Positions 1 to 64,000 of a DNA stretch of 64,000 nt are shown piece by piece. Position 1 is the stretch's first letter, and the number at the start of each line of letters is the position of its first letter. Source of the DNA: a virus; the IMG/VR virus record IMGVR_UViG_3300034092_004324, positions 1 to 64,000 of that record, one strand, 5' to 3'. The translations under genes were made by a program, and so were the position numbers. The notes under the pieces are model-generated. The model saw only the letters and a list, made by a program, of their open reading frames with translations. It was not told where the DNA came from and searched no databases.

Positions 1-1
1 T

Positions 2-3000
2 CTTGATAAAATAGAAGATGATGAATTACCAATTGATAAAAGAGTTAATCAATTAATTAACAAGTTACATGAAAATGGGTTTTTAAAATCAAAAAGTTCA
101 GTTACAACTAATTATGAATTTAGAAACAAAGAAAAACAATATAAGATTGATAAAGAAAACTTAAGAGAGTTTATACAATTATTTTTTATCAATGATTATT
201 TGAATAGTTATTTCTTAGGTCAATTAGTAGTTGGTGATTACGCATACTTTAAAAATGCAGAAGATGTTGGTAAACGTTTATCTGGTGCATTTGCACCTGG
301 TGAACGTGGTGACTATACTAAATATAGAACATTCAATGTTGTTACATTAGAAGATAGAACATTTCCAAAGTATGCAGAAAAAGATGGTAAGCCATTATTA
401 GATAGTGTTGAAGAATTCACACTTGAAATGTTAACTGGTAAAAAAGGATTAACATTAAAAACATTAGATGAAAAAACTCAAGTACAAGTTAAATTAATAG
501 CTCAACAATTATTAAAACAATATTCAGATAAAGGTTATGACATGACAGATGGGCAAGGTTTCATGACTGAAAAAAGAGCTAATCAATTAGCTGTAATGTA
601 CGGGGATTCATATAATGTAGGAAACGTAATGAAACCTGCACACTATGAAGTTTTATCTAAAGATAACGTTGCAATGCCTGTGATGTTAAAATACTCTTCA
701 ATCGTTTTAACTAAAGAGTTATTAAGCAATCCAATGTTCGCTAAATTAAGAAAGTTAAATGATTTTATGGAGAATAAAAATATCGATGAAATTGTATTTG
801 ATTCAGCAATGAAAGTTGGTCGTCCACTTAAATCAATTAATATAGATAGCATATATAATTCTCAAGACTTTAGTGATATTGATGTTAGTCAAAATGTTAG
901 AACATTAAATAACTCAAATTACAGATTACAGTTTAATCCATCTGCAAAAATAGATAGTAAGAAGATTTCTAAACCTTCACAGATATTATATTTGATTTCT
1001 TTATTTGGACACAATGATGCTAATGCTTTAAAAGTTTATCAAGCTATTTCTAAAATTATTGATTTAAATTTAGAGAATGATGATTTTTATAAAGATAAAT
1101 CAGAAACTAAGGATAAAATTAAAAACTCACTTAAAGATGTTTCTGGTAGTGAAAGAATTGCTGAACTTTTAAATTACGTTGATCCAAGTTTTCCATTGGT
1201 AAGTACTAAATCTGTTATACAACTTTCTTCTATATTTGATTCAGCGTTTAATACTTTAAAATTCTCAGGTTCTAAATTAGTTTTGCAAACATCTGAAGGA
1301 ACTGAATTTAAAGGTGATAGACTACGATATCGTTTAGATTCAAAAGGTAACTTATATGCAGAAGTTATATTACCTAAAGAACTTGAATCTGTTGTTGGAC
1401 TTGGTACTGTAATTGGTTTTAGAATTCCATCTACTGAGATTCACTCTGCTGTACCAATGAAAGTAGTTGGTTTTCACAGTGGTAAATCAAATACTGTAAT
1501 TGCACCTGCAGAACTTGTTGCTTTACATGGTTCAGACTTTGATGTGGATTCTTTATTCATGTTGAGATTTGATGAATATGGTAAAAATAAATCTTTATTA
1601 AGTAAAGAAGATTTAGATCGTCTTGCAGAATTAGAAACAAACTATAAAAATTATAATACTACAAATAAGTTTGATCAACTTGATCAACAAAAAATTGAAA
1701 GGGAGTTTTTAACTTCAGAATTCAATCAATCAATGATTGAAAGATATGGTGATGAATATGATGAAGACGTTGCTAAATATGGCTGGGGAAAACGAGAACT
1801 TCCACAATTAGCTTGGGATTCTTCAAATAAAATGTGGTTTGAAACTAAGAGTAATCCATATTATGATGATTATATTAATCTAAAAGAATCTAACAAAGTA
1901 ATTAAACCCAATAAAAAAGTAGGCTTTGATGAAAATGGTAAATTTGTTGATTTATCAAAACTCAATGAAGATGAAAGAAACTTAATACTTAGAAAGCCAA
2001 GCTTATTAAGATCGTATTACAAGAACTTAATTATAAATGAGTTATTAGATATTATTCAACAACCTGGTAAAGATTTCCAAGTTCGTAAAAGAATGATCAG
2101 TCCTATTACAACTGAAAGATTAAAAAGAATTAAATCTGAATATGAAACAAGTAACTTTGCTTTAGATCTTTCAAATATTATTGATAGACAAGCTTTCTTT
2201 AAATCTAATTTTGATGGTGCTGCACTTGTTGGTATATTTGCAAATAGTGTTAAATTATTATCATATTTATATAGAGGTGATCAAAATAGAAAACCTATGA
2301 TAGATGATAAATATGAATTATTATTTAATGGTAAAGTTTATAACAATTTCCAAGATATTGAAAGAGAAGGTGAATCAAGTGTTTGGGAAACTTTTGACTC
2401 GTTGATTAATACCTCTATTGATAACGTTAAAGATCAAATATTAAGTTATATAAATGCATCAGGTTCAACTGCAAATGCATATACAGTTGCAATTGCTACT
2501 GGTATTCCTTTAGAAGATATAGTTAAGTTTTTCAATCAACCTTTAGTAAAAGAGATTACTCGTAAAAAGATATCATTTAGTTTATTGAATGGTTTTAAAT
2601 CTGAGGTTGAAAAATTAATACTATCTAAATTAACTGAAGAAGAATTAAAAACATTTACTTTTGAAAGTTTAGGTTCTTTTTATAATTATGATAATGTAAA
2701 AGGACTTGACAAAAAAGATATAAGATTAAAAGATTTAAGTGTCGATGAATTAAAATCTCAATATGCTGTATTAATACAGTATCAAAAAATGGCTACTGTT
2801 GGTGAGAAATTATTTAAATTAACACAAGCTATAAATGTTATTAATGAACTTCCAGTATTTGAAGAAGACATTGATAACTTGAACGATATAATGGATGAAG
2901 TATTTACTAAACCTGAAGATACAGATGTTTATGAATTAAAGGAAGAATTTCCAATTAAAGTTCCATTATTCTTTGAAAAAAATCCTCATATATTATCACA

Positions 3001-6000
3001 TTTAAAAGTATATGATATATTTAAAAATACTCTTGAGAATGTTTTTATTCGTCATCATGAAAATATCACAACATTAATTACTAGGCAATTAGAATATAAT
3101 GGACGTTTAAATACTCATCAAGTTCGTTCTGAAATAATGAAATTTATTATTTCATTTGATCCTTTAATTCAAGAAGTTGATTCTTATGAAGCTATTGAAT
3201 ATCATCCTGGTAAATTTATATCAGGACGTGCTGCATGGGCACATAACTTTGTAAATAATATTTTTCCATTAATTGAAAATACTGTTAAAAATAATAAACT
3301 TTTAGAACATCTTAGTATTGAAAATGGAGCTTATGGTATTAAAAAGATATTCTTTAATCAAGGTAATAACTTAGACATTGCTGATCAATATGAATTTGAA
3401 GAAGCATTTAAAGAGTTAAGTAAATATGTTATTAAAAAAGAAGGTGATAATTATGTTATTGCAGAAAGAACAGATGAAGCAACTGGTTTAGATACTGAGT
3501 TTTTACGTTATAGTTTAATTACTGATGGTTCATCATTCGGTATTAGAAACTATAGTTCTGTTATTCCAGGTTCACTTTTAGCAGATGTATCTACTAATAT
3601 GTTAGCAACATTTGAAAAGATTAAAGATAATCTTTTAAAGTATCGTGATATTATAGATTATAATATTGTGATGAACAATGCTGATAGTTTAAATTATTTA
3701 ACAAATGAAAAAATAAAATCTTCACAAGGAACTAATTATGGAATCGATGGTGATATTCAATATAGTTTAAAATTTGAAAATAATCTTGATTCAGCTACTG
3801 GAGAGTATTCTTCTACTAATAGTGATTTCCCAAGATTTGTTGGATTTACTGATTTTGAAAATAAAAAGAAAGTTAAGATTTATAGAAGAATAAATAACAA
3901 CTTACTAGGTAGTAAATTTATTTATTATGAATTAATAGGTAATAAACAAATATCTGAAGTATATAGATCAAGTGAGAATTTCTTTTTTAGCGATCATTTT
4001 GACGGTTCATTCCAATCAAGAGTTAAAGATTTAAATACAACTGAACTTGTAAACAATCCTTTTAAATATGAAAAAGGAGATGTTATTTACATATATACAG
4101 ATAATTTAAAACAAAATGGTAAGTATGTAATTATTACAAATATCAAAGAAAGTGAATCTCAAGTTTCTGAAATACCAAACTATACTTATGAAGTTAAAGA
4201 AACAGTTCTTGAATATAAAAATGAATTAACTTCTGATAAAGGTTTAGAAGATTACCATGATTTTATGTCAGGTAAACATGATGGTGAATATAAAAAGAAA
4301 CAAATAATGCCTGATAAAATTAAAGAAGAATTTTATCCAGGTTTATCAACTCAAGGTAAATTAATTTACGATGTTATTTCTAAACTGTTTCAAAATAATT
4401 TAACAGTTAAAATAGAAAATGTACGAGGTAACAAACAAGGTTCTTTCGGTTATGATAAAAATGGAATACCTACTGTTAGAATAACAAATAAACCATTACA
4501 GAATTTAACATTAGAACAGTTATTACTTCATGAATTAACACATGCTTCATTGAGTAATTTAATAAATAGTTACTGGCTTTATAAAAAAGGTTTACCTCAT
4601 ATAAAGTTATCTAAAACTCAAAAAGAGGCGTTAGATAATTTATATAAATTACATTTAGATTTTTCACAAACCATCCATCGTGATCCTATAAAATATGGTT
4701 CTGATAAATTTCCAGATTTATCTTATATAAGAAGTACAAAATTAACAAAGCTTGAAAAATTTCACGAGTTTGTTTCTGAAATGATGACTTCAAAAGATGT
4801 TCAAAATATAGCTAAAAAAATTAATAACTTAACAGCACAGCATCCTTTAGAAGTAAAAACAAATATATTTAAAGAATTCTTTAATACTTTAATGAAATTA
4901 TTTGGATTTAAATCTGGAACTATTGCTGGTGAGTTTTTTAAAAACGTTTTAGTTTTAACTGAAGAAACAGATTCACTAATCAAAATGAAAGAATCTTATA
5001 AAAATTCTTTCGATATACAAGTAGAAGGTGAAGAACAAATTGTCTCAACTGAAGACAATACTAAAGATGAAGAAGAAGATGAAGCTGGTAGAACCTTAAA
5101 TAAAGAGTTTTATGACACTGTTGAAGACTTTACTACACGCAGGGTGGAAAACTTAAATAAAGCTAAGGAAATCGTCTCTAAATTAGAAGCAGAACATAAG
5201 ACATTAAGTGTAGATAAAGATGCTTCTAATGAGCAATTATCTACATACAACAGTGGAAAATATAATAGAACTACAGATGCTCAAACAGGTTTCATTTCTC
5301 ACTTCTTAGTTAGAAAATCAAATGGTCAAGCTATATCTTCCGCTGAAGCTAAAGCAAATCATTTATGGGATACTGCTGGTAAACCTGCTGAATATAAACA
5401 AGCAACTTCAGAATTTCCAACTATTGAATATAATAAGAAAGAATATATAGAAGCTTATGAAAAATATTTATTACAAGCTGCAACTCGTGGTAAATTAATA
5501 CATAAGCAACTTGAAAAACTAACATCACCAGTTTCAGAACATGATCGTATTGATAGAGAAGTAAAAGAATTGATGGATAAATCATCAATTACTCAAACAT
5601 ATACGTTTAGTTGGTTGAATGAAAGAGATGCTAATAACAATATAGTAGGTCATAACATTTTAAAGATGTATGATTTACACGTTTTAAAAGATAACTTTTT
5701 CCCAGAGATAACTGTTAAATCTGATTTATTAGGATATGCAGGTACTATTGATAATTTAATTTTACACCAGAATGGAACATTCTCTTTAATTGATTTTAAA
5801 ACTGGAGCTGGTTTTAATAATGAAACATTCAGTAATCTTTTAAAATATGGTGATCGTGAATCTACTGATGTTACTGATAATCAAAGACAAAGAGCTAAAC
5901 TTCAATTGATGTTTTATGCTTTCATGTTAAAGCTTGAAAATCCTGAAATGCAATTTAGAGATTTAAGAGCAATTTGGATTCCAGGAAAACACATGAGTAA

Positions 6001-8725
6001 CAAAGTTGATCATCGTTCTGCTGTTGAAATCAGTACTTATTTAAAAATGATTGAGCAGTATTATAAAATTGAACAACCAGATTTATATAAGAAAATAATT
6101 GAAAAGAATTCAAATGTATTTAAACCAAGTGAATATGTAAGTGAAACTTCTACTATTGATAAATTAAAAACAAATAAACCTGCACATATAATACTTGCTG
6201 AGAAACAACAGAAGTTAAGTCAATTGATTAAAAAGAGTGCATTAAATCTTAATTTAGAAACTAAAACCGCACTTAAAGTAGAAGCTGCTGAATTAGCAAA
6301 GCAAATACATGAATTATCTTCAGACCCAAAATTAGATTTAAACTTCTTTGGTGGCGAAGGTATTAGTTTCTTCTCAAGATGGTTAGCAACTTATGAAGAA
6401 TTAGGTGATCCTATTTTACAAAACTTTAAAATTAAACAAGACGAAGCATTTGATAAAGTTCAAAAAGAATACGAACAGAAAGAAAAACAACTTTATACAT
6501 TATTGTTACCAATTTACAACTCATATTTAAATAGAACAGGTAAAAAATCAATCAGTACTATAACAAGAAACATGTTAGTTGATGTGGTTGCATTTGATAA
6601 AACAAATCCAAGTAAAAGCTTATATGGCTTTGCATTTAAGAAAAGAACTTATACAGATGATAATTCGGCTCATTATTATGATTTAGTAACTGAAAAAGAT
6701 CAAGAATGGAATGCTTTACAACCTGAAGAAAAAACATTCTTAAAATTTGTTCAAGATGAATTTGAAGGATTTCTTGGAGATAAAGGTATGTTGGATGAAG
6801 TAGTTACTTATTCACATAACGGAAGACCTATGACTAATAGAGATTTAATTAATTATGGAAGAAAAAATGATAATCCGTTTAAACATACAAGATCTTTTTA
6901 TCCAAGAGCACCTATAACTAAACAAGAAGCAAATCAAAAGTATCCATTATTTAGTGCTGAATATTGGAAGTACTTCTATGAACGTCATTTAACAATGTTC
7001 TATGAAGATGTTTTTGAAATGCAATCTGTAAATTACGATGCATTACCTATTAAATATTTAGGTAATGACTATATTATAAATAACGAAAACTTCAGTTATA
7101 ACATTGAACAAGCATTTAGCAAATTCATGCGTAATATGATTGTTAAAAAGCATTTAGATCCTATCTATGCATATGGAAAAGGCTTACAATATTATTATGA
7201 TTTAAAATCTTCAGATTCAAAACAACATAAAAACGCATCAGAATTTCTTAGAGATAAATTAATGTTAGACATTCAAGATAGAAAATATCGTGATGTTGAA
7301 TTCTTTAAGAAGAAAATTAAAATACCAACTACAAGAGAAACCAAAGATGGTAAAATTATTCAATATGATAAATCAATTAGTTTGGTTAAAGTTCTTTTAG
7401 GACTTAGAAATTTTTCATCTGCAAGTATTATGTGGTTAATGCCTTTAAACGGTATTAGAAACGGTATATTTATTAATATGTTAACTACAAAAAGAGCAGT
7501 ATCTGAAAAAGTAGCATCCTCAGTATTTGGAGTATCAAATAATAATATCGATTTTGAACTTGCAGATTTAAGAAAATCTTGGAAAGATACCAGACAGTTA
7601 ATTGGTGATATGATTTTAAATAAACAAGATTCTAATAAGTTATTTCTTCTTGCTAAAAAATTAGGATATCTTCCAGATAATTATTATTGGACAACAAATT
7701 CAAGTGAGTTATTAACAGTTAGTGATAATCTTAGAACATTACCAACTAATCCAAGTTTAATGTATTGGTTCCACACTATGCCTGAGGAACTTAATGCCAT
7801 GATTATAATGGGTGCTCAAATGCACAACATGAAGCTTAAAGATGGCTCCTCTCTATGGGATCATTATAAAGTGGTTACAAATGAACAAGGTATATCAACA
7901 GTTGAATGGGATGGTACTGTCAGAGGTATCATTAAAACTAAAGAAGGAAGTAAAGAACTTACTGAACTTGATGCAAGAGAGACACGTAAATTAAAACGTG
8001 TGTATCAAGAAATGCATGGTGGTTACAGACGTGAAGAAAGAACAGCAATGGAAGCTTATATCTTCGGAGAAGTTTTATTGCAATTTAGAAAGTATGTACC
8101 TGCATTATTAAAGAGTATATTAGGTTCTAAACGTACTGATGCAAGTATTGGTAAATACGTTTTCAATGGTGATCCAAATAGTCAACAAGATTATATTGAA
8201 TGGATGTCAAGAGTTAACGAGGGAAGATGGAGAATTCTTTTGAAACATTTAGTTGCTTCATTAGGTCATGGAAAATTAAACGAATATCGTTTTAATAACA
8301 TGGATGATAACTCTAAGAAAATGTTAATTGATACTTATATTACATTTAGTACATTTGCTGTTTTATTAGCAGCTTCTGCATTATTCTTTGGCGATGCTGA
8401 TGACGATGATTCATTTAAAAAGTATGTTGATGTAATTATACAAAACTATTCACAAACAGTTAATCCTATGGATATTGGACGTAACTTTATAACTGGTCCT
8501 GCATCTTGGAAAAAATCATACGAAGCTGTACAAGCTTATCGTGTATTCTCTTGGAATAGTTTATTATTCTTAACTGGTGATGAAGATGCTTTAACACAAG
8601 ATGGTGTTATTAAAGGTTGGATAAATACTAAACGATCATTACCTTATTTCTCTTCTGTTTATTCTTTTCAAAGATTCTTTGAAAATGCTGAATCATTAGA
8701 AGAAGTTCTATACTATAGTAGGTAA
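2..8725 (+). CDS. Giant crAss-like virion RNA polymerase polyprotein, 5' partial
   Basis: The frame is open from base 2, so the gene begins left of the window; the first internal start (TTG at 200) is probably not real. Residues counted from base 200: the basic-acidic motif DFDVD at 446-450 follows an R-rich IP...S segment, as in two-barrel RNA polymerases, and matches the DF(D)xD catalytic motif of crAss-like virion polymerases (phi14:2 gp66 type). HELTH at 1444-1448 is a zinc-metalloprotease HExxH motif. Around 1850-1900 there is YAGTIDN...LIDFKTG then RQRAKLQL, the pattern of a RecB-like PD-(D/E)XK nuclease. A hydrophobic stretch near 2710-2731 is followed by DADDDD. Such proteins are packaged in the capsid and ejected to transcribe early genes. 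The protease could process the polyprotein (inference). Confidence 0.88.
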   Translation, partial: LDKIEDDELPIDKRVNQLINKLHENGFLKSKSSVTTNYEFRNKEKQYKIDKENLREFIQLFFINDYLNSYFLGQLVVGDYAYFKNAEDVGKRLSGAFAPGERGDYTKYRTFNVVTLEDRTFPKYAEKDGKPLLDSVEEFTLEMLTGKKGLTLKTLDEKTQVQVKLIAQQLLKQYSDKGYDMTDGQGFMTEKRANQLAVMYGDSYNVGNVMKPAHYEVLSKDNVAMPVMLKYSSIVLTKELLSNPMFAKLRKLNDFMENKNIDEIVFDSAMKVGRPLKSINIDSIYNSQDFSDIDVSQNVRTLNNSNYRLQFNPSAKIDSKKISKPSQILYLISLFGHNDANALKVYQAISKIIDLNLENDDFYKDKSETKDKIKNSLKDVSGSERIAELLNYVDPSFPLVSTKSVIQLSSIFDSAFNTLKFSGSKLVLQTSEGTEFKGDRLRYRLDSKGNLYAEVILPKELESVVGLGTVIGFRIPSTEIHSAVPMKVVGFHSGKSNTVIAPAELVALHGSDFDVDSLFMLRFDEYGKNKSLLSKEDLDRLAELETNYKNYNTTNKFDQLDQQKIEREFLTSEFNQSMIERYGDEYDEDVAKYGWGKRELPQLAWDSSNKMWFETKSNPYYDDYINLKESNKVIKPNKKVGFDENGKFVDLSKLNEDERNLILRKPSLLRSYYKNLIINELLDIIQQPGKDFQVRKRMISPITTERLKRIKSEYETSNFALDLSNIIDRQAFFKSNFDGAALVGIFANSVKLLSYLYRGDQNRKPMIDDKYELLFNGKVYNNFQDIEREGESSVWETFDSLINTSIDNVKDQILSYINASGSTANAYTVAIATGIPLEDIVKFFNQPLVKEITRKKISFSLLNGFKSEVEKLILSKLTEEELKTFTFESLGSFYNYDNVKGLDKKDIRLKDLSVDELKSQYAVLIQYQKMATVGEKLFKLTQAINVINELPVFEEDIDNLNDIMDEVFTKPEDTDVYELKEEFPIKVPLFFEKNPHILSHLKVYDIFKNTLENVFIRHHENITTLITRQLEYNGRLNTHQVRSEIMKFIISFDPLIQEVDSYEAIEYHPGKFISGRAAWAHNFVNNIFPLIENTVKNNKLLEHLSIENGAYGIKKIFFNQGNNLDIADQYEFEEAFKELSKYVIKKEGDNYVIAERTDEATGLDTEFLRYSLITDGSSFGIRNYSSVIPGSLLADVSTNMLATFEKIKDNLLKYRDIIDYNIVMNNADSLNYLTNEKIKSSQGTNYGIDGDIQYSLKFENNLDSATGEYSSTNSDFPRFVGFTDFENKKKVKIYRRINNNLLGSKFIYYELIGNKQISEVYRSSENFFFSDHFDGSFQSRVKDLNTTELVNNPFKYEKGDVIYIYTDNLKQNGKYVIITNIKESESQVSEIPNYTYEVKETVLEYKNELTSDKGLEDYHDFMSGKHDGEYKKKQIMPDKIKEEFYPGLSTQGKLIYDVISKLFQNNLTVKIENVRGNKQGSFGYDKNGIPTVRITNKPLQNLTLEQLLLHELTHASLSNLINSYWLYKKGLPHIKLSKTQKEALDNLYKLHLDFSQTIHRDPIKYGSDKFPDLSYIRSTKLTKLEKFHEFVSEMMTSKDVQNIAKKINNLTAQHPLEVKTNIFKEFFNTLMKLFGFKSGTIAGEFFKNVLVLTEETDSLIKMKESYKNSFDIQVEGEEQIVSTEDNTKDEEEDEAGRTLNKEFYDTVEDFTTRRVENLNKAKEIVSKLEAEHKTLSVDKDASNEQLSTYNSGKYNRTTDAQTGFISHFLVRKSNGQAISSAEAKANHLWDTAGKPAEYKQATSEFPTIEYNKKEYIEAYEKYLLQAATRGKLIHKQLEKLTSPVSEHDRIDREVKELMDKSSITQTYTFSWLNERDANNNIVGHNILKMYDLHVLKDNFFPEITVKSDLLGYAGTIDNLILHQNGTFSLIDFKTGAGFNNETFSNLLKYGDRESTDVTDNQRQRAKLQLMFYAFMLKLENPEMQFRDLRAIWIPGKHMSNKVDHRSAVEISTYLKMIEQYYKIEQPDLYKKIIEKNSNVFKPSEYVSETSTIDKLKTNKPAHIILAEKQQKLSQLIKKSALNLNLETKTALKVEAAELAKQIHELSSDPKLDLNFFGGEGISFFSRWLATYEELGDPILQNFKIKQDEAFDKVQKEYEQKEKQLYTLLLPIYNSYLNRTGKKSISTITRNMLVDVVAFDKTNPSKSLYGFAFKKRTYTDDNSAHYYDLVTEKDQEWNALQPEEKTFLKFVQDEFEGFLGDKGMLDEVVTYSHNGRPMTNRDLINYGRKNDNPFKHTRSFYPRAPITKQEANQKYPLFSAEYWKYFYERHLTMFYEDVFEMQSVNYDALPIKYLGNDYIINNENFSYNIEQAFSKFMRNMIVKKHLDPIYAYGKGLQYYYDLKSSDSKQHKNASEFLRDKLMLDIQDRKYRDVEFFKKKIKIPTTRETKDGKIIQYDKSISLVKVLLGLRNFSSASIMWLMPLNGIRNGIFINMLTTKRAVSEKVASSVFGVSNNNIDFELADLRKSWKDTRQLIGDMILNKQDSNKLFLLAKKLGYLPDNYYWTTNSSELLTVSDNLRTLPTNPSLMYWFHTMPEELNAMIIMGAQMHNMKLKDGSSLWDHYKVVTNEQGISTVEWDGTVRGIIKTKEGSKELTELDARETRKLKRVYQEMHGGYRREERTAMEAYIFGEVLLQFRKYVPALLKSILGSKRTDASIGKYVFNGDPNSQQDYIEWMSRVNEGRWRILLKHLVASLGHGKLNEYRFNNMDDNSKKMLIDTYITFSTFAVLLAASALFFGDADDDDSFKKYVDVIIQNYSQTVNPMDIGRNFITGPASWKKSYEAVQAYRVFSWNSLLFLTGDEDALTQDGVIKGWINTKRSLPYFSSVYSFQRFFENAESLEEVLYYSR

Positions 8726-8726
8726 A

Positions 8727-8753
8727 AAAAGGGGTCAATTAAGACCCCTTTTA
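8727..8753. terminator. Bidirectional intrinsic terminator
   Basis: AAAAGGGGTC and GACCCCTTTT form a perfect stem around AATTAA, with A/T tracts on both sides. It sits between the convergent polymerase gene (ends 8725) and the leftward operon (ends 8757) and should work in both directions. Confidence 0.9.
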
Positions 8754-8756
8754 TTT

Positions 8757-9068
8757 TTATAATAATTTTTCTGAAAATTCAAAAATTACTATATCTTCAA
8801 TTGTGTGAATCCCTGAATAATCAGGATCACCGTTTGGTAAATATTCAGCTAGAAATTCTTTTTCTTCAATGGTAATATAATCATAACCAGTATCTTCTGT
8901 ATCATCACCTCCCACTTCTTGAGTTTCATATCTAATTGATTTACCACTTTTTGGCATTTTATTTAAAATTTCTTTTATCTTAATTAAATTTTCTTCTGTT
9001 ATACCTGTAACTTCAGTAACAAAATCACCGTCGTTTATATCAGCTTTTATTAATATATACTTTTTCAT
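8757..9068 (-). CDS. Hypothetical acidic protein (103 aa)
   Basis: Unrecognised. An acidic soluble protein with a basic N-terminus (MKKYILIKADINDGD) and a middle acidic loop (GGDDTEDTGYD). It is the last gene of the leftward operon, directly before the shared terminator. No signal peptide or membrane segment. Confidence 0.7.
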   Translation of the reverse strand: MKKYILIKADINDGDFVTEVTGITEENLIKIKEILNKMPKSGKSIRYETQEVGGDDTEDTGYDYITIEEKEFLAEYLPNGDPDYSGIHTIEDIVIFEFSEKLL

Positions 9069-9071
9069 GTT

Positions 9072-9209
9072 TTACTTTCTTAAACTACCAGGTTTATTAT
9101 ATCCTTTAAATTGTTTAGAATCCATTTTTGACCCTAAAGCTTCATGAGCAGAAATTCTAACGCGAAGACGCTCTCTTGCTTTTCTTGGTTTTACATAAGA
9201 TAATGCCAT
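9072..9209 (-). CDS. Small basic protein (45 aa)
   Basis: ATG at 9209, stop at 9072. A very basic peptide, MALSYVKPRKARERLRVRIS at the start and GSLRK at the end, which suggests nucleic-acid contact (inference). It sits between two leftward genes with only 1-3 nt spacing, which supports it being real. No family recognised. Confidence 0.6.
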   Translation of the reverse strand: MALSYVKPRKARERLRVRISAHEALGSKMDSKQFKGYNKPGSLRK

Positions 9210-9210
9210 A

Positions 9211-9546
9211 TTAAACGTTTGTAGATTTGATTAAAGTTAATCTGATATCTTCTATTAATTTTCTGTTAGAATTTAATAAATTCTTTGTTACTTCTTTAAG
9301 TTCTTCATTTTTACTTTTCTTTAGTAACTCTACTTGCTTTAGTAACAAAGGATCAGTTGATTCATTCAATACAATACTAATAGATTTAAGTCTTTCAAAG
9401 AAATCATCATTGTTTATTTTTAAATAATTTGATTCTTTTTTTGATTCTTCTAATACTTTTTTTAAAAGATCTCTTTCTTTTTCAAGTGATTTAATATACG
9501 CAGTATCAACTTTTTTAGTAAAAAGGTTTTTAAACATGTTCTTCAA
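9211..9546 (-). CDS. Hypothetical coiled-coil protein (111 aa)
   Basis: Rich in K, E, L and S with heptad-like leucine spacing (YIKSLEKERDLLKKVLEESK), so mostly helical coiled coil. No catalytic motif. Start overlaps the end of the upstream 49-aa gene by 17 nt. Confidence 0.65.
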   Translation of the reverse strand: MKNMFKNLFTKKVDTAYIKSLEKERDLLKKVLEESKKESNYLKINNDDFFERLKSISIVLNESTDPLLLKQVELLKKSKNEELKEVTKNLLNSNRKLIEDIRLTLIKSTNV

Positions 9547-9679
9547 TTTTGTTTAATTTGGTTTGTATAATATCTGTTAATGTTTCAATTTCACAATCCA
9601 GTTTAACAGTTACTGGGTGTGAAAAAATTTCAAAGGCTATTTCTTCAGCTAATATTCTGTTGTTTGTTTTTCTGTTCAT
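9530..9679 (-). CDS. Small hypothetical protein (49 aa)
   Basis: ATG at 9679 (MNRKTNNRILAEEIAFEIF), stop TAA at 9532-9530, inside the next gene. It overlaps both neighbours, as is typical of this operon. Function unknown. Confidence 0.5.
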   Translation of the reverse strand: MNRKTNNRILAEEIAFEIFSHPVTVKLDCEIETLTDIIQTKLNKIEEHV

Positions 9680-10001
9680 CGTTTATGTTTTTTCTTCTAT
9701 CATCTCCTTCAGGATATATATGGTAAAAGGCTGAAAGAAAATGGGCATTACATTGTAAATGATCTATATGTAGTTCACCTGTTTCATCATCGTAGTCATT
9801 ACCTTTTTCAATTTCTTGTAAATGACGTTTTAGTGAATCTAACACAACAGACCATTTAAAACCTTTTTCCCAATTTCTTTCAGGGTATTTTTCTAAACTT
9901 TTGGTTAGAACTTTTACCATACCTTCAGTCGCTAAAGGATGCATTAATGTATATCTTAATTTATTATTGTTGTACCTTATTGCTTCGTCCATTTGATTCA
10001 A
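9645..10001 (-). CDS. dATP/dGTP diphosphohydrolase N-domain-like protein (DUF5664-like)
   Basis: 118 aa. The order KLRY...LMHPLAT...GMVKVLTKSLEKYPERNWEKG...SLKRHLQEIEKGNDYDDETGELHIDHLQCNAHFLSAF matches the phage DUF5664 pattern of a Y/R-N-W-xx-G block, RH, then a DxETG..H..H..xNAxFL block. Those proteins adjust purine dNTP pools. Two genes from MazG and the ribonucleotide reductase, which fits a nucleotide-pool role. The last 25 residues are a polar tail. Family assignment is from memory of the motif order. Confidence 0.65.
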   Translation of the reverse strand: MNQMDEAIRYNNNKLRYTLMHPLATEGMVKVLTKSLEKYPERNWEKGFKWSVVLDSLKRHLQEIEKGNDYDDETGELHIDHLQCNAHFLSAFYHIYPEGDDRRKNINDEQKNKQQNIS

Positions 10002-10965
10002 AATTGTTTAATACTTTTTTATATTCAATATCTGTTAATAAAAATCTATTTTTTAATTCTTGTTTAAGAACTGCATAATTTATATGTTCTTTATTTTTTA
10101 TTATACTATCAATGTAATACTTTCTTACTGATTTAAACATTTTAATATCATTTTCCATATAAATATTTGAACCACTTCTACTTGTTTTATTAATTATTAT
10201 TTGTTTCATTTGTTGTCCTTCTACAGTTTCAGCTTGATTCAATATAAGCATATCAGTTTCAAGTAAATTCTTTAACTCACTAACAACAGATTTGAAATCT
10301 TTTTTATTAACTAATGGTCTTAATATTGACATTGATTTATTATAAAAACTTTGATTTGTAGTATAGAAATTTAATTGATAGTGAACAGATTTTTCTTTAA
10401 AAATATAATCAAGAATAGTTTTATGTCTAAATTCATTATCTTTATATTTAATTTGTGTATATAAATATTTATTTGCTTTTGGAGTAATATAAAATTCTAC
10501 TACTGGAAAATTAAAATGTGAAACTGCATTATAAGTTGAAAAAAACTTAATACTAAGTAAAAAATAAATTAATTTTTTACATTCGTCTATTTTTCTATTT
10601 ATTAAGTAATCAAAAAACTCAAGATGTGTTTCTTGATTACAAACACTTGATATTCTTAATAGTGAGTAAACCCATTTTAATAAATATTTATTTTGTTCTA
10701 AATTAAAAGTTTTGTCATGAATAAAAGTTAAACTATATTTATTTGTATCATATTCTTCAATTTCAAAAAAAGGTTCTAATGATTTAAATGATTTGATTAA
10801 ATTTACTATTTTTTCATTAAACCTATTTTGTCTACAATCAATTTTAATTATAAATTTTCTGTTATTAAAAGAAGTTATACTGGCAAAAAAAGAGTTTGAA
10901 CAATTTGGAGCAATGTTTTCAAATTCTGTTCTACCATTAAGGTCGCATTTATAAATAGAAACCAT
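9964..10965 (-). CDS. Hypothetical protein (333 aa)
   Basis: Unrecognised. A mixed alpha/beta protein rich in F, Y, N and K without obvious motifs. The C-terminal ~70 residues (KMFKSVRKYYIDSIIKNKEH, then LLTDIEYKKVLNNFE) look like a helical, possibly winged-helix, segment. It lies between the two predicted nucleotide hydrolases and overlaps the downstream gene by 38 nt. Confidence 0.75.
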   Translation of the reverse strand: MVSIYKCDLNGRTEFENIAPNCSNSFFASITSFNNRKFIIKIDCRQNRFNEKIVNLIKSFKSLEPFFEIEEYDTNKYSLTFIHDKTFNLEQNKYLLKWVYSLLRISSVCNQETHLEFFDYLINRKIDECKKLIYFLLSIKFFSTYNAVSHFNFPVVEFYITPKANKYLYTQIKYKDNEFRHKTILDYIFKEKSVHYQLNFYTTNQSFYNKSMSILRPLVNKKDFKSVVSELKNLLETDMLILNQAETVEGQQMKQIIINKTSRSGSNIYMENDIKMFKSVRKYYIDSIIKNKEHINYAVLKQELKNRFLLTDIEYKKVLNNFESNGRSNKVQQ

Positions 10966-10977
10966 TAAATTTAAAAA

Positions 10978-11301
10978 TTATCGATTATCTCCGTCACCTT
11001 TTATTGTATTGTTTTCTTTTCTTCTTATTAATTTCTCAATGTTGTTTTTAGCTATTTCATCTAAATTAAGATTTAATTCTTCAGCTAATCTGGCGACATA
11101 CCAAAGTACATCGCCAATTTCATGAGAAATATTTTCACGAAAAGTATCATCAAAAGGCTTATCACCTCTTAATACTTTTTTATATTTATTAGTTACTTCG
11201 CCAACTTCACCAGCTAATCCAAGTAAAGCATATGATAATGCATGTTCTTTTGGATAAACGGCAGTTTGCTGTGTCAAATCTTGGTATTCTTTAAAATTCA
11301 T
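10978..11301 (-). CDS. mazG: MazG-like nucleotide pyrophosphohydrolase
   Basis: 107 aa from ATG 11301 (MNFKEYQDLT); an in-frame ATG at 11337 would add a 12-residue lysine-rich extension overlapping the reductase gene and is less likely. Visible signature: ALLGLAGEVGEV (the E-x-x-E metal motif in helix 1) and HEIGDVLWYVARLAEEL (the ExxD motif), as in single-domain MazG enzymes that hydrolyse dNTPs to dNMP and pyrophosphate. The size is normal for the family. It is next to the ribonucleotide reductase. Confidence 0.9.
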   Translation of the reverse strand: MNFKEYQDLTQQTAVYPKEHALSYALLGLAGEVGEVTNKYKKVLRGDKPFDDTFRENISHEIGDVLWYVARLAEELNLNLDEIAKNNIEKLIRRKENNTIKGDGDNR

Positions 11302-11326
11302 ATTTTTGTTTTTTTTGGTTAATTGT

Positions 11327-13579
11327 TTATATTTCACATGAACCTCCAGCGCAAGCGGCTGAACCTAATGTATCGACATCTGTAAAGTGGACGGAGATAA
11401 CTTCTTTTGTCCAATCAATAGGTTTTAAAGTTCTTTTTATATCATGATATCTTTTATTCAAATGTACATCTTTTAAACAATATGTCATTTGTAATAAATC
11501 ATTTTTAAAATAATTTTTAGCAAATTTCTTTGCTCTACGAATCCAGTCTTTTTTCAATACTGTTGATGAATTTAAAGGTATAACTATTGATTCATTTAAT
11601 ACGTGGTCACAAGCATCCCATAAATCATCATTAAATGCATGTAACCCATCAACAATCAAACCTGAAGCAAAGATAGAACCAGCACCATATTTTTCAAGAA
11701 TTTCTTGAGCTGTAAATATTTCAACAAAAGGTGCTTGTTTATAATCTTTATCTCCATTGACAGACAATAGAGAAATACCTGCAAAATAATCTTTGTTTTC
11801 ATAAATATAATCTCTTGTTTCATCCCAATTTTCAACATTGATTGTATTTGAAACATTATGTCTAATATATGGTTTTACACATAATTCTACATTTGTTCCT
11901 GGTTCAACCCAATGTTTTTGAACTAATTTAACATATTCTAATTGTTTAATTCCAATTAAATCTTTTTTAGTAATTGAATTTTCTTTTGGTTCAATTGGAA
12001 AAGAAATTACATTGTCTGTTTTATTTGCAGACCAAACTGATTCCTCAACTGCATTTGGATTATACTTTTGAAATATTTGTCCATGTTCTTCAAGTTTATT
12101 TACTTGTACATTTCTAATGTATTTCTTTGAGTGTTCTCCATGTATTCCAGATGCAGTTTCTAAAAGTATTGAAGATGTACCTGCTGGTTTAACACAAGTC
12201 GTTCTTGCAGCAGGATTTATTTTTAAAAGTTTTGCTACTTCAACATTTACTTCTTTGATAATAGAAGCTCCTTTTTCTAAAACTTCAGGATTAAATAGTA
12301 TCTTTGGGTTGTTCATCCAACCAGTTAATGAACATCCTAAAAGAGCTTCTCTTTCAATAATTTGTTTACTTGCTTCAGTTAAATATGGAAAATTAGTATA
12401 TGTTGCTTGAATTGTTCCTAATATAGCAGAAGCTCTACATGCCTGATAAAACTTCTCAGGTGTATTACAAGCTCCTCCATTAATTTCTGTTAAGTTACAA
12501 CATTCCCATCCTGATATACCATCTTCAGTTTTTGGATACATACCTATTTCAACACAAGGGTTGTATAGAATATCTTCATCATCAGACCATATAAATCCAG
12601 GTTCTCCCCATTGTTTAACGGATTCAAATATTTTATCAAATTGTTCTTTACTGGTTTTATTTCTAACTAATAAAACAGAGTTATTACTACGTGCTCTTTG
12701 TGGATTATTAATATACCAATTGCCAGTTTTAGCATTTAGCATTTCCTCGTCATCAGGACTAAATAAACAAATAGTAGCTGAACGTCTAACACCACCAGAT
12801 AGTACTGCATCACTTAAATGCATTACAATATCATAAGCTACAATTGATTTAATTTTATTTTCTCCTTGTTGGTTATTAACTTGACTTTCTAATAGATTAC
12901 TAATTTTAAGCAAGGAGTTTCTCAAACCATCTGGACCTGGTGCTTTAAAACCACCAGTGATGAATGCACCTTTAGGTCTAATTTGAGATAAATCAAAATC
13001 AACTCTATATCCTTGATATTCTGGAAAAGGAGTTTCAAAGTTTTTATTTACAAATGAACTTATTAACACACCTGCAGCATTTGACCATCCTTCAATACTA
13101 TCAGGTACAACAAATACTTTAACACCTTTATTTCTTTGAGTTATTGGTGGTAATTTATTTATATGTTGACGTTGAACTGAAAAGCCAACACCAGCGCCAC
13201 TTAACAACCAATAGAATGCTTCATTAAAAAATGATATTCTATCTGCATAACTTACAGTACAATTATACATTCGAGCATTATGCTTGAATATAGGCTCAAT
13301 AGCCCATTGTAATGCTCGTTGTGAACCAAGAACTAATTTACTTCTATAAGACTCTCCTACCTCATCTAATAAACTCCACATCTTATTTAATGCTTGGTTC
13401 TTCAAATCAAATGGTGCGTCTTTATATTTCTCAGAAATAATTGTGTTAATCTGTTGTTCATGTAAACTCATTACACGAGATACAGCTTCATCCCATGTTT
13501 CGTTTCTTTTCAAATCTGGTATATACTTTGCATATCCACTTTGAAATTTATAATCAGCTAATATTTTACTTAATCCCAT
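11327..13579 (-). CDS. nrdJ: Class II (adenosylcobalamin) ribonucleoside-triphosphate reductase
   Basis: 750 aa, close to the ~739 aa of monomeric RTPR of Lactobacillus type. Makes dNTPs from NTPs with coenzyme B12. Visible: MYNCTVSY with the redox cysteine at 107, a finger region SGAGVGFSVQR, NPCVEIGMYP, WECCNLTEINGGAC (thiyl cysteine loop with the second redox cysteine), CVKPAGTSS (phosphate/radical loop) and the C-terminal swinging CAGGSCEI. All key cysteines are present. Needing no oxygen-generated radical but B12, it depends on cobalamin in the host. It overlaps the downstream start region by 11 nt and the upstream gene by 10 nt. Confidence 0.95.
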   Translation of the reverse strand: MGLSKILADYKFQSGYAKYIPDLKRNETWDEAVSRVMSLHEQQINTIISEKYKDAPFDLKNQALNKMWSLLDEVGESYRSKLVLGSQRALQWAIEPIFKHNARMYNCTVSYADRISFFNEAFYWLLSGAGVGFSVQRQHINKLPPITQRNKGVKVFVVPDSIEGWSNAAGVLISSFVNKNFETPFPEYQGYRVDFDLSQIRPKGAFITGGFKAPGPDGLRNSLLKISNLLESQVNNQQGENKIKSIVAYDIVMHLSDAVLSGGVRRSATICLFSPDDEEMLNAKTGNWYINNPQRARSNNSVLLVRNKTSKEQFDKIFESVKQWGEPGFIWSDDEDILYNPCVEIGMYPKTEDGISGWECCNLTEINGGACNTPEKFYQACRASAILGTIQATYTNFPYLTEASKQIIEREALLGCSLTGWMNNPKILFNPEVLEKGASIIKEVNVEVAKLLKINPAARTTCVKPAGTSSILLETASGIHGEHSKKYIRNVQVNKLEEHGQIFQKYNPNAVEESVWSANKTDNVISFPIEPKENSITKKDLIGIKQLEYVKLVQKHWVEPGTNVELCVKPYIRHNVSNTINVENWDETRDYIYENKDYFAGISLLSVNGDKDYKQAPFVEIFTAQEILEKYGAGSIFASGLIVDGLHAFNDDLWDACDHVLNESIVIPLNSSTVLKKDWIRRAKKFAKNYFKNDLLQMTYCLKDVHLNKRYHDIKRTLKPIDWTKEVISVHFTDVDTLGSAACAGGSCEI

Positions 13580-14151
13580 ATCTGTTTTTCTTTTTTAGTT
13601 ACATTTTTAATCATTTTACTTGCATCAAATATCTCTATTTGATAATCTAATAAAGAACCAAGTTCTTGTTCTCTTGGTATCTTAACTTTTAATCTATCTT
13701 CAAGTTCTAAAAATCCTTCTTCAATCTTATATAAGACTTGTGCTATTTTGGAAGTAGTATTTTGTTTATGAAATCTTAATATTTTTTCTTTATATGTTTC
13801 ATTTAATTTTGAAAATTTACTTTTTTTAAACATTTCATATGAATGTCGATGAATATCTGGAACGTTAAATACATACATTCTATATTTTTCATCAATATCA
13901 TAACATAAAGAAAAATCATTTAGATTCATTATCCAATTATGTAGAGTATCATACCAGGGCTTATTTAACTTCTCAGTAAATAAGAATATATGATTATCTA
14001 AATGTGGTTGTTTTTTATCTCCAATAAACACATCAATTAATATACTATCTCTGCTATTACCTAATAATTCTTGTTTATCTATAATCATCGGTAATAAATA
14101 TGTATATGATCTATTTAATGTATAATCTTGCTTTTTTAATTTGTAATACAT
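13570..14151 (-). CDS. Hypothetical protein (193 aa)
   Basis: Not recognised. Soluble; N-terminal beta-rich half (DSILIDVFIGDKKQPHLDNH), then a helical half with KVKIPREQELGSLLDYQ. Located between the reductase and the flap nuclease in the replication operon, so likely a replication or host-takeover accessory protein (inference from position only). Confidence 0.75.
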   Translation of the reverse strand: MYYKLKKQDYTLNRSYTYLLPMIIDKQELLGNSRDSILIDVFIGDKKQPHLDNHIFLFTEKLNKPWYDTLHNWIMNLNDFSLCYDIDEKYRMYVFNVPDIHRHSYEMFKKSKFSKLNETYKEKILRFHKQNTTSKIAQVLYKIEEGFLELEDRLKVKIPREQELGSLLDYQIEIFDASKMIKNVTKKEKQIWD

Positions 14152-14165
14152 TGCTTTTATTTTGG

Positions 14166-14915
14166 TTATAACTCTAACTCTCTGATATCTTCATCTCTTA
14201 AATTAAACTCAGGTAGTTCTAAAGTTGCACCAGTAACATTCAATATATCATTTTCTTCTTTTAATAAATATACTAATCGAAAGTTGAGATAAAACTTAAT
14301 GATACCTTCGTTTAATCCAAAGTATTCAATAAACTTATTTAATACTGTCGTCCTTAATTCTTCTATCGTCGTTTTATCCTTAAACCATTTTTCTACTGTC
14401 TTTTCACCAACACCATAAATTCCTTGAATTTTATCAGTAGCATCACCACAAGCAGTTTGAGTAAACAAAAATCTATTTGCTTCATCTTGAGTGTTTTCAA
14501 CAAATTTACATTTTAAATAATCATAATGTTTACCGACATTTTGTTTTAACACATCTTTATCTGTACTTGCTATAATAACTTCTTCATTAAAGAACTTATT
14601 TCTATTATGATAGAAGTAACTTACAATATCATCTGCTTCAAATTTTGAATGCCAATATGAATTGTAATTTTGTTTTAAATACTCCCTTAATGCATAATAT
14701 ATAGGTGGTTTTGACTTAGTTCTATTGTTTTTGTAATTTGGAAAAATATCATATCTGAAATTTTTACCTTCTGTAAAAACTAATAAAAATCTATCAGCAT
14801 TACAAACTGTAACTATCTCATTTATGTGACTTTTCATTTTTTGCAAAGCTCCCTCATATGTATCACTTTTCATGTGTATATAAGGTAAACTATCTGCATC
14901 AATTAATACTATCAT
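14166..14915 (-). CDS. 5'-3' exonuclease / flap endonuclease (PIN/FEN fold)
   Basis: 249 aa. Removes 5' flaps or RNA primers at the lagging strand. Acidic metal ligands appear in the expected order: MIVLIDADSLPY (D6, D8), FEADDIVSYF (E and two D), IASTDKDVLKQ, and CGDATDKIQGIYGVGEKTV, which also contains the helix-hairpin-helix-like GVGEKT. Size resembles T5/T4-type phage exonucleases. The C-terminus overlaps no gene; the start overlaps the upstream gene by 17 nt. Confidence 0.9.
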   Translation of the reverse strand: MIVLIDADSLPYIHMKSDTYEGALQKMKSHINEIVTVCNADRFLLVFTEGKNFRYDIFPNYKNNRTKSKPPIYYALREYLKQNYNSYWHSKFEADDIVSYFYHNRNKFFNEEVIIASTDKDVLKQNVGKHYDYLKCKFVENTQDEANRFLFTQTACGDATDKIQGIYGVGEKTVEKWFKDKTTIEELRTTVLNKFIEYFGLNEGIIKFYLNFRLVYLLKEENDILNVTGATLELPEFNLRDEDIRELEL

Positions 14916-15360
14916 CTTTTCTAACTTTTAATGATTTCATATCTCTTTCTAATTTAAGTTCTCTGTCTGTTAAATAATGTTTAATTAAGTCATAAAATAA
15001 TTCTTTTTTAACTGTTACAAATTCTCCTTGATTAATGAATTTAGTGTTTACTTTTTTAGTTTTCTTAGTTATAATTGCTAAATGCTCTGGATATCCATCT
15101 GTATTTAACCTATCAAAATCATCAAATATATCTTCATATTTAATATTCGTTGTTGTAGTTTTACATTGAAATCCAATTAAAGCATCATAATTATTTGATC
15201 GTACAGTTTTATCTTTTACATCAAAAATTATATCTACTTTTTTATTATCTAAATCTCTTGATGCTAATCTTGTTGTAATTGTTTTTATTCCTGTACGGCT
15301 TTCAATTTCATTTCTGATTGTTCTTTCGTAGTTGTGTCCTGCTGTTCTGTTATTTCGCAT
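14899..15360 (-). CDS. PD-(D/E)XK endonuclease, resolvase-like
   Basis: 153 aa. RTAGHNYERTIRNEIE (basic N-terminal helix with the conserved E), then KVDIIFDVKD and ALIGFQCKTTT give the E...D...(Q)xK spacing of small PD-(D/E)XK nucleases such as Holliday-junction resolvases. The usual E of ExK is Q here. It would cut branched replication or recombination DNA. Its first 76 nt overlap the end of the upstream gene. Confidence 0.7.
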   Translation of the reverse strand: MRNNRTAGHNYERTIRNEIESRTGIKTITTRLASRDLDNKKVDIIFDVKDKTVRSNNYDALIGFQCKTTTTNIKYEDIFDDFDRLNTDGYPEHLAIITKKTKKVNTKFINQGEFVTVKKELFYDLIKHYLTDRELKLERDMKSLKVRKDDSIN

Positions 15361-16250
15361 ATATAAGTATTTAATTTTTCTTTTGAAGTACCTTCTAATA
15401 AATTTAAAAAAGTTGCTACTCCATAATTATTGTGAATATCTGATGGACTATATCTTTTTTCACTATCATATTCTTTTTTATAAAGTTTTTTTTGCTTAAT
15501 TATTTTATTATCAAGTAACAAACTTAAAGTAGTAAATAGTGTATATTTTAATTTCATTTCAGGTGGATTATGTGTTTCATAAGTAGTATTTATTAATCTA
15601 TATCCTCTGAATTTATCATGTAACCATGCAAGTCTACTTGAATAATCTGAAGTTTTAGTTGGAGATAATACTGTAAATAAATTTATAATTTCATCATAAT
15701 CATGCTGATAGAATGCATTTTTTATTTTTTCATAAACATCACTTAATTTTAAAGAATTAGTTGGCATTTTATAATTTGTTAATTCTATACACAACCTAAT
15801 CATATTATTTAAACCTGATATTAAATAAGGTTCTTCATACCAGAATTTATTAAAACTGCATTCTAATTTTGAATCATCAGTTATTCTAAATTCACTTCTT
15901 TGTATTTTTAATTTATCTTCTAAGCTGTGTACAAACTCAATAATTTTTTTTGAAATGTTATTTGGTAATTTATTTGAACCATTATAATATAATAATACCA
16001 CAATATCTTTGTCAGTTTTTAAACTATAATTTGAGTCACTTGTATTAAGTCCATGAATTGATATAGATTTTTTATTATACTCTGTAAGTAATAAATCATT
16101 TATATAATCTTTACATGTCATTTTTAATTCAAGACAAGATAAATCTTTTTTATTTGCAATTTGATAAGCTAAATCTGCTTGATTATTCATTTGATTTAAG
16201 GACTGTTTTGTAGCTGATGTATTATCTGTATAGATTATTTTTTCCACCAT
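15285..16250 (-). CDS. Hypothetical protein (321 aa)
   Basis: Unrecognised. Polar, N/K/S-rich N-terminus, a central FWYEEPYLISGLNNMIRLC segment and an E/K/T-rich C-terminal tail encoded in the overlap with the nuclease gene. No membrane segment. Placed between the nuclease and UNG genes in the replication operon. Confidence 0.75.
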   Translation of the reverse strand: MVEKIIYTDNTSATKQSLNQMNNQADLAYQIANKKDLSCLELKMTCKDYINDLLLTEYNKKSISIHGLNTSDSNYSLKTDKDIVVLLYYNGSNKLPNNISKKIIEFVHSLEDKLKIQRSEFRITDDSKLECSFNKFWYEEPYLISGLNNMIRLCIELTNYKMPTNSLKLSDVYEKIKNAFYQHDYDEIINLFTVLSPTKTSDYSSRLAWLHDKFRGYRLINTTYETHNPPEMKLKYTLFTTLSLLLDNKIIKQKKLYKKEYDSEKRYSPSDIHNNYGVATFLNLLEGTSKEKLNTYICEITEQQDTTTKEQSEMKLKAVQE

Positions 16251-16984
16251 GATATAGGTATTTTTTGTTGGGTTATCAATATTTCGTTAATTAACTTAAA
16301 ATGATTACATCCAAAGAATCCTCGATGAGCACTTAAAGGTGATGGATGTGGAGAAGTTAATATATGATTTCTATCTTTATCAATAAATTCTATATATTTT
16401 AAAGCATTGCTGCCCCATAAAACATATATTACATTTTCTTTTTTTCTAAGTTCTTCAAATACTACTTTTGTAAAATTTTCCCAATATTTCACATGAGAAT
16501 TTGGCTTATTATCAACAACAGTTAATGCTGTATTTAATAATAGTACACCTTGATATGCCCAACTTTTCAAAGTGTAATCAAAATCCAATATCAAAGTATC
16601 ATGTTCATTTTGCAACTCCTTAACGATATTTTTTAAAGAAGCTGGTACAGCGAATGTATCTTCTGGAATTCCAAAAGCTAATCCAGTTGCAAAAGGTTTT
16701 ACTACATTAAGTTTACCAACTGGAACATATGATGTATAATATGGATCTTGTCCTAATATAACTACATTTGTAAAATCATATGGTGTTAATTTAAAAGCTT
16801 CAAATGTGTTTTGCCAATAGGGAAATACCTTATATCTCTTTTTATCTTCTAAAATCTCTTTAAAGTTATTTGTCATTTCTTTTGAACTCAAATATGGACC
16901 AAGTTTATTTAACCAAGATTCATGCATCATTGGTTTAAACTTTTCATTAATATTTGAGTTTTCAAACAGGTTGAGCTGAGTCAT
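16235..16984 (-). CDS. ung: Uracil-DNA glycosylase, family 1
   Basis: 249 aa. Removes uracil from DNA. Motif 1 VVILGQDPYYT carries the catalytic Asp; GLAFGIPEDTFAVPASLKNI, VLLLNTALTVVDNKPNSHVK, and the motif 2 loop TSPHPSPLSAHRGFFGC with the catalytic His are all as in bacterial UNG. Family-normal length. Sits beside the primase; several crAss-like phages carry a UNG next to replication genes. Confidence 0.96.
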   Translation of the reverse strand: MTQLNLFENSNINEKFKPMMHESWLNKLGPYLSSKEMTNNFKEILEDKKRYKVFPYWQNTFEAFKLTPYDFTNVVILGQDPYYTSYVPVGKLNVVKPFATGLAFGIPEDTFAVPASLKNIVKELQNEHDTLILDFDYTLKSWAYQGVLLLNTALTVVDNKPNSHVKYWENFTKVVFEELRKKENVIYVLWGSNALKYIEFIDKDRNHILTSPHPSPLSAHRGFFGCNHFKLINEILITQQKIPISWWKK

Positions 16985-18053
16985 TTTTTTTTAAAATTTC
17001 ATTTATATAATTATAAGTTTTTTCTCTTCCATGTTCCAAAACATATCCTTTTAAATCTTTTTCTTTTTCTGGAAATAATAAGTAATTTAAATTCATATGA
17101 TCGTCGTATTGTTCAATAATTCTTGACATTGATTTATATCCTGTTGGATCTGGATCATAATTTAAAAATACATCTTTATCTTTTAGAAATTTAAAAATCT
17201 TTTCTGGAAATTTAGTTACATGTTCAGATGCTGGTGATAAAGCTCTAAAACCAAATGAACCCCATATTTCAGCATCAATTGGTGATTTAGTTATAATTAC
17301 AGGATTTGTGCTTTTTGAAAAATTATCATACCACATATCAAATGTTACATTTTTTCTATGTTTAATTATCTTTCCATTTTTATCCAAAGTTTTATTGAAT
17401 GGTAAATATATATGAAAATGTTCAGGTGAATATTGAAATACAAAAACAGGATTTGTTCCATCAACTGAACGCAACTGTTTTGTGAATTTTTTTTCATTAT
17501 TTTCATCGTAATACTCAAATGTAACATTATAAGCAGTTTTTACAGCATTTTTAATTTTTCTATAATAAGCATCTCCAAGTAACTTTATTAAATAAAGTTC
17601 TTCAGTAGTATTATGTAATAATCTACAAGTAGGAATTATTTTTAATTTAAACTTCTTATTTGATATTGAAGGTTTATCTTCTTTATCTTCATTTATACTT
17701 TTAATTAATTTTAAATTAGTAGTATTGATTTGAAAAGATCTTTCAATGTATTTTAATACTTCAAAAAATGTATAAACTCTATCGTGCTTATGTTCATAAT
17801 AATTCTTTGCCATTTGGAAACAATCACCAGAATATTTATCATCAGCAAAATCTTTAAAAATTAATACATTATCATTGTTATAATAAAATTTACATCCTGG
17901 ATTTCTATCAATTCCTACTTTCCTATAAGGATTTACATATTGCTTTGATATTTCAATTACTTTTGGAAAGTATCTTTGCATTATTTCTTCTTGCTTAACT
18001 TTTTTAAGCAAAGAATCTTTTAATGAAACTTCCGCTTTGTTATTTATCACCAT
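16962..18053 (-). CDS. DnaG-type DNA primase
   Basis: 363 aa. The N-terminal third carries PGCKFYYNNDNVLIFKDFAD, resembling the degenerate zinc-binding region of phage primases. A TOPRIM-like core follows: VIITKSPIDAEIWGSFGFRA (conserved acidic residue), then FLNYDPDPTGYKSM (DxD). Makes RNA primers for lagging-strand synthesis together with the DnaB-like helicase encoded at 19693-20802. It overlaps ung by 23 nt. Confidence 0.85.
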   Translation of the reverse strand: MVINNKAEVSLKDSLLKKVKQEEIMQRYFPKVIEISKQYVNPYRKVGIDRNPGCKFYYNNDNVLIFKDFADDKYSGDCFQMAKNYYEHKHDRVYTFFEVLKYIERSFQINTTNLKLIKSINEDKEDKPSISNKKFKLKIIPTCRLLHNTTEELYLIKLLGDAYYRKIKNAVKTAYNVTFEYYDENNEKKFTKQLRSVDGTNPVFVFQYSPEHFHIYLPFNKTLDKNGKIIKHRKNVTFDMWYDNFSKSTNPVIITKSPIDAEIWGSFGFRALSPASEHVTKFPEKIFKFLKDKDVFLNYDPDPTGYKSMSRIIEQYDDHMNLNYLLFPEKEKDLKGYVLEHGREKTYNYINEILKKNDSAQPV

Positions 18054-18072
18054 GTTATTGTTTGTTTTTTTG

Positions 18073-18131
18073 TTTCTGGCTTTGGAGTCGAACCAAAGAC
18101 CTCAATGCATACTACCTTTATACGACCAGAA
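18073..18131 (-). ncRNA. tRNA-like RNA without an anticodon arm
   Basis: Minus strand: acceptor TTCTGGT pairs with GCCAGAA (7 pairs, one G-U), discriminator A, no encoded CCA. T arm TTTGG-TTCGACT-CCAAA is perfect and has the canonical T loop. A D-like arm includes AAGGTAG. Between it and the T arm there are only about 10 nt (CATTGAGGTC) where a tRNA has 23, so there is no anticodon arm. It fills the gap between the SSB and primase genes. Compare three similar elements at 50.3-52.5 kb. Confidence 0.7.
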
Positions 18132-18140
18132 GCCGTTAAA

Positions 18141-18947
18141 TTAGATGCTCAAATCATCCTCAGTCAAATCATTTAAAACATCATCTAAATTAGACGCTTT
18201 AAATTCTTTTGACATGGAAGGTTTTCCACTTGCATATTCTTCTAAATTAATAGTATAGTAATCTACTTTAAATTCTGTATATGGTTGTGAAAGGAACCTT
18301 TCGATAATTTTAGTACCGTTTGATTCTTCTCTTAGAAACTTATGCTTGTAAACTTCTTGATACTCTTTACCATTTACAACTTTAACACCAAGTAAAACTT
18401 TAATTCCTCTTTTAAAATGATCATTAATAGAAACAAGTTCGGAAACGTTTCCATTTATAATTGCATTAATATCAGAAAATTCAAAGTCTAAATCTTCAGC
18501 ATTTAAATCAGCATTCACTAAGTTACTAACAAAGTTATATAAAATATCTTCACCTTCTTTACAATATCTAACATTGTCGGTGCTGAACCATTTCATTTTT
18601 TCATTTTGCTTAACAGCATCAATGCTTTCAGCAATAGTAGTTTGCAGCTTATTGTTAATCAATAGTTTCTTACCATTTTTGTAAGTTATTTCTTGATTAG
18701 ACATAAAAACTGAAAACTTAGTTAAAATGTTCAGATCTTCATTTCTCAACCAGAAATCAATCCTTGTTGTTGGATTACCATCTCTATTTGTTTGTGAATA
18801 TGATACTTCTTTAACTTCATCGTTGTTTAATAGTTGTCTTAATTCTTGTGTAGTTGGATTGATTGCTACTACTTTAACTGGTGCTAAACCTGTATATAAT
18901 TTTTTGTTCGTAATAGTTGCTTGTTTCGTGTTTAAAATATTGCTCAT
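18141..18947 (-). CDS. Putative single-stranded DNA-binding protein
   Basis: 268 aa, soluble, beta-rich, with an acidic C-terminal tail (DDVLNDLTEDDLSI) of the kind SSBs use to bind partner proteins. It is directly downstream of the Sak4-like ATPase gene, a frequent SSB-Sak4 pairing in phages. No sequence motif is decisive, so the call rests on tail, context and crAss-like gene order. Confidence 0.6.
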   Translation of the reverse strand: MSNILNTKQATITNKKLYTGLAPVKVVAINPTTQELRQLLNNDEVKEVSYSQTNRDGNPTTRIDFWLRNEDLNILTKFSVFMSNQEITYKNGKKLLINNKLQTTIAESIDAVKQNEKMKWFSTDNVRYCKEGEDILYNFVSNLVNADLNAEDLDFEFSDINAIINGNVSELVSINDHFKRGIKVLLGVKVVNGKEYQEVYKHKFLREESNGTKIIERFLSQPYTEFKVDYYTINLEEYASGKPSMSKEFKASNLDDVLNDLTEDDLSI

Positions 18948-18961
18948 GTTTCTTTTGTTGT

Positions 18962-19687
18962 TTATTTGTTTAACTCTTTATAGATTTTTTCCCAATGAAC
19001 TCTAAGTTCATCATTTTCTAATTCACTTATAATAACATCTTGTCCTCTTAGATGATTAGATCTTGAACCACATATTACGTTTTCTGAGTTTTTAAATGTA
19101 AATATAACATTGTTATTTTCTCTATACGCATACGCAATTGAATCAACATAACCTCCTAAAATAGAACTTAATTTACCTGTTAAATCAATATCTTTTGCAG
19201 ATACTTCTTTACCTTTAAAATCAACTAATTTCTCTCGTAAATGTCCTACGAGGATTAAACCCTTCTTTGGTAATTTTTCAAGTGCTTTAATTACTTTCAT
19301 GAATGCTTCTCTGTGATATAGGTATCCTGCACCATTGGGTAATTTAAAAACATTATCACCATCAAAGTTTTTACCTATTGGTGTTTCTTTATAAAGTTTA
19401 CACGCATAAGGCATGACTAAATCTTCAAGAGCACTAATAGTGTCTATTGTAATATAGTCATATTCAACTTCCTTTTTTTTCAATTCTTTAATTATATCAA
19501 ACAGTTCATTTATTGTTTCTGCTTTAATTTTTAAAGCATCTACGTAATTTGTACCGTCTTCTAAATCAATTATCAAGTTATTTGGAAGTTGAGATAATAA
19601 TGTAGTCTTTCCAACTTTAGGAAGACTATAAATTAAAAGTTTCTTTGGATCTTCTGTTTCAGCTTTTATAATCTCTTTTGGTAACAT
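18962..19687 (-). CDS. Sak4-like RecA-family ATPase
   Basis: 241 aa. Walker A LPKVGKTTLLS near residues 20-30, an ED acid after LIIDLEDGTNY, Walker B YDYITIDTISAL, and motif KKGLILVGHLRE. This is the P-loop layout of phage nucleotide-binding proteins of the Sak4 type (single-strand annealing with an SSB partner). Lies between the SSB and DnaB genes. Confidence 0.85.
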   Translation of the reverse strand: MLPKEIIKAETEDPKKLLIYSLPKVGKTTLLSQLPNNLIIDLEDGTNYVDALKIKAETINELFDIIKELKKKEVEYDYITIDTISALEDLVMPYACKLYKETPIGKNFDGDNVFKLPNGAGYLYHREAFMKVIKALEKLPKKGLILVGHLREKLVDFKGKEVSAKDIDLTGKLSSILGGYVDSIAYAYRENNNVIFTFKNSENVICGSRSNHLRGQDVIISELENDELRVHWEKIYKELNK

Positions 19688-19692
19688 AATTT

Positions 19693-20802
19693 TTAATTAT
19701 AATATTTTTCTAATTTCTCTAAGTCATTTGATTTTGGTAACTCTTCAAAATAATTACTTTCTCCTCTAAAATATAAACCGATTCGTACATTTGAAACACC
19801 TTGTCTAAATTTTAGAATATTTAAGGAACGATAATTATCTCTTAATTTCTCAATATCATATTTCGCATGAGTTTTTAAATCATGTCTGTTAGGAGCAAAT
19901 AAACCTAATACTACGTCAGCATCACGTTGTGTAAGTTTATTATCAGCAAGACCATTCAAAGAAGGTTCTAATTTCGATAATTTAATGTTCTCAATACCTT
20001 CTTGTGAAGCAGCTTGCTGTTGTACATTTATAACTGTGTAATTAAATCTTTTTACCATCTTTAAACAATATTCAGAGCTAAATTTACCCATTGTTTGGTG
20101 TAAATCTTCTTTTTGTTCTGGATGTAATAAACTAATATGGTCAGTTATAACAATAACATATTCATCTGGATTATTAGGTGTATAACCTGTAATTATATTT
20201 TTTAATTCTTCTTTCTTTTCACCATTTTTATCTCGATAAATAACTTTTTCGTGTCCTCTATGAAATGTTCCATTTTGCTCAGCATATGTTTCCATATACT
20301 TGAAAATTCCAGTAGGATTATATATGTGATCTATAATTGTTACAATCTCTTCAAAATCTTTAAAGTAATCTCTTGCATCCTCAATCATATTAACAATTTC
20401 ATTGCTAATATTAACTCCTTTTAAATATGATTCAAGTTCTAATGGAGAATATTGTTTTCCATACTTTTCAAATATATAATTTGAAATCATACTTAAAATA
20501 AAAGCTTGTTTTGATTCCTCTAATGCAAAATAAAATATTTTAAGCTTGAATTTAGGATTTTTGTTTTCCTTATAAAACTTAAAAGGACTGTTAACAAATA
20601 GATGTTTAGTTATTTGAGTTTTACCAACACCGCTTGATGCTGTAACAATGTAATACAAACCTTGTATAATTCCTGGTAAAATTTGCTCAAATCTTGGTAA
20701 TCCTAATGGAATACAAGTGAAACCATTTTTTTCACGAACTTCTTTGTTCTTTTTAATTTTAGCTAATACTTCATCAAATATTAATTTAGATGTCTTCTCC
20801 AT
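19693..20802 (-). CDS. DnaB-like replicative helicase
   Basis: 369 aa, helicase core only. FEQILPGIIQGLYYIVTASS then GVGKT (Walker A, about residue 45), Walker B YVIVITDHISLL, VQQQAA (the glutamine sensor loop) and the arginine-finger region LKFRQGVSNVRIGLYF. It unwinds the fork 5'-3' with the primase. It lacks the N-terminal primase-binding domain of bacterial DnaB, as do several crAss-like helicases. Confidence 0.85.
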   Translation of the reverse strand: MEKTSKLIFDEVLAKIKKNKEVREKNGFTCIPLGLPRFEQILPGIIQGLYYIVTASSGVGKTQITKHLFVNSPFKFYKENKNPKFKLKIFYFALEESKQAFILSMISNYIFEKYGKQYSPLELESYLKGVNISNEIVNMIEDARDYFKDFEEIVTIIDHIYNPTGIFKYMETYAEQNGTFHRGHEKVIYRDKNGEKKEELKNIITGYTPNNPDEYVIVITDHISLLHPEQKEDLHQTMGKFSSEYCLKMVKRFNYTVINVQQQAASQEGIENIKLSKLEPSLNGLADNKLTQRDADVVLGLFAPNRHDLKTHAKYDIEKLRDNYRSLNILKFRQGVSNVRIGLYFRGESNYFEELPKSNDLEKLEKYYN

Positions 20803-21304
20803 AATCTTTGTAAATTTCTTTTTCTCCTTTTAATACCATAAGACATTCTTTTTCAAGTACAGAACCTTCTCTGTCATTTATGAATTTATAATTCTTCTTT
20901 GTGTATTTCCAACCTTGATGTTCTTGTCTATTCAAATAATTTGCAGTTGCTTGGAATATAATCTCTTTATTAAATTGAGGATAATTCAATAAAAAAGTAA
21001 ACATTCTCTTTTCGCATTCTTTTGTGTTTGCTGAAATGTGATATGTTAAACCTGTCACACTCATTGTTGGAAATAAATCTACCCATTCTTGAATCCAATC
21101 TACTTTTGTTGAAAATAATCTCTCTCTAAATGGGTGAATAACATTGCATTTTTCATCTAACCAATTTTTAAGTTGAAGTTGTTTTATATTAGCTGTATTA
21201 TCAAAATCATGTTCAATGTTATAAAACAATAAATATAATGTTACATATTGGTTAGGTGTTAAGTTTAAATCTTTTATTAGTTCTAAATCTACTATTATCT
21301 TCAT
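20786..21304 (-). CDS. Hypothetical replication-operon protein (172 aa)
   Basis: Starts with LTPNQYVTLYLLFYNIEHDF, the style of a winged-helix N-terminus, followed by a helical C-terminal half (FQATANYLNRQEHQGWKYTK). It directly precedes the DnaB-like gene (17-nt overlap), where helicase loaders or initiators are often encoded; that role is inference. Confidence 0.7.
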   Translation of the reverse strand: MKIIVDLELIKDLNLTPNQYVTLYLLFYNIEHDFDNTANIKQLQLKNWLDEKCNVIHPFRERLFSTKVDWIQEWVDLFPTMSVTGLTYHISANTKECEKRMFTFLLNYPQFNKEIIFQATANYLNRQEHQGWKYTKKNYKFINDREGSVLEKECLMVLKGEKEIYKDYGEDI

Positions 21305-21422
21305 GCTTACATTTTTTCATTTTGTTTTCTTCTATGTTAAAAATTTCTCCAGTGTCTAAGCACTTATTACATTTAATTTTCTTAATTTTATAATGTTCTA
21401 AAAGTTCATCTATTGTCTCCAT
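21252..21422 (-). CDS. Small zinc-motif protein (56 aa)
   Basis: Start chosen at ATG 21422 (METIDELLEHYKIKK). CNKCLDTGEIF followed by MKKCKHED gives a treble-clef-like CxxC...CxH pattern. It overlaps the following replication gene by 53 nt. Function unknown. Confidence 0.6.
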   Translation of the reverse strand: METIDELLEHYKIKKIKCNKCLDTGEIFNIEENKMKKCKHEDNSRFRTNKRFKLNT

Positions 21423-21423
21423 A

Positions 21424-21615
21424 TTATTTAAAGTTAAAATCAGTAATTGTAATTTTATCATTCTTAAGTCTCATTTTAAACTCTTCAATACTAATATTTT
21501 GATTTGTTTTTTCATTATACTCTTCTACAGCCATTGTTTGATTTTTAATATCATTTGGATGATTAGAATCAAATATTTGATTCAATCTTGTCATAAAAAA
21601 TCCTGGTTTAGTCAT
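21424..21615 (-). CDS. Small hypothetical protein (63 aa)
   Basis: ATG at 21615 overlaps the stop of the upstream zinc-ribbon gene (ATGACTAA). A helical, polar protein (MTKPGFFMTRLNQIFDSNHP). A GTG at 21633 would give a slightly longer form. Unrecognised. Confidence 0.6.
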   Translation of the reverse strand: MTKPGFFMTRLNQIFDSNHPNDIKNQTMAVEEYNEKTNQNISIEEFKMRLKNDKITITDFNFK

Positions 21616-21775
21616 GATTTTTGCATTTTTCACAATATTGTGGTTCTAATTTTATTTCATTTCTAATTGCCATATATTCTTGTTTTGTAAACTCTCTTCC
21701 AGTTTTAATAATAACAGAACAATTAGAACATAAAAGAGCACCTAATCCACCATTGTATTTAAATGTTGCATTCAT
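21608..21775 (-). CDS. Zinc-ribbon protein (55 aa)
   Basis: ATG at 21775. Two CxxC pairs, LLCSNCSVII and YCEKCKNHD, 33 residues apart, form a zinc ribbon. TGREFTKQEY between them resembles small zinc-ribbon proteins of crAss-like phages. Possibly a transcription or DNA-binding accessory (inference). Confidence 0.7.
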   Translation of the reverse strand: MNATFKYNGGLGALLCSNCSVIIKTGREFTKQEYMAIRNEIKLEPQYCEKCKNHD

Positions 21776-21778
21776 TTA

Positions 21779-22024
21779 TTATTCTTTTAAACGATAAGCG
21801 TCAATATGTTCGTACTCAGGACATTTACCTTTATACTCTCCTACACAACGTTGTCGATCAAGAGTCATAATTACAGTAATTGTAAATAACAATCCTGTAC
21901 TAATAAGTTGTACAGCTCCGTAGGCAAGTCTATTATTTTCTTTTAAACTAAGATTTGTTCCTAAGTAGCCTATAATAATTAAAGCAGCTAAAACAGTAAG
22001 AACTACGATTTGTGGTGTTGTCAT
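21779..22024 (-). CDS. Small membrane protein (81 aa)
   Basis: Two hydrophobic helices (IVVLTVLAALIIIGYLGTNL and VQLISTGLLFTITVIMTL) joined by a short basic loop, then a soluble C-terminus with two cysteines. It would sit in the host inner membrane. Function unknown. Confidence 0.7.
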   Translation of the reverse strand: MTTPQIVVLTVLAALIIIGYLGTNLSLKENNRLAYGAVQLISTGLLFTITVIMTLDRQRCVGEYKGKCPEYEHIDAYRLKE

Positions 22025-22026
22025 AA

Positions 22027-22269
22027 CTATTTAATGTTTGAAAGTGGATATGAATTTAAGATACTTTTATTAACCAGTTCAAAATTAGCTTTTTCTGAGG
22101 AGTAATTTGTTTCTGCTGCCTCTTTTAACGCAGCTTCTACATGAAGTTTAGCAAATTCAATTAATTTTTGCTTTACTTTATAATCAATAGTATTTTTGTT
22201 TTTAATATGTTCTGGATGAAACTCTTCTATTTTTAAAAGAAACTCTTCAGCTGTTGGTATTTTATTCAT
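22027..22269 (-). CDS. Small hypothetical protein (80 aa)
   Basis: Helical, charged (IPTAEEFLLKIEEFHPEH, then KLHVEAALKEAAET). A short motif often seen in phage proteins of unknown function. No other clue. Confidence 0.65.
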   Translation of the reverse strand: MNKIPTAEEFLLKIEEFHPEHIKNKNTIDYKVKQKLIEFAKLHVEAALKEAAETNYSSEKANFELVNKSILNSYPLSNIK

Positions 22270-22272
22270 ATC

Positions 22273-22413
22273 TTAAATATTAGTTAAAAATGCTTTTAAA
22301 GTTTTACCATCATCTTGAACTGATAGTTCAACTTTAACTTTGTGACGAACAAGTAATCTACCAGTATCGTCGATAACTTCAAATCTTGTTACCTTTTTGA
22401 TGTTTTTTTCCAT
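22273..22413 (-). CDS. Small hypothetical protein (46 aa)
   Basis: ATG 22413 (MEKNIKKVTRFEVIDDTGR). A basic N-terminus and a beta-rich body. It abuts the helicase gene stop at 22414. The opening looks like small conserved crAss-like proteins, but I cannot name a family. Confidence 0.6.
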   Translation of the reverse strand: MEKNIKKVTRFEVIDDTGRLLVRHKVKVELSVQDDGKTLKAFLTNI

Positions 22414-23511
22414 TTAAATGTTTTTTGAATTAATAAATTCAATGATATCTTTATCAAAATGTAATAAGGTCTTTTCTACCCATTTTTCATCTTGGGTGTT
22501 TAAGACACATAGAATATAGATTGTAGCCTGATGATCGTCACGTAAGCGGACAGTTCTTCCAATTCGTTGAATTGTTTCTCTTGGGTTTGAAACTAATTGA
22601 ACGATTAAAGCTTTATCTACATTTTCAATGTTATGTCCTTCATTTATTGCTCGAACAACGGCTAATTTGTTTATTTGACCGTTTTTAAACGCAATTAAAT
22701 CACTATTAGTTGATTTTGAATGATATACGTTATCACATAAGGACTCTGCTTGTTTTATTGAACTACAAAAGTACAAAATTCTTTCGTCATTTCCAAATTT
22801 TTCTATAAGTTTTTTTGCAATTTTTTCTTTAGATTTTAAATTGTATAAAAAATGCATTCTCTGTAAATACAAATATTCAGGTACTTGTTTTCCAGAAAAC
22901 ATTATTTGGTTAATTCTTCTATTAATTATCTCATATTTCTTAACTTCAGTAACTTTACCATATTTTTCTTCAATATAACGATCTGTATTGTCTAAATTTA
23001 ATTCAATGACTTTTATATTAAAAGGACTGATTAACTTTAAATTAACAGCTTCTTCTAATGTAATTTTGTACAAGATTGGAAAATACTTCTTAAATATAAG
23101 TAACTTATCTTCTTCATGAGGAGGAGTTGCAGTTAAAGAAATCATAAAACAATCTTTTTTTGCAAGATCTAAATTAGAAGTATTATTAACGGTCACATTG
23201 TGTGATTCATCAAAACATATACCATCATATTGTGATATATCTTCTTTCTTTAAACTTGCATAACAGCATTTTTTTATATTTTCATATAATTGCAGCTCTC
23301 CCCACTTAGAAAATTCTTCTTTCCAGTTTTCATCTCTTAGTTCTTCTGTTGGAACAACTAAAAGCCATTTCTTATTTGGAAAACGTTTACAGATATTTAT
23401 GAATATTTTTGATTTTCCACATCCTGTGGCTAAGGCGACTGTGCCTTTAAATTGATTTTTTTCAAGTATTTTTTCTGCATTTCTTTGAATATTATCTTTT
23501 TCTTTATTCAT
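22414..23511 (-). CDS. SF2 DNA/RNA helicase
   Basis: 365 aa. Motif I ATGCGKSKIF near residue 30, motif II as DESH, motif III SLTATPP, and motif VI QRIGRTVRL. The protein is short, with only the two RecA lobes, like phage SNF2/UvsW-type helicases used in branch migration or origin melting. The gene ends the replication block before the amidotransferase genes. Confidence 0.9.
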   Translation of the reverse strand: MNKEKDNIQRNAEKILEKNQFKGTVALATGCGKSKIFINICKRFPNKKWLLVVPTEELRDENWKEEFSKWGELQLYENIKKCCYASLKKEDISQYDGICFDESHNVTVNNTSNLDLAKKDCFMISLTATPPHEEDKLLIFKKYFPILYKITLEEAVNLKLISPFNIKVIELNLDNTDRYIEEKYGKVTEVKKYEIINRRINQIMFSGKQVPEYLYLQRMHFLYNLKSKEKIAKKLIEKFGNDERILYFCSSIKQAESLCDNVYHSKSTNSDLIAFKNGQINKLAVVRAINEGHNIENVDKALIVQLVSNPRETIQRIGRTVRLRDDHQATIYILCVLNTQDEKWVEKTLLHFDKDIIEFINSKNI

Positions 23512-23528
23512 TTTAAATTGGTTATTTA

Positions 23529-24452
23529 TTAATCATACTCTGTATTAAACATACTTAAATGTCTGTGATAGTTACTATCATCATTTATATCACAACCTTT
23601 AATTCTACAACTGGTGTCTTTTAAAACATTAGTTTGACAAGTTCTACACCATACATGTTTTTTATTATTTGTAGAAAATGAACTTATAGTTGGTCTAATA
23701 ACTGATGAAGTTGTACTAACAGACATTAATTCAAATTTCTTTACATATTCATGTCTAAGTGGTTTTGAATTATCAAGACCATGTAATTTAAAATTATCTG
23801 TTATTTGATAAGCTGTAGGATTTTCATTTTTAAATTCATAACTTCTGTTTGAAAAATAATACTGTATTTTTTCATTTGGACCATCTTTTTTGAAATATCC
23901 TAAAAGAATCGTAGGTTTATTTGGAAATATAAATACTAATCTGTTACTTTCATAATTTATCAATTTTAGAATATCAGTTTTACATAATTTTAATAAATTT
24001 GATAAAAAAGAATAAGCATCAGTAAGTCCTAATAAAGTAACATTAAAAAAAGAAGTATCACTCAAAACTTTATTATGTTCTTGATAAGTCATCATTGTTC
24101 CGTTATGAGAAAATACTCCTTGTTTTTTAATATTAGTTATTTCTTTAAGTGATAATATTTCTTCTTCATTTGTTATAATTTGCGGTTGAATATTTTTTAT
24201 ATTATCAGTACCTGCACTTCTTTTTCTTAAATGAATCATCAACTCATCTGAAGGTCTTACATTCAATGATTTAATTCTTTTAATGAAATCTTCAATTGTG
24301 CCTGTGTTATCTTTGTAAAGTTGAATTTCTTTATCTCTTTTAAGAGCATATCCGAAACCATCTTGGTTTCTTAAATAATATGATCTTGCAATAGATTTAT
24401 AGAAATACCCAGAAATTGGGGTTTTATTGTCTTTGTATATTATCAGACACAT
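23529..24452 (-). CDS. Class II glutamine amidotransferase-like protein
   Basis: 307 aa. MCLIIYKDN gives an N-terminal nucleophile Cys after Met removal; DGFGYAL, MIHLRKRSAGT (the R/H loop) and GVFSHNGTM (the HNG glutamine-binding motif) follow as in Ntn amidotransferases. It would release ammonia from glutamine. The C-terminus has a separate zinc-ribbon-like CRTCQTNV...CRIKGC. It overlaps the amidoligase exon by 29 nt, so the two are probably translated together. Confidence 0.8.
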   Translation of the reverse strand: MCLIIYKDNKTPISGYFYKSIARSYYLRNQDGFGYALKRDKEIQLYKDNTGTIEDFIKRIKSLNVRPSDELMIHLRKRSAGTDNIKNIQPQIITNEEEILSLKEITNIKKQGVFSHNGTMMTYQEHNKVLSDTSFFNVTLLGLTDAYSFLSNLLKLCKTDILKLINYESNRLVFIFPNKPTILLGYFKKDGPNEKIQYYFSNRSYEFKNENPTAYQITDNFKLHGLDNSKPLRHEYVKKFELMSVSTTSSVIRPTISSFSTNNKKHVWCRTCQTNVLKDTSCRIKGCDINDDSNYHRHLSMFNTEYD

Positions 24453-25302
24453 AGTTTATATAATCTTTTAATGTATTGAATTCGACTGATGTAGTACTTT
24501 CTTTGTAATATATATCTTCATTAAAAGATTCGTTGTAAAGAACTTGTGATGAACTTATATGTTCTAATAACAATCTTGCAGTATATCCTGTATAAGAGAA
24601 TAATATAAGCTCTTTTAAAGTTATACTTTCACTATTTTTAAGTATCTTATTGTAATTCTTTTCAACAAAGTTTACAAATGCAAAACAAATTAAAATCCAA
24701 TTTCTAACTTCTTCAAAGTTTAAAGTTGCGTGATGTAATCTAAATTCTAAAGTTAAAAAGTCATTAAATCCATTATTTTTATCTTTGATTTTTTTATTTA
24801 TATGCTTGTTTCTCATATTGAAATTACAAGCAATGAAATTTAACCACTTATATCTATCTAACTTTTTAATATTAATATCTCTTTGATATCTGAATGTATA
24901 TCTTCCTCCTGGATGTGGAGAGAATTTATTAGAATTTCTACCTATTTCATTTGAAATTGAAAGTTCTTTGAAAAACTTGTGATAACACATGTCAACTCCA
25001 GATTCAATATCATTAGAATTCTTTAAAATACTTTTAAATTCAGCTACTCTTTTATCAAACAATCTACCACACATATCGTTATCTCTACGTGATGGTAACA
25101 TTAAAGAAAATATTTCATTCTCTAATTGTTTTGCTAAAATATAAGCTGCAATATTAAAGTACTTATTGAATTTTGCATTACCAACGTGAATGTGTATTCC
25201 ACATCTTCTGTCGATTTTACAATTCTTTGATATTAACTTTAAAAGACGATACAGTTTGTAAAAACCAACATCACCTTTTAATACTTGAGTGACGTACTCA
25301 CC
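24424..25302 (-). CDS. Amidoligase, exon 2 (3' part)
   Basis: 292 codons plus stop, continuing the frame from 26305 after removal of the intron. Translation begins GEYVTQVLKGD and contains RRCGIHIHVG, the two signatures of the Amidoligase_2 family (glutamine-synthetase fold, ATP-dependent amide bond formation). The junction is predicted as AGGGGT|GGTGAG, which reads R-G-G-E-Y-V. An in-frame ATG at 25101 is an internal methionine, not a start. Together with exon 1 the protein would be 822 aa. Confidence 0.85.
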   Translation of the reverse strand, partial: GEYVTQVLKGDVGFYKLYRLLKLISKNCKIDRRCGIHIHVGNAKFNKYFNIAAYILAKQLENEIFSLMLPSRRDNDMCGRLFDKRVAEFKSILKNSNDIESGVDMCYHKFFKELSISNEIGRNSNKFSPHPGGRYTFRYQRDINIKKLDRYKWLNFIACNFNMRNKHINKKIKDKNNGFNDFLTLEFRLHHATLNFEEVRNWILICFAFVNFVEKNYNKILKNSESITLKELILFSYTGYTARLLLEHISSSQVLYNESFNEDIYYKESTTSVEFNTLKDYINYVSDNIQRQ

Positions 25303-25392
25303 CTGTAGTTTTTTCTACACGGACTTTCTCTTTACCTTTTGTTTTTACACATGAAGGTAGTTGCCGTCAAGTCTCTACACTTTCCTTAAAAT

Positions 25393-26193
25393 TTAAGGCT
25401 TAGCTCGGGATTCCTGAAACTGGTTCCCCGAATTTGACAACTTTATTACCAAGTAATTTCTCACTTGGAGGGCGGTAAAATACTTTCTTTGTATGAAAGT
25501 ATCTGTTTCTTGATATAAATTATCTATTGTTTTAAGTACAAAATGTTGTTTAGAAATATTTATAACATAATAAGAACGTTGTTTATTAAAACGATGTTCT
25601 ATATTATTTTCCGTTAAGAACTCTGAAATTTGTTTTAAAAAGTCTTCAGATGCTGAAATTATATTAATTCTTGGATTACCTTTAGTTGGAACAATAAATG
25701 ATCCATCACCATCAATAATACCTCGTAATATATGCCAATTTAATTTGATTTTTAATTTCAAATCAAATGTTTTACGAGAAGTTAACCCATAAGAATTCAA
25801 TAACTCAACAATTTCTTTAGAACGAAAAGCTATTTTATAAGAAACAAAAGTTTTTTCATTAATCACCTTTTGTTTTTTTAAAATATTAACATTATCACCA
25901 AGAAAAAGTTTAAATTTTTCTAAGATATCAATGTCCTTTTCAACCAAAGAAATTTCAACACGATCTTTATAAATACATCCATCTGTTGCTAATAAACCAA
26001 TAAAATAATACAAATCATTTGACATGTTATTAAACACCTCAAGTTTTACACGAGTTTGTGATTTATATTTTTTATTAACAATCCTTGCAACAGTATGGCG
26101 ATCAAAACTCATAATTTTACCAATTTCAGTAAAATTTAGACCTTGATCTCTTAATTTTAATACTTCTTTTTGTTTTTCAATACTTGTTTTCAT
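25393..26193 (-). CDS. LAGLIDADG-type homing endonuclease (intron-encoded)
   Basis: 266 aa. An N-terminal helix-turn-helix (LNFTEIGKIMSFDRHTVARI) precedes two LAGLIDADG motifs, YYFIGLLATDGCIY and LRGIIDGDGSF, each with its catalytic D. It would cut the uninterrupted amidoligase gene and spread the intron. The last codons read through the intron core (NSGNQFQESRAKP is encoded by the P and Q regions), so this DNA is both protein coding and ribozyme. It has its own promoter (26215-26246). Confidence 0.93.
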   Translation of the reverse strand: MKTSIEKQKEVLKLRDQGLNFTEIGKIMSFDRHTVARIVNKKYKSQTRVKLEVFNNMSNDLYYFIGLLATDGCIYKDRVEISLVEKDIDILEKFKLFLGDNVNILKKQKVINEKTFVSYKIAFRSKEIVELLNSYGLTSRKTFDLKLKIKLNWHILRGIIDGDGSFIVPTKGNPRINIISASEDFLKQISEFLTENNIEHRFNKQRSYYVINISKQHFVLKTIDNLYQETDTFIQRKYFTALQVRNYLVIKLSNSGNQFQESRAKP

Positions 26194-26214
26194 TTTGTTA
26201 CTATTTGTTCACCA

Positions 26215-26246
26215 CAAATATAACCAAAATAAAAATACAATGCAAA
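26215..26246 (-). promoter_or_regulatory. Bacteroidetes-type promoter for the LAGLIDADG gene
   Basis: Minus strand TTTG (26246-26243), 20 nt, TATATTTG (26222-26215). This is the TTTG / TAnnTTTG consensus of the Bacteroidetes housekeeping sigma factor. The ATG is 22 nt downstream at 26193. The endonuclease can thus be made without the operon transcript. Confidence 0.8.
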
Positions 26247-26304
26247 TATTTTAAACAAAACTTTATAACAATAGTTGTTATAATTTATAAATTTATTATA
26301 GTTT

Positions 26305-27894
26305 ACCCCTTATTACGCCATCAGGATCTCTAAGTGAACCATCTTTTGTTACAGAACAAATTACTTGATTTTCAATAAACTCTTCTGGATAAATTTTACC
26401 AAGAATTGTTTCAACTTCTACTCCAAAAGTATAGTCTAAATTTTCACATGTTTTTGAAGTATGAATATTTTCATAAGTTTTAAAATTTACTTTTTCTTTT
26501 GTTTCTACTTTAAAATGTTCTGACATCATATTTAATAAATGATTCAATGTAATATCACAAGCATCTAATAACACATTGATTGTTTCATCATTTTTAAATA
26601 AAGAATTTATAAGCCATGAAAGCAAATAACTTTCATCTATATACTCAGGAGTTTCAGAAAGCATTCTTTCTAAATCATTTGCTGAAATTTCAATATAGAT
26701 ATTGTCATTTTTAGAATTTTTACTTTTAACTTTTTGTCTAAATTTATTTAAATAATCATTTCCTTGATTAAAAGTTAAATTTAAAATACTTATAGTACGA
26801 CTTAAATCATTATCAACTAATATGTTTCCTATACCTGGAAGATATGCATACTTTTTTGATTCATTAACATCAAAATTAAGTGTATATTTGATGGTTGTTG
26901 GTACAGTATAATGTAAAATTCTATTTACTTCTGTTGAATCAGTTATTTGTTTTCCTATTAATTTATAATTGTAACTTGAACCATCTACTGGAAAAATATT
27001 TTGAAACATGTTACCTGTAAGATCATAATATGTAAATTTATCAAATATAAAATGATTATCTCCAGCTTTTTCTGGTCTAAAAGGTAAATAAAAAGTTTCA
27101 TTTATTAATTTTAACTCATGAAAAGTACTTTCATATAAACAAAACTTTTCTGTTTTAAATAAATCCTCAAGTTTTGAAGTTACATAATGTTTTAAAGCTA
27201 ATGAAGGATTGATATATTGACGTTTATTTACAAATTCGTCATTATATTTATCATGTAAACTTAAAAACGTTTTATAAGCTTCTAAATATGAAGGCATAAG
27301 ATCTTTTTTAGAAATTCTATTGATTATTGCATTTTTTACATCATTACTAATTCTAAAGTCATGTCTATAATTAGACAGATTTATAAGATATGTTTCATAT
27401 ATTACTGAATAAACAACTAAATAATTAAAGAACTCATCATTTTTCTGTGTAAATTGAGAAATACTTGGACTTGGTCCTTTAAAGTTATAATATTTATTTA
27501 TAAAAGTTTTTATATATTCTTTAACTAATAATGATTCTTTATTATTTATACTTGTAAATTCATTAAAATCATAATGATTTAGTTTACTAAGATAAAATGA
27601 AAGTTTCTCTTTATATTTATTTTCAAGTTTTGTATTAACAAAGGTATTAAGTTGTTCTTTATTAAAAATTATGATATAATTTGATGCTACAGGACCTGTT
27701 AAAATTAATATTGAATCTTTTAAATCATAATTAAGTAATGAATTTTTACTACCTCCAGAAAGAATATCTAGACCGCAATCTTCTTTACTTAAAAGAATAT
27801 CTCCAAAAGTTCCATTTATTTGAAAAAAACAAGTAATAATATCTTCTTTTTCTTTTTCTTTTAGTGATAATGGTTCAATTCTTGATGTTTTCAT
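26305..27894 (-). CDS. Amidoligase, exon 1 (5' part)
   Basis: 530 codons from ATG 27894 (MKTSRIEPLSL); an upstream ATG at 28014 lies inside the amidotransferase gene and reads low-complexity sequence, so I reject it. The first ~450 residues are an unrecognised helical domain. The last ~45 contain TFGVEVETI and CSVTKDGSLRD, the opening strand (G-E) and D-G-S elements of Amidoligase_2. Without splicing it would end with four intron-coded residues and lose the HIHVG half, so splicing should be needed for activity. Confidence 0.82.
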
Positions 27895-27898
27895 AATC

Positions 27899-30544
27899 TT
27901 AGTTAAAAGGATTTTGAGAGTTAATTTCTGAATTAATTTCATTATTATTTCTTTCAATTTCACAAACAGTGTCTTCGCAACTTTCCAATAATGAAATAAT
28001 TTGTTCATTGTCATGTTTGTTTTCTATTTGATCTTCTAATAATTGTTCTTTTACCAAAGAAATAGCATATGCTATTTCCTCGATTTTTTCTTTATTTTCA
28101 GTTGACAACATAGTACACTTTTTAATTACTTTATCGTAAAGTAAATAATCATCATTTTCTAAATCCTCTAAAACCTCACTTAAATCATTTTCCATTTGAT
28201 CTTCTAATTCATCATCAGTAATTATATCTTCTGAAAAAGCAATTGAATCGGCATAATGATTTAATTCAGCTTGATTCATTTTTTCAATGTAAGCTTCACC
28301 ATCTTCATGATATCTCTCAACTGTTGAAATATCAGAATCAATGACCATAGATAAATTACTTTGAAGAAAATTTCCATTTAATATTCTTTTTGGTAGTATA
28401 TTACTAACATGTGGAACTATTATTACTTTTGAAATTGGAATTATGAATAATTTATTTGACTCATCGGAAAAATATAATTTTTCTTTATGAATATTTGTAT
28501 CTAAATCAGAAGTGTTATTTTTAAATACAAAAAACTTTTCATATTTTGTATTTTTCAATAACGTAGAATAATGAAAAGTTGGTATTTCTGATAAATTACA
28601 AACGTTTCCTCCAATTTTTACATCAACAGCACGAACTTTTTCCACAACAGCTGGTAATGATTTTACAGTTTCTTCTTTATGATTTTCATATACTTGATTC
28701 AATATATATATTTTGTTTTTATTTTTATAATTATATAGATAATTAAGTTTTGCAAATTCTGTGTTTATGAAATATTTAATAACAAAAGATCTTACTGAAT
28801 ACTCATAAAAATATACTTCACTAAGAATATTTTTAAACACCTCTTTAAAATCACTTAAATTATTTTTAAAATCTGGATGATTTAAAGTTATACAATTTTT
28901 TGAGATATTGTCATCATCAAAAAAAGAAAGTAATTTTAAGCTCGATAAAGTATCTTCATTACTTAAATATGTTTCATTTGTATAAATAATATTATAACTA
29001 ATATCATCAGTTGTTTCATATGCTGAAATTTGTCCATTATTAAATAAAATTATAATATCATCTTCAGCAGAACCATTTAAAATTCTTGTTTGTAAAGTTT
29101 TATTGTGTATTTTTCTTTTTACTATTTTTTCATGATGGTGATAATATGTAGAAATTTTTGATTTACTTTTTATTATAATACCAAACAAATTTTTATCTTT
29201 GTCAATTACAATATCTGGTAATCCTAAAAGATTAAAACAAGTATCATCATCACTACTGTTATTATTTTTCTTAATTTCATCTTTAATATCTGAAATAAAC
29301 TTTTCTTGAGAACCTATAGTTAATACATAAAATTCAAGAAGAACTTTTAATTCTTCAACTTCTGATTGATAAATATTTTTTTTATTTTGTTTTTTACATG
29401 CGTTAATTATTAACTCTTTAATTGTTTCAATAGGTACAACAGCTTTAAGAAAAGTATTAATTTTTACTTCTGCTAATCTGTAATTAACATCTATCATCAA
29501 CTCATTAGATGAATACCTTAAAACAAAATCACCATTATTTAAATTTTCATTTATAATTTTAATTATTTCATTTATATTATGATTATTTCTTGAATATATT
29601 TTTGATTTATTCTTTAAAGTTATATTGTATATGACAGCATTTCTTTCAGTTGTATGTACTGATTCTTTAAATAAATCATTAAAACTATCTTTTAAATAAT
29701 TTTTCTTTTCTTCAGGTTTTAAGCTGTTAAAATACTTTAAAGTTAAACTAATAATGTTACTTTCATTACTAGTAAAATGATTCATATAAGAAGTTGTTAC
29801 AGAAGTTGAATTAGTACTATTTTTAAATGTATTATTATAGGTATAAGTATAATCATGATAAGGTTTATTTGCTAATTTTTTATTTTCTGTAATTACACCA
29901 TGTTTAATAGTGTATAAATTCAATTCTTTTAATTCTTCAATATTTGTACATCCAATAATTTGTAAAGGTTGTTTCTCAGAAGAAATATACATTCCTTCTT
30001 CTTTCCATCCTATATGAATTTCACGATCCTTTTTAAATAAATGTAAAGTATCTTCTTCATTTTCATAACTAAATAGTAATGTAGCAGCACCTGCAATATC
30101 ATTTAATATATGAAGATCTCTATATTTAGAAATATAATCATACACGTGTGCAGAATCTACATTGAATTTTCCTATTTTGTCATATTTTTTCTTTAAATCA
30201 TCAATATTAGTTATTGTTCCATTATGTACACCTATTATTCCTGGAAAATAAAATGGATGAGTAGTATCTTTACTAAACGTTTTATGTTTAAAAGATGCTT
30301 GTCTTAAATGTCCAATAAAAATATTTGCAGATTGTTCAATTTCACTTTTGTAATTTATTAACAAATTTTTGTCAGCTCGATCAGTGTCTTTATAAACACA
30401 TTTTTCAAACTTTACGTCTTTTAATGGTCTGAAAAATCCAGCAGCATCACTACCTCTTAAAATATTTAAACTCATTAAGATTTTAATACTTGCTGGATCA
30501 TATTTCATTCCATCAAATCCTGAAAAACCAACTATTCCACACAT
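27899..30544 (-). CDS. Class II glutamine amidotransferase with long C-terminal extension
   Basis: 881 aa. MCGIVGFSGFDG (Cys nucleophile), FIGHLRQAS, GVHNGTITNID, and FNVDSAHVYDYI with an acidic loop match the Ntn glutaminase domain of GlmS/PurF in the first ~230 residues. The remaining ~650 residues are unrecognised, N/K/I-rich, with a very acidic end (DDELEDQMENDLSEVLEDLE). There is no phosphosugar-isomerase domain, so this is not GlmS. It could feed ammonia to the adjacent amidoligase. Confidence 0.85.
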   Translation of the reverse strand: MCGIVGFSGFDGMKYDPASIKILMSLNILRGSDAAGFFRPLKDVKFEKCVYKDTDRADKNLLINYKSEIEQSANIFIGHLRQASFKHKTFSKDTTHPFYFPGIIGVHNGTITNIDDLKKKYDKIGKFNVDSAHVYDYISKYRDLHILNDIAGAATLLFSYENEEDTLHLFKKDREIHIGWKEEGMYISSEKQPLQIIGCTNIEELKELNLYTIKHGVITENKKLANKPYHDYTYTYNNTFKNSTNSTSVTTSYMNHFTSNESNIISLTLKYFNSLKPEEKKNYLKDSFNDLFKESVHTTERNAVIYNITLKNKSKIYSRNNHNINEIIKIINENLNNGDFVLRYSSNELMIDVNYRLAEVKINTFLKAVVPIETIKELIINACKKQNKKNIYQSEVEELKVLLEFYVLTIGSQEKFISDIKDEIKKNNNSSDDDTCFNLLGLPDIVIDKDKNLFGIIIKSKSKISTYYHHHEKIVKRKIHNKTLQTRILNGSAEDDIIILFNNGQISAYETTDDISYNIIYTNETYLSNEDTLSSLKLLSFFDDDNISKNCITLNHPDFKNNLSDFKEVFKNILSEVYFYEYSVRSFVIKYFINTEFAKLNYLYNYKNKNKIYILNQVYENHKEETVKSLPAVVEKVRAVDVKIGGNVCNLSEIPTFHYSTLLKNTKYEKFFVFKNNTSDLDTNIHKEKLYFSDESNKLFIIPISKVIIVPHVSNILPKRILNGNFLQSNLSMVIDSDISTVERYHEDGEAYIEKMNQAELNHYADSIAFSEDIITDDELEDQMENDLSEVLEDLENDDYLLYDKVIKKCTMLSTENKEKIEEIAYAISLVKEQLLEDQIENKHDNEQIISLLESCEDTVCEIERNNNEINSEINSQNPFN

Positions 30545-30556
30545 AGTGTTATTTGA

Positions 30557-30988
30557 TTATTGTCCTTGTTTTTCTGTTAATCCTTTGTATGTATGATATG
30601 AACCATCATCTAAATAAGATAATCTTTCCGGTCTTGAAACTTCATGCATGTAAATTTCAGCATTAATTTCTTGATTATCCATCATTACAACTAAAGGAGT
30701 TCTTTTATAAAAGTTTGGATGTCCTTCTAATCTATCAAGATTCATTAAAGTTTTGTCATCAACTTCAAATAAATCTCCTTTAATATTTACTGGTTTAAAT
30801 ATTTGTTTTTCTTCTTCAGTTAAAAACTTACCTTCAGATACATAAGGAATACCTGAAGCAAACATTCTTAATTCAGATTTAGTTGTTGCTGAACCTAAAT
30901 GTTTTGCACCTTCGTTATTTAAATAATTTTGATAGTTGCCATATGGTGGTCTTAATGTACCATAGACAAAAACTAAGTGTTTTTTCAT
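30557..30988 (-). CDS. Gamma-glutamylcyclotransferase-like (AIG2/GGCT) protein
   Basis: 143 aa. HLVFVYGTLRPPYGNYQNYL is the GGCT signature, followed by GDLFEVDDKTLMNLDRLEGHP (catalytic Glu in L-D-x-x-E) and YKRTPLVV. The family cleaves or cyclises gamma-glutamyl amines. Next to amidoligase and ATP-grasp genes it would trim or edit the ligation product (inference). It overlaps the ATP-grasp gene by 4 nt. Confidence 0.88.
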   Translation of the reverse strand: MKKHLVFVYGTLRPPYGNYQNYLNNEGAKHLGSATTKSELRMFASGIPYVSEGKFLTEEEKQIFKPVNIKGDLFEVDDKTLMNLDRLEGHPNFYKRTPLVVMMDNQEINAEIYMHEVSRPERLSYLDDGSYHTYKGLTEKQGQ

Positions 30989-31716
30989 CTTGTTTTCTTT
31001 GCTATTAATTTTGTTAATGTTTCTATGTAACGTTCAGTCACATAGGTGAATTGTTTTTTTTCGATATCATTTTCTCCAAAACTTGGGGCTGAATTTATTT
31101 CAATAATAATAAAATCTGGTGTTTTATCTTTCTTTTCATTTTGAACTCTAACATCACAAGCTCCAAAATCAAGTCCTACTGATTTTAAAGCTAAAACACA
31201 ATGCTCTACTATTTGGTTCCAATTTGATGGTTTTTCAAATAGATTGCTTTCAGAATCTTCGCGAATCCAAACGCAATTATCATCATGTCTATGCCATTTT
31301 TGATCTTCAGGAGTACCAGATTTTAACATTTTTCTACATGAATAAAATGCACCATCTTCAGTTACATGTACTCTGTATTCTCTGTTATATTGATAATATC
31401 TTTCAAAAATATAATTACTCATAGTTTTGTTAGTTGCCCATTTTTGTAATTCTTCAAAATTATTAATTAAAGAATTACCTTTATTTCTTGAACCAAAATG
31501 TGATTTTGCTACAATAGGATAAGGTAATTCTTGAGCTATAATTCCAACATCTATTTTATCATGTTGTTTTTCAACAAAACTATTAATTGATCTTGCAGTG
31601 AACCATCTTGCTGTTTTTACATTTCCTTTAGTAAAACAGTTTTTCATTCTTAATTTTGAAGAACTATTTTGAATACCTTCTACTTTATTTATTTCGATAA
31701 AATTATAATTATTCAT
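30985..31716 (-). CDS. ATP-grasp ligase (RimK-like)
   Basis: 243 aa from ATG 31716 (MNNYNFIEINKVEG), overlapping the upstream gene's stop by 8 nt. The frame runs open further upstream but there reads the antisense-like S/K/L-rich sequence of the neighbour. YPIVAKSHFGSRNKG is the P-loop-like glycine-rich ATP loop; YNREYRVHV, LDFGACDVR and PDFIIIEINSAPSFGEND give the E/N metal ligands. ATP-grasp enzymes join a carboxylate to an amine, as in peptide tagging. Confidence 0.88.
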   Translation of the reverse strand: MNNYNFIEINKVEGIQNSSSKLRMKNCFTKGNVKTARWFTARSINSFVEKQHDKIDVGIIAQELPYPIVAKSHFGSRNKGNSLINNFEELQKWATNKTMSNYIFERYYQYNREYRVHVTEDGAFYSCRKMLKSGTPEDQKWHRHDDNCVWIREDSESNLFEKPSNWNQIVEHCVLALKSVGLDFGACDVRVQNEKKDKTPDFIIIEINSAPSFGENDIEKKQFTYVTERYIETLTKLIAKKTR

Positions 31717-32446
31717 CTGAGTGATCTGGTTCGTCAAATCCCTCACTGTCGTCGTTGAACCAAAGCGAATCAGCACTTTTTGTGGTAACTTCACCAACGG
31801 TAGCAGCTTGTATTTCCCCCTCAACACTTGATGAGATGGATGTCTTGAAAGAACTAGCGGTCTGGTGAGACGATATTGCTTCTTCAATTGCTTTTTCAAT
31901 GGATTCACCGTCTCCTTCATAGAGGAAGGAGAAACCTGATTCATAGGTTTTTTTTTCAGCTTTTTTAATTTTATTTTGTTTTGCATTTTGTTTTTTTTGA
32001 GATAAATAATCTAAAGTTTTAAAACTATTACTATCAACTAATACTTTTTTATTTTTATCATTTTTAATGTAAAAACAAACTCTGTTTTCAAATTGTAATG
32101 AAGGTTCTTCTTTTATAATTTTATAATCTTTTTTTAAAGTAAAATTACTTTGTTTTTTTATGCAAATAACTGTTTCATCTTTTTTATAATTTAATATTTC
32201 TTGTCCTTTAATGTACTTCTTTGAAACTTTTGATTTTTCATTTTCAATTTTTTTAATATATTGTCGATAATCACTTGCTGAAGTAACTTGATTGTAAATT
32301 TGTGCTGCTTCTGTTATGGTATCACTTGATAATACATTAGTTGGTTTTGATGTAGTTGGTTTTGATGTATTTATCCATACATAAGATGGTTCTTCTGAAT
32401 TTAAAGTATTTGCTGGTTTTGTTGCTGCTTTTTTTCCTGTTTTCAT
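31709..32446 (-). CDS. Hypothetical protein with acidic C-terminal tail (245 aa)
   Basis: Three parts: an S/T/P/N-rich repeat-like N-terminus (TSKPTTSKPTNVLSS), a lysine-rich middle (QKKQNAKQNKIKKAEKK), and a C-terminus from about residue 180 that ends DDSEGFDEPDHSDE. The tail's coding DNA is clearly richer in G+C than anything around it. It lies between the ATP-grasp and amidoligase genes, so it may be the substrate of those ligases (speculative). Confidence 0.7.
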   Translation of the reverse strand: MKTGKKAATKPANTLNSEEPSYVWINTSKPTTSKPTNVLSSDTITEAAQIYNQVTSASDYRQYIKKIENEKSKVSKKYIKGQEILNYKKDETVICIKKQSNFTLKKDYKIIKEEPSLQFENRVCFYIKNDKNKKVLVDSNSFKTLDYLSQKKQNAKQNKIKKAEKKTYESGFSFLYEGDGESIEKAIEEAISSHQTASSFKTSISSSVEGEIQAATVGEVTTKSADSLWFNDDSEGFDEPDHSDE

Positions 32447-32475
32447 TATATTAATTATTTAAAAGTTAAAAAGTT

Positions 32476-33348
32476 TTACTTTACTTTTTCTGAAGTAGGA
32501 ACAGTAATATTCAACTCATTTAAAAATTGAATAATATTTTGTTTTTTATTATTTTTCATTAAGGAGTTAACTTCTTGAAAAAATTCATCATGATAAATTA
32601 ATGTATCATGATTAAATGCATGTTCTACTGCTTTTTTAGTTCCATTTAATACCATATCAATTAAATAACCATCTTTTATCCAATAATTAGATAAAGAACG
32701 ATACTCAACACCATATGGTTTAAGTCTGAAACGTCCTGGAGTTCCATATACATTTTTTCTTTGATCATCTTCATCAAGAATTGTACTTGGTAATCCAACA
32801 AATAAATCCATAAATTTTACAACATTACCTAATACATGTAATATTTCAGGATTAACTGTTTGAAGTGGATTATCTTGTATAAAATCTATACTTTTAACAC
32901 CTAATTTATCTAAAAGTCCTATATGAACGTGACCACCTGCAAATCTAATGTCTGGGAACATTATTGGATCTGGTGGAAAATTCTGTTGCATTAAATATGC
33001 ATCAAAATCTGGATCACAACCAAATTTATTAGCTTGTTCAGTTAATAAATCTATAGGATTAAAATTTGCACTTGGTACTATTAAAGCTTTAAAGTTTGTA
33101 TAATTTGTATTTATATGATTTAATATTTTATCGATATTACTTTTAAATTCTTCATTATCATTTGTAGCTGGAATGTTAAATTCTGCCATTACATTATCTT
33201 CTTGTAATGCAAAACCTTCTCCTAAAGAAGTAATATTTAAAGGTTCTTCTTTAGAACCACCAATAATTCCTTCAGCAGATGTAACTTTACCAGTTTGAGT
33301 ATTTACTAAAAATACTTCGGTGTCTGTACCAATAGTGATATTTTTCAT
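32476..33348 (-). CDS. phiEco32-like COOH-NH2 ligase (amidoligase)
   Basis: 290 aa. IGTDTEVFLVN (the E of the first strand), LQEDNVMAEFNIPA (metal ligands), DIRFAGGHVHIGL (HxH), and YGVEYRSLSNYW match the phage phiEco32-like COOH.NH2 ligase type within the glutamine-synthetase fold. It would form an amide bond using ATP. Second amidoligase of the cluster, of a different subfamily from the intron-split one. Confidence 0.85.
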   Translation of the reverse strand: MKNITIGTDTEVFLVNTQTGKVTSAEGIIGGSKEEPLNITSLGEGFALQEDNVMAEFNIPATNDNEEFKSNIDKILNHINTNYTNFKALIVPSANFNPIDLLTEQANKFGCDPDFDAYLMQQNFPPDPIMFPDIRFAGGHVHIGLLDKLGVKSIDFIQDNPLQTVNPEILHVLGNVVKFMDLFVGLPSTILDEDDQRKNVYGTPGRFRLKPYGVEYRSLSNYWIKDGYLIDMVLNGTKKAVEHAFNHDTLIYHDEFFQEVNSLMKNNKKQNIIQFLNELNITVPTSEKVK

Positions 33349-33351
33349 TAA

Positions 33352-34200
33352 TTATGATTTTACTTTTGAGGTTTTGAAGATTTTATTAAATTGAGATTCA
33401 ATCATAAACTCTGTGATTTCACAATTAAATTCCTCTGGGTGCCATTGTACACCAATAATTGGAAATTCTTTATGAACAAATCCTTCTATCAATAAGTTTG
33501 TTTTAATTCTTTTTAAATTTTTGGTTTCTCTGTCATTTACTAAAAATTCATCAATAATATTATTTTCTGATTGAATAGTAGGACATGCATCTTTTTTACG
33601 TGTCCAACAAACAGCTTTCAAATTATCTGCTAATTTATCAACTGCTTGATGATGAAAAGTATTTACTTTATCAATTCTAATAACATTTTGAATACTTTTA
33701 ACTCCTTCATTAGTTACAATTTCTTGACAATTTTCATCCTCTGGATTATAGTAATTTACAAATTGTGTTTTTTCAGATCTTGAAGAATCATCAAGACTTT
33801 GATCATGTCCTGTTACATGTTGATACAAAGTACCTCCAAACATAACATTTAATGATTGCATTCCACGACAAATCCCAATTGTAGGTTTACCTTTTAAAAC
33901 CCAATTTTCTTGGATTACAGAATCTAAATATTCAAGATGAACATCTATTCTTCCACATTCAGGTGCTGGTTTTTGTCCATATCTTCTTGGATCAACATCT
34001 GCACCACCAGGTAATACTAATAAATCGATATCTTCAAATGTCTTTTCTAAATCACTATCTACTGTTATAAATGTTAATACTAATTCTTTATCGAATTTCC
34101 TTGCAATTTTTCTGCAAAAAGCTTGATAAGAATGGTTTTGATAGGTTCTTTCACCTAATGAATAGGCTAATAAACCTATATTCATTTTTTGTTTTTTCAT
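33352..34200 (-). CDS. Class I glutamine amidotransferase-like hydrolase (peptidase C26)
   Basis: 282 aa. LLVLPGGADVDPRRYG, TIGICRGMQSLNVMFGG with nucleophile Cys, TFHHQAVDKL, and the catalytic H/E in GVQWHPEEF. This is the gamma-glutamyl-gamma-aminobutyrate hydrolase (PuuD) branch, which hydrolyses gamma-glutamyl amides. In this cluster it may recycle or edit gamma-glutamyl adducts. A short insertion with DACPTIQSEN lies before the last motif. Confidence 0.9.
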   Translation of the reverse strand: MKKQKMNIGLLAYSLGERTYQNHSYQAFCRKIARKFDKELVLTFITVDSDLEKTFEDIDLLVLPGGADVDPRRYGQKPAPECGRIDVHLEYLDSVIQENWVLKGKPTIGICRGMQSLNVMFGGTLYQHVTGHDQSLDDSSRSEKTQFVNYYNPEDENCQEIVTNEGVKSIQNVIRIDKVNTFHHQAVDKLADNLKAVCWTRKKDACPTIQSENNIIDEFLVNDRETKNLKRIKTNLLIEGFVHKEFPIIGVQWHPEEFNCEITEFMIESQFNKIFKTSKVKS

Positions 34201-34206
34201 TGGTTT

Positions 34207-34791
34207 TTATTTGTCTAAATGAGGATATGTACAGAAAAAATAAATTGTTCTACCTGTTTTTGGATTTTCACCAACAGCATATTCTTGAATCTCTCCTTCC
34301 ATTTCAAGAAGAAGTTCTCTAACATGAATGTTAGTTGTATTTAAATGTAAAGAAATTACTCCTAATCCATTTGTAAGATGATTTTCTTTAAAATGAACTG
34401 CTTTTCTTCTAAGTTGCATAAATATGTAACTAAAGATTAATTTTATTATTTCTTTTCTATCAGCAATATTAATTCCTAAGTCTGACATAGGTGTATTATT
34501 TGCTATTAAATTATCAATACCAATCATTACAGCTGCACCGCAACATCCTCCAAATTCTCTGAATGTAAAAGTATGACTTAATAATGGTTGTATTGTAGGT
34601 CTTCCTGCTACTTTTACAATAATATCATATTGAATACTTCCATATCCTGTAGTTGCTAAGTTTCTTATCAAATTATCATTGGTATTTAAACTTACATACT
34701 CAATATTGTATTTTTGTAAAATAGTTTTTAATGTTGATATTAGTTTTGGTATTCTAACATCTAATTGTTGTTTTTGTCTTAGTGTTGACAT
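34207..34791 (-). CDS. Hypothetical protein (194 aa) of the amidoligase cluster
   Basis: Unrecognised alpha/beta protein. FREFGGCCGAAVMIGIDN with two adjacent cysteines and NGLGVISLHLNTTN stand out; acetyltransferase-like proteins occur in related clusters, but I cannot assign this one. Its ATG is 4 nt after the predicted 5' splice site of the polymerase exon 1, so ribozyme cleavage would leave it almost leaderless. Confidence 0.75.
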   Translation of the reverse strand: MSTLRQKQQLDVRIPKLISTLKTILQKYNIEYVSLNTNDNLIRNLATTGYGSIQYDIIVKVAGRPTIQPLLSHTFTFREFGGCCGAAVMIGIDNLIANNTPMSDLGINIADRKEIIKLIFSYIFMQLRRKAVHFKENHLTNGLGVISLHLNTTNIHVRELLLEMEGEIQEYAVGENPKTGRTIYFFCTYPHLDK

Positions 34792-34795
34792 CTTT

Positions 34796-35540
34796 ACGGA
34801 ATTAAAATTTCATTTATATTTATTGTTTTGTTTAGATTACTTTTTGCTCGTTCTTTTAGTTCATGAGCTTGAACTTTCAATTTAGAAGATATTTTTTTTA
34901 GTAATATTTTTTCTCCAATCTTAACACCACTACTGTTTATTAAATTAATATTAAATAAATCAGATAGACTTTTTCTCAATTCAATTTCTGATTTAGATTT
35001 TATTAAAAACAAATAAGTGGCTTTTACATCATGTAAGTTATATTCAATAATTTTCGGAACATCTTCTTTTTTAATTAGACTGTAATGTTTAAAAGGTAAA
35101 TCTTCTACTTTAGACATCTTCATATTAACTTCAAGCTTTTTTAAACTTGTACTTCTTGCTTTGTTATCAAAATGATGAATTCTAAAAAGATCTATTTGAT
35201 CAATTAAACATTTATAAATGCTGTATGGTGGATATTGAGCATTTATTACTTCGTTTTGTGTAAAATCATACAATAATCTATTTATTTCTTGTGAATTTAA
35301 ATTAACAAGATAATCTTTGTTTTCAAGGATATAATGAACTAATTGGTAGTCAAAATTCAAATTGTTAAATCCAACCATTAAAGTTAGATTTTCAAGGAAT
35401 TCAACATACTTTTTTATATCATTAATATCATCATGAATTACAAAATAACCTTCTTTTTTTGTTTCTAAATCTAAATATGCACAAGAATGAAAGTTTTTAA
35501 ATTGTTCTAAGTCATATACTACTTTTTTTGTTTTAATCAT
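34796..35540 (-). CDS. Family B DNA polymerase, exon 1 (exonuclease half), displaced downstream
   Basis: 248 codons plus one base from ATG 35540. Proofreading motifs: Exo I D24-x-E26 (YLDLET), Exo II N60...D64 (GFNNLNFD), Exo III Y167...D171 (YNLHD). The exon ends ILIP + T. Read unspliced it meets TAA at once (34796-34794). Joined to 37757 the codon becomes TAC and the protein continues ILIPYIKFQSEEF, the expected family B sequence between exonuclease and palm. Its start codon overlaps the stop of exon 3 (ATGATTAA). See the permuted intron at 37758-37940. Confidence 0.92.
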
Positions 35541-36300
35541 AATCAAATTCTAATTTGTAATTTTCCATTGGTGTAATTTTACTTATTATTTTATTACATT
35601 CATTGAGATAATAATTAAAATTAATATCATATGAAGATAGTTCTTTTGATTTGTCAATAACATTTGCTATTTGAACATATGTTCTTGATTCAACCATTAT
35701 TTCTCTATCATCAACGTTATTTCTTTTGATTAATATACCTCCTTTGTTTGATATAAAATACCTTGTTGTTTTAGAATGTTCTTCTATGTGTAATTCAGAA
35801 TCTTTTAGGTAATGATACTCTGTAGACCAATTACCAGTTGTTGTGACAACTTTACAAAAGTCAAGAATATCTAAATTATTAAAAGTTTCTATAATTGGAA
35901 TGTTGTCGAGAAAATAATTATTCAAAGCTTTTGATACACATAACATAGAATGATTTTTATGCCATTCTCTTTTTGTTAAGAATATACCTTTTTCTTTGAC
36001 ATAGCCATTTAAAAATTTACCACAGTAATTATTTACATCTCTTATGACCATTTTCTCATATTCAGCAAATTCCAATTCAAGTTGAGTTAATTCTTCCCAT
36101 TCTTTACAAATAGATACAAATTGATCGTAATCTTCATTTTTAATTTTAAAGGTTAAACCATCTGTATTTGCTTGTAAAACTATACAATCTAAACTATCTA
36201 CTATTTTTTCAGCTAACATAATTAATAGTAATTGACCATTAATTGTTGTTTGCATAGTTAACTTAGGATCATATAGAAAGGAATTCTCCTCATTGCTTTT
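35533..36300 (-). CDS. Family B DNA polymerase, exon 3 (motif C and thumb)
   Basis: 255 codons plus stop. It begins KSNEENSFLYDPKLTMQTT, completing motif B (NGAYG|KSN) after removal of the intron 36301-37392. Palm motif C is ANTDGLTF (catalytic D417 in the spliced numbering). The rest is thumb (YEKMVIRDVNNYCGKF, then GIFLTKREW). The ATG at 36255 is internal. The stop TAA (35535-35533) lies within the first codons of exon 1, in a different frame. Confidence 0.92.
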   Translation of the reverse strand, partial: KSNEENSFLYDPKLTMQTTINGQLLLIMLAEKIVDSLDCIVLQANTDGLTFKIKNEDYDQFVSICKEWEELTQLELEFAEYEKMVIRDVNNYCGKFLNGYVKEKGIFLTKREWHKNHSMLCVSKALNNYFLDNIPIIETFNNLDILDFCKVVTTTGNWSTEYHYLKDSELHIEEHSKTTRYFISNKGGILIKRNNVDDREIMVESRTYVQIANVIDKSKELSSYDINFNYYLNECNKIISKITPMENYKLEFDYD

Positions 36301-36527
36301 CAGATTGTTATCTCCAGGGCTTTTTATCCTTGGATTCTTACGGTTTTATTCCCGTAAGCTCGGCGTACATTTTTATCTACATCCTGACATGTTTAGATAG
36401 TGGATACTCTTGGTTGGATTATATTTATTCACCAACTACGCTCTACACTACTGATTAACCTTTCGTAATTTAATCAGTTAGCTCGGTATTATCATTTCAG
36501 ACTTCACCGAATTTACCCACTCATAAT

Positions 36528-37310
36528 TCAATCTATTTCTAAATTGAACGGCTTGTAACTAAAATATAAACCTTTGTAAGGTTTACCTGTCTTACAAGAC
36601 TTATTAATATTTACAGACTGTAAAAGTTTTATAGGTTTTCCCATTCTTTCAGTATTAAATCGTGATTTTATAGGATAATTATTTTCATCCGTTATTGACC
36701 AGTCTTCAATGTCTTTAGAACAGTTCCATTTTGCTATAAAACTTTTATTTAGATCATATACATATATTTCTGGTAATTTTTCTCTACAATTTTTAGAAAA
36801 ATTGTCTCTATCTCCTTTTTTATTTTTAGAAACTTTTAAATGTTCAGTTGATTCATATTTTTTACCTTTATTCCATGGAATGCGGTTTTTTAATTTTTCC
36901 TTTATATGATCAAATTCACCAGAAGCATACTTTTTCAACATAGTTTGTCTTCTTTTTTCAATTGTTTCTTTAGATAAATCAGGACCAGTAGCTAAAGGAT
37001 TAATATTATAAAGAATTTTATTATTTTCTTTATAATTATTAATCCAATACTGTTCTCTAATTAATGTATCATTTTTGTCTGTAATTTCAAGTATCTCTAT
37101 TATAAAATTGTCCTCACCATATTTATTATAAGAATTTTGTAAATGTGCATTTTTATGCGTATTTATTCTTAATCGTCCTATATGATGATTTACTCGTTTA
37201 TGTATGGACATTTTAGTACTACCAATATAAACTTTATTATTGATAATATTTTTAATAAGATATACTCCTGATTTTAATAAATCTTCTAAATTGTTTACAT
37301 CTATTTTCAT
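36528..37310 (-). CDS. GIY-YIG homing endonuclease (intron-encoded)
   Basis: 260 aa. GVYLIKN...KVYIGSTKMSIHKRVNHH is the GIY-YIG nuclease core with catalytic R; NSYNKYGEDNFIIEILE and the E in LIREQYWIN follow. The middle has an NUMOD-like DNA-binding stretch (SKETIEKRRQTMLKKYASGE, then AWNKG-like PWNKGKKYES). It promotes transfer of the intron into intronless polB. Driven by its own promoter at 37329-37360. Confidence 0.93.
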   Translation of the reverse strand: MKIDVNNLEDLLKSGVYLIKNIINNKVYIGSTKMSIHKRVNHHIGRLRINTHKNAHLQNSYNKYGEDNFIIEILEITDKNDTLIREQYWINNYKENNKILYNINPLATGPDLSKETIEKRRQTMLKKYASGEFDHIKEKLKNRIPWNKGKKYESTEHLKVSKNKKGDRDNFSKNCREKLPEIYVYDLNKSFIAKWNCSKDIEDWSITDENNYPIKSRFNTERMGKPIKLLQSVNINKSCKTGKPYKGLYFSYKPFNLEID

Positions 37311-37328
37311 ATATTGTTGTATTTTTTA

Positions 37329-37360
37329 CAAATATACAACAAATTATCTTTAAATGCAAC
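37329..37360 (-). promoter_or_regulatory. Bacteroidetes-type promoter for the GIY-YIG gene
   Basis: GTTG (37360-37357), 20 nt, TATATTTG (37336-37329), 19 nt before the ATG at 37310. The -7 box fits TAnnTTTG exactly; the -33 box has three of four consensus bases. It sits inside the intron. Confidence 0.72.
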
Positions 37361-37392
37361 TTTTTTGTGAAATTTTTAGTTATTTTTTTTCA

Positions 37393-37757
37393 ACCATATG
37401 CACCATTTAATGCAAGTTTTAATCCTTCATTTTCAGGACTTTTTTTGGGATACTTTTTTCTTTCTAAATAAATCTCTTCATAAATATCACAAAATTCTTC
37501 ACCTAAATGAGAGGCATAAAACTTGTTTTTAATAGCCAAATTTGGATAAAAACTACTTACGTCAACATCTATGATTCTACCATCTTTATTGTCGTAAATA
37601 CCAGCTTTAATACAACCGTGCAAACCACCTTGTGCTAAGTCGTATTGAAAACCTTTATAAGTTACAGATTTATTAAATCCATTTTTAGTATCTGTAATCT
37701 TTAATTTTTTTAAGTAATCTAATAAATGTTTAAATTCTTCGCTTTGAAATTTTATGT
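37393..37757 (-). CDS. Family B DNA polymerase, exon 2 (palm motifs A and B)
   Basis: Two bases (AC) completing Tyr249, then 121 codons. Contains YDLAQGGLHGC, motif A DVSSFYPNL (D314) and motif B KLALNGAYG. The frame is open from the intron's 3' splice site; the first ATG-like or other start lies well inside, so there is no credible independent start for a separate palm polypeptide before GGLHG. It needs the displaced exon 1 to encode a complete polymerase. Confidence 0.92.
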
Positions 37758-37940
37758 CATCGGACTATATCATCATCTCATAGAGATGCTGGACGCTGTA
37801 ACCTGTTATTAAGAAGACTGTACTTCTCAGGTAGTCTCTGAACCTTCTATAGATGTATCTATAGCTTGGCTGCTGATTGTTTGTACTTTCCAGCAATTCA
37901 TCCAGTTTTTCAATAAGGATCACTCCTTAAAGCCGCACAT
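37758..37940 (-). other. Permuted group I ribozyme upstream of polB exon 2
   Basis: About 183 nt on the minus strand: guide AUGUGCGG (37940-37933), P2 hairpin AAGGA-GTGA-TCCTT, P element AATTGCTGGAAA, Q element AATCAGCAGCCAAGC, R element GTTCAGAGACTA, S element GATATAGTCC (P7 GACTA/TAGTC), ending at G37758. No polymerase exon precedes it; the upstream gene's stop ends at 37940. The guide pairs ACAU of exon 2 (P10) and CCGU at the end of exon 1 (P1, U-G at the splice site) 3 kb downstream. It would therefore join exon 1 to exon 2, giving a circle in cis or trans-splicing between transcripts. Confidence 0.85.
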
Positions 37941-38425
37941 TATTCATAGTTATATTTTATTTCTAATGTCATTCCTCCTTTTGGATCAATTTTATAAAAT
38001 ATTTTTTTATCATCCATTATTTCTAAAATGTCTTTTAATTCTAATAGTAATTCATCTTTTGTAAGTTCATCTGTAAACAAATAACTTTTTCTTAATTCAC
38101 GAACTGGTTTTTCATCAGTTGTTAAATTTTCTTTTCTGTATTTTTCAATTTGTAGCTTAAAATTTACAATAAGTTCATCATTTAAAGCACCTAATCTTAA
38201 ATATTGTTTGTCTAAGATTATTTCTCTTGATATAGTTTGTGATTGCATGTTTGTGTCTTTTGATGAATTATGTTTTTTGTGTCTTTTACCTTTTCTGCCC
38301 ATTGTTTCATTGTTTAATGGTGTATTGTCATAATTTTCTTGATTGTGTATTAATGTTCCAATTAAAATTGAAAATACTGTAATAATTATAATTATAGCAG
38401 CCATGTTGTTAATAACGTGATCCAT
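37940..38425 (-). CDS. Membrane-anchored hypothetical protein (161 aa)
   Basis: One N-terminal membrane helix (MAAIIIIITVFSILIGTLIH) followed by a basic linker (MGRKGKRHKKHNSSK) and a soluble helical domain (LTKDELLLELKDILEIMDDK). Its TAA stop shares base 37940 with the ribozyme guide. Not related to the polymerase by sequence. Confidence 0.7.
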   Translation of the reverse strand: MDHVINNMAAIIIIITVFSILIGTLIHNQENYDNTPLNNETMGRKGKRHKKHNSSKDTNMQSQTISREIILDKQYLRLGALNDELIVNFKLQIEKYRKENLTTDEKPVRELRKSYLFTDELTKDELLLELKDILEIMDDKKIFYKIDPKGGMTLEIKYNYE

Positions 38426-38625
38426 TTTTTTAAATTTAATTGTGGATTTGACGGGTCCCGACCCCGCATTTTCTTTTTAAAGAAAGTTTTAACCAAGAAG
38501 AAAAAGAAGCGAATGGCTACCACTAAGTGGAATATGATTCTTTCTTTTCATTAAAAGAAAAGAGTTATTTTTACACAACTCTTTTCTTTTAACTATTTTC
38601 TTCATTTAAACTACAAACCCTCATT
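38426..38625. other. Non-coding gap with hairpins
   Basis: No gene seen. It contains a T-arm-like hairpin (GCGGG-GTCGGGA-CCCGT, minus, about 38447-38466), a TTTCTT/AAGAAA hairpin, and an AAAAGAGTT...AACTCTTTT inverted repeat at about 38560-38592 that may terminate transcription. No acceptor stem could be found, so it is not called as a tRNA. Confidence 0.4.
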
Positions 38626-38844
38626 TTATTGTTTTTGTAGTTTATAGACTAACTCATCAGTTTTAAAAAGTATCGTATCTTCAGTTTTAGAAATGATCTT
38701 CGTTACATTTTTTGTGTAGTGAAGTCCTACTATACAAGATTTACCAATTATTGGTTCTTGATAAAGTTTTCCATATTCTACTAATTCATTAGAACTATTT
38801 GCTAATCTCCAATATGGATTTGCATTATTAGTTTTTCTTTGCAT
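38626..38844 (-). CDS. Small hypothetical protein (72 aa)
   Basis: MQRKTNNANPYWRLANSSNE then a beta-rich body (IIGKSCIVGLHYTKNVTKI). Looks like a small barrel-type domain; function unknown. Overlaps the upstream gene by 17 nt. Confidence 0.6.
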   Translation of the reverse strand: MQRKTNNANPYWRLANSSNELVEYGKLYQEPIIGKSCIVGLHYTKNVTKIISKTEDTILFKTDELVYKLQKQ

Positions 38845-39037
38845 TTCTTTGGTTTAATTGTTGATTAGCGTTTTGAAATATTTCATTAAACGAATATTTT
38901 CCATCTGGATATATAGTACGTCCAATGTTTAATTTTCTTGGTTTTGGTTTTGGTTCTTGATAAACACAATCTTGTGTTGCAAAAGTAGTTCCAAATAACA
39001 ACTTTTGTATTATTTTTGTAGCTTTATTCATCTTCAT
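38828..39037 (-). CDS. Small basic hypothetical protein (69 aa)
   Basis: KATKIIQKLLFGTTFATQDC then YQEPKPKPRKLNIGRTIYP and an N/Q-rich tail. A start two codons in (ATG 39031) is equally possible. Unrecognised. Confidence 0.55.
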   Translation of the reverse strand: MKMNKATKIIQKLLFGTTFATQDCVYQEPKPKPRKLNIGRTIYPDGKYSFNEIFQNANQQLNQRNAKKN

Positions 39038-39209
39038 TGTTAAATGAACAGATAGTATTTATTAATTCAGTATTCAATTTGATATACAAATCACCAGCTA
39101 TAGTTCTTATCATTTTTCCTCTTGTTATATTAGTTGTTTTATCTATAAATTTTAAATGAGTGAAACTACCAATCATTTTGTTTAATTTATATCCATGAAT
39201 TCTTTCCAT
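39024..39209 (-). CDS. Small hypothetical protein (61 aa), tiny-gene array
   Basis: MERIHGYKLNKMIGSFTHLK; shares the M-(K/E)-R-I opening and the size of the tiny-gene family that fills 39-48 kb. Overlaps neighbours at both ends. Confidence 0.55.
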   Translation of the reverse strand: MERIHGYKLNKMIGSFTHLKFIDKTTNITRGKMIRTIAGDLYIKLNTELINTICSFNNEDE

Positions 39210-39411
39210 ATAATAATTCGTTGTTTCTTAAATTATAAAAGTAAAGTATTAGCATTTCTCTTTGTTGAAAAGATAGTTTATTAAATATAGGATATATAAT
39301 TGTTGTTTTTATTTCAATAGTTGATTCACTTGAATCAATTAAATTAGGTAATTGTAAAAAATCACCATTGAATCTTTTCGCAATGGTTTTGTAATGATTA
39401 ATTCTTTTCAT
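39187..39411 (-). CDS. Small hypothetical protein (74 aa), MKRI family
   Basis: Starts MKRINHYKTIAKRFNGDF. Hydrophobic C-terminal half (QQREMLILYFYNLRNNELL). Its ATG overlaps the upstream TGA (ATATGA), implying coupled translation. Confidence 0.6.
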   Translation of the reverse strand: MKRINHYKTIAKRFNGDFLQLPNLIDSSESTIEIKTTIIYPIFNKLSFQQREMLILYFYNLRNNELLYGKNSWI

Positions 39412-39581
39412 ATCATATCGTTTTCATACAACGTATCTGTAATAGCATAAAATAAATTATCTTTTATTATTAAGTAACTTTTATTATAAAGATTTACATA
39501 TACTTTATTAAATGTGTGATTATTTGTAAATTTATTAAAATTTGTATCAATAATTATTACTGGAAATATTTGTCTTTTCAT
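39408..39581 (-). CDS. Small hypothetical protein (57 aa), MKR family
   Basis: ATG 39581, stop TGA 39410-39408. MKRQIFPVIIIDTNFNKF, later VYVNLYNKSYLIIK. Overlaps both neighbours by 4 nt, which supports it despite its size. Confidence 0.55.
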   Translation of the reverse strand: MKRQIFPVIIIDTNFNKFTNNHTFNKVYVNLYNKSYLIIKDNLFYAITDTLYENDMI

Positions 39582-39775
39582 TTTAAATGATAAATTAACG
39601 AACTAAAGTTTGTAGAATCATCTATTAAAAGAGACAATTGTAACATTATGTTTCCTTCTGTATTAGGCATTACTTTACCTCTTATATTTAAACTAATTTT
39701 TTTATTTATATCAAATAATGGTCTTTTAAAGTTTCTTTCAATGATATAAAAACTTGTAGAATCAATTTTTTTCAT
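39578..39775 (-). CDS. Small hypothetical protein (65 aa), MKKI family
   Basis: MKKIDSTSFYIIERNFKRPL, then a beta-rich middle (KISLNIRGKVMPNTEGNIML). The Ixx-RGK(V/M) segment resembles the 61-aa product at 39024-39209 (ITRGKMIRTIAGDLYIKL), suggesting duplication. Confidence 0.58.
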   Translation of the reverse strand: MKKIDSTSFYIIERNFKRPLFDINKKISLNIRGKVMPNTEGNIMLQLSLLIDDSTNFSSLIYHLK

Positions 39776-40206
39776 TTATTCTTTTTAAATTCATCATAAA
39801 GATAATCTACTGGATGTTTTTTGGGAAAAGTACCATTTAGATTATTAGGATATTCGTAAAAAATTCTTTTGTTCCATAGTTCTGACCAATTATCAGGGTA
39901 GTCTTTAATAGATCCTCGACCATAATTATTTGTTTTACCATAAGGATCAACAGGATCTAAAATCTTTTCTATGTACAACGCATCTAACTTTGACATTAGA
40001 AAGCGAGTACAAAATTCAAACCAATGAATATATTCACTATCAAAACTAATAAAATCTTCTTCATCATAATTACCTTCTTGGTCTTTATTAAAAAAGAATA
40101 TTTTTTTATATTCAGGAAACAATACTTGACACATTTCAAGTAGTTTGTTTTTTTGTTCTTCAGTTAAGTCTATTGGTTTCATATTAATCATATTCATCAT
40201 ATTCAT
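39772..40206 (-). CDS. Hypothetical protein (144 aa)
   Basis: Soluble, acidic and aromatic (HWFEFCTRFLMSKLDALYIE, then DYPDNWSELWNKRIFYEYP). The opening repeats M-N-M (MNMMNMINMKP), so the true start may be the methionine before KPIDLTEEQ. Unrecognised, but similar YIHWFE proteins occur in large phages. Confidence 0.65.
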   Translation of the reverse strand: MNMMNMINMKPIDLTEEQKNKLLEMCQVLFPEYKKIFFFNKDQEGNYDEEDFISFDSEYIHWFEFCTRFLMSKLDALYIEKILDPVDPYGKTNNYGRGSIKDYPDNWSELWNKRIFYEYPNNLNGTFPKKHPVDYLYDEFKKNK

Positions 40207-40498
40207 TAAATTCTTTTAAATCTTTCTTAGTAAATTTAGCAACTTTAAATTCTAAATTAGGTTTTTTAACATCGTAAGTAACCCAAGCAAAAGAAGGTGT
40301 AGATATTTCATAATAATCTACATCACCTTGAATTTGTATTTCATGTACTTGAATTTGTATTTCATGTATTGGATTCCAATCATCAGTTGTTCTATTCCAA
40401 TGAGCAGCTTCTTTTTTATTTAAAAATCTGAAATGTGTTGGTATTTTGAGTGGTTCGTTCATTGTTTTATATGTTTTTGATATAAGTAAAACATTCAA
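40184..40498 (-). CDS. Hypothetical protein (104 aa)
   Basis: IPTHFRFLNKKEAAHWNRTT followed by a tandem VHEIQIQ duplication (27-nt repeat near 40330-40365), then a beta-rich end. The repeat may be slipped-strand expansion. Likely start is the methionine before NEPLKIP (about 40462); function unknown. Confidence 0.6.
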   Translation of the reverse strand: MNVLLISKTYKTMNEPLKIPTHFRFLNKKEAAHWNRTTDDWNPIHEIQIQVHEIQIQGDVDYYEISTPSFAWVTYDVKKPNLEFKVAKFTKKDLKEFNEYDEYD

Positions 40499-40790
40499 TT
40501 TTTTCTAAATTTCTTGTGAAACATTTAATTTTAACTCTTTTGTAAGAATTACCTTCCCATTTATCAATAAGTTCAATGTTTTCAGTTTCTATTAAAAAAC
40601 CAGGTATAATATTTTTACCTTCTATTAATTGAATATAATGATAATTTGTTTTACTTGTTTGTGATTTTGTTATTTCTAAATCAAATCCTTTTATAAAAAC
40701 AGATTTTAAAATTTTACTTTTAAATTTTTCTAAATTTTCAGGAAGTATTAAACTTCCATAGCTAAAAATTAAATGTTTTGTATTATTCAT
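40467..40790 (-). CDS. GGCT-like (gamma-glutamylcyclotransferase fold) protein
   Basis: 107 aa. LIFSYGSLILPENLEKF matches the Y-G-S-L loop; PGFLIETENIELIDKWEGNSYKRVKI matches the domain's second half with the catalytic-position E in D-K-W-E-G. Shorter than the GGCT at 30557-30988 and far from the amidoligase cluster; a second copy of the fold. Confidence 0.72.
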   Translation of the reverse strand: MNNTKHLIFSYGSLILPENLEKFKSKILKSVFIKGFDLEITKSQTSKTNYHYIQLIEGKNIIPGFLIETENIELIDKWEGNSYKRVKIKCFTRNLEKIECFTYIKNI

Positions 40791-40802
40791 ATAATAAAAA
40801 AT

Positions 40803-40835
40803 AACAATTGCCGCAGGAGTTCTACGACAATTGTT
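40803..40835 (-). terminator. Intrinsic terminator after the signal-peptide membrane gene
   Basis: Minus strand AACAATTG-t-CGTAG-AACTC-CTGCG-g-CAATTGTT followed by ATTTTTTATT. Downstream of 40851-41375. Confidence 0.85.
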
Positions 40836-40850
40836 TATCGATGTTCATAT

Positions 40851-41375
40851 TTATTGATTAAATTTATTGTAGTACATGTACAGTTCTTTGATTGCTCCAT
40901 ATTCAGGATTAACAAAACCTGTTACTGTTTTTGGTAGTTGTATTGAATTTCCAATTATTAAAGCTACTACTATTATTACTTTAGCAATGATATAATCATT
41001 TGACATTTTTTTTAAAACTGTTTTAATGATAAATATCGAACTTATCATAAATATTAAACCACAAATAGACCATACAACTTGTTGTTTAATTAGAATAGCC
41101 CATACTTGGTTTGCTGTTGTTCCAAGAACTTCAGCAACTTTATGTAGTAGTTCTTTACCATCCTGATATAATACAGGACTAACATCTTTTAAATCGTCGT
41201 GAATAGTTTTTATAATGCTTTTAGAATCTTGGTATGCAGAATCTATAACTGATTTTGAATCATTATAAACTGTTGATACCCCTTCTGTGGTATTGTCAAT
41301 TAAAGTTTTAACTTCATCTGTAGCAAATGCTGAAAATGATATTAAAAGTAATAAAGAAAAGATTGTTTTTTTCAT
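40851..41375 (-). CDS. Exported membrane protein (174 aa), possible lysis-related
   Basis: A signal peptide (MKKTIFSLLLLISFSAFA, cleavage after AFA), a periplasmic amphipathic helical region (STVYNDSKSVIDSAYQDSKS, a repeated YxDSKSxI unit), then two membrane helices near 95-115 and 130-150. The layout resembles some holin or spanin-like envelope proteins, but there is no specific match. Confidence 0.7.
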   Translation of the reverse strand: MKKTIFSLLLLISFSAFATDEVKTLIDNTTEGVSTVYNDSKSVIDSAYQDSKSIIKTIHDDLKDVSPVLYQDGKELLHKVAEVLGTTANQVWAILIKQQVVWSICGLIFMISSIFIIKTVLKKMSNDYIIAKVIIVVALIIGNSIQLPKTVTGFVNPEYGAIKELYMYYNKFNQ

Positions 41376-41386
41376 TGTTTGTTGTA

Positions 41387-41608
41387 TTAATCGTTTGATG
41401 CTAAATCAATTAATTGTTTTCTGTTGTGATAAATTGCTAATAACAAGAAATAAATAAATAATTCTGTTAATAATAAAGCTAATCTCAAGCCTTTATTTTG
41501 AACAAAGGCTTCAATTGGTGCTGTAAAACTCAATTCATAAAAAGAGAAACACACGTAAAATAAAACAGTGGGTAATAAACTCCACTTTAAAGGTTTAAGA
41601 TACAACAT
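41387..41608 (-). CDS. Small membrane protein (73 aa)
   Basis: Two membrane helices (LPTVLFYVCFSFYELSF and LALLLTELFIYFLLLAIYH) and a basic end. Adjacent to another exported membrane protein, so a holin role is possible (inference). Confidence 0.65.
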   Translation of the reverse strand: MLYLKPLKWSLLPTVLFYVCFSFYELSFTAPIEAFVQNKGLRLALLLTELFIYFLLLAIYHNRKQLIDLASND

Positions 41609-41620
41609 CTTTTTTTGGTT

Positions 41621-41920
41621 TTAACGGTATGGATTATAAATTACTTCTACTTCTTTAATTCCTTGTTCTTTTAGATAATTTAAAACTTCTCCTTCATTAT
41701 TACAACTACAAGTATTTTCAACATCCCCGTTATATCTAAATGTTACAATATGAGAATAATATACGTTTTTACCTGAATTTAAAGTTATATAATTTCTTTC
41801 ATCATGAAATATTTTTTCAATTTTAGCATTCCCTACCATCAATTTACGTTTAAATGTAAAATGAATACTAATCATAGTTATTGTAAAAAGTAATATACAG
41901 AATATTACATAATAATCCAA
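41621..41920 (-). CDS. Membrane-anchored protein (99 aa)
   Basis: N-terminal helix (YYVIFCILLFTITMISIHF) then a small soluble beta domain with a CSCN pair and the end LKEQGIKEVEVIYNPYR, reminiscent of DUF3592-type domains. Function unknown. Confidence 0.62.
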   Translation of the reverse strand: MDYYVIFCILLFTITMISIHFTFKRKLMVGNAKIEKIFHDERNYITLNSGKNVYYSHIVTFRYNGDVENTCSCNNEGEVLNYLKEQGIKEVEVIYNPYR

Positions 41921-42753
41921 GTCATTATTTCATTCGATGTATTTTTATTTGTGTATGTAAATACTTGGCTATTTTTATTTTCTTTTACAATTTTTGACAT
42001 AATTTCTATAAAATCAATATTAAATTCTTTTTTTAAATTATCTAATTCTTTATTGTTACTAACATTTGTAGAAAATAAATTTAAGTTATTATCCATCACA
42101 TCTTTAATCATTTCTTCAATTGCTTTTTCAATTGGTTCTTTAAATAAATCAATTTCTTTAGGTGTTAATTTTTTATCTTTAGTTATTTCTTTTAATTTAG
42201 CATTTATTTCTTCTAAGATTGGATTTATACCAAAAAATTCAGTAATAGAACATGAACAGTCTAATGTACGTAAATCAATATAATTAAGATCTAATATCCA
42301 TTCAGTAGAATCAACTCTAACTTTAAGATCATAACCATCCCATTGTTCTACTTTTAAAACTCTTTCTTTTTTAGCAGCAGGTTCTTTATCAGTACTAATT
42401 TTAAAGTATTTTTTAGCATATCTTGCACTTTCATTTCGATCATTAATAACTACATAATAATCATCTTCTTGTGCTTCTAATGTATATTCTTTGTTTGGTG
42501 TTAAATGTCTAAATTTACCATTATTATTGTTTAGACATATCAGTTTTGTACCTTCCATTGTGGTTGTTGTTTGTTTGTTTAAATATTCGTTTAATAAAAT
42601 TTCAAATTTATTTTTATTAGTTATTTCTGTCCAATATTCATTATTTACATTGTGATGATATAATAAATTATTTCTTGGGTCAACTTTTTGACCTCTTTCA
42701 TTAATGATAATTACTTTTTTACTGTGTTTGTCTTTATATCCATATTTCATCAT
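41905..42753 (-). CDS. Hypothetical protein with SH3-like insert (282 aa)
   Basis: Residues ~65-120 (GTKLICLNNNNGKFRHLTPN, then YYVVINDRNESARYAKKYFKI) are the pattern of a small beta-barrel found widely in phages (L-T-x-x-K-x-Y ... V-x-N-D). The C-terminal half is a charged coiled-coil-like helix. The start may be ATG at the internal MEGTKL if the N-terminal 60 residues are separate. Confidence 0.62.
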   Translation of the reverse strand: MMKYGYKDKHSKKVIIINERGQKVDPRNNLLYHHNVNNEYWTEITNKNKFEILLNEYLNKQTTTTMEGTKLICLNNNNGKFRHLTPNKEYTLEAQEDDYYVVINDRNESARYAKKYFKISTDKEPAAKKERVLKVEQWDGYDLKVRVDSTEWILDLNYIDLRTLDCSCSITEFFGINPILEEINAKLKEITKDKKLTPKEIDLFKEPIEKAIEEMIKDVMDNNLNLFSTNVSNNKELDNLKKEFNIDFIEIMSKIVKENKNSQVFTYTNKNTSNEIMTWIIM

Positions 42754-42925
42754 TTTCAGATGTATTAATTAAAAGATTATGCATTTGCATTCTTTTTATT
42801 TTAAAACTTGAATTTGTAAAAAAAACAGAATCATTCATATTTTTTTGTGCTTTGTTGTTCATTTTATTTTTTATTTTTGTACTTATTTCTCTACCTATTG
42901 AGGTATGACCTACATAATTAGACAT
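42734..42925 (-). CDS. Small hypothetical protein (63 aa)
   Basis: Start at ATG 42925 (MSNYVGHTSIGREISTKIKN); a TTG at 42934 would add MKN. It overlaps the upstream stop by 8 nt. Basic, unrecognised. Confidence 0.52.
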   Translation of the reverse strand: MSNYVGHTSIGREISTKIKNKMNNKAQKNMNDSVFFTNSSFKIKRMQMHNLLINTSENDEIWI

Positions 42926-43073
42926 GTTTTTCAAAACTAAATATTTTAAGTTTATTTGAAATGTTAAATCTATTGAACATACCTAATTTATCATGAATAT
43001 TAGAAAGTATTTCAAAATCTAATTTATGAATTTTAGTCAAATAAATCATCGATCTTTGTTCTTGTCTTTTCAT
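42918..43073 (-). CDS. Small hypothetical protein (51 aa), MKR family
   Basis: ATG 43073: MKRQEQRSMIYLTKIHKLDF, ending FSFEKHV. Overlaps the next gene. Same opening and size as the tiny-gene array. Confidence 0.52.
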   Translation of the reverse strand: MKRQEQRSMIYLTKIHKLDFEILSNIHDKLGMFNRFNISNKLKIFSFEKHV

Positions 43074-43079
43074 AATTTA

Positions 43080-43241
43080 TCAAGATGATGCAGTTACATA
43101 TTCATTTTCTTTAGTTTTTTCCCAAAGATAATCAACTACAACATCCTCAAGATTTTTTATTTCATTTAATTTTTTATTGGTAAATTTTTCTAATTCTTCA
43201 ATTGAAATATATCTACCAGCATACATAAATGTTTCACCCAT
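43080..43241 (-). CDS. Small acidic protein (53 aa)
   Basis: ATG 43241: MGETFMYAGRYISIEELEKF, then helical LNEIKNLEDVVVDYLWEKTK. Acidic, unlike its basic neighbours. Overlaps the upstream membrane gene by 8 nt. Confidence 0.55.
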   Translation of the reverse strand: MGETFMYAGRYISIEELEKFTNKKLNEIKNLEDVVVDYLWEKTKENEYVTASS

Positions 43242-43434
43242 ATTTATTATCTTTTGCTGTTATTATTGTGATTAAAATTATACAAGCTAATATGTTAAAA
43301 AACATGTAAGGACTTTTATACATGTTTAAAGCAAGCAAGTTTTGTACGATGAATACTAAGTAAGATGCTCTTCTATGTTTTTTGTATATAAGATAATATC
43401 CTAATACAGAAAGAATAACTAAATAAATTTCCAT
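43234..43434 (-). CDS. Small membrane protein (66 aa)
   Basis: Three hydrophobic segments (YLVILSVLGYYLIY, YLVFIVQNLLALNMY, FFNILACIILITIITA) with a KKHRR loop between the first two. No family recognised. Confidence 0.62.
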   Translation of the reverse strand: MEIYLVILSVLGYYLIYKKHRRASYLVFIVQNLLALNMYKSPYMFFNILACIILITIITAKDNKYG

Positions 43435-43640
43435 TACTTATTTTTGTTAAGTTTGGAAAATCTTTTATTTAGTTTTTTAACTTTATCTTCTGCTCTTGCT
43501 TTATCGTAAAATAAAATTGCAGTATCTACCCAAGTATATACTAAAGTTCTTTTAACTCTGACTTGAAGTCTAAAGTTTGTTACGTTGTGGTTTGTCTCAG
43601 GTTTTAATCTAAATGACCTGAGTTTTTTTGTGCTTTTCAT
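43434..43640 (-). CDS. Small basic protein (68 aa)
   Basis: Very basic (MKSTKKLRSFRLKPE, LNKRFSKLNKNK) with RVKRTLVYTWVDTAILFYDK in the middle. Stop shares a base with the next start. Possible nucleic-acid binding (inference). Confidence 0.58.
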   Translation of the reverse strand: MKSTKKLRSFRLKPETNHNVTNFRLQVRVKRTLVYTWVDTAILFYDKARAEDKVKKLNKRFSKLNKNK

Positions 43641-43652
43641 ATGAATTATTAA

Positions 43653-43790
43653 TTACCAATCTAAAAAGTGATAAAGTAAATTAACCCTTGTTTTAAAATT
43701 TATTTCATCTGCCATATTTTGTTCTTTTTCATTTCTAACATTATTAAAATTATGATATTTTTTATATGCACTAAAATTAATTCTTTTCAT
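43653..43790 (-). CDS. Tiny protein (45 aa), MKRI family
   Basis: MKRINFSAYKKYHNFNNVRN, ending LLYHFLDW. One of a run of eight consecutive tiny genes with the same opening between 43.65 and 44.74 kb. Confidence 0.5.
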   Translation of the reverse strand: MKRINFSAYKKYHNFNNVRNEKEQNMADEINFKTRVNLLYHFLDW

Positions 43791-43791
43791 G

Positions 43792-43947
43792 TTATTTTTC
43801 TATGTCTTCAATTATACTATTAAATAAAGTTCTTGTAGGATCTGAAATTTTATAATATAATCGATTAAGTTTTTTATCTACTCTTTTAAATAGTTGTAAT
43901 TTATGTGAATTAAGTATACATGAGAATCTAAATAGATTTTTTTTCAT
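43792..43947 (-). CDS. Tiny protein (51 aa), MKK family
   Basis: MKKNLFRFSCILNSHKLQLF, then DKKLNRLYYKISDPTRTLFN. Its start overlaps the previous stop (TCATGA). YYKIS recurs in the next gene (FYKIS), suggesting common origin. Confidence 0.5.
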   Translation of the reverse strand: MKKNLFRFSCILNSHKLQLFKRVDKKLNRLYYKISDPTRTLFNSIIEDIEK

Positions 43948-44084
43948 GATATATGTTTAATATTTCTAATAATACTTAAAATCATTATTTGTGTTGAAAT
44001 TTTATAAAATACTTTATCATAATTTTTGTCAAAATGATGGACTTTAATACCTAAAGGTGGCGAAATATAAGATATTTTTTTCAT
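43944..44084 (-). CDS. Tiny protein (46 aa), MKKI family
   Basis: MKKISYISPPLGIKVHHFDK, then NYDKVFYKISTQIMILSIIR. The DKVF core is shared with the next three genes. Four-nt overlaps on both sides. Confidence 0.52.
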   Translation of the reverse strand: MKKISYISPPLGIKVHHFDKNYDKVFYKISTQIMILSIIRNIKHIS

Positions 44085-44254
44085 GCGATGATTACGTTTA
44101 AAAAGATTCTATTTGAATTATTACTAAAATCATTTTTTATATGCATTATTACTCGTTCTCTTTGTACTAATATCTCAATAAATATTTCATCAAATACTTT
44201 ATCATTAACACAAGGATATAAATTACCACGTGGTTTAAGATCTATTCGTTTCAT
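44081..44254 (-). CDS. Tiny protein (57 aa), MKRI family
   Basis: MKRIDLKPRGNLYPCVNDKV then FDEIFIEILVQRERVIMHI. Shares the N-D-K-V-F and Q-R-E/K-x-V/M-T patterns with its neighbours. Confidence 0.52.
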   Translation of the reverse strand: MKRIDLKPRGNLYPCVNDKVFDEIFIEILVQRERVIMHIKNDFSNNSNRIFLNVIIA

Positions 44255-44266
44255 TTCTTAAAAATG

Positions 44267-44440
44267 TTAAAATACGATTTTAAAATTTTTTAAATGAAAA
44301 AAAATTTTAATAAGAGATCTATTTTGTATTAACATTGTCATTTTTCTTTGTTCTACAAACCATTCACTTTTTAATTTTAAAAAACGAAATGTTTTATCAT
44401 ATAGTTGATCATCAGCATTATTTACTATTATTCGTTTCAT
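44267..44440 (-). CDS. Tiny protein (57 aa), MKRI family
   Basis: MKRIIVNNADDQLYDKTFRF, then EQRKMTMLIQNRSLIKIFF. Clear paralogue of the following gene: V-N-x-A-D-x-x-L-Y-x-K-x-F-R and K-M-T-M are aligned without gaps. Confidence 0.58.
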   Translation of the reverse strand: MKRIIVNNADDQLYDKTFRFLKLKSEWFVEQRKMTMLIQNRSLIKIFFHLKNFKIVF

Positions 44441-44592
44441 ATTAATCTCTTTTCATTATGAACAAAATCTGTAAATATAAGTATTGACATTGTCATTTTC
44501 TTTCGTTTAAACCATTTAGTTCTTAAATATTGATACCTAAATACTTTATTATATAATTCATAATCAGCATGATTTACCATTATTATTTTCAT
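44437..44592 (-). CDS. Tiny protein (51 aa), paralogue of its neighbour
   Basis: MKIIMVNHADYELYNKVFRY, then RTKWFKRKKMTMSILIF. Residues 1-42 align with the 57-aa product at 44267-44440, so the pair arose by tandem duplication. TGA overlaps the next ATG. Confidence 0.58.
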   Translation of the reverse strand: MKIIMVNHADYELYNKVFRYQYLRTKWFKRKKMTMSILIFTDFVHNEKRLI

Positions 44593-44593
44593 A

Positions 44594-44740
44594 TTATTCA
44601 AGATATTTTCCAAGAAAGAACATATTACTTATTACGCTAGATCTTTTAAAATATTTAATTCTTAAATAGTTTTTACTATATAAATTATCATCAAAACTAT
44701 ATAAATTATCATCAAAACGAAATGTAATTATTTTTTTCAT
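44594..44740 (-). CDS. Tiny protein (48 aa) with internal duplication
   Basis: MKKIITFRFDDNLYSFDDNL; FDDNLYS is encoded twice by a 21-nt tandem repeat (about 44675-44716). Then YLRIKYFKRSSVI, similar to YLRTKWFKRKK of the previous gene. Confidence 0.55.
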   Translation of the reverse strand: MKKIITFRFDDNLYSFDDNLYSKNYLRIKYFKRSSVISNMFFLGKYLE

Positions 44741-44742
44741 TT

Positions 44743-45312
44743 TCAAGATATTAAAGTTTCAAGTGATTTTTCAGTTAAAACTAAATATTTTGTTCTAACT
44801 TGTATTATTTTATCAAATTGTATTTCAAATAAGTTTCTTGAATTTTCTTTATCAAATATAATAGTTCCTTTAAATAAATAAGATAATTTATTTGTAGGTT
44901 TATTTTTTTGTTTAATACTAATTTCTTCAATTCTATATATATTAAAGTTACCATTTATTAAATCTTCTCTTATATCAATCAAATAAACAACTGATAATTT
45001 ATGTTTTAATATTTCCAATTCATTATATGAAAATGGATATATTCCTTCTATTAATTTTACATTTCCAATTTTTATTTCTGATGTATATTCTTTCCATTTA
45101 TGTTCAAGATGTTGTTTTCTAATATAACCATTTGAGGTTATAAATTTACCACTTCTTAAATCAATTTTTAATTTTTCTTTAAATATTATAGGTCTTTTTT
45201 GATGTTTGAAAAATAGGTAGGTATTATTTGGGTTATACCTACCTATTTTATCGTGTGCTTTCTTGAAAAGCTTACTTAAATCAAAAAGATGATTAGTCTT
45301 TTGAATTTTCAT
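44743..45312 (-). CDS. Hypothetical protein (189 aa)
   Basis: Basic, beta-rich, with no motifs I recognise (FFKHQKRPIIFKEKLKIDL near the start, TKYLVLTEKSLETL at the end). The C-terminal strand pattern is like that of the short MKRI proteins, so it may be a multi-unit relative (weak). Confidence 0.62.
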   Translation of the reverse strand: MKIQKTNHLFDLSKLFKKAHDKIGRYNPNNTYLFFKHQKRPIIFKEKLKIDLRSGKFITSNGYIRKQHLEHKWKEYTSEIKIGNVKLIEGIYPFSYNELEILKHKLSVVYLIDIREDLINGNFNIYRIEEISIKQKNKPTNKLSYLFKGTIIFDKENSRNLFEIQFDKIIQVRTKYLVLTEKSLETLIS

Positions 45313-45529
45313 AAAGTTTCAAAAAAGGATTGAAGACTGTTTGTGGAAACACCATGCAATCTTTATCCATTGGGAGATTGGTGTGTTTATCAGTAGTCAA
45401 CAAAGACTTTCCTTCTATAAGACGGAAATCTTTTTGTTTGTCGATTACCACAATTTGTCTTTCTTCCACTTCTGTTGCAAAATGACCTGCTGTGGAAGAC
45501 GCAGGAGCAACATTAATACCTCTTTTCAT
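45293..45529 (-). CDS. Hypothetical protein (78 aa)
   Basis: MKRGINVAPASSTAGHFATE followed by a small beta domain (KSLLTTDKHTNLPMDKD). Higher G+C than its neighbours at the 5' end. Unrecognised. Confidence 0.6.
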   Translation of the reverse strand: MKRGINVAPASSTAGHFATEVEERQIVVIDKQKDFRLIEGKSLLTTDKHTNLPMDKDCMVFPQTVFNPFLKLYENSKD

Positions 45530-45551
45530 TGTTTTGTTTTTTAAAAATTAA

Positions 45552-46742
45552 TTAATATTCATACTTCATTAATCCAAAATATTCATTACCTGAAAGTGAT
45601 ACAAGATCATCTTTTTCTGATTGACTTAAGTTTTTAAGTATTTCTGTTCCTTTAGGAGTAAAATTAGCTGAGAATATTTCTCCTTGTCTTTGAAGAGATG
45701 TTAAATGCTTTTTTAATTTACGTGGTATTCTGCACAAAGATGCTATTGCATCTTTAGCATTGTTATGTTCTGAAAATACCCCTAAAAAGAACATTCTGTC
45801 TGTTGAAGGACAAAAACATCTTACATAAGCAATTTCAACATCTTCTATTTGTCCTTTGAATAATGTATAAACACCTACGTTCATTGATTTTGTAGTTCCT
45901 TCTAAATACACAGGATCTTTTGTATCAACGTATGTGTCTTTTTCTGACAGATATTCTTTAAGATAATCAACTAAGAAAGTTCCTCCAAACTTTTCTTCGT
46001 AAAAATTTAGTACAGCACTTTTTATTTCTTCGTTTTGCTCTTTTACAAAGTCGCTAAACAAATAAGTCTTTTCAGACAAGCTTTTGTACAATTCAGCAGT
46101 AACGATTAAACCATTAATTGCATACAATTCATAGTCTTCAAATATTACAGATGGACCATTTATGTTATGTAATTGAAAGCTAGCGTTTCTACTGATAAAA
46201 CGAGGAAATTCACAGATTAAACAAACTTCTTCGTATTGGATGCTCATAAAACTTAATTTACTTGCATTTACTAAAAGTTTTAATCTTTGTTTCAATTCAT
46301 CGTCTAAAATATTTTTAAAGTTCTCATTAATGTAGTCATAATATCCTAACCAACTGAATTCATAGGATGAAATACTATAACTAAAGTTTTTGTAAGTAAA
46401 GTTAATATTGTCATTAGCGATGATATCATTAAGTTTATTTAAAAACTCTACATGATTTTTATCATCTATATCTTTACGAAACAATTTGTCGTATTTATCG
46501 TTTTCTAAGACATTTGCAAACTTTTGCATTTGTCTTGGTGATGTACACTGTATTACTAATGGTCTTTTATACTCCAAAGCTTCATACAAATCACCAATTC
46601 TTTTTGTCTTTTCTTCATGAGAAATCTTTTTATTTTCTTCATAAAGCTGGTATTTGAATACAAAGTCTAACCACTTTTCAGAAAACACTTCAATATTGGC
46701 TTCCTGTTCTGGTGTTAACTTGGTTATTTTTTCGTTTGACAT
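45552..46742 (-). CDS. DUF6745-like hypothetical protein (396 aa)
   Basis: The central FQLHNINGPSVIFEDYELYAINGLIV matches the H-N-x-x-G-P-(A/S) ... Y-x-x-x-G block of DUF6745-like proteins. A helical N-terminus and a C-terminal domain with CFCPSTDRMFFLGVFSE, which may correspond to the conserved crAss-like phage protein module. Biochemical role unknown. Largest gene of this region. Confidence 0.65.
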   Translation of the reverse strand: MSNEKITKLTPEQEANIEVFSEKWLDFVFKYQLYEENKKISHEEKTKRIGDLYEALEYKRPLVIQCTSPRQMQKFANVLENDKYDKLFRKDIDDKNHVEFLNKLNDIIANDNINFTYKNFSYSISSYEFSWLGYYDYINENFKNILDDELKQRLKLLVNASKLSFMSIQYEEVCLICEFPRFISRNASFQLHNINGPSVIFEDYELYAINGLIVTAELYKSLSEKTYLFSDFVKEQNEEIKSAVLNFYEEKFGGTFLVDYLKEYLSEKDTYVDTKDPVYLEGTTKSMNVGVYTLFKGQIEDVEIAYVRCFCPSTDRMFFLGVFSEHNNAKDAIASLCRIPRKLKKHLTSLQRQGEIFSANFTPKGTEILKNLSQSEKDDLVSLSGNEYFGLMKYEY

Positions 46743-46795
46743 CTTTTTTGTTGTTTTTTTTGATTAAAACTTAGCAGTTTTAAATAGTGTAAAAA

Positions 46796-46936
46796 TCAAT
46801 TGAAATAGATTGAAAGAGTATGATATCTTTTAAACATTTCACTTAATATCTGATAGTTAATACTTTTAGAAATTTTAGAATCAAAATGTTTAATATTATC
46901 GTTATAGATAATATTATTTATATTTATTTTTCTCAT
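46796..46936 (-). CDS. Tiny protein (46 aa), M(K/R)KI family
   Basis: MRKININNIIYNDNIKHFDS then QILSEMFKRYHTLSIYF. Overlaps the upstream gene by 23 nt. Same length class and opening as the array. Confidence 0.5.
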   Translation of the reverse strand: MRKININNIIYNDNIKHFDSKISKSINYQILSEMFKRYHTLSIYFN

Positions 46937-47135
46937 AATATTCTATGTCGTTATAAACAAATTTTTCTATTTCTGAATTTACTCCTTTTAAAATCTGTGC
47001 TATTGCTACAAATCTCATTAAAATAGGTAATTTATTACTTGTATTAACTTTAAATTGTTTTTTTACTTCAAGTGTAATACTTTGTATTAATGTTTGACGA
47101 TGTAATTCAGGGTCCATGTAATATAATTTTTTCAT
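46914..47135 (-). CDS. Small hypothetical protein (73 aa)
   Basis: MKKLYYMDPELHRQTLIQSI, helical, with a hydrophobic ILMRFVAIAQILKG segment. Start overlaps the upstream stop by 4 nt. Confidence 0.55.
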   Translation of the reverse strand: MKKLYYMDPELHRQTLIQSITLEVKKQFKVNTSNKLPILMRFVAIAQILKGVNSEIEKFVYNDIEYYEKNKYK

Positions 47136-47314
47136 ATTAAAAACTTCATTTCATTAACTTTAATTGAATGACGAATCTGAGATGATGCTATAAAACAAAG
47201 AGGTGTGTTTGTAATTTGCATTCTCATTGAATCATGAATACTATAATCTAATTGTAAAAGAATTGGTTTTTCTATTTTATTATAGATATTAAGTTTAGTT
47301 GATATATTATTCAT
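47132..47314 (-). CDS. Small hypothetical protein (60 aa)
   Basis: MNNISTKLNIYNKIEKPILL, later RMQITNTPLCFIASSQIRHS. Beta-like pattern; part of the tiny-gene array. Confidence 0.52.
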   Translation of the reverse strand: MNNISTKLNIYNKIEKPILLQLDYSIHDSMRMQITNTPLCFIASSQIRHSIKVNEMKFLI

Positions 47315-47316
47315 AA

Positions 47317-47493
47317 TTAATCATTATTAATTATATAGTTATGTCCATCATTTAAAGTTCCTCTTAATTGGCTACTTATTTTATGACTTGTTCCTACTTT
47401 AATTAAAAAAATAAGAATTGAATCAAATTTTAAATTTGATTTGGAAACAATTGGAGATTTTGCTGTTAATGTAGAACTACGTATTTTCTTCAT
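47317..47493 (-). CDS. Tiny protein (58 aa), MKKI family
   Basis: MKKIRSSTLTAKSPIVSKSN then FDSILIFLIKVGTSHKISSQ. F-x-I-L-I-F-L-I resembles the hydrophobic core of other array members. Confidence 0.5.
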   Translation of the reverse strand: MKKIRSSTLTAKSPIVSKSNLKFDSILIFLIKVGTSHKISSQLRGTLNDGHNYIINND

Positions 47494-47504
47494 AACTTAT
47501 GATT

Positions 47505-47627
47505 TTAATTAGTTTTTCTTATGTCATCATATAAATTATCAACTAATTGATTTAATAAGGTATAATTTATGTTATAAAGTTTATTTAAATTAATTATGTT
47601 ATCATTAAATGTATTTATTCTTTTCAT
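47505..47627 (-). CDS. Tiny protein (40 aa), MKRI family
   Basis: MKRINTFNDNIINLNKLYNI, ending YDDIRKTN. Overlaps the upstream gene by 4 nt (ATGA style). Shortest member. Confidence 0.45.
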   Translation of the reverse strand: MKRINTFNDNIINLNKLYNINYTLLNQLVDNLYDDIRKTN

Positions 47628-47815
47628 AATTGTTCATCTTTTAAAAAAGTAATTACACATCCATGTAGTTCAAAATCTGTTTTATAACCTATTTCTTCCT
47701 CAAGTTGATCACATAGTTGAATATATATTTTTTTAATTGTTTGAGAAAATATTCGATTAAGTATATCATTGTTTAATTGACAACTATCATTAACAAAGTT
47801 ATGTGCTCTTTCCAT
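47624..47815 (-). CDS. Small hypothetical protein (63 aa)
   Basis: MERAHNFVNDSCQLNNDILN, acidic C-terminal half (QLEEEIGYKTDFELHGCVIT). Heads the tiny-gene run; its leader (47816-47945) carries the GGAAGCCAAGAA motif and an AAGTT/AACTT hairpin. Confidence 0.55.
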   Translation of the reverse strand: MERAHNFVNDSCQLNNDILNRIFSQTIKKIYIQLCDQLEEEIGYKTDFELHGCVITFLKDEQL

Positions 47816-47945
47816 TGTTATAATTAAAAAACAAGTGTTAATATTTCTACTAACACTTGTTATGTTTTTGTCTATATTGTTCTTTATATTCTTTCCAAGT
47901 TATGTTTTAGAGACAACTTCTTGGCTTCCTTAATCCGGGAACAAT

Positions 47946-48323
47946 TTAATTGTTTGTCTGTACTGGCGGACTATTAGTCATCGTTGTCCAATTATTAGGC
48001 GGACTTGATGAAATTGAAACGGCACCAGTAGCATTATAAACTAAAACGTAATATGTTGTAGCATCATTATTAAACAATACAGTATAATAATCCATACTGT
48101 CTGTTTGCTGTAACACCGTCAACGTATTAGCATTTTGCGTTAAGTAGGAGAGCATATCACCTTGAGAAGTGAATGTAGTGAAATCTGAATGATATGACAC
48201 TTGTTGTGCTGAATCATTCATAGCGGTTAACGAGGTTTGTTCAACAGCATCTGTAGCAGAAGGTGGTGTACAACCTACAATTCCTGTAAATAACAGGAGA
48301 CAAATAATTAAAAGACTTCGCAT
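47946..48323 (-). CDS. Small lipoprotein (125 aa)
   Basis: MRSLLIICLLLFTGIVGCTPP is a lipoprotein signal with lipobox GIVGC. The mature part is S/T/Q/N-rich with a beta domain (TTYYVLVYNATGAVSISSSP). Probably anchored in the host outer membrane; superinfection exclusion is one possible role (inference). Preceded by a (TTTGTTTG)n-like tract at 48329-48358. Confidence 0.75.
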   Translation of the reverse strand: MRSLLIICLLLFTGIVGCTPPSATDAVEQTSLTAMNDSAQQVSYHSDFTTFTSQGDMLSYLTQNANTLTVLQQTDSMDYYTVLFNNDATTYYVLVYNATGAVSISSSPPNNWTTMTNSPPVQTNN

Positions 48324-48392
48324 AACTTTTTTTGTTTGTTTTGTTTGTTTTGTTTGTTAATATATATAATGAAAAAATTTTCAAGATATAAC

Positions 48393-48420
48393 AAAATTTA
48401 TTAGTCGGTTAATAAATTTT
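48393..48420 (-). terminator. Hairpin terminator after 48423-48818
   Basis: Perfect 11-bp A/T-rich stem AAAATTTATTA/TAATAAATTTT around a 6-nt loop, directly after the stop codon at 48423. Confidence 0.65.
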
Positions 48421-48422
48421 AA

Positions 48423-48818
48423 TTATACTGTAACGCTGCTTTCTTTTACAATGTTTAAATATTCTTCTTCACTAATCAGTTCTGTAATGTTCTTAAAATC
48501 GTTAAGTGTTGATTTCCAATCTCTTGATTGTTCTCTTGATGGATTTTTAGATCCATTGTAAGAAGAAATTGGATTTCTAAATCCTTGAATTCTGTTTGCT
48601 AAATTATGAAACACTTTTCCAGTTAATTGAAAATTCTCAATGTTTAAGTTAACGTTGATTGGTTTATTAACTGCACGACCTGTGGCAATTAAAAAACCTT
48701 TCTTTCTTGAAAAATTTGGTTCTTGATTTGACTTATTAGATAAGCCAATCTGTAAGGTGTTATCAGTAACATTCATTGCTACTGTACACCCTTGTGCTAA
48801 AAAGTGTTTAACTTTCAT
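48423..48818 (-). CDS. Hypothetical protein (131 aa)
   Basis: N-terminal beta part (FLAQGCTVAMNVTDNTLQIG) and a helical, basic C-terminal half (YNGSKNPSREQSRDWKSTLN). No family recognised. Paired with the 306-aa gene upstream. Confidence 0.68.
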   Translation of the reverse strand: MKVKHFLAQGCTVAMNVTDNTLQIGLSNKSNQEPNFSRKKGFLIATGRAVNKPINVNLNIENFQLTGKVFHNLANRIQGFRNPISSYNGSKNPSREQSRDWKSTLNDFKNITELISEEEYLNIVKESSVTV

Positions 48819-48830
48819 TTGTTGTTGATA

Positions 48831-49751
48831 TTAATTGTTTGTTTCGTTAGTTAAAGCCTCATCCAAATATGATTGATCATCTTTTGTTCCCCATTTTGTA
48901 ATGATTCTACAAAGATTGTTTTTACAGTATTCAAATACAACAGGATCTTTAGGAACCTTGCGATTTTCTACTTCAAAAAATCCAAATTTAGATTTCTTTT
49001 TTAAATCTTTTAAATCAAAATGAGTTTCTGGAGCTGCAATAAATAATCCTGATTTATCAATTTTTTGAATTTTATCGTAACTGTATAATTTAGTTAAAAC
49101 TTTTTCGTTTAAACCTGGTTTTCCATCGATACCATCTTTTACTGCAACATAAGCCCAAGTATTATTTCCAGAATTAAACCATGATTCTAATGATATATAA
49201 GAAAAATTAATTCTTTTTAAATCATTAACTGTAAAAATTGGTTCTTTTTTACCAAACAAGTTTAAAAGATAATCACTTTTTAAACCAATAAGAACAACGC
49301 TATCACCTGCACTATGAATTTCATTTAATTTTTTAGTTCTTGAAATTTCTAATACATTCTTTTCAGGAATATCCATTATATAATTTTTCACTGGTGCATG
49401 AATTAAATTGTACTTTTTACAAATACGTTCTAATTCATCTACAGTAATAAATTTTTCTAAAGGATATGCCTGTTTTAGTTCATTGAATGTATTAAGTTGT
49501 TCTTTATTTGAATTTATTGATTGCTCAATAAATTTACTTTTCTCTTTTAATTCTTGATATTGTTTTACAGGTTCAGAAGCAATAAAACCTAATTTTATAA
49601 GTTCTGTTGCTTTTTTTTCAAGTTTTGATTCTGTAACTACTTGTAAATTGTTAAGAACGTTTTCACATTCTTTGATGATTTTTTCTTCTGCATCATCAAA
49701 TTCTTTATGAATTTGTTCAACAGTTGCTGGATGTTTTTTAAATGAAAACAT
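48831..49751 (-). CDS. Hypothetical protein with coiled coil (306 aa)
   Basis: Residues ~1-105 form a coiled coil (VEQIHKEFDDAEEKIIKECE, QYQELKEKSKFIEQSINSNK); the rest is a soluble domain (FITVDELERICKKYNLIHAP) similar to phage proteins of unknown function. Ends the string of larger genes before the structured region. Confidence 0.72.
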   Translation of the reverse strand: MFSFKKHPATVEQIHKEFDDAEEKIIKECENVLNNLQVVTESKLEKKATELIKLGFIASEPVKQYQELKEKSKFIEQSINSNKEQLNTFNELKQAYPLEKFITVDELERICKKYNLIHAPVKNYIMDIPEKNVLEISRTKKLNEIHSAGDSVVLIGLKSDYLLNLFGKKEPIFTVNDLKRINFSYISLESWFNSGNNTWAYVAVKDGIDGKPGLNEKVLTKLYSYDKIQKIDKSGLFIAAPETHFDLKDLKKKSKFGFFEVENRKVPKDPVVFEYCKNNLCRIITKWGTKDDQSYLDEALTNETNN

Positions 49752-49790
49752 GATTATTAAAATTTAATGATGGATGACAAGAGTAGGTAA

Positions 49791-49833
49791 AAATAAAGGA
49801 CTATATTTTTTAAATTTATATAATCCTTTATTT
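49791..49833 (-). terminator. Hairpin terminator after 49849-50292
   Basis: AAATAAAGGA and TCCTTTATTT form a 10-bp stem around a 23-nt A/T loop, followed on the minus strand by TTTTTACC. Confidence 0.7.
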
Positions 49834-49848
49834 AATTTGGTTGATCGA

Positions 49849-50292
49849 TTAAGAAGCAACAGACTTAGTCTTTGCTTTTACTTTTGTTGCCGGAGCCATC
49901 ATTTTCTCTTTTTGAGCCAATGCAATATCAGCTGGTTGAGAGAAGATTGTAATTGGATTAACCACATTGAGGTATTGAACCCCGGTCAATTCAATTTTAG
50001 TTGGCACTCCATTTTTGGTTTTGTAGTGCAACTCATTGGCTACAGTTTTAATTGGTCTTTTAGTTTTGCTGTCAAGCAAAAGTTCCCTGTTGGTTGACGC
50101 AGGATTAATCACATAGTGATTACGATCTGTTGGATCGTAGTTGTCATCACCACGCATTAAATTGCGGCATTTTTGTCCATCGCGATCAAGTAAGTTATAT
50201 TCAACAACGTTGAATAATTCTTTTTCATTGCGATCTTTGCCGAAACGATTTTTCTCTTCAGCAGTGTTTGGGTAAACCAAAATAATGTTCAT
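49849..50292 (-). CDS. Hypothetical protein (147 aa) with basic A/K tail
   Basis: MNIILVYPNTAEEKNRFGKD; beta-rich, with GVQYLNVVNPITIFSQPADI and an unstructured tail (MMAPATKVKAKTKSVAS). Notably richer in G+C than the tiny genes. Function unknown; the tail suggests nucleic-acid or chaperone contact (weak). Confidence 0.7.
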   Translation of the reverse strand: MNIILVYPNTAEEKNRFGKDRNEKELFNVVEYNLLDRDGQKCRNLMRGDDNYDPTDRNHYVINPASTNRELLLDSKTKRPIKTVANELHYKTKNGVPTKIELTGVQYLNVVNPITIFSQPADIALAQKEKMMAPATKVKAKTKSVAS

Positions 50293-50338
50293 AACTTTTT
50301 TTGTTTTAAATTGTTAAATTGTTGATTAAATAAAATTG

Positions 50339-50430
50339 TACACCACAGCGGACTCGAACCGCCAACATCTTTTACAAGACCTTCTGCCGAGCACTGTTTA
50401 ATGAAAAACAGCACATTGAAGTAATGGTGT
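50339..50430 (-). ncRNA. Aberrant tRNA-like RNA with hairpin inserted in the D loop
   Basis: Acceptor ACACCAT pairs with GTGGTGT (one G-U), discriminator A, no CCA. T arm GGCGG-TTCGAGT-CCGCT is canonical. D stem CTTC/GAAG encloses a 33-nt loop that contains a hairpin CTGTTT-TTCATT-AAACAG. Only 17 nt (GTCTTGTAAAAGATGTT) separate the D and T arms, where 23 are expected; no 5-bp stem with a 7-nt anticodon loop fits. Confidence 0.7.
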
Positions 50431-50668
50431 ATTGCTCCATACGTTTCTTCTATGATTTTATTTACGTCGATGAAATATCTCGCTACATGCTACAATTGAA
50501 TCTTGGGGATTCATTTCCAACTATTTTCACAGGAAATAATGTAACATGGTCACGGCAAAATATAAATTCTATAACTTACATGACCAGGGAAATAGATAAA
50601 CTGGTACTGGGTTATGTTGTTACCATCATTGAATTTGTGACGCTTTTTATTCAAAGAATACTTTGTAG
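50431..50668. other. Non-coding spacer between two tRNA-like elements
   Basis: No convincing gene; an open plus-strand frame here overlaps both RNA elements and has no operon partner. Hairpins: TGGTCATG/CGTGACCA (minus, about 50548-50596) and GAATC...GATTC (about 50499-50513). Confidence 0.5.
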
Positions 50669-50722
50669 TGACCCCGATAGGATTTGAACCTATAAAATCG
50701 CTCCCAACTGAGCTACGGAATC
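50669..50722 (-). ncRNA. Minimal tRNA-like RNA lacking the anticodon arm (54 nt)
   Basis: Acceptor GATTCCG pairs with CGGGGTC (two G-U), spacer TA, D arm GCTC-AGTTGG-GAGC, six-nt linker GATTTT, T arm ATAGG-TTCAAAT-CCTAT, discriminator A. Everything except the anticodon arm matches a normal tRNA, and the linker is too short to hold one. Confidence 0.78.
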
Positions 50723-50734
50723 ATATTATAAATT

Positions 50735-50822
50735 AAAAGAAAGGAGGGTAAAAAAAGAATAAAACTACTAAAACTTTCTTTCAAAACAACGAGATGTGTC
50801 AAATTAATCCCTCCTTTCTTTT
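50735..50822. repeat. Long hairpin 1 (14-bp arms)
   Basis: AAAAGAAAGGAGGG (50735-50748) and CCCTCCTTTCTTTT (50809-50822) are perfect inverted repeats 60 nt apart. With flanking T runs it may terminate the small gene at 50827-50958, but the loop is unusually long. Confidence 0.8.
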
Positions 50823-50826
50823 GTTT

Positions 50827-50958
50827 TTAGCCGTTAATTTTTGCGGCTAAGCTGTTGTTAAAAACACACATTTTTTTCTGAGCTTTTGTGAGCTTCATAC
50901 CAGATTCGCTTTTTTGAAGAATAATCTCCTCAATGCTTAATTGTTTTTTCTTAGCCAT
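50827..50958 (-). CDS. Small basic protein (43 aa)
   Basis: ATG 50958: MAKKKQLSIEEIILQKSESG, ending SLAAKING. The stop region forms TTAGCCG/CGGCTAA, a 7-bp hairpin that overlaps the last codons. Flanked by long hairpins on both sides, so it looks like a single-gene unit. Confidence 0.6.
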   Translation of the reverse strand: MAKKKQLSIEEIILQKSESGMKLTKAQKKMCVFNNSLAAKING

Positions 50959-50990
50959 ATATGTTGATGTAAAATTGTTTCTATTTAAAT

Positions 50991-51088
50991 AAACAAGCTC
51001 TCATCGCTCTATTAGAGCCTGTTTAACATTCCATATTATTTGATTTCCCTATTATGAGCGTGTCTATCAAATAATATTTGCTGGAATG
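50991..51088. repeat. Long hairpins 2a and 2b
   Basis: AAACA-a-GCTCT/AGAGC-c-TGTTT (50991-51001/51014-51024), followed by CATTCC...TATTATTTGAT pairing with ATCAAATAATA...GGAATG (51027-51044/51066-51088). Both lie in the leader of the gene at 50827-50958 and after the gene at 51120-51230. Confidence 0.7.
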
Positions 51089-51119
51089 ATTACCTTTTGG
51101 TTTTTTCATAAAAAAACTA

Positions 51120-51230
51120 TTAAAGGTCATTATCAAAAAAATTGTCTTTGTGCATTTTCCATGCAACGTAGAATACTGTAATGACAGATCCTATACAAAA
51201 AATAATTACTAACCATCCTAATAATTCCAT
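51120..51230 (-). CDS. Small membrane protein (36 aa)
   Basis: ATG 51230: MELLGWLVIIFCIGSVITVF then YVAWKMHKDN. A single membrane helix with a short charged C-terminus. Flanked by hairpins. Confidence 0.58.
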   Translation of the reverse strand: MELLGWLVIIFCIGSVITVFYVAWKMHKDNFFDNDL

Positions 51231-51250
51231 AGATGTAGTTTTAGAAGTTA

Positions 51251-51296
51251 AAAAAAGAACCAACAGAACAAATTATTAATAAGTCCTGTTGGGTTC
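51251..51296 (-). terminator. Intrinsic terminator after 51333-51551
   Basis: Minus strand GAACCcAACAG ... CTGTTGGTTC followed by TTTTTT: a 10-bp stem with one bulge and a U run. Confidence 0.75.
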
Positions 51297-51332
51297 ACGT
51301 ACTACGAGTAAAAAACTCGAAGATATTTATTT

Positions 51333-51551
51333 TTAGTAATCTTCATCAAGGTTTATACCACTTTGATAAAAATACAAAATAATTAATCCGAGTATTACTG
51401 GCATTTCTATAAGCCATATAATGCTATTTTGAATTTCTTTATAGTCTTCATTAAATAATAATGATAAGACATAATTGAAACCACAAAACATAGCAATTAA
51501 AGCCAGTGGTATTACTGTAAGACCAATGGTAACTAATAAAAAGTTTTTCAT
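51333..51551 (-). CDS. Small membrane protein (72 aa)
   Basis: Start at ATG 51551 (MKNFLLVTIGLTVIPLALIA); an upstream in-frame ATG at 51581 lies inside the neighbouring gene. Two membrane helices and an acidic end (QSGINLDEDY). Confidence 0.62.
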   Translation of the reverse strand: MKNFLLVTIGLTVIPLALIAMFCGFNYVLSLLFNEDYKEIQNSIIWLIEMPVILGLIILYFYQSGINLDEDY

Positions 51552-51553
51552 GA

Positions 51554-51883
51554 TTAAAATTTTGTTACTTCTGTTTTCCAAATGTTACCTTTTCCATCTT
51601 TAAAACTTTTTGTTTTAAAATAGAAACGATTACCCCAATCTTTTGCTGTTTTACAGCAGATAGCGGAGATAGACTTCATTGAGTAATCACTTGCGAGGAA
51701 TGAAATGGTTTCACCATTTTTCATTTTCTCCAATTGAAACCTCATTGATTCTGCTTTTCTTTTTTTTCTCTGTACTGTTTTATTTACAGTTTGAGATAAA
51801 TTAGATACCAGATTATCTTGATTAATAGTAATTCCTTCAGGAATTAAAATCTCAAGAGTGAAATTTAACACAATCTTCTTCAT
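51554..51883 (-). CDS. Hypothetical protein (109 aa)
   Basis: Central basic region (TVQRKKRKAESMRFQLEKMK) and NGETISFLASDYSMKSISAI, then KDWGNRFYFKTKSF. May be nucleic-acid binding with a helix-turn-helix-like middle, but no match is certain. Confidence 0.62.
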   Translation of the reverse strand: MKKIVLNFTLEILIPEGITINQDNLVSNLSQTVNKTVQRKKRKAESMRFQLEKMKNGETISFLASDYSMKSISAICCKTAKDWGNRFYFKTKSFKDGKGNIWKTEVTKF

Positions 51884-51919
51884 AGTTATATGTTTTTGAT
51901 TTATTTTGATTTGAAGTAG

Positions 51920-51993
51920 TAGAAATAACGAGACTCGAACTCGTAACCTACAGATTAGAAATCTGTTGCTCTATCCAATTAAGCTATATTTCT
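51920..51993 (-). tRNA. tRNA-Arg (anticodon TCT)
   Basis: Complete cloverleaf: acceptor AGAAATA/TATTTCT, TA, D arm GCTT-AATTGGATA-GAGC, anticodon arm ACAGA-TTTCTAA-TCTGT, variable AGGTT, T arm ACGAG-TTCGAGT-CTCGT, discriminator A, CCA not encoded. It reads AGA, a codon used heavily in this A+T-rich genome. It is the only normal tRNA in the window. Confidence 0.97.
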
Positions 51994-52004
51994 AAAAATA
52001 AAAG

Positions 52005-52157
52005 TCAATGTCTGCCACAACGTTGATATCCTCTTTTTTGTAGCTTTTTGTTCATTGAGTGATGTTTTTTGTAATCAAACCCACTTGAGTGCGATGCACA
52101 TGATGTTATTGATATAACTATCATTGTACAAATAACAATTGAAATGATTTTTTTCAT
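52005..52157 (-). CDS. Small lipoprotein (50 aa)
   Basis: ATG 52157: signal MKKIISIVICTMIVISITSC with lipobox SITSC at residue 20. The mature 31 residues are H/K/S-rich and basic, ending GYQRCGRH. A tiny envelope peptide of unknown role. Confidence 0.68.
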   Translation of the reverse strand: MKKIISIVICTMIVISITSCASHSSGFDYKKHHSMNKKLQKRGYQRCGRH

Positions 52158-52162
52158 TTCTT

Positions 52163-52324
52163 TTAATTTAAATGATGTAAAGATTGAAAACGTCTGTGTT
52201 TTTTGAAGAATTTAGCATCAACAGTAATTCTTTCTTTAACGCACATTGGATTACCATATTCATGATGAAATTGATCACCAAACATACAATAATCCACAAT
52301 AGTTGAAACTGTTAACTGTCTCAT
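52163..52324 (-). CDS. Small hypothetical protein (53 aa)
   Basis: ATG 52324: MRQLTVSTIVDYCMFGDQFH, then KERITVDAKFFKKHRRFQSL. Histidine-rich, basic end. Its leader holds hairpin 3. Confidence 0.52.
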   Translation of the reverse strand: MRQLTVSTIVDYCMFGDQFHHEYGNPMCVKERITVDAKFFKKHRRFQSLHHLN

Positions 52325-52357
52325 ATATTTGGGATTTAAAGTTGTTTAATTTGAAAA

Positions 52358-52406
52358 AAAAGCAACAACTTAGACATTGATATCATCTCTGAATGTTGTT
52401 GCTTTT
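52358..52406. repeat. Long hairpin 3 (12-bp arms)
   Basis: AAAAGCAACAAC (52358-52369) and GTTGTTGCTTTT (52395-52406) around 25 nt. U runs on both strands, so it can terminate transcription either way. Confidence 0.8.
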
Positions 52407-52481
52407 CTGAAGTCGTATTCCCTTTATCGTAAAGAACATCCCAAACACTATTAAGGAAACATCGACGTTTTTAATTTTTTG

Positions 52482-52546
52482 TGACCAATACAGGAGTCGA
52501 ACCCGTTCAATGAAAACATCTTCTCATTGTTCCACATTAATTGGTC
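52482..52546 (-). ncRNA. tRNA-like RNA with one long central hairpin
   Basis: Acceptor GACCAAT/ATTGGTC is perfect (7 bp), TA spacer, T arm ACGGG-TTCGACT-CCTGT, discriminator A. In place of D and anticodon arms there is ATGTGGAA and then a 9-bp hairpin (CAATGAGAA-GATG-TTTTCATTG, one G-U) with a four-base loop. A 62-aa minus-strand frame over it (52451-52639) is not accepted as a gene. Confidence 0.72.
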
Positions 52547-52553
52547 TGGTAAA

Positions 52554-52622
52554 AAAACCTCATCACTTGTATTCTCTTCTGTTAGAACAGTATAGAGACC
52601 TTTGCATGGGTGATGAGGTTTT
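52554..52622. repeat. Long hairpin 4 (13-bp arms)
   Basis: AAAACCTCATCAC (52554-52566) and GTGATGAGGTTTT (52610-52622), perfect, 43 nt apart, starting 8 nt from the 5' end of the tRNA-like element. Confidence 0.8.
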
Positions 52623-52676
52623 AAAATAGGAAGTTTCAAACATGATAATCTTCGCGTTGATTAACACATTCTTCTC

Positions 52677-52736
52677 CTACCGCATTTCAATGATTTTCAT
52701 CATTTCAACACTTGATAAATTTGCAACTTTATCCAT
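52677..52736 (-). CDS. Possible 19-aa peptide
   Basis: ATG 52736: MDKVANLSSVEMMKIIEMR, TAG at 52679-52677. Upstream AGAGGAACCAA and the shared leader motif GGAAGCCAAGAA (about 52755-52766) hint that it is translated. Very short; could be chance. Confidence 0.3.
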   Translation of the reverse strand: MDKVANLSSVEMMKIIEMR

Positions 52737-52799
52737 TTGGTTCCTCTTATATTCTTGGCTTCCAGATTAACCAATATTCTGAAAGTTGCTGATCATAAT

Positions 52800-52848
52800 A
52801 AACCAGCTAAACGTGTGAAATATAACACTCGTTTAGTTGTGCTGGTTT
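52800..52848. repeat. Long hairpin 5 (nested arms)
   Basis: AAACCAGC/GCTGGTTT outside and CTAAACGtGTG/CACtCGTTTAG inside, with T runs on both strands. Followed at 52856-52871 by a perfect GATCCC-TAAT-GGGATC hairpin. Confidence 0.75.
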
Positions 52849-52871
52849 TTCGGCTGATCCCTAATGGGATC

Positions 52872-52991
52872 TGTTAACCCGTTTGCATTTATTTGCATTT
52901 AGTGGCGGTGGATTCCTAATGAAACCCAATAAATAATCCAAACATTAGCGGAACGGGATATTTTGAATATTGTAAAAAGAAAAAAGAAAAG
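52872..52991. other. Structured non-coding segment
   Basis: No gene. A tandem TTTGCATTTA pair (about 52882-52901) and nested inverted pairs CCCGTT/AACGGG, CTAATG/CATTAG and GGATT/AATCC suggest a folded RNA or a site for a DNA-binding protein. Confidence 0.4.
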
Positions 52992-53055
52992 AAACAACCT
53001 CAAGTATAGCATCTTTAGACCGCAAAGGCGTGGATGGTCATGCATGAAGTTGTTT
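52992..53055. repeat. Long hairpin 6, downstream of 53061-53414
   Basis: AAACAACCTCAA (52992-53003) pairs with TGAAGTTGTTT (53045-53055) with a bulge. An inner GACC/GGTC stem is present. Its minus-strand right arm, TTGAGGTTGTTT, is identical to that of hairpin 7 on the other side of the gene. Confidence 0.7.
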
Positions 53056-53060
53056 ATTGT

Positions 53061-53414
53061 TTAATCTGCTTTGTAATTAGGTCCATATGGAACCTCTTTC
53101 TTTGTTTTAACAGGAGCATCGGTTAATGCGAACTTATTTGTAAGCATTTCTGAGAAAGACAGTTTGAACAATTCCATGCTGATATTTTTTTTCAATTGAT
53201 CGAAATCTTTTGAAATATCAATGTAGTTCTTTAAACTTTCTTTTACATCATTTAACGACATTGTTGTTGCTAAAGGTTTTAACACCTCTAACAGACGAGC
53301 ATCAACAACTACTAATTCCTTTGTGTCTTCGACAACATAAGAAAAGTTCTTGATATTTTCGTCGGATTGGTTGGACATTGTTACTAAACGTCCTTTAATG
53401 TTAGTTGCAATCAT
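53061..53414 (-). CDS. Hypothetical protein (117 aa)
   Basis: MIATNIKGRLVTMSNQSDEN; helical C-terminal region with LKKNISMELFKLSFSEMLTN and a basic end (TKKEVPYGPNYKAD). The gene is enclosed by two related hairpins (6 and 7), so it looks like an isolated transcription unit. Unrecognised. Confidence 0.65.
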   Translation of the reverse strand: MIATNIKGRLVTMSNQSDENIKNFSYVVEDTKELVVVDARLLEVLKPLATTMSLNDVKESLKNYIDISKDFDQLKKNISMELFKLSFSEMLTNKFALTDAPVKTKKEVPYGPNYKAD

Positions 53415-53464
53415 TTCTTTATGAGTTATATTGTTATTGATTTATGATTTCACATTTGGGAATA

Positions 53465-53551
53465 AAAAACAACCTCAAGTTTTACCAGTTACAATGTAGG
53501 TGCACGTTTTCATGTCCTAATTGATTATTACTGTAACTCAAGGTTGTTTTT
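53465..53551. repeat. Long hairpin 7, upstream of 53061-53414
   Basis: AAAAACAACCTCAAGTT (53465-53481) pairs with AACTCAAGGTTGTTTTT (53535-53551), with two weak pairs; an inner GTTACA/TGTAAC stem adds to it. Lies in the leader of the 117-aa gene. Confidence 0.75.
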
Positions 53552-53853
53552 GATTTAATTGTACAAGAACAATCCCAAGAAAGTTTTTGTTTTTGCTGCC
53601 TGACTTCTCTGTTTAGAGCTTCTGAGGAACATCCTCAACGTGTGTTAGCGCACACTTCTGTTTGTTTTGCATCTTTTTTAATGATGATATGCTTGATTAT
53701 TCATTGATTGAATGAATATTGAATTATAAATGTTATCATAATTCAGTATTAACTCAAAAATCATGCTGATATCGTTAAATTATGCAGATAATCCCTTAAA
53801 AAAAACAAATCTCGCTGATATCGTTAATAAGATATAAAGCGATAAAATGAAAT
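53552..53853. other. Non-coding region with small hairpins and a direct repeat
   Basis: Contains TGAGGA-ACA-TCCTCA (53623-53637), GTGTG-TTAGCG-CACAC (53640-53655) and two copies of GCTGATATCGTTAA (53765-53778 and 53814-53827). No gene seen. The repeat contains the palindrome GATATC and could bind a regulator or replication protein (inference). Confidence 0.5.
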
Positions 53854-53881
53854 AAAAAGAGTGTATTTCTACACTCTTTTT
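53854..53881. terminator. Intrinsic terminator after 53920-54246
   Basis: Perfect 12-bp stem AAAAAGAGTGTA/TACACTCTTTTT with a TTTC loop. Confidence 0.88.
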
Positions 53882-53919
53882 GGTTAGGTTTACAATTAGG
53901 AAAGGAAAGGGAGGGTTTT

Positions 53920-54246
53920 TTACGCCCCTACTTTTGGCGCTTTAGCTGGTTTTTCAGCTAATTTTTCAACTGACACAACTACGTTAACTGGGCGCTCTTT
54001 ATAAACGCCTGGCTTTACCGTAACGGCTTGACCTTTGCTTTCCATTTCTGGAGTGGCTAAACAGGTATGATTACCTGACAGCTGTACAATTGCAAATTGT
54101 TGATTGTCAGATTTTCTTTCGACAAGTCTGAACGACTCTATCTTCAATGTAGTTTCTTTCGTAACTACTTTAGATTGAATTATACCAACTTGTACCTCAG
54201 GTGCTGCGTTTTTTAGCGCTGCCATAGTAGAAAATACATTTTCCAT
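53920..54246 (-). CDS. Hypothetical protein (108 aa)
   Basis: MENVFSTMAALKNAAPEVQV; a beta-rich domain (LVERKSDNQQFAIVQLSGNH) and an A/K/P-rich tail (KLAEKPAKAPKVGA). More G+C-rich and with different codon use from most genes here, as are its leader and the 147-aa gene at 49849. Function unknown. Confidence 0.68.
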   Translation of the reverse strand: MENVFSTMAALKNAAPEVQVGIIQSKVVTKETTLKIESFRLVERKSDNQQFAIVQLSGNHTCLATPEMESKGQAVTVKPGVYKERPVNVVVSVEKLAEKPAKAPKVGA

Positions 54247-54272
54247 GTTATTGAATTTATTTGTTTTTTAGT

Positions 54273-54321
54273 GTTTGCTGACAGCCGTCGACCGACCGAC
54301 CGGGCGATTGCGCCAGCAAAC
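54273..54321. promoter_or_regulatory. G+C-rich leader hairpin
   Basis: GTTTGCTG (54273-54280) pairs with CAGCAAAC (54314-54321); inside are GGCG/CGCC and a CGAC(C)GACCGACCG run. It lies 27 nt upstream of the 108-aa gene on the minus strand and is the most G+C-rich spot in the window. Possible leader regulator. Confidence 0.5.
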
Positions 54322-54442
54322 TCAAGGAGGGGATGTTAATTGGGGAGGATCAACCCCTCATATTTTTAAAATGAAAAAAAAAATTTAAAAAAAAATTTTA
54401 AAAAAAATAGCCCATAAATTAATATGAGCTATTTAATAAGAG

Positions 54443-54484
54443 GTCAATCCTAAGCGCCCTGTTCAAATGAGAAGGGGGATTGAC
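54443..54484. repeat. Inverted repeat GTCAATCC/GGATTGAC
   Basis: Eight-bp arms 26 nt apart, just downstream of the stop of 54492-55160; another hairpin AATAGC/GCTATT lies at about 54408-54435. Probably the terminator of that gene. Confidence 0.55.
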
Positions 54485-54491
54485 ATGTTAC

Positions 54492-55160
54492 TTACTTTTC
54501 AATAGAGATCAAAACGCCTTTTTCAATTACATAGGTTCCACCTTCAGTTGTAATTTTAGCAGATTCGTTTTTAGAACCAAGAGCTAATAGTTTACCTTTG
54601 TATGGTTCAAGATCGTTTAACATTGTTTCGTGAGTAATGTCATACTTTGCTAATAGTTTTGGGTTGTATTCAACCCCGTAAATTGTTTCCATAATTTTAA
54701 TTTTTAATATTCGTTTTAATTGTTTTGTTTGTACTTCACTTAGTTTTGAAATATTAATTTCAAAAACATCTCCAACTTTTGGGTTACCTGTTAATAGTCT
54801 ATATTCTATGTTATTTTTTTCTAATAATGTTTTTATCAAATCATTTTGTTTATCTATACTTAAATTTGTATCTAGTAATAAAATTTCATTATTAGTACTT
54901 GTAACAATAGAAAATGGTGATTTAGTTGTAAGAGTATAATCTATGTATTTATTATTTTCAAAATTGTAACAATACCCGTTAATAGAATCAGTAAATGTAA
55001 TTGGGATGCTAAACTTATAATTGTTGTGTAAATTACTTGATGCTTTAGTACAGAGATCTTCAAGATCAAATAAATCATCGATTACTCGTTGTACTTCTAT
55101 ACCCTGTGACTCTAATAGTTTAGTATCAAATTCGAGTCCGTAAATAAATAGCTTTGCCAT
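54492..55160 (-). CDS. Hypothetical two-module protein (222 aa)
   Basis: Residues 1-32 (MAKLFIYGLEFDTKLLESQG...) resemble residues ~157-190 (METIYGVEYNPKLLAKYDIT...). The join, KRILKIKIMETIYG, is encoded by A/T-only sequence that looks like a former intergenic gap with a start codon. I infer fusion of two tandem paralogues. A second start at that internal ATG could make the short module alone. Function unknown. Confidence 0.68.
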   Translation of the reverse strand: MAKLFIYGLEFDTKLLESQGIEVQRVIDDLFDLEDLCTKASSNLHNNYKFSIPITFTDSINGYCYNFENNKYIDYTLTTKSPFSIVTSTNNEILLLDTNLSIDKQNDLIKTLLEKNNIEYRLLTGNPKVGDVFEINISKLSEVQTKQLKRILKIKIMETIYGVEYNPKLLAKYDITHETMLNDLEPYKGKLLALGSKNESAKITTEGGTYVIEKGVLISIEK

Positions 55161-55262
55161 GTTTTTGGTTTAAATGGTTTCCCTTGTTAATAATACACCC
55201 TTCCTTATGTGATTTAGTGGCTTCAACTTCTTTGTTGTAGCTTTGTTTGCTTTACAACACCG

Positions 55263-55299
55263 CAAAGGTACAAAAAATTTTTGACATTTTTATACAAAC
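55263..55299 (-). promoter_or_regulatory. Bacteroidetes-type promoter
   Basis: Minus strand TACCTTTG (55270-55263) matches the TAnnTTTG -7 box exactly; a TTTG lies 25 nt farther upstream (55299-55296), slightly too far, with TGTCAAAAATT between. Drives the 222-aa gene about 100 nt downstream. Confidence 0.7.
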
Positions 55300-55316
55300 T
55301 TGAAAAATTTTTATTT

Positions 55317-56033
55317 TTATTGTACAATGTTTTTTTCAACTATTTTATAACCAGTACGTTTATGATATCCATTAGAATTCAATAATTGTCTTATTCTTTC
55401 TACGCTGACTTTTAAAAATAAGCCACATTCTTTTCTTGTTTTAAATGTATATTTTAAAACACCTTGTTTATACACTTCATATAATTTTATATTTGTTTTT
55501 TTTATTTCAAAATTTGATGTGTAATTTTTCCAAGATTTTATAATTAAAAAGTTATTTTCATAAAATGACCTAGTTACCATTCTGTATCTTTGATTATTAA
55601 ATCTAAATATACTTGGAGTATTTAATCTCCTATAATCTAATCTTGTTATTTGTAAATGATTAATCGCAGCATAAGATGACTCAAATTTCCAAACAATATT
55701 ACCATGTAAATCTAAAACAAAAGTTTCTACACGTTGTATTTCAGAACCACCTTTTCCAGCTATTTTTAATAAATTATATAAATTTTTAGAATCAATATTA
55801 TCAAGATAATATTGTTCTCTTTGGATTAGGTTTTCTTTAGAACATTCTTCTATTACTTTGTAAATAAAATTATGCTTACCGTATTTATTATAAGCATTCT
55901 GTAACTTTTTATTATTGTGTTTATTATGTTTTAATTCAGTACGATGTTGTTGCCACCTTCTTTGAATATTAGTTGAACTACCTAAATAACATTTATTATT
56001 TAGTTTGTTCGTAATTGTGTATATACCAATCAT
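55317..56033 (-). CDS. Free-standing GIY-YIG homing endonuclease
   Basis: 238 aa. IGIYTITNKLNNKCYLGSST is the GIY-YIG core (YLG variant) with R in NIQRRW; NAYNKYGKHNFIYKVIEECS and the catalytic E in REQYYLDN follow. The C-terminus carries a NUMOD-like ETFVLDLHGNIVWKFESSYAA and a small helix-turn-helix (GLFLKVSVERIRQLLNSNGY). No exon halves flank it, so it is not in an intron. Confidence 0.92.
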   Translation of the reverse strand: MIGIYTITNKLNNKCYLGSSTNIQRRWQQHRTELKHNKHNNKKLQNAYNKYGKHNFIYKVIEECSKENLIQREQYYLDNIDSKNLYNLLKIAGKGGSEIQRVETFVLDLHGNIVWKFESSYAAINHLQITRLDYRRLNTPSIFRFNNQRYRMVTRSFYENNFLIIKSWKNYTSNFEIKKTNIKLYEVYKQGVLKYTFKTRKECGLFLKVSVERIRQLLNSNGYHKRTGYKIVEKNIVQ

Positions 56034-56051
56034 ATAATCGTTTTTTTTTTA

Positions 56052-56083
56052 CAAATATACAAAAACTTTTTGACATATGCAAA
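56052..56083 (-). promoter_or_regulatory. Bacteroidetes-type promoter for the free-standing GIY-YIG gene
   Basis: TTTG (56083-56080), exactly 20 nt, TATATTTG (56059-56052); the ATG is 19 nt downstream. Confidence 0.85.
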
Positions 56084-56137
56084 TATTTTTTAAATTTTTT
56101 TTCTAATAATTTTTGTTAGATTATTTTTTCAATAAAA

Positions 56138-56169
56138 TTTGTGTATGTCAAAAATTATATGTATCTTTG
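56138..56169 (+). promoter_or_regulatory. Bacteroidetes-type promoter of the morphogenesis operon
   Basis: TTTG (56138-56141), 20 nt, TATCTTTG (56162-56169). The spacer TGTCAAAAATT is shared with the promoter at 55263. It faces right, away from the GIY-YIG promoter, and should start the transcript for all genes to the right edge. Confidence 0.88.
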
Positions 56170-56195
56170 TGAGAAATTATAAAGAAGGTTGTTAT

Positions 56196-56429
56196 ATGGC
56201 AAATAGAAAAATTATTGTAAATCAAACTGGTTCAAAGGAATCAGTGCAAACTGAAAAAGGAGTTAAGGAATATTCTGTTATTGAAGGTACAGTTGGTAAA
56301 GAAGTTACTGAAATACTAGCTGAAATAAATACACCAGAGAAGAGAGCAATTAATCAAAGTTATGTGTTTCTTCCTTCTCCGTTTATGTTTTTTCATAATT
56401 TGTTAACTAAGAAGAAAAAGAAATGCTGA
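56196..56429 (+). CDS. Small hypothetical protein (77 aa)
   Basis: Start moved to ATG 56196 (MANRKIIVNQTGSKESVQTE), because earlier in-frame starts lie inside the promoter. AAAGAAGG lies upstream. Ends with a lysine-rich tail. First gene of the rightward operon; overlaps the next gene by 7 nt. Confidence 0.65.
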   Translation: MANRKIIVNQTGSKESVQTEKGVKEYSVIEGTVGKEVTEILAEINTPEKRAINQSYVFLPSPFMFFHNLLTKKKKKC

Positions 56430-57040
56430 ACTCGAAAAGTAAAATAAGTAATTTCTTTATAGGACTTTTTATTGTAACATCTCCTTTAGCACAGTGTCTT
56501 AATGACAATTGTGAAACACCTGAGCAGTTAACGTTACCTGTTGTTGTTAATGGATGTAACTTTGATTGTACACAGGATATACAAGATGAGACATTACCTA
56601 ATAACTTTACATGTTCATATCATAATTATAATCAGTGGTATAGCTTTGATCTTACAGAGGATACGTTTCTTTGTGTTAGTTTAGAATCTGATTACAATCT
56701 TGATGGGGCTATTTATACTGCTAATGGATATAATGAGGGGATACAGTTCTTTATTTATACAAGTTGTCAAGATATGATATTTGGTACTAATTGTTATTGG
56801 ATGTCTGATGTTGAGACGAGTATTATTAATTTTGATCCATCAGTTACTGAATGGGATGTTACTGTTGTTTTACCAGCAGGACAGTATATATTTGAGGTAG
56901 ATGGTTTTGGTTGGTCTACTGGTTGTTTTGAATTGATACTGTGTGGTGAGAATTTGTTAGGTATGACAGTTGAGGAATACAAACTATTTAAACAAAATAA
57001 AATGTTAAACTATGACATATTAGGGAGGAGAATACGATGA
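56423..57040 (+). CDS. Secreted cysteine-rich protein with T9SS-like C-terminus (205 aa)
   Basis: Signal-like N-terminus (ISNFFIGLFIVTSPLAQC, also a possible lipobox), then a beta-sandwich domain with six or more cysteines (NDNCETPEQLTLPVVVNGCN, YNQWYSFDLTEDTFLCVSLE, LPAGQYIFEVDGFGWSTGC). Ends NYDILGRRIR, like the last strands of type IX sorting domains (Y-D-x-x-G-R-x-(I/V)). In Bacteroidetes that signal sends proteins across the outer membrane. Probably acquired from the host (inference). Confidence 0.7.
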   Translation: MLNSKSKISNFFIGLFIVTSPLAQCLNDNCETPEQLTLPVVVNGCNFDCTQDIQDETLPNNFTCSYHNYNQWYSFDLTEDTFLCVSLESDYNLDGAIYTANGYNEGIQFFIYTSCQDMIFGTNCYWMSDVETSIINFDPSVTEWDVTVVLPAGQYIFEVDGFGWSTGCFELILCGENLLGMTVEEYKLFKQNKMLNYDILGRRIR

Positions 57041-57324
57041 ATATGATAGATGAGTATTTGAAGGAACTTGAGTTGATTATGGAAGAAAAACAAAAGACTC
57101 AAGAGTTGAATCCAGACTATAGGATATATGTTGTTTGGAAGACAAGTAGGTATATTAAACATATTTATGTTACAGGTATGTTTAAAGATGCTGCTGAAAT
57201 GGAAGAAGTTGGTTTACATAAAGGGTATAGGAAACTATTAGCTTTAACACCAAGAGGAACTAAAGAGTTAAAAAAGATGGGCTTTAGTTCTAAAGAAATA
57301 AATGAACGTTATGAAACAAATTAA
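57037..57324 (+). CDS. Hypothetical protein (95 aa)
   Basis: MNMIDEYLKELELIMEEKQK; SRYIKHIYVTGMFKDAAEME in the middle. Start overlaps the previous stop (ATGA). Soluble, helical; unrecognised. Confidence 0.7.
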   Translation: MNMIDEYLKELELIMEEKQKTQELNPDYRIYVVWKTSRYIKHIYVTGMFKDAAEMEEVGLHKGYRKLLALTPRGTKELKKMGFSSKEINERYETN

Positions 57325-57679
57325 GTTAAATATTCCTATTGGTCAAAGTCAAACAGATGTGTATTTGATGTATTTGAAGATTACGAATATTTTCAATCCA
57401 TTGACTACAAGGGAACAAGAATTATTAGCTTACATTATGTATTATAATGAGCTGTATTCTAATATTGATTCTGAGTTAAGGAAGAGAATACTTTTTGATT
57501 ATGATACGAAGGTTGAAATAAGAGAGAAGATGAATATATCAGAAGCTAACTTTAATAATTTAATTAGTAATTTGAAGAAGAAAGGTGTTATTGTTAATGA
57601 CAATTTACATAAGGCTTATGATGTTCTATTTGATGATAAGAGTGAAATGGTATTAAAATTTTTCAAACATGACAGTTAG
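57302..57679 (+). CDS. Putative winged-helix protein (125 aa)
   Basis: PLTTREQELLAYIMYYNELY, then IREKMNISEANFNNLISNLK and KKGVIV: the helix-turn-helix and wing of MarR/replication-type winged helices, conserved in position near crAss-like structural operons. Start could be ATG 57311 (MKQIKLNI). Confidence 0.7.
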   Translation: MNVMKQIKLNIPIGQSQTDVYLMYLKITNIFNPLTTREQELLAYIMYYNELYSNIDSELRKRILFDYDTKVEIREKMNISEANFNNLISNLKKKGVIVNDNLHKAYDVLFDDKSEMVLKFFKHDS

Positions 57680-57950
57680 TGTTAGCTTTTTAAGAACTAA
57701 TGCTATAATTAAAGATATGTCTCTTAGGTATAATATACCAAAGAAAGATATTGAAGAGATGTTAACTTTGTATTATAGGCAAATTAAGGAAGTAATTGAA
57801 TCTGGTGAAAAAGATAATCCAGATAGTTTTAAGAACATTATGATACCTAATTTTGGTAAGATATATTGTTCTAAGATTAAGATTGAAAAAATGATTTATT
57901 ACAAACAATTAAAAAAACAAAAAGATGAGAGCGAAAGTTTACAGGATTAA
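57669..57950 (+). CDS. Hypothetical protein, possibly IHF-like (93 aa)
   Basis: SLRYNIPKKDIEEMLTLYYR (helical) followed by MIPNFGKIYCSKIKIEKM, which resembles the beta-arm start of HU/IHF-like proteins (I-P-x-x-G-x-x). crAss-like phages carry IHF-like genes in this area. Tentative. Confidence 0.55.
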   Translation: MTVSVSFLRTNAIIKDMSLRYNIPKKDIEEMLTLYYRQIKEVIESGEKDNPDSFKNIMIPNFGKIYCSKIKIEKMIYYKQLKKQKDESESLQD

Positions 57951-58215
57951 AGATGATGAAGAAGTTACTGAGGAAATTGAAAGATGTAAAGATTTAGGTT
58001 TGAGGAATTATGGTGATAGAATTGCTGAATTAGAAGAACAACTTAGAGAGGAAGTAGATATTACATTTGATGAGACTGATGTTGCTTGGATGATTGTATT
58101 TGTTTCTGATAAGATTAAAAAGAAAATTATATCAATTGGTTTAAAGAGTGGATTTGAAGCTGATTTAGTTTATAGTAAAAAGGTTGAAGATCGTATTAAT
58201 GAAATTTTATCATAA
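57925..58215 (+). CDS. Hypothetical protein (96 aa)
   Basis: MRAKVYRIKDDEEVTEEIER; acidic N-terminal half with a coiled-coil stretch (RIAELEEQLREEVDITFDET). No match recognised. Stop overlaps the next ATG (TAATGG). Confidence 0.65.
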   Translation: MRAKVYRIKDDEEVTEEIERCKDLGLRNYGDRIAELEEQLREEVDITFDETDVAWMIVFVSDKIKKKIISIGLKSGFEADLVYSKKVEDRINEILS

Positions 58216-58580
58216 TGGAAAGTGTATTTAAGGATGATGAATTTGTAGAAATTCCTAATGGTGACAAAGTTCATCGTATTAGGAAAAGTAACAAACCTCA
58301 AAGATTTGAGGATGAAAGTAAAGAGGATTACAAGATTAGAATGAAAGTGATGGACCAGTATTTAAAACATATGAAGAAAGGTAAGTTCTTTCATATATCT
58401 TGTTTTTTAACACCTTTGATGACAAATGATGGAACTATACTTACTGGGGTTAAAGGTGAACCGATTTATAATGGTAAAACAAAAGGTGTTTCTTTTGTAA
58501 AGAAAGAAATGTCAGGAGAACATAAGGAAATAGTAGAACAAATAAAAACAATTATTGAACATGGAAAAGAAGATAAATAA
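58215..58580 (+). CDS. Hypothetical protein (121 aa)
   Basis: Charged N-terminus (FVEIPNGDKVHRIRKSNKPQ) and a C-terminal ISCFLTPLMTNDGTILTGVK segment. Immediately before the chaperonin genes; unrecognised. Confidence 0.65.
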   Translation: MESVFKDDEFVEIPNGDKVHRIRKSNKPQRFEDESKEDYKIRMKVMDQYLKHMKKGKFFHISCFLTPLMTNDGTILTGVKGEPIYNGKTKGVSFVKKEMSGEHKEIVEQIKTIIEHGKEDK

Positions 58581-58920
58581 TTTGCTTTCGGTTGAAGAAG
58601 CTAAAGAAATAGCTACCTCGAAAGTAAAAGCCTTGACTGGCGACTCACTTATGATTTATTTTAAAAGTAAAAGTGAAGAAGAGGATCTACCACCTCAGTT
58701 GATTGGATCATCTGAAGGAGAAAAGGTATTGGACTTTGATATTACAAAAGATGGTGTTGAAGTTTTGATGGTTGGTCCTAACTGTAAGAATATTAAGGAA
58801 GGAGATAAAGTTTTAGTTTATGCTCAGGCTATGATGTCTGGACAGTTTACAGCCTTACCGATTGGTGAGATCACTGTCCTTCTTCTACGTGAACCAACAG
58901 TTATGTTAATTTTAAACTAA
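58561..58920 (+). CDS. groES: GroES-like co-chaperonin
   Basis: 119 aa from ATG 58561. VLMVGPNCKNIKEGDKVLVY matches the GroES V-G-x...V-x-x-G-D-x-V core strand, and ALPIGEITVLLLREPTVMLI the last strands. The mobile loop region (LMIYFKSKSEEEDLPPQLIG) is present but diverged. Directly followed by GroEL. It would cap the phage chaperonin during capsid protein folding. Confidence 0.8.
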   Translation: MEKKINNLLSVEEAKEIATSKVKALTGDSLMIYFKSKSEEEDLPPQLIGSSEGEKVLDFDITKDGVEVLMVGPNCKNIKEGDKVLVYAQAMMSGQFTALPIGEITVLLLREPTVMLILN

Positions 58921-58927
58921 GAGCAAA

Positions 58928-60586
58928 ATGATTAAAGGAACTATTTTTGGAAGTGAAGCAAGACTTAAATTGAAGACAGGCGTTGATACGTTAGCTAATG
59001 CAGTTAAGGTAACGCTTGGTCCTCAAGGAAGAAATGTAATTATTGATAAGAACTTCATTACGCCACACATTACAAAGGATGGTGTAACAGTTGCTTCTGA
59101 GATTACATTAGAAGATCGTATAGAAAATATAGCTTGTTCTATGTTGAAAGATATAGCTAAAAAGACAGCTGATGAAGCTGGTGATGGAACTACTACTGCA
59201 ACAGTATTAGCACAGGCTATTTTTGATGAAGGTTTAAAGCAGTTAGTTAATACTAATAGTATTGAATTAAAGACTGGAATGAATCTTGCTCTGTATGATG
59301 TTGTTAGAATGATAAAAAATAAAGCAGAGAGTATTTCAACAAGACAAGAACTGGAACATGTAGCTATGATATCAGCAAATAATGATGTTGAAATAGCTTC
59401 AAGAGTTGCTGATATATTTGAGAGAATTGGTAAAAATGGTATTATTCAAGTAAATAAGAATAATGATGAAAATGTAACAAGTTATGATTTTAGCAAAGGT
59501 ATGAAATATGACTGTGGTTATATTGATCAAATCTTTGCAACTGATTTAGAAAAGCAAGAAAGTATTTTAATTAATCCTTTGGTGTTTATTACTAATGAGA
59601 AGTTGACGCATTTTGAACCATTGATGCCTTTTGCTAAAGTAGCTGTTGAACAAAAAAGACCTTTACTGATTATAGCTGATGAAATTACTGGTCATGCTAA
59701 AGCTGCTTTAATAGCTAATTATAAGGAGAATAATTTGAAGGTATGTGCAGTATTCCCACCTGGTATTGCTAATCAACGAAAAGAGCTTTTAGAGGACATT
59801 GCATGTATTACTAAAACTACAATCGTAGGTGATGCTTATGGTTATCCTTTTCATAGAGCTGCTGATAAAGCTAAACTATTCTTAGGTTCATGTGGACAGG
59901 TTGTTGTTACAAGAAGTAATACGACGTTTATTGATCCAGTTATTTCAGAGGAAGATCTTAATAAGCGAATTGCTGAGATTGAATCTCATAAAGATTTGAA
60001 TGACAAACATAAATTGATTCAAGCTAAGTTTGATAAACGTATCGCTACTTTAAAGGAGAATGTCGCTACATTGAATGTTGGAGGTTTTACTGAACTTGAA
60101 GTAAAGGAGAAGAAAGATAGGTACGACGATGCTATATGTGCTGTACGTGCTGCTCTTGAAGAAGGTGTTGTTCCTGGTGGTGGTTTTTCTTATTTAGCAG
60201 TTGCTAAGTTTTTAGAAAACAGTAAACCAGAGTTTAAAAACTCACACCAAGAGAAAGGTTATAACATTGTACTTGAAGCTATTAAAGTACCGTTTAAACA
60301 GATTGCTGACAACTGTGGAGTAGATTATAGTTTTATTGAAGGTTTAGTAGATTATGATTTTGAGAATAATAAAGGTTATGACTTTAGAAATAGACAAGTT
60401 GTTGATGATATGATTAAATATGGTATTGTTGACCCTGCTAAAGTTACACGTATAGCTATCGAAAATGCAGTATCTATTGCAGGTTTGATGTTAACAACAG
60501 AAGCAATAGTGTTTAACAAACTTAATGAAAATGATTTAGCAAACATTCAGAGAGGTAAGGACGTTGCTGGTAAAACTTTTGAATAA
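58928..60586 (+). CDS. groEL: GroEL chaperonin
   Basis: 552 aa, normal length. VTLGPQGRNVIIDK, ITKDGVTVASEI, the ATP-binding DGTTTATVLAQ, and RYDDAICAVRAALEEGVVPG with GGGFSYLAV are all conserved. The C-terminal GGM repeat is missing; the protein ends in RGKDVAGKTFE. An ATP-driven folding chamber for structural proteins. A few large phages carry their own GroEL. Confidence 0.97.
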   Translation: MIKGTIFGSEARLKLKTGVDTLANAVKVTLGPQGRNVIIDKNFITPHITKDGVTVASEITLEDRIENIACSMLKDIAKKTADEAGDGTTTATVLAQAIFDEGLKQLVNTNSIELKTGMNLALYDVVRMIKNKAESISTRQELEHVAMISANNDVEIASRVADIFERIGKNGIIQVNKNNDENVTSYDFSKGMKYDCGYIDQIFATDLEKQESILINPLVFITNEKLTHFEPLMPFAKVAVEQKRPLLIIADEITGHAKAALIANYKENNLKVCAVFPPGIANQRKELLEDIACITKTTIVGDAYGYPFHRAADKAKLFLGSCGQVVVTRSNTTFIDPVISEEDLNKRIAEIESHKDLNDKHKLIQAKFDKRIATLKENVATLNVGGFTELEVKEKKDRYDDAICAVRAALEEGVVPGGGFSYLAVAKFLENSKPEFKNSHQEKGYNIVLEAIKVPFKQIADNCGVDYSFIEGLVDYDFENNKGYDFRNRQVVDDMIKYGIVDPAKVTRIAIENAVSIAGLMLTTEAIVFNKLNENDLANIQRGKDVAGKTFE

Positions 60587-60735
60587 TGACACATGATGTA
60601 ATATGCCCAGGTTGTGGTGAATCAGTACCACTTGATGTATTAGATATACACCTTGAATATGAATGTATTAATAATTTAAGTAAAGAAAAATTTAAAAGAA
60701 AATCTAAAACAGATGTCGATAATAAAAACGTTTGA
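60586..60735 (+). CDS. Small zinc-finger protein (49 aa)
   Basis: ATG 60586 overlaps the GroEL stop (TAATG). CPGCGESVPLDVLDIHLEYE then C: a CxxC...HxxxxC zinc knuckle, like small UBZ/C2HC fingers. Basic tail (KFKRKSKTDVDNK). Overlaps the next gene by 23 nt. Confidence 0.68.
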   Translation: MTHDVICPGCGESVPLDVLDIHLEYECINNLSKEKFKRKSKTDVDNKNV

Positions 60736-61264
60736 TAGTACGCAGAATTTCTGGAAAATGCACCCACAGTTAAAAATGTTGGGTGCATTTAAGGAATTAT
60801 ATACTAATGATCACACAAGAGATAAGGAAGCAACTTCACGAGTTATGTGGGCTATTACTTATCTTGTTGATCCTTCACAAGATAACAATTTTAGAAATAT
60901 TCAAGAAGACGAAAAGAGAGCGTTACTTGCTAAAGATTTTCTGAAGCAACCTAATTTTGATTGGAATAAATATACTGAAGTAATTGAATTTTTTAAAGAT
61001 TGTACTTTAACACAAGCTGAAAAATCATTAGTTGTTTGGCAAGAGATCATGGCTTTAAGAGATCGTGAATTGAAGTTGTATTATAAGGATGCTTTTGATA
61101 CAAAAGATATCTCTGTCATAAAAGAACTTGATACTTTGTTAAAAAACACAGCAGGTTATTATACAGATTATATGAAAATCAAAAAAGAATTTGATACTGA
61201 AAGCGATATTAAAAGAGGAAAAGGTACTAAAATACTTTCAGCAACAGATGCTGGAGAAATATAA
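60713..61264 (+). CDS. Putative small terminase-like structural protein (183 aa)
   Basis: Soluble helical protein (MHPQLKMLGAFKELYTNDHT, ATSRVMWAITYLVDPSQDNN) found shortly before terL, as are crAss-like proteins of the packaging block. TerS identity is inference from position and helical content only. Confidence 0.6.
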   Translation: MSIIKTFDSTQNFWKMHPQLKMLGAFKELYTNDHTRDKEATSRVMWAITYLVDPSQDNNFRNIQEDEKRALLAKDFLKQPNFDWNKYTEVIEFFKDCTLTQAEKSLVVWQEIMALRDRELKLYYKDAFDTKDISVIKELDTLLKNTAGYYTDYMKIKKEFDTESDIKRGKGTKILSATDAGEI

Positions 61265-61276
61265 AAAATAAAAACA

Positions 61277-61819
61277 ATGAAAAATATAAGTAATAATTTA
61301 TATGCAGTTGCAGCTATTATTGCAATTGTATTTTTTGTAAGTTGTGAAAAAACAGAAATCGAAGATAGATCTGTTCAGATGAGTACTTCGTTATGTGTTC
61401 ATGCACCTGAAGATTTAAATTATAGGATGTACAGGAAAACTGTTTATGATGGACCAGTTAATATTGTATCTGATGAGTATTTTTCTAATGCAACAACTAT
61501 GTTGAATTTCAATACTCATTATGGAAATCAATCACCACTTATTTATGATTTTAATGGTAATCAAATTACAGATGCTTCTGATTTAGCAACTTTGCTGACT
61601 GGTTATGGACTTGAACCACCTTATAGAGATTTATGTGAGGTAGTTATTGATTTTTACAATTCACATGGTTATCCAAGTTCATATCCAGGTGCTGATTTTG
61701 CATTAGTTCATCCAACTACATTTGATGAGGAAGGCTTAGTTCCTGATACATTAAATACGTTCTGGATTGAATTGATATATGAGGATAGTACTATACGAGA
61801 ATATTATGCAAGACATTAA
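61277..61819 (+). CDS. Lipoprotein (180 aa)
   Basis: MKNISNNLYAVAAIIAIVFF then VSC (lipobox FVSC at residue ~27). Mature part is soluble, acidic, with DLATLLTGYGLEPPYRDLCE. It may be surface exposed. Unusual between packaging genes: it overlaps terL by 14 nt. Could be a host-derived moron with an exclusion role (inference). Confidence 0.75.
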   Translation: MKNISNNLYAVAAIIAIVFFVSCEKTEIEDRSVQMSTSLCVHAPEDLNYRMYRKTVYDGPVNIVSDEYFSNATTMLNFNTHYGNQSPLIYDFNGNQITDASDLATLLTGYGLEPPYRDLCEVVIDFYNSHGYPSSYPGADFALVHPTTFDEEGLVPDTLNTFWIELIYEDSTIREYYARH

Positions 61820-63953
61820 TAATAAGGAATTTATAATTGCTGAACTGCCAACGTTCAATCCTATTTCACAACATTATGAAAGGATGAACTGGTGGAGAGA
61901 ACAGAAAAGACGAATGATGGAAGGTTACTGGGTATCTGGAAAATGGATGCCTGGTAATCTTTATTTTTATGTGAATTTTTGTTTTATAAGTATATCAGAC
62001 TCTAAGAGAAATAAATCAAAGGTTGTAGGAAGACCTTATCTTAGAGATCTTGAATGGGATAAAGCTTTTGTTAAACAAGAAGCTGCTGGATTCTCTGGAT
62101 TTGAACTTGATGAAGTTTATACTTGTGATAGACGATATGGACCTGAAAAGGACATGGCTTTAGAACTTGGTTTTATAACTGAAGAAGAAATATCTACAAG
62201 GATTTATGTTCCAGCAAGAGAGTATCTTAGAAAAAATCATGGTAAAAATTTAGGTAAACCTTTGTATAATAATGATAAAAAAAATATCATTGACTTAGAA
62301 TCCCGTGACTCAGGTAAATCCTGGACTGCTGCAAGTGATATTGTACATGAATTCTTAACTGATGGTTGTTCAGATTATGATTATTATATTGAACAAAAGA
62401 AAAAAGGAGAACCATTAAAGACTGAAATATTAGTTGGTGCTATTGATTCGTTTTATTCTTCAGATCTTTTAAGGAAGGTAAAACAGGTATTTAAATATAT
62501 TCCTGGTAGTATAACATATAATGATGAATTTTATCCATCACCAATTAGTACAGTAACAACTGGTAGTTTTGCATCTGGTAAAACTTTAATATCTCAAAGT
62601 TCTGGTTCTATGATACATCACAGAACGTTTAAAGATGATCCGTTAGCTGCAGCAGGTACTCGTTGTTCTAAAGTATATTTAGAAGAGGTTGGTTTTATGA
62701 ACAATATTAAAGAGACTCTTGGTGCTTTAAAAGACGTTGTATCTACTGATGCTGTACAGTTTGGTGTTATACATATGTTTGGTACTGGTGGTTTAGTTAA
62801 TGGCGCAGCATCTATTTATACTTATGATATATTCTTCAATCCGCATAAATACAATTGTTTAGGTTTTGACGATATTTGGGAAGGAAGAAAACGACCTATT
62901 GGTTATTTTGTACCTGCAACAATGGCTTTAACTCAGTTCAAGGAAGGTGATAATTTGATTACTAATTATGATAAAGCTTATAGGTTTTTTGAACATTACA
63001 GACAGGAGGTTCAAGATGATAAAACGCTGTATGCTAATAGAGTAATTAACAGACCATTAGTTCCTTCTGAGATTTTCTTAACTGTTGAAGGTAACTTCTT
63101 CAAAGATCAGATGGCTGATTTGAAAATACGTAAAGACCAGATGCATTCTAAGGAAGATATTTTAGATAGTATTTGGACTGGTTTTTGTGTCTTTGATAAA
63201 GATAAAAATATTACATGGAAGAATACTAATGACCAACCGATTAGGGAGTATCCATTTGAAGCTACTGAGTTTCTACAAGGGTGTGTTGAAATATTTGAAC
63301 ATCCTATAAGAAACTCATCTAATAATATACCTTCTGGTATATACATTGCAGGAACAGACCCTGTAGATGATGATGATTTACAAGGTTCTTTACAGTCTAC
63401 TTTTATTATGAATAGATTAACTGGTAGAATTGTAGCTGAATATACAGCAAGGCATAAAACTGCAAAAGAGTATTATGAGAATTTAAGGAGACTTTTGATT
63501 TATTATAATGCTACTTGTAACTATGAAAATGCTAAGAAAGGATTATATCAACATTTTGTTAATATGAATTCTACTTATTTGTTAGCAGCTACACCTAAGA
63601 TTCTCAGGGATCAAGACATGGTTAAAACAAGTAGTTATGGAAACAAAGGATATGGTACACCTGCATCCGAAGTTGTTAACAGGTGGGGTAGAGATTTAAT
63701 TAAAGAATGGTTAATAAGTAAATCATTAACTGATGAAAATATTTTAAATGTACAGTCTATAAAATCACCAATGCTTGTTGAAGAATTGATTAGGTGGAAT
63801 CCTGATGGTAACTTCGATAGAGTTTCTGCACTTGGTATGCTAATGATATTAGCTCAAGATAAATTTAAAATTGAAGCTAAAATAGAACAAAATGTAGAAG
63901 ATAATATTGAAAGGTGGAATAACCATTTTTCAAAATTAAAAGAAAGGCGATAA
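61806..63953 (+). CDS. terL: Terminase large subunit
   Basis: 715 aa from ATG 61806; an in-frame ATG at 61779 would add nine residues. ATPase: SRDSGKSWTAASD (Walker A-like, about residue 175), VYLEEVGFMN (Walker B with catalytic E). Nuclease: IAGTDPVDDDD (first metal Asp), FDRVSALGMLMILAQ near the C-terminus. An N-terminal W-rich segment (MNWWREQKRRMMEGYWVSGK) is typical of crAss-like TerL. Cuts and packages DNA into proheads. Confidence 0.92.
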   Translation: MQDINNKEFIIAELPTFNPISQHYERMNWWREQKRRMMEGYWVSGKWMPGNLYFYVNFCFISISDSKRNKSKVVGRPYLRDLEWDKAFVKQEAAGFSGFELDEVYTCDRRYGPEKDMALELGFITEEEISTRIYVPAREYLRKNHGKNLGKPLYNNDKKNIIDLESRDSGKSWTAASDIVHEFLTDGCSDYDYYIEQKKKGEPLKTEILVGAIDSFYSSDLLRKVKQVFKYIPGSITYNDEFYPSPISTVTTGSFASGKTLISQSSGSMIHHRTFKDDPLAAAGTRCSKVYLEEVGFMNNIKETLGALKDVVSTDAVQFGVIHMFGTGGLVNGAASIYTYDIFFNPHKYNCLGFDDIWEGRKRPIGYFVPATMALTQFKEGDNLITNYDKAYRFFEHYRQEVQDDKTLYANRVINRPLVPSEIFLTVEGNFFKDQMADLKIRKDQMHSKEDILDSIWTGFCVFDKDKNITWKNTNDQPIREYPFEATEFLQGCVEIFEHPIRNSSNNIPSGIYIAGTDPVDDDDLQGSLQSTFIMNRLTGRIVAEYTARHKTAKEYYENLRRLLIYYNATCNYENAKKGLYQHFVNMNSTYLLAATPKILRDQDMVKTSSYGNKGYGTPASEVVNRWGRDLIKEWLISKSLTDENILNVQSIKSPMLVEELIRWNPDGNFDRVSALGMLMILAQDKFKIEAKIEQNVEDNIERWNNHFSKLKERR

Positions 63954-63969
63954 TGAAATTGCTTTTTAC

Positions 63970-63999
63970 TTGAACTTAATTATAATTAGTTTATATTTG
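63970..63999 (+). promoter_or_regulatory. Bacteroidetes-type promoter at right edge
   Basis: TTG (63970-63972), 19 nt, TATATTTG (63992-63999). It points right and probably drives the next gene, outside the window. Confidence 0.7.
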
Positions 64000-64000
64000 C

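What the first reader, a model, noticed from the sequence alone, without database searches (positions are those of the whole stretch)
50669..50722. A 54-nt tRNA-like RNA with every arm except the anticodon arm
Acceptor, D and T arms are all paired and the T loop is TTCAAAT, but a six-nt linker replaces the anticodon arm. Decay of a tRNA gene would not be expected to remove exactly one arm and keep the others paired, including two G-U pairs. Such an RNA could still be bound by RNase P, RNase Z, CCA-adding enzyme or EF-Tu. It could serve as an mRNA processing signal, or as a decoy immune to anticodon nucleases used in phage defence.
Basis: partly seen in the sequence, partly recalled or inferred. 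Interest (0 to 1): 0.88.

Follow-up and report, generated by a model that had tools for sequence, protein, structure and literature searches.

The report
Phage tRNA-like RNAs without anticodon arms
This phage carries four tRNA-shaped elements that lack the part that reads the genetic code but keep the ends that tRNA-processing enzymes grip, and similar stripped-down tRNAs recur between genes in many unrelated phages, so they probably mark where long phage messages are cut and stabilised rather than being dead tRNA genes.

Summary
The 54-nt element is real (minus strand, 50722 to 50669): acceptor, D and T stems fully paired, a 6-nt linker in place of the anticodon arm. Rfam's tRNA model scores it 37.5 bits (cut-off 29); ARAGORN misses it. 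It is not alone: a strict acceptor + T-arm descriptor finds five sites in the 78-kb genome (0.1 in shuffles), one true tRNA-Arg and four elements without a 7-nt anticodon loop. A DNA pattern (tRNA D arm running straight into the T arm) finds 34 other viral contigs. Their acceptor stems, which the pattern did not constrain, are mostly fully paired with very different sequences; the linker clusters at 8-9 nt and C48 is invariant. A cultured phage, Polaribacter phage Danklef, has one annotated 'tRNA-OTHER (NNN)'. Relatives of the window phage carry tRNA-Leu-like chassis with unrelated inserts in place of the anticodon arm, 5-15 kb upstream of the terminase gene. Many elements sit between co-directional genes, several beside capsid or terminase genes. 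Random tRNA decay is rejected for the class, though untestable for this one copy. Best explanation: RNase P/RNase Z processing and stability modules in polycistronic phage transcripts (inferred, about 50%). No RNA data were available.

The parts
50669..50722 (-). TLE-C, the finding: 54-nt tRNA-like element. Acceptor 50716-50722 with 50670-50676, D stem 50710-50713 with 50700-50703, linker 50694-50699 in place of the anticodon arm, T stem 50689-50693 with 50677-50681, T loop 50682-50688, discriminator A 50669
50339..50430 (-). TLE-B: acceptor ACACCAU/GUGGUGU, T arm GGCGG-UUCGAGU-CCGCU, 9-bp hairpin inside the D-arm region, anticodon-position stem capped by a GUAA tetraloop; ends 46 nt before the start codon of gene 49849-50292
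52482..52546 (-). TLE-D: acceptor GACCAAU/AUUGGUC, T arm ACGGG-UUCGACU-CCUGU, D arm collapsed, 9-bp hairpin with a GAUG tetraloop in the anticodon position; Rfam tRNA 23.7 bits, below cut-off
18073..18131 (-). TLE-A: acceptor UUCUGGU/GCCAGAA and T arm UUUGG-UUCGACU-CCAAA, inner part readable as a D arm (UAUA-AAGGUAG-UAUG), no anticodon arm; fills most of the 87-bp gap between genes 18141-18947 and 16962-18053, 19 nt before the latter's start codon. Its MFE fold rearranges the inner helices
   Evidence: model R1 only 13.9 bits
51919..51993 (-). normal tRNA-Arg(TCT), the only tRNA that ARAGORN calls in the window
50735..50822 (-). perfect 14-bp inverted repeat (arms 50735-50748 and 50809-50822, 60-nt loop), its near end 12 nt upstream of TLE-C
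52554..52622 (-). perfect 13-bp inverted repeat (arms 52554-52566 and 52610-52622), near end 7 nt upstream of TLE-D

Best explanation
The element belongs to a recurrent phage class of anticodon-less tRNA-like elements (TLEs). The acceptor-T coaxial domain and usually the D-arm elbow are kept, while the anticodon arm is deleted, replaced by a small hairpin, or replaced by an unrelated insert. SHOWN: the structure, its recurrence in unrelated phages, selection on base pairing across the class, and placement between genes that often run in the same direction. INFERRED: the TLE folds in the nascent polycistronic transcript; host RNase P cuts at its 5' end and RNase Z or exonuclease trimming makes its 3' end. 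This splits the message into an upstream mRNA, in many cases ending just behind a hairpin that could protect it, and a downstream mRNA with a short new leader. Losing the anticodon arm removes any role in decoding while leaving a compact, stable processing substrate. TLEs probably arise from phage tRNA genes.
For: Class is real and selected: 34 other contigs; 20 of 26 distinct sequences have 7/7 acceptor pairs although the search did not constrain them; 113 double-changed cells against 31 +/- 4.4 in shuffles, covariation score 0.698 against 0.142; linker peak at 8-9 nt, none at 0-5 nt; C48 in 28 of 28. Five sites in the window phage against 0.1 expected. Position: between major head and tail protein genes, 25 nt before a start codon (L008); between scaffold and major head protein (L016); upstream of terminase (L005, L136, L137); 14 nt before a start codon in Danklef. 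By crude ORF calling both neighbours co-directional in 21 cases, both opposed in 2. Hairpins end just upstream of 33-43% of TLEs against 4-10% in shuffles. Relatives keep fully paired but different acceptors while the insert varies freely. Acceptor + T stem-loop is a sufficient RNase P model substrate (PMC11143913).
Against: No RNA data at all: cleavage, ends and CCA addition are unmeasured. No element encodes CCA. The exact locus has no diverged relative, so selection on TLE-C itself is untested. TLE-C has U instead of the otherwise invariant C48. Acceptor + T domain would also suit other tRNA-binding proteins. 11 of 17 crAss-like relatives lack a TLE, and Freya lacks the one in Danklef, so it is dispensable. 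Normal phage tRNAs also have upstream hairpins more often than shuffles, 18%. Some TLEs sit in tRNA arrays, where processing needs no special signal.
Confidence: 0.5

Rival explanations
1. tRNA-scaffolded small RNAs: the chassis gives precise ends and exonuclease resistance to an independent small RNA. In long forms the insert is the functional cargo; short forms such as the 54-mer act through the chassis alone.
For: Relatives carry Leu-like chassis with inserts of 33 to 125 nt in place of the anticodon arm; G035 carries two with different inserts.
Against: Inserts show no similarity to each other or to any Rfam family, and most TLEs have no cargo. Cargo conservation was not tested in close relatives.
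Confidence: 0.17
2. Decoy or sponge: the TLE binds a host tRNA-binding factor (anticodon nuclease, PNPase as YrlA does, an RNase, EF-Tu or a defence effector) and titrates or redirects it; lacking an anticodon it cannot be cut by anticodon nucleases.
For: Elbow, T loop and acceptor are conserved while the anticodon is systematically absent. The tRNA-like domain of YrlA resembles the D, T and acceptor arms and binds PNPase (PMC8394870).
Against: Placement between operon genes, close to start codons, is not needed for a decoy in trans; an anticodon nuclease that recognises the anticodon would not bind it. No Ro60 gene in 31 records.
Confidence: 0.14
3. Leftover tRNA genes: phages lose the need for a tRNA, the decoding arm is lost first, and what remains is kept only briefly.
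For: Some relatives have normal tRNA-Leu and tRNA-Arg at the corresponding place (G060); some TLEs lie in tRNA arrays; TLE-C has no diverged relative; a minority of pattern hits (6 of 26) have an acceptor that is not 7/7 paired.
Against: Compensatory acceptor changes, narrow linker length and invariant C48. A single TLE in 89-99 kb genomes with no tRNA (G041, G064). Four separate elements in the window phage.
Confidence: 0.12
4. Recombination or attachment site derived from a tRNA gene.
For: Between Danklef and Freya homology resumes 3 nt after the TLE, so it sits at the edge of a swapped gene cassette. tRNA fragments from integration are common in prokaryotes (PMC9897764).
Against: Integration fragments copy a contiguous part of a tRNA, not a D arm joined to a T arm; selection acts on RNA pairing; several TLEs lie inside structural operons with no integrase seen.
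Confidence: 0.05

Closest known systems
Canonical phage tRNA genes (Rfam RF00005)
   Same: Acceptor, D and T arms, U8-A9, GG in the D loop, TTCRA T loop; TLE-C scores 37.5 bits on the tRNA model
   Different: No anticodon arm, hence no decoding; ARAGORN does not call it; recurrent 8-9 nt linker across the class
Bacterial Y RNAs (YrlA), partners of Ro60/Rsr
   Same: A non-coding RNA domain that mimics the D, T and acceptor arms of tRNA (PMC8394870)
   Different: YrlA is 90-150 nt, its tRNA-like domain is joined to a long Rsr-binding end stem; here the element is a free-standing cloverleaf remnant with no such stem, and no Ro60 gene is present in 31 records
tmRNA tRNA-like domain
   Same: Acceptor and T arm kept, anticodon arm missing (own knowledge)
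   Different: No tag reading frame, no tmRNA call by ARAGORN or Rfam in the window
[quoted passage not shown]
   Same: Acceptor + T stem-loop is enough for RNase P cleavage; a viral tRNA-like structure is cut by RNase P (PMC11143913)
   Different: Those are synthetic RNAs or the 3' end of a plant RNA virus; TLEs are internal elements between genes of DNA phages
Short mitochondrial tRNAs of nematodes and mites
   Same: tRNAs missing an arm (PMC7609411)
   Different: Those lose the D and/or T arm and keep the anticodon arm, the reverse of this case

Membership tests
tRNA (decoding) | Match to the tRNA covariance model above the curated cut-off | tested here: met
   37.5 bits against 29
tRNA (decoding) | Anticodon arm with a 7-nt loop | tested here: not met
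   Zero residues in that region; 6-nt linker. It is therefore not filed as a tRNA
tRNA (decoding) | Aminoacylation and ribosome use | not testable with these tools
   needs biochemistry; decoding is impossible without an anticodon
Proposed class: anticodon-less phage tRNA-like elements | Acceptor, D and T stems paired, D stem joined to T stem by a short linker | tested here: met
   All stems paired, 6-nt linker; model R1 47 bits
Proposed class: anticodon-less phage tRNA-like elements | Compensated stems among relatives | tested here: inconclusive
   Strong for other members; for TLE-C only an identical copy exists
Bacterial Y RNA (YrlA) | Ro60/Rsr (TROVE, PF05731) gene in the same genome | tested here: not met
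   0 of 31 TLE-related records, control found in Deinobacterium chartae; the bacterial host of the window phage is unknown
Bacterial Y RNA (YrlA) | Long stem formed by the 5' and 3' ends beyond the tRNA-like domain | tested here: not met
   Fold is a closed 7-bp acceptor; no Y RNA family reported by Rfam for the window
tmRNA | tRNA-like domain plus tag-peptide frame | tested here: not met
   ARAGORN and Rfam report none in the window
RNase P / RNase Z processing signal | Acceptor stem stacked on T stem-loop | tested here: met
   sufficiency from PMC11143913
RNase P / RNase Z processing signal | Cleavage at the acceptor boundaries in vivo or in vitro | not testable with these tools
   no transcript data available

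The most novel reading that the evidence does not exclude
Phages of several unrelated groups (crAss-like phages, T7-like podoviruses, flavobacterial siphoviruses, prophages of Gram-positive bacteria) have repeatedly turned tRNAs into anticodon-less chassis RNAs that serve as general mRNA punctuation and stability modules, in some crAss-like phages loaded with other RNA cargo: a non-coding element class that tRNA finders mostly miss or list as undetermined.
Probability: 0.4. Interest if true: 0.85.

Novelty: new variant of a known kind. Interest (0 to 1): 0.72.

Why it matters
tRNA-like RNAs are known, but the searches made here, in an open-access library only, found no description of tRNAs that lose exactly the decoding arm and recur between genes of DNA phages. 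If they are processing signals, phages of different lineages use host tRNA-maturation enzymes to set the ends of their messages. The work gives a cultured test system (Danklef with the element, Freya without) and a covariance model for finding more.

Tried and rejected
Relatives of the exact locus through the neighbouring 147-aa protein and the primase-like protein: only a 100% identical contig, so no covariation test at this locus. blastn of the 2.3-kb region against phages hit only the tRNA-Arg; blastn of TLE-C: no match. T7-like phages S-CBP1, S-CBP2, HTVC019P, HTVC304P (capsid regions) and P-SSP7 (nearly whole) have no TLE. Terminator-like hairpins with a T run are not clearly enriched upstream (2 of 25, 1 of 30, normal tRNAs 10 of 105, random 29 of 1020); hairpins in general are. 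The 238 nt between TLE-C and TLE-B are not unusually structured (z = -1.0). Eight of the 20 bacterial pattern hits have NN in the anticodon region, i.e. assembly gaps in normal tRNAs, and were discarded. In alignment A3 the G041 row came from the wrong locus; the correct comparison is. Considered and rejected: Y RNA, tmRNA, introns (no anticodon-stem halves flank the linker of TLE-C), assembly error as general explanation (five Danklef isolates and several similar independent contigs agree).

Full report
WHAT IS THERE. On the minus strand, 50722 to 50669, the sequence reads GATTCCG TA GCTC AGTTGG GAGC GATTTT ATAGG TTCAAAT CCTAT CGGGGTC A. All three stems pair fully, the acceptor with two G-U pairs, and the minimum-energy fold is exactly the cloverleaf without its anticodon arm (-16.0 kcal/mol, z = -2.6). 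Rfam's tRNA model reports it at 37.5 bits, above its 29-bit gathering score, with no residue in the anticodon region. ARAGORN reports only the nearby tRNA-Arg(TCT), 51919-51993.

IT IS NOT ALONE IN THIS GENOME. I scanned both strands for a 5-bp T stem closed by G-C with a T[TG]C[AG]ANN loop, directly followed by a 7-nt strand that pairs 7/7 (at most two G-U) with a partner 20-200 nt upstream. Five sites result, all on the minus strand: the tRNA-Arg and four odd elements. Second-order Markov shuffles of the 78-kb record give 0.1. TLE-A (18073-18131) has acceptor and T arm, an interior readable as a D arm, no anticodon arm, and fills most of an 87-bp gap between two genes; its MFE fold shifts the inner helices. 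TLE-B (50339-50430) has a hairpin inside its D-arm region and an anticodon-position stem capped by GUAA. TLE-C is the finding. TLE-D (52482-52546) has a collapsed D arm and a 9-bp tetraloop hairpin in the anticodon position. None of the four has a 7-nt anticodon loop; none encodes CCA; all have discriminator A followed by C.

IT RECURS IN OTHER PHAGES. The pattern GCTCAGTTGGNAGAGC N{5,14} GGTTCRANTCC (tRNA D arm running straight into the T arm) matches 34 IMG/VR contigs. The pattern says nothing about acceptor stems, yet 20 of 26 distinct sequences pair 7/7, with very different acceptor sequences. Covariation: 96.4% of cells paired, 113 double changes against 31 +/- 4.4 in shuffles, score 0.698 against 0.142; sliding partners by 1-3 columns destroys it. 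Cells count sequences, not events, so some of this is shared ancestry. With the gap widened, no element has a linker of 0-5 nt; lengths peak at 8-9 nt, and a second group at 16-20 nt holds short hairpins such as ACTTGA-TTCG-TCAAG or CTACA-GAGA-TGTAG, read by eye. Position 48, outside the pattern, is C in 28 of 28 elements whose acceptors pair in at least six positions, which keeps the G15-C48 elbow pair. A covariance model from these 26, without the window, scores TLE-C 47 bits, E = 2.7e-16, better than the true tRNA-Arg. Random deletion in dying tRNA genes would not give this linker distribution or these compensations.

NAMED AND BACTERIAL EXAMPLES. Polaribacter phage Danklef (five isolates) carries a perfect 58-nt TLE listed as 'tRNA-OTHER, Undet (NNN)' and counted as one tRNA in the source paper (PMC8776804). 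A terminator-like hairpin ends 4 nt upstream and the next gene starts 14 nt downstream. The near relative Freya has a different gene and no TLE there; homology resumes 3 nt after the TLE. In 257 Gb of bacterial genomes the pattern hits only 20 places: eight are assembly gaps, and of the other twelve, seven have a fully paired acceptor, three of them identical to IMG/VR elements. In L136 and L137 terminase genes follow, in L139 an Alt-like activator gene precedes, and L131 and L142 also hold terminase genes nearby: prophages.

RELATIVES OF THE WINDOW PHAGE. Its terminase is up to 36% identical to those of crAss-like and flavobacterial phages and 29-52% to many IMG/VR contigs. Of 17 of these read whole or in large part, six carry TLEs; five go uncalled by ARAGORN and one is called tRNA-Leu(TAA). 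They are Leu-like chassis (TGGCGGAAT(T)GGTAGACG..) with the anticodon arm replaced by an insert of 33-125 nt and acceptors that are fully paired but different (G064, G041, G035 twice, G045, G062), and a 65-nt form (G046). All lie on the strand opposite terL and about 5-15 kb upstream of it, as TLE-B, -C and -D do in the window. In G060 the corresponding place holds normal tRNA-Leu(TAA) and tRNA-Arg(TCT), which suggests that tRNA genes were converted into chassis. Eleven of the 17 have no TLE.

WHERE THEY SIT. Between the major head protein and a tail protein gene, 25 nt before the start codon (L008 group); between scaffold and major head protein (L016); upstream of terminase (L005); upstream of the major head protein (L027). 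Cyanophage NATL1A-7 has a normal tRNA-Gly upstream of its capsid gene, where L016 has a TLE. By crude ORF calling both neighbours run in the TLE's direction in 21 cases and against it in 2; the rest are mixed or cut by contig ends. Strong hairpins end within 15 nt upstream of 33-43% of TLEs, against 4-10% in shuffles; normal phage tRNAs show 18% against 4%.

HOW IT PROBABLY WORKS. The acceptor-T domain alone is a model RNase P substrate (PMC11143913). An element that keeps this domain and the elbow, drops decoding and sits between operon genes is best explained as a processing and stability signal: RNase P at the 5' end, RNase Z or trimming at the 3' end, leaving an upstream mRNA that in many cases ends behind a hairpin and a downstream mRNA with a short new leader. 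Every RNA step is inference; nothing here measures RNA. Rivals are a tRNA-scaffolded small RNA, a decoy for a tRNA-binding host factor, leftover tRNA genes and a recombination site. Leftover genes are disfavoured for the class but cannot be excluded for TLE-C itself, whose only other copy is identical.

AGAINST KNOWN KINDS. It is not a decoding tRNA. Bacterial Y RNAs (YrlA) also mimic D, T and acceptor arms and bind PNPase (PMC8394870), but they need Ro60/Rsr and a long end stem; no Ro60 gene is in 31 TLE-related records and Rfam reports no Y RNA. tmRNA is not reported for the window. Short mitochondrial tRNAs lose the D or T arm, not the anticodon arm (PMC7609411). I found no report of this class in the open library, which lacks most subscription journals.

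Noticed in passing
L273:2317-2478 and L273:2544-2682 (G035): Two tRNA-Leu-like chassis 65 nt apart with different inserts (109 and 86 nt) in place of the anticodon arm; neither ARAGORN nor Rfam calls them.
   Followed up: partly
L151:3092-3555 versus L442:729-1082: Danklef and Freya differ by a swapped gene cassette whose right edge lies 3 nt after the TLE; the Danklef cassette is gene, terminator-like hairpin, TLE.
   Followed up: partly
L153:2058-2128: Cyanophage NATL1A-7 has a normal tRNA-Gly just upstream of its major capsid gene, the place where podovirus L016 has an anticodon-less element.
   Followed up: no
window 50431-50668: 238 nt between TLE-C and TLE-B with no minus-strand ORF above 34 aa; processing at both elements would release it as an RNA. 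Not unusually structured (z = -1.0).
   Followed up: partly
window 58928-60586: Phage-encoded GroEL-like chaperonin (Pfam Cpn60_TCP1, E = 7e-59).
   Followed up: no
window 44326-44596: Two stretches of about 120 bp, 78% alike, about 150 bp apart (direct repeat).
   Followed up: no
L134, L135, L138, L141, L143, L148, L149, L150: Bacterial tRNA genes with NN in the anticodon region: assembly gaps that mimic anticodon-less tRNAs in pattern searches.
   Followed up: yes
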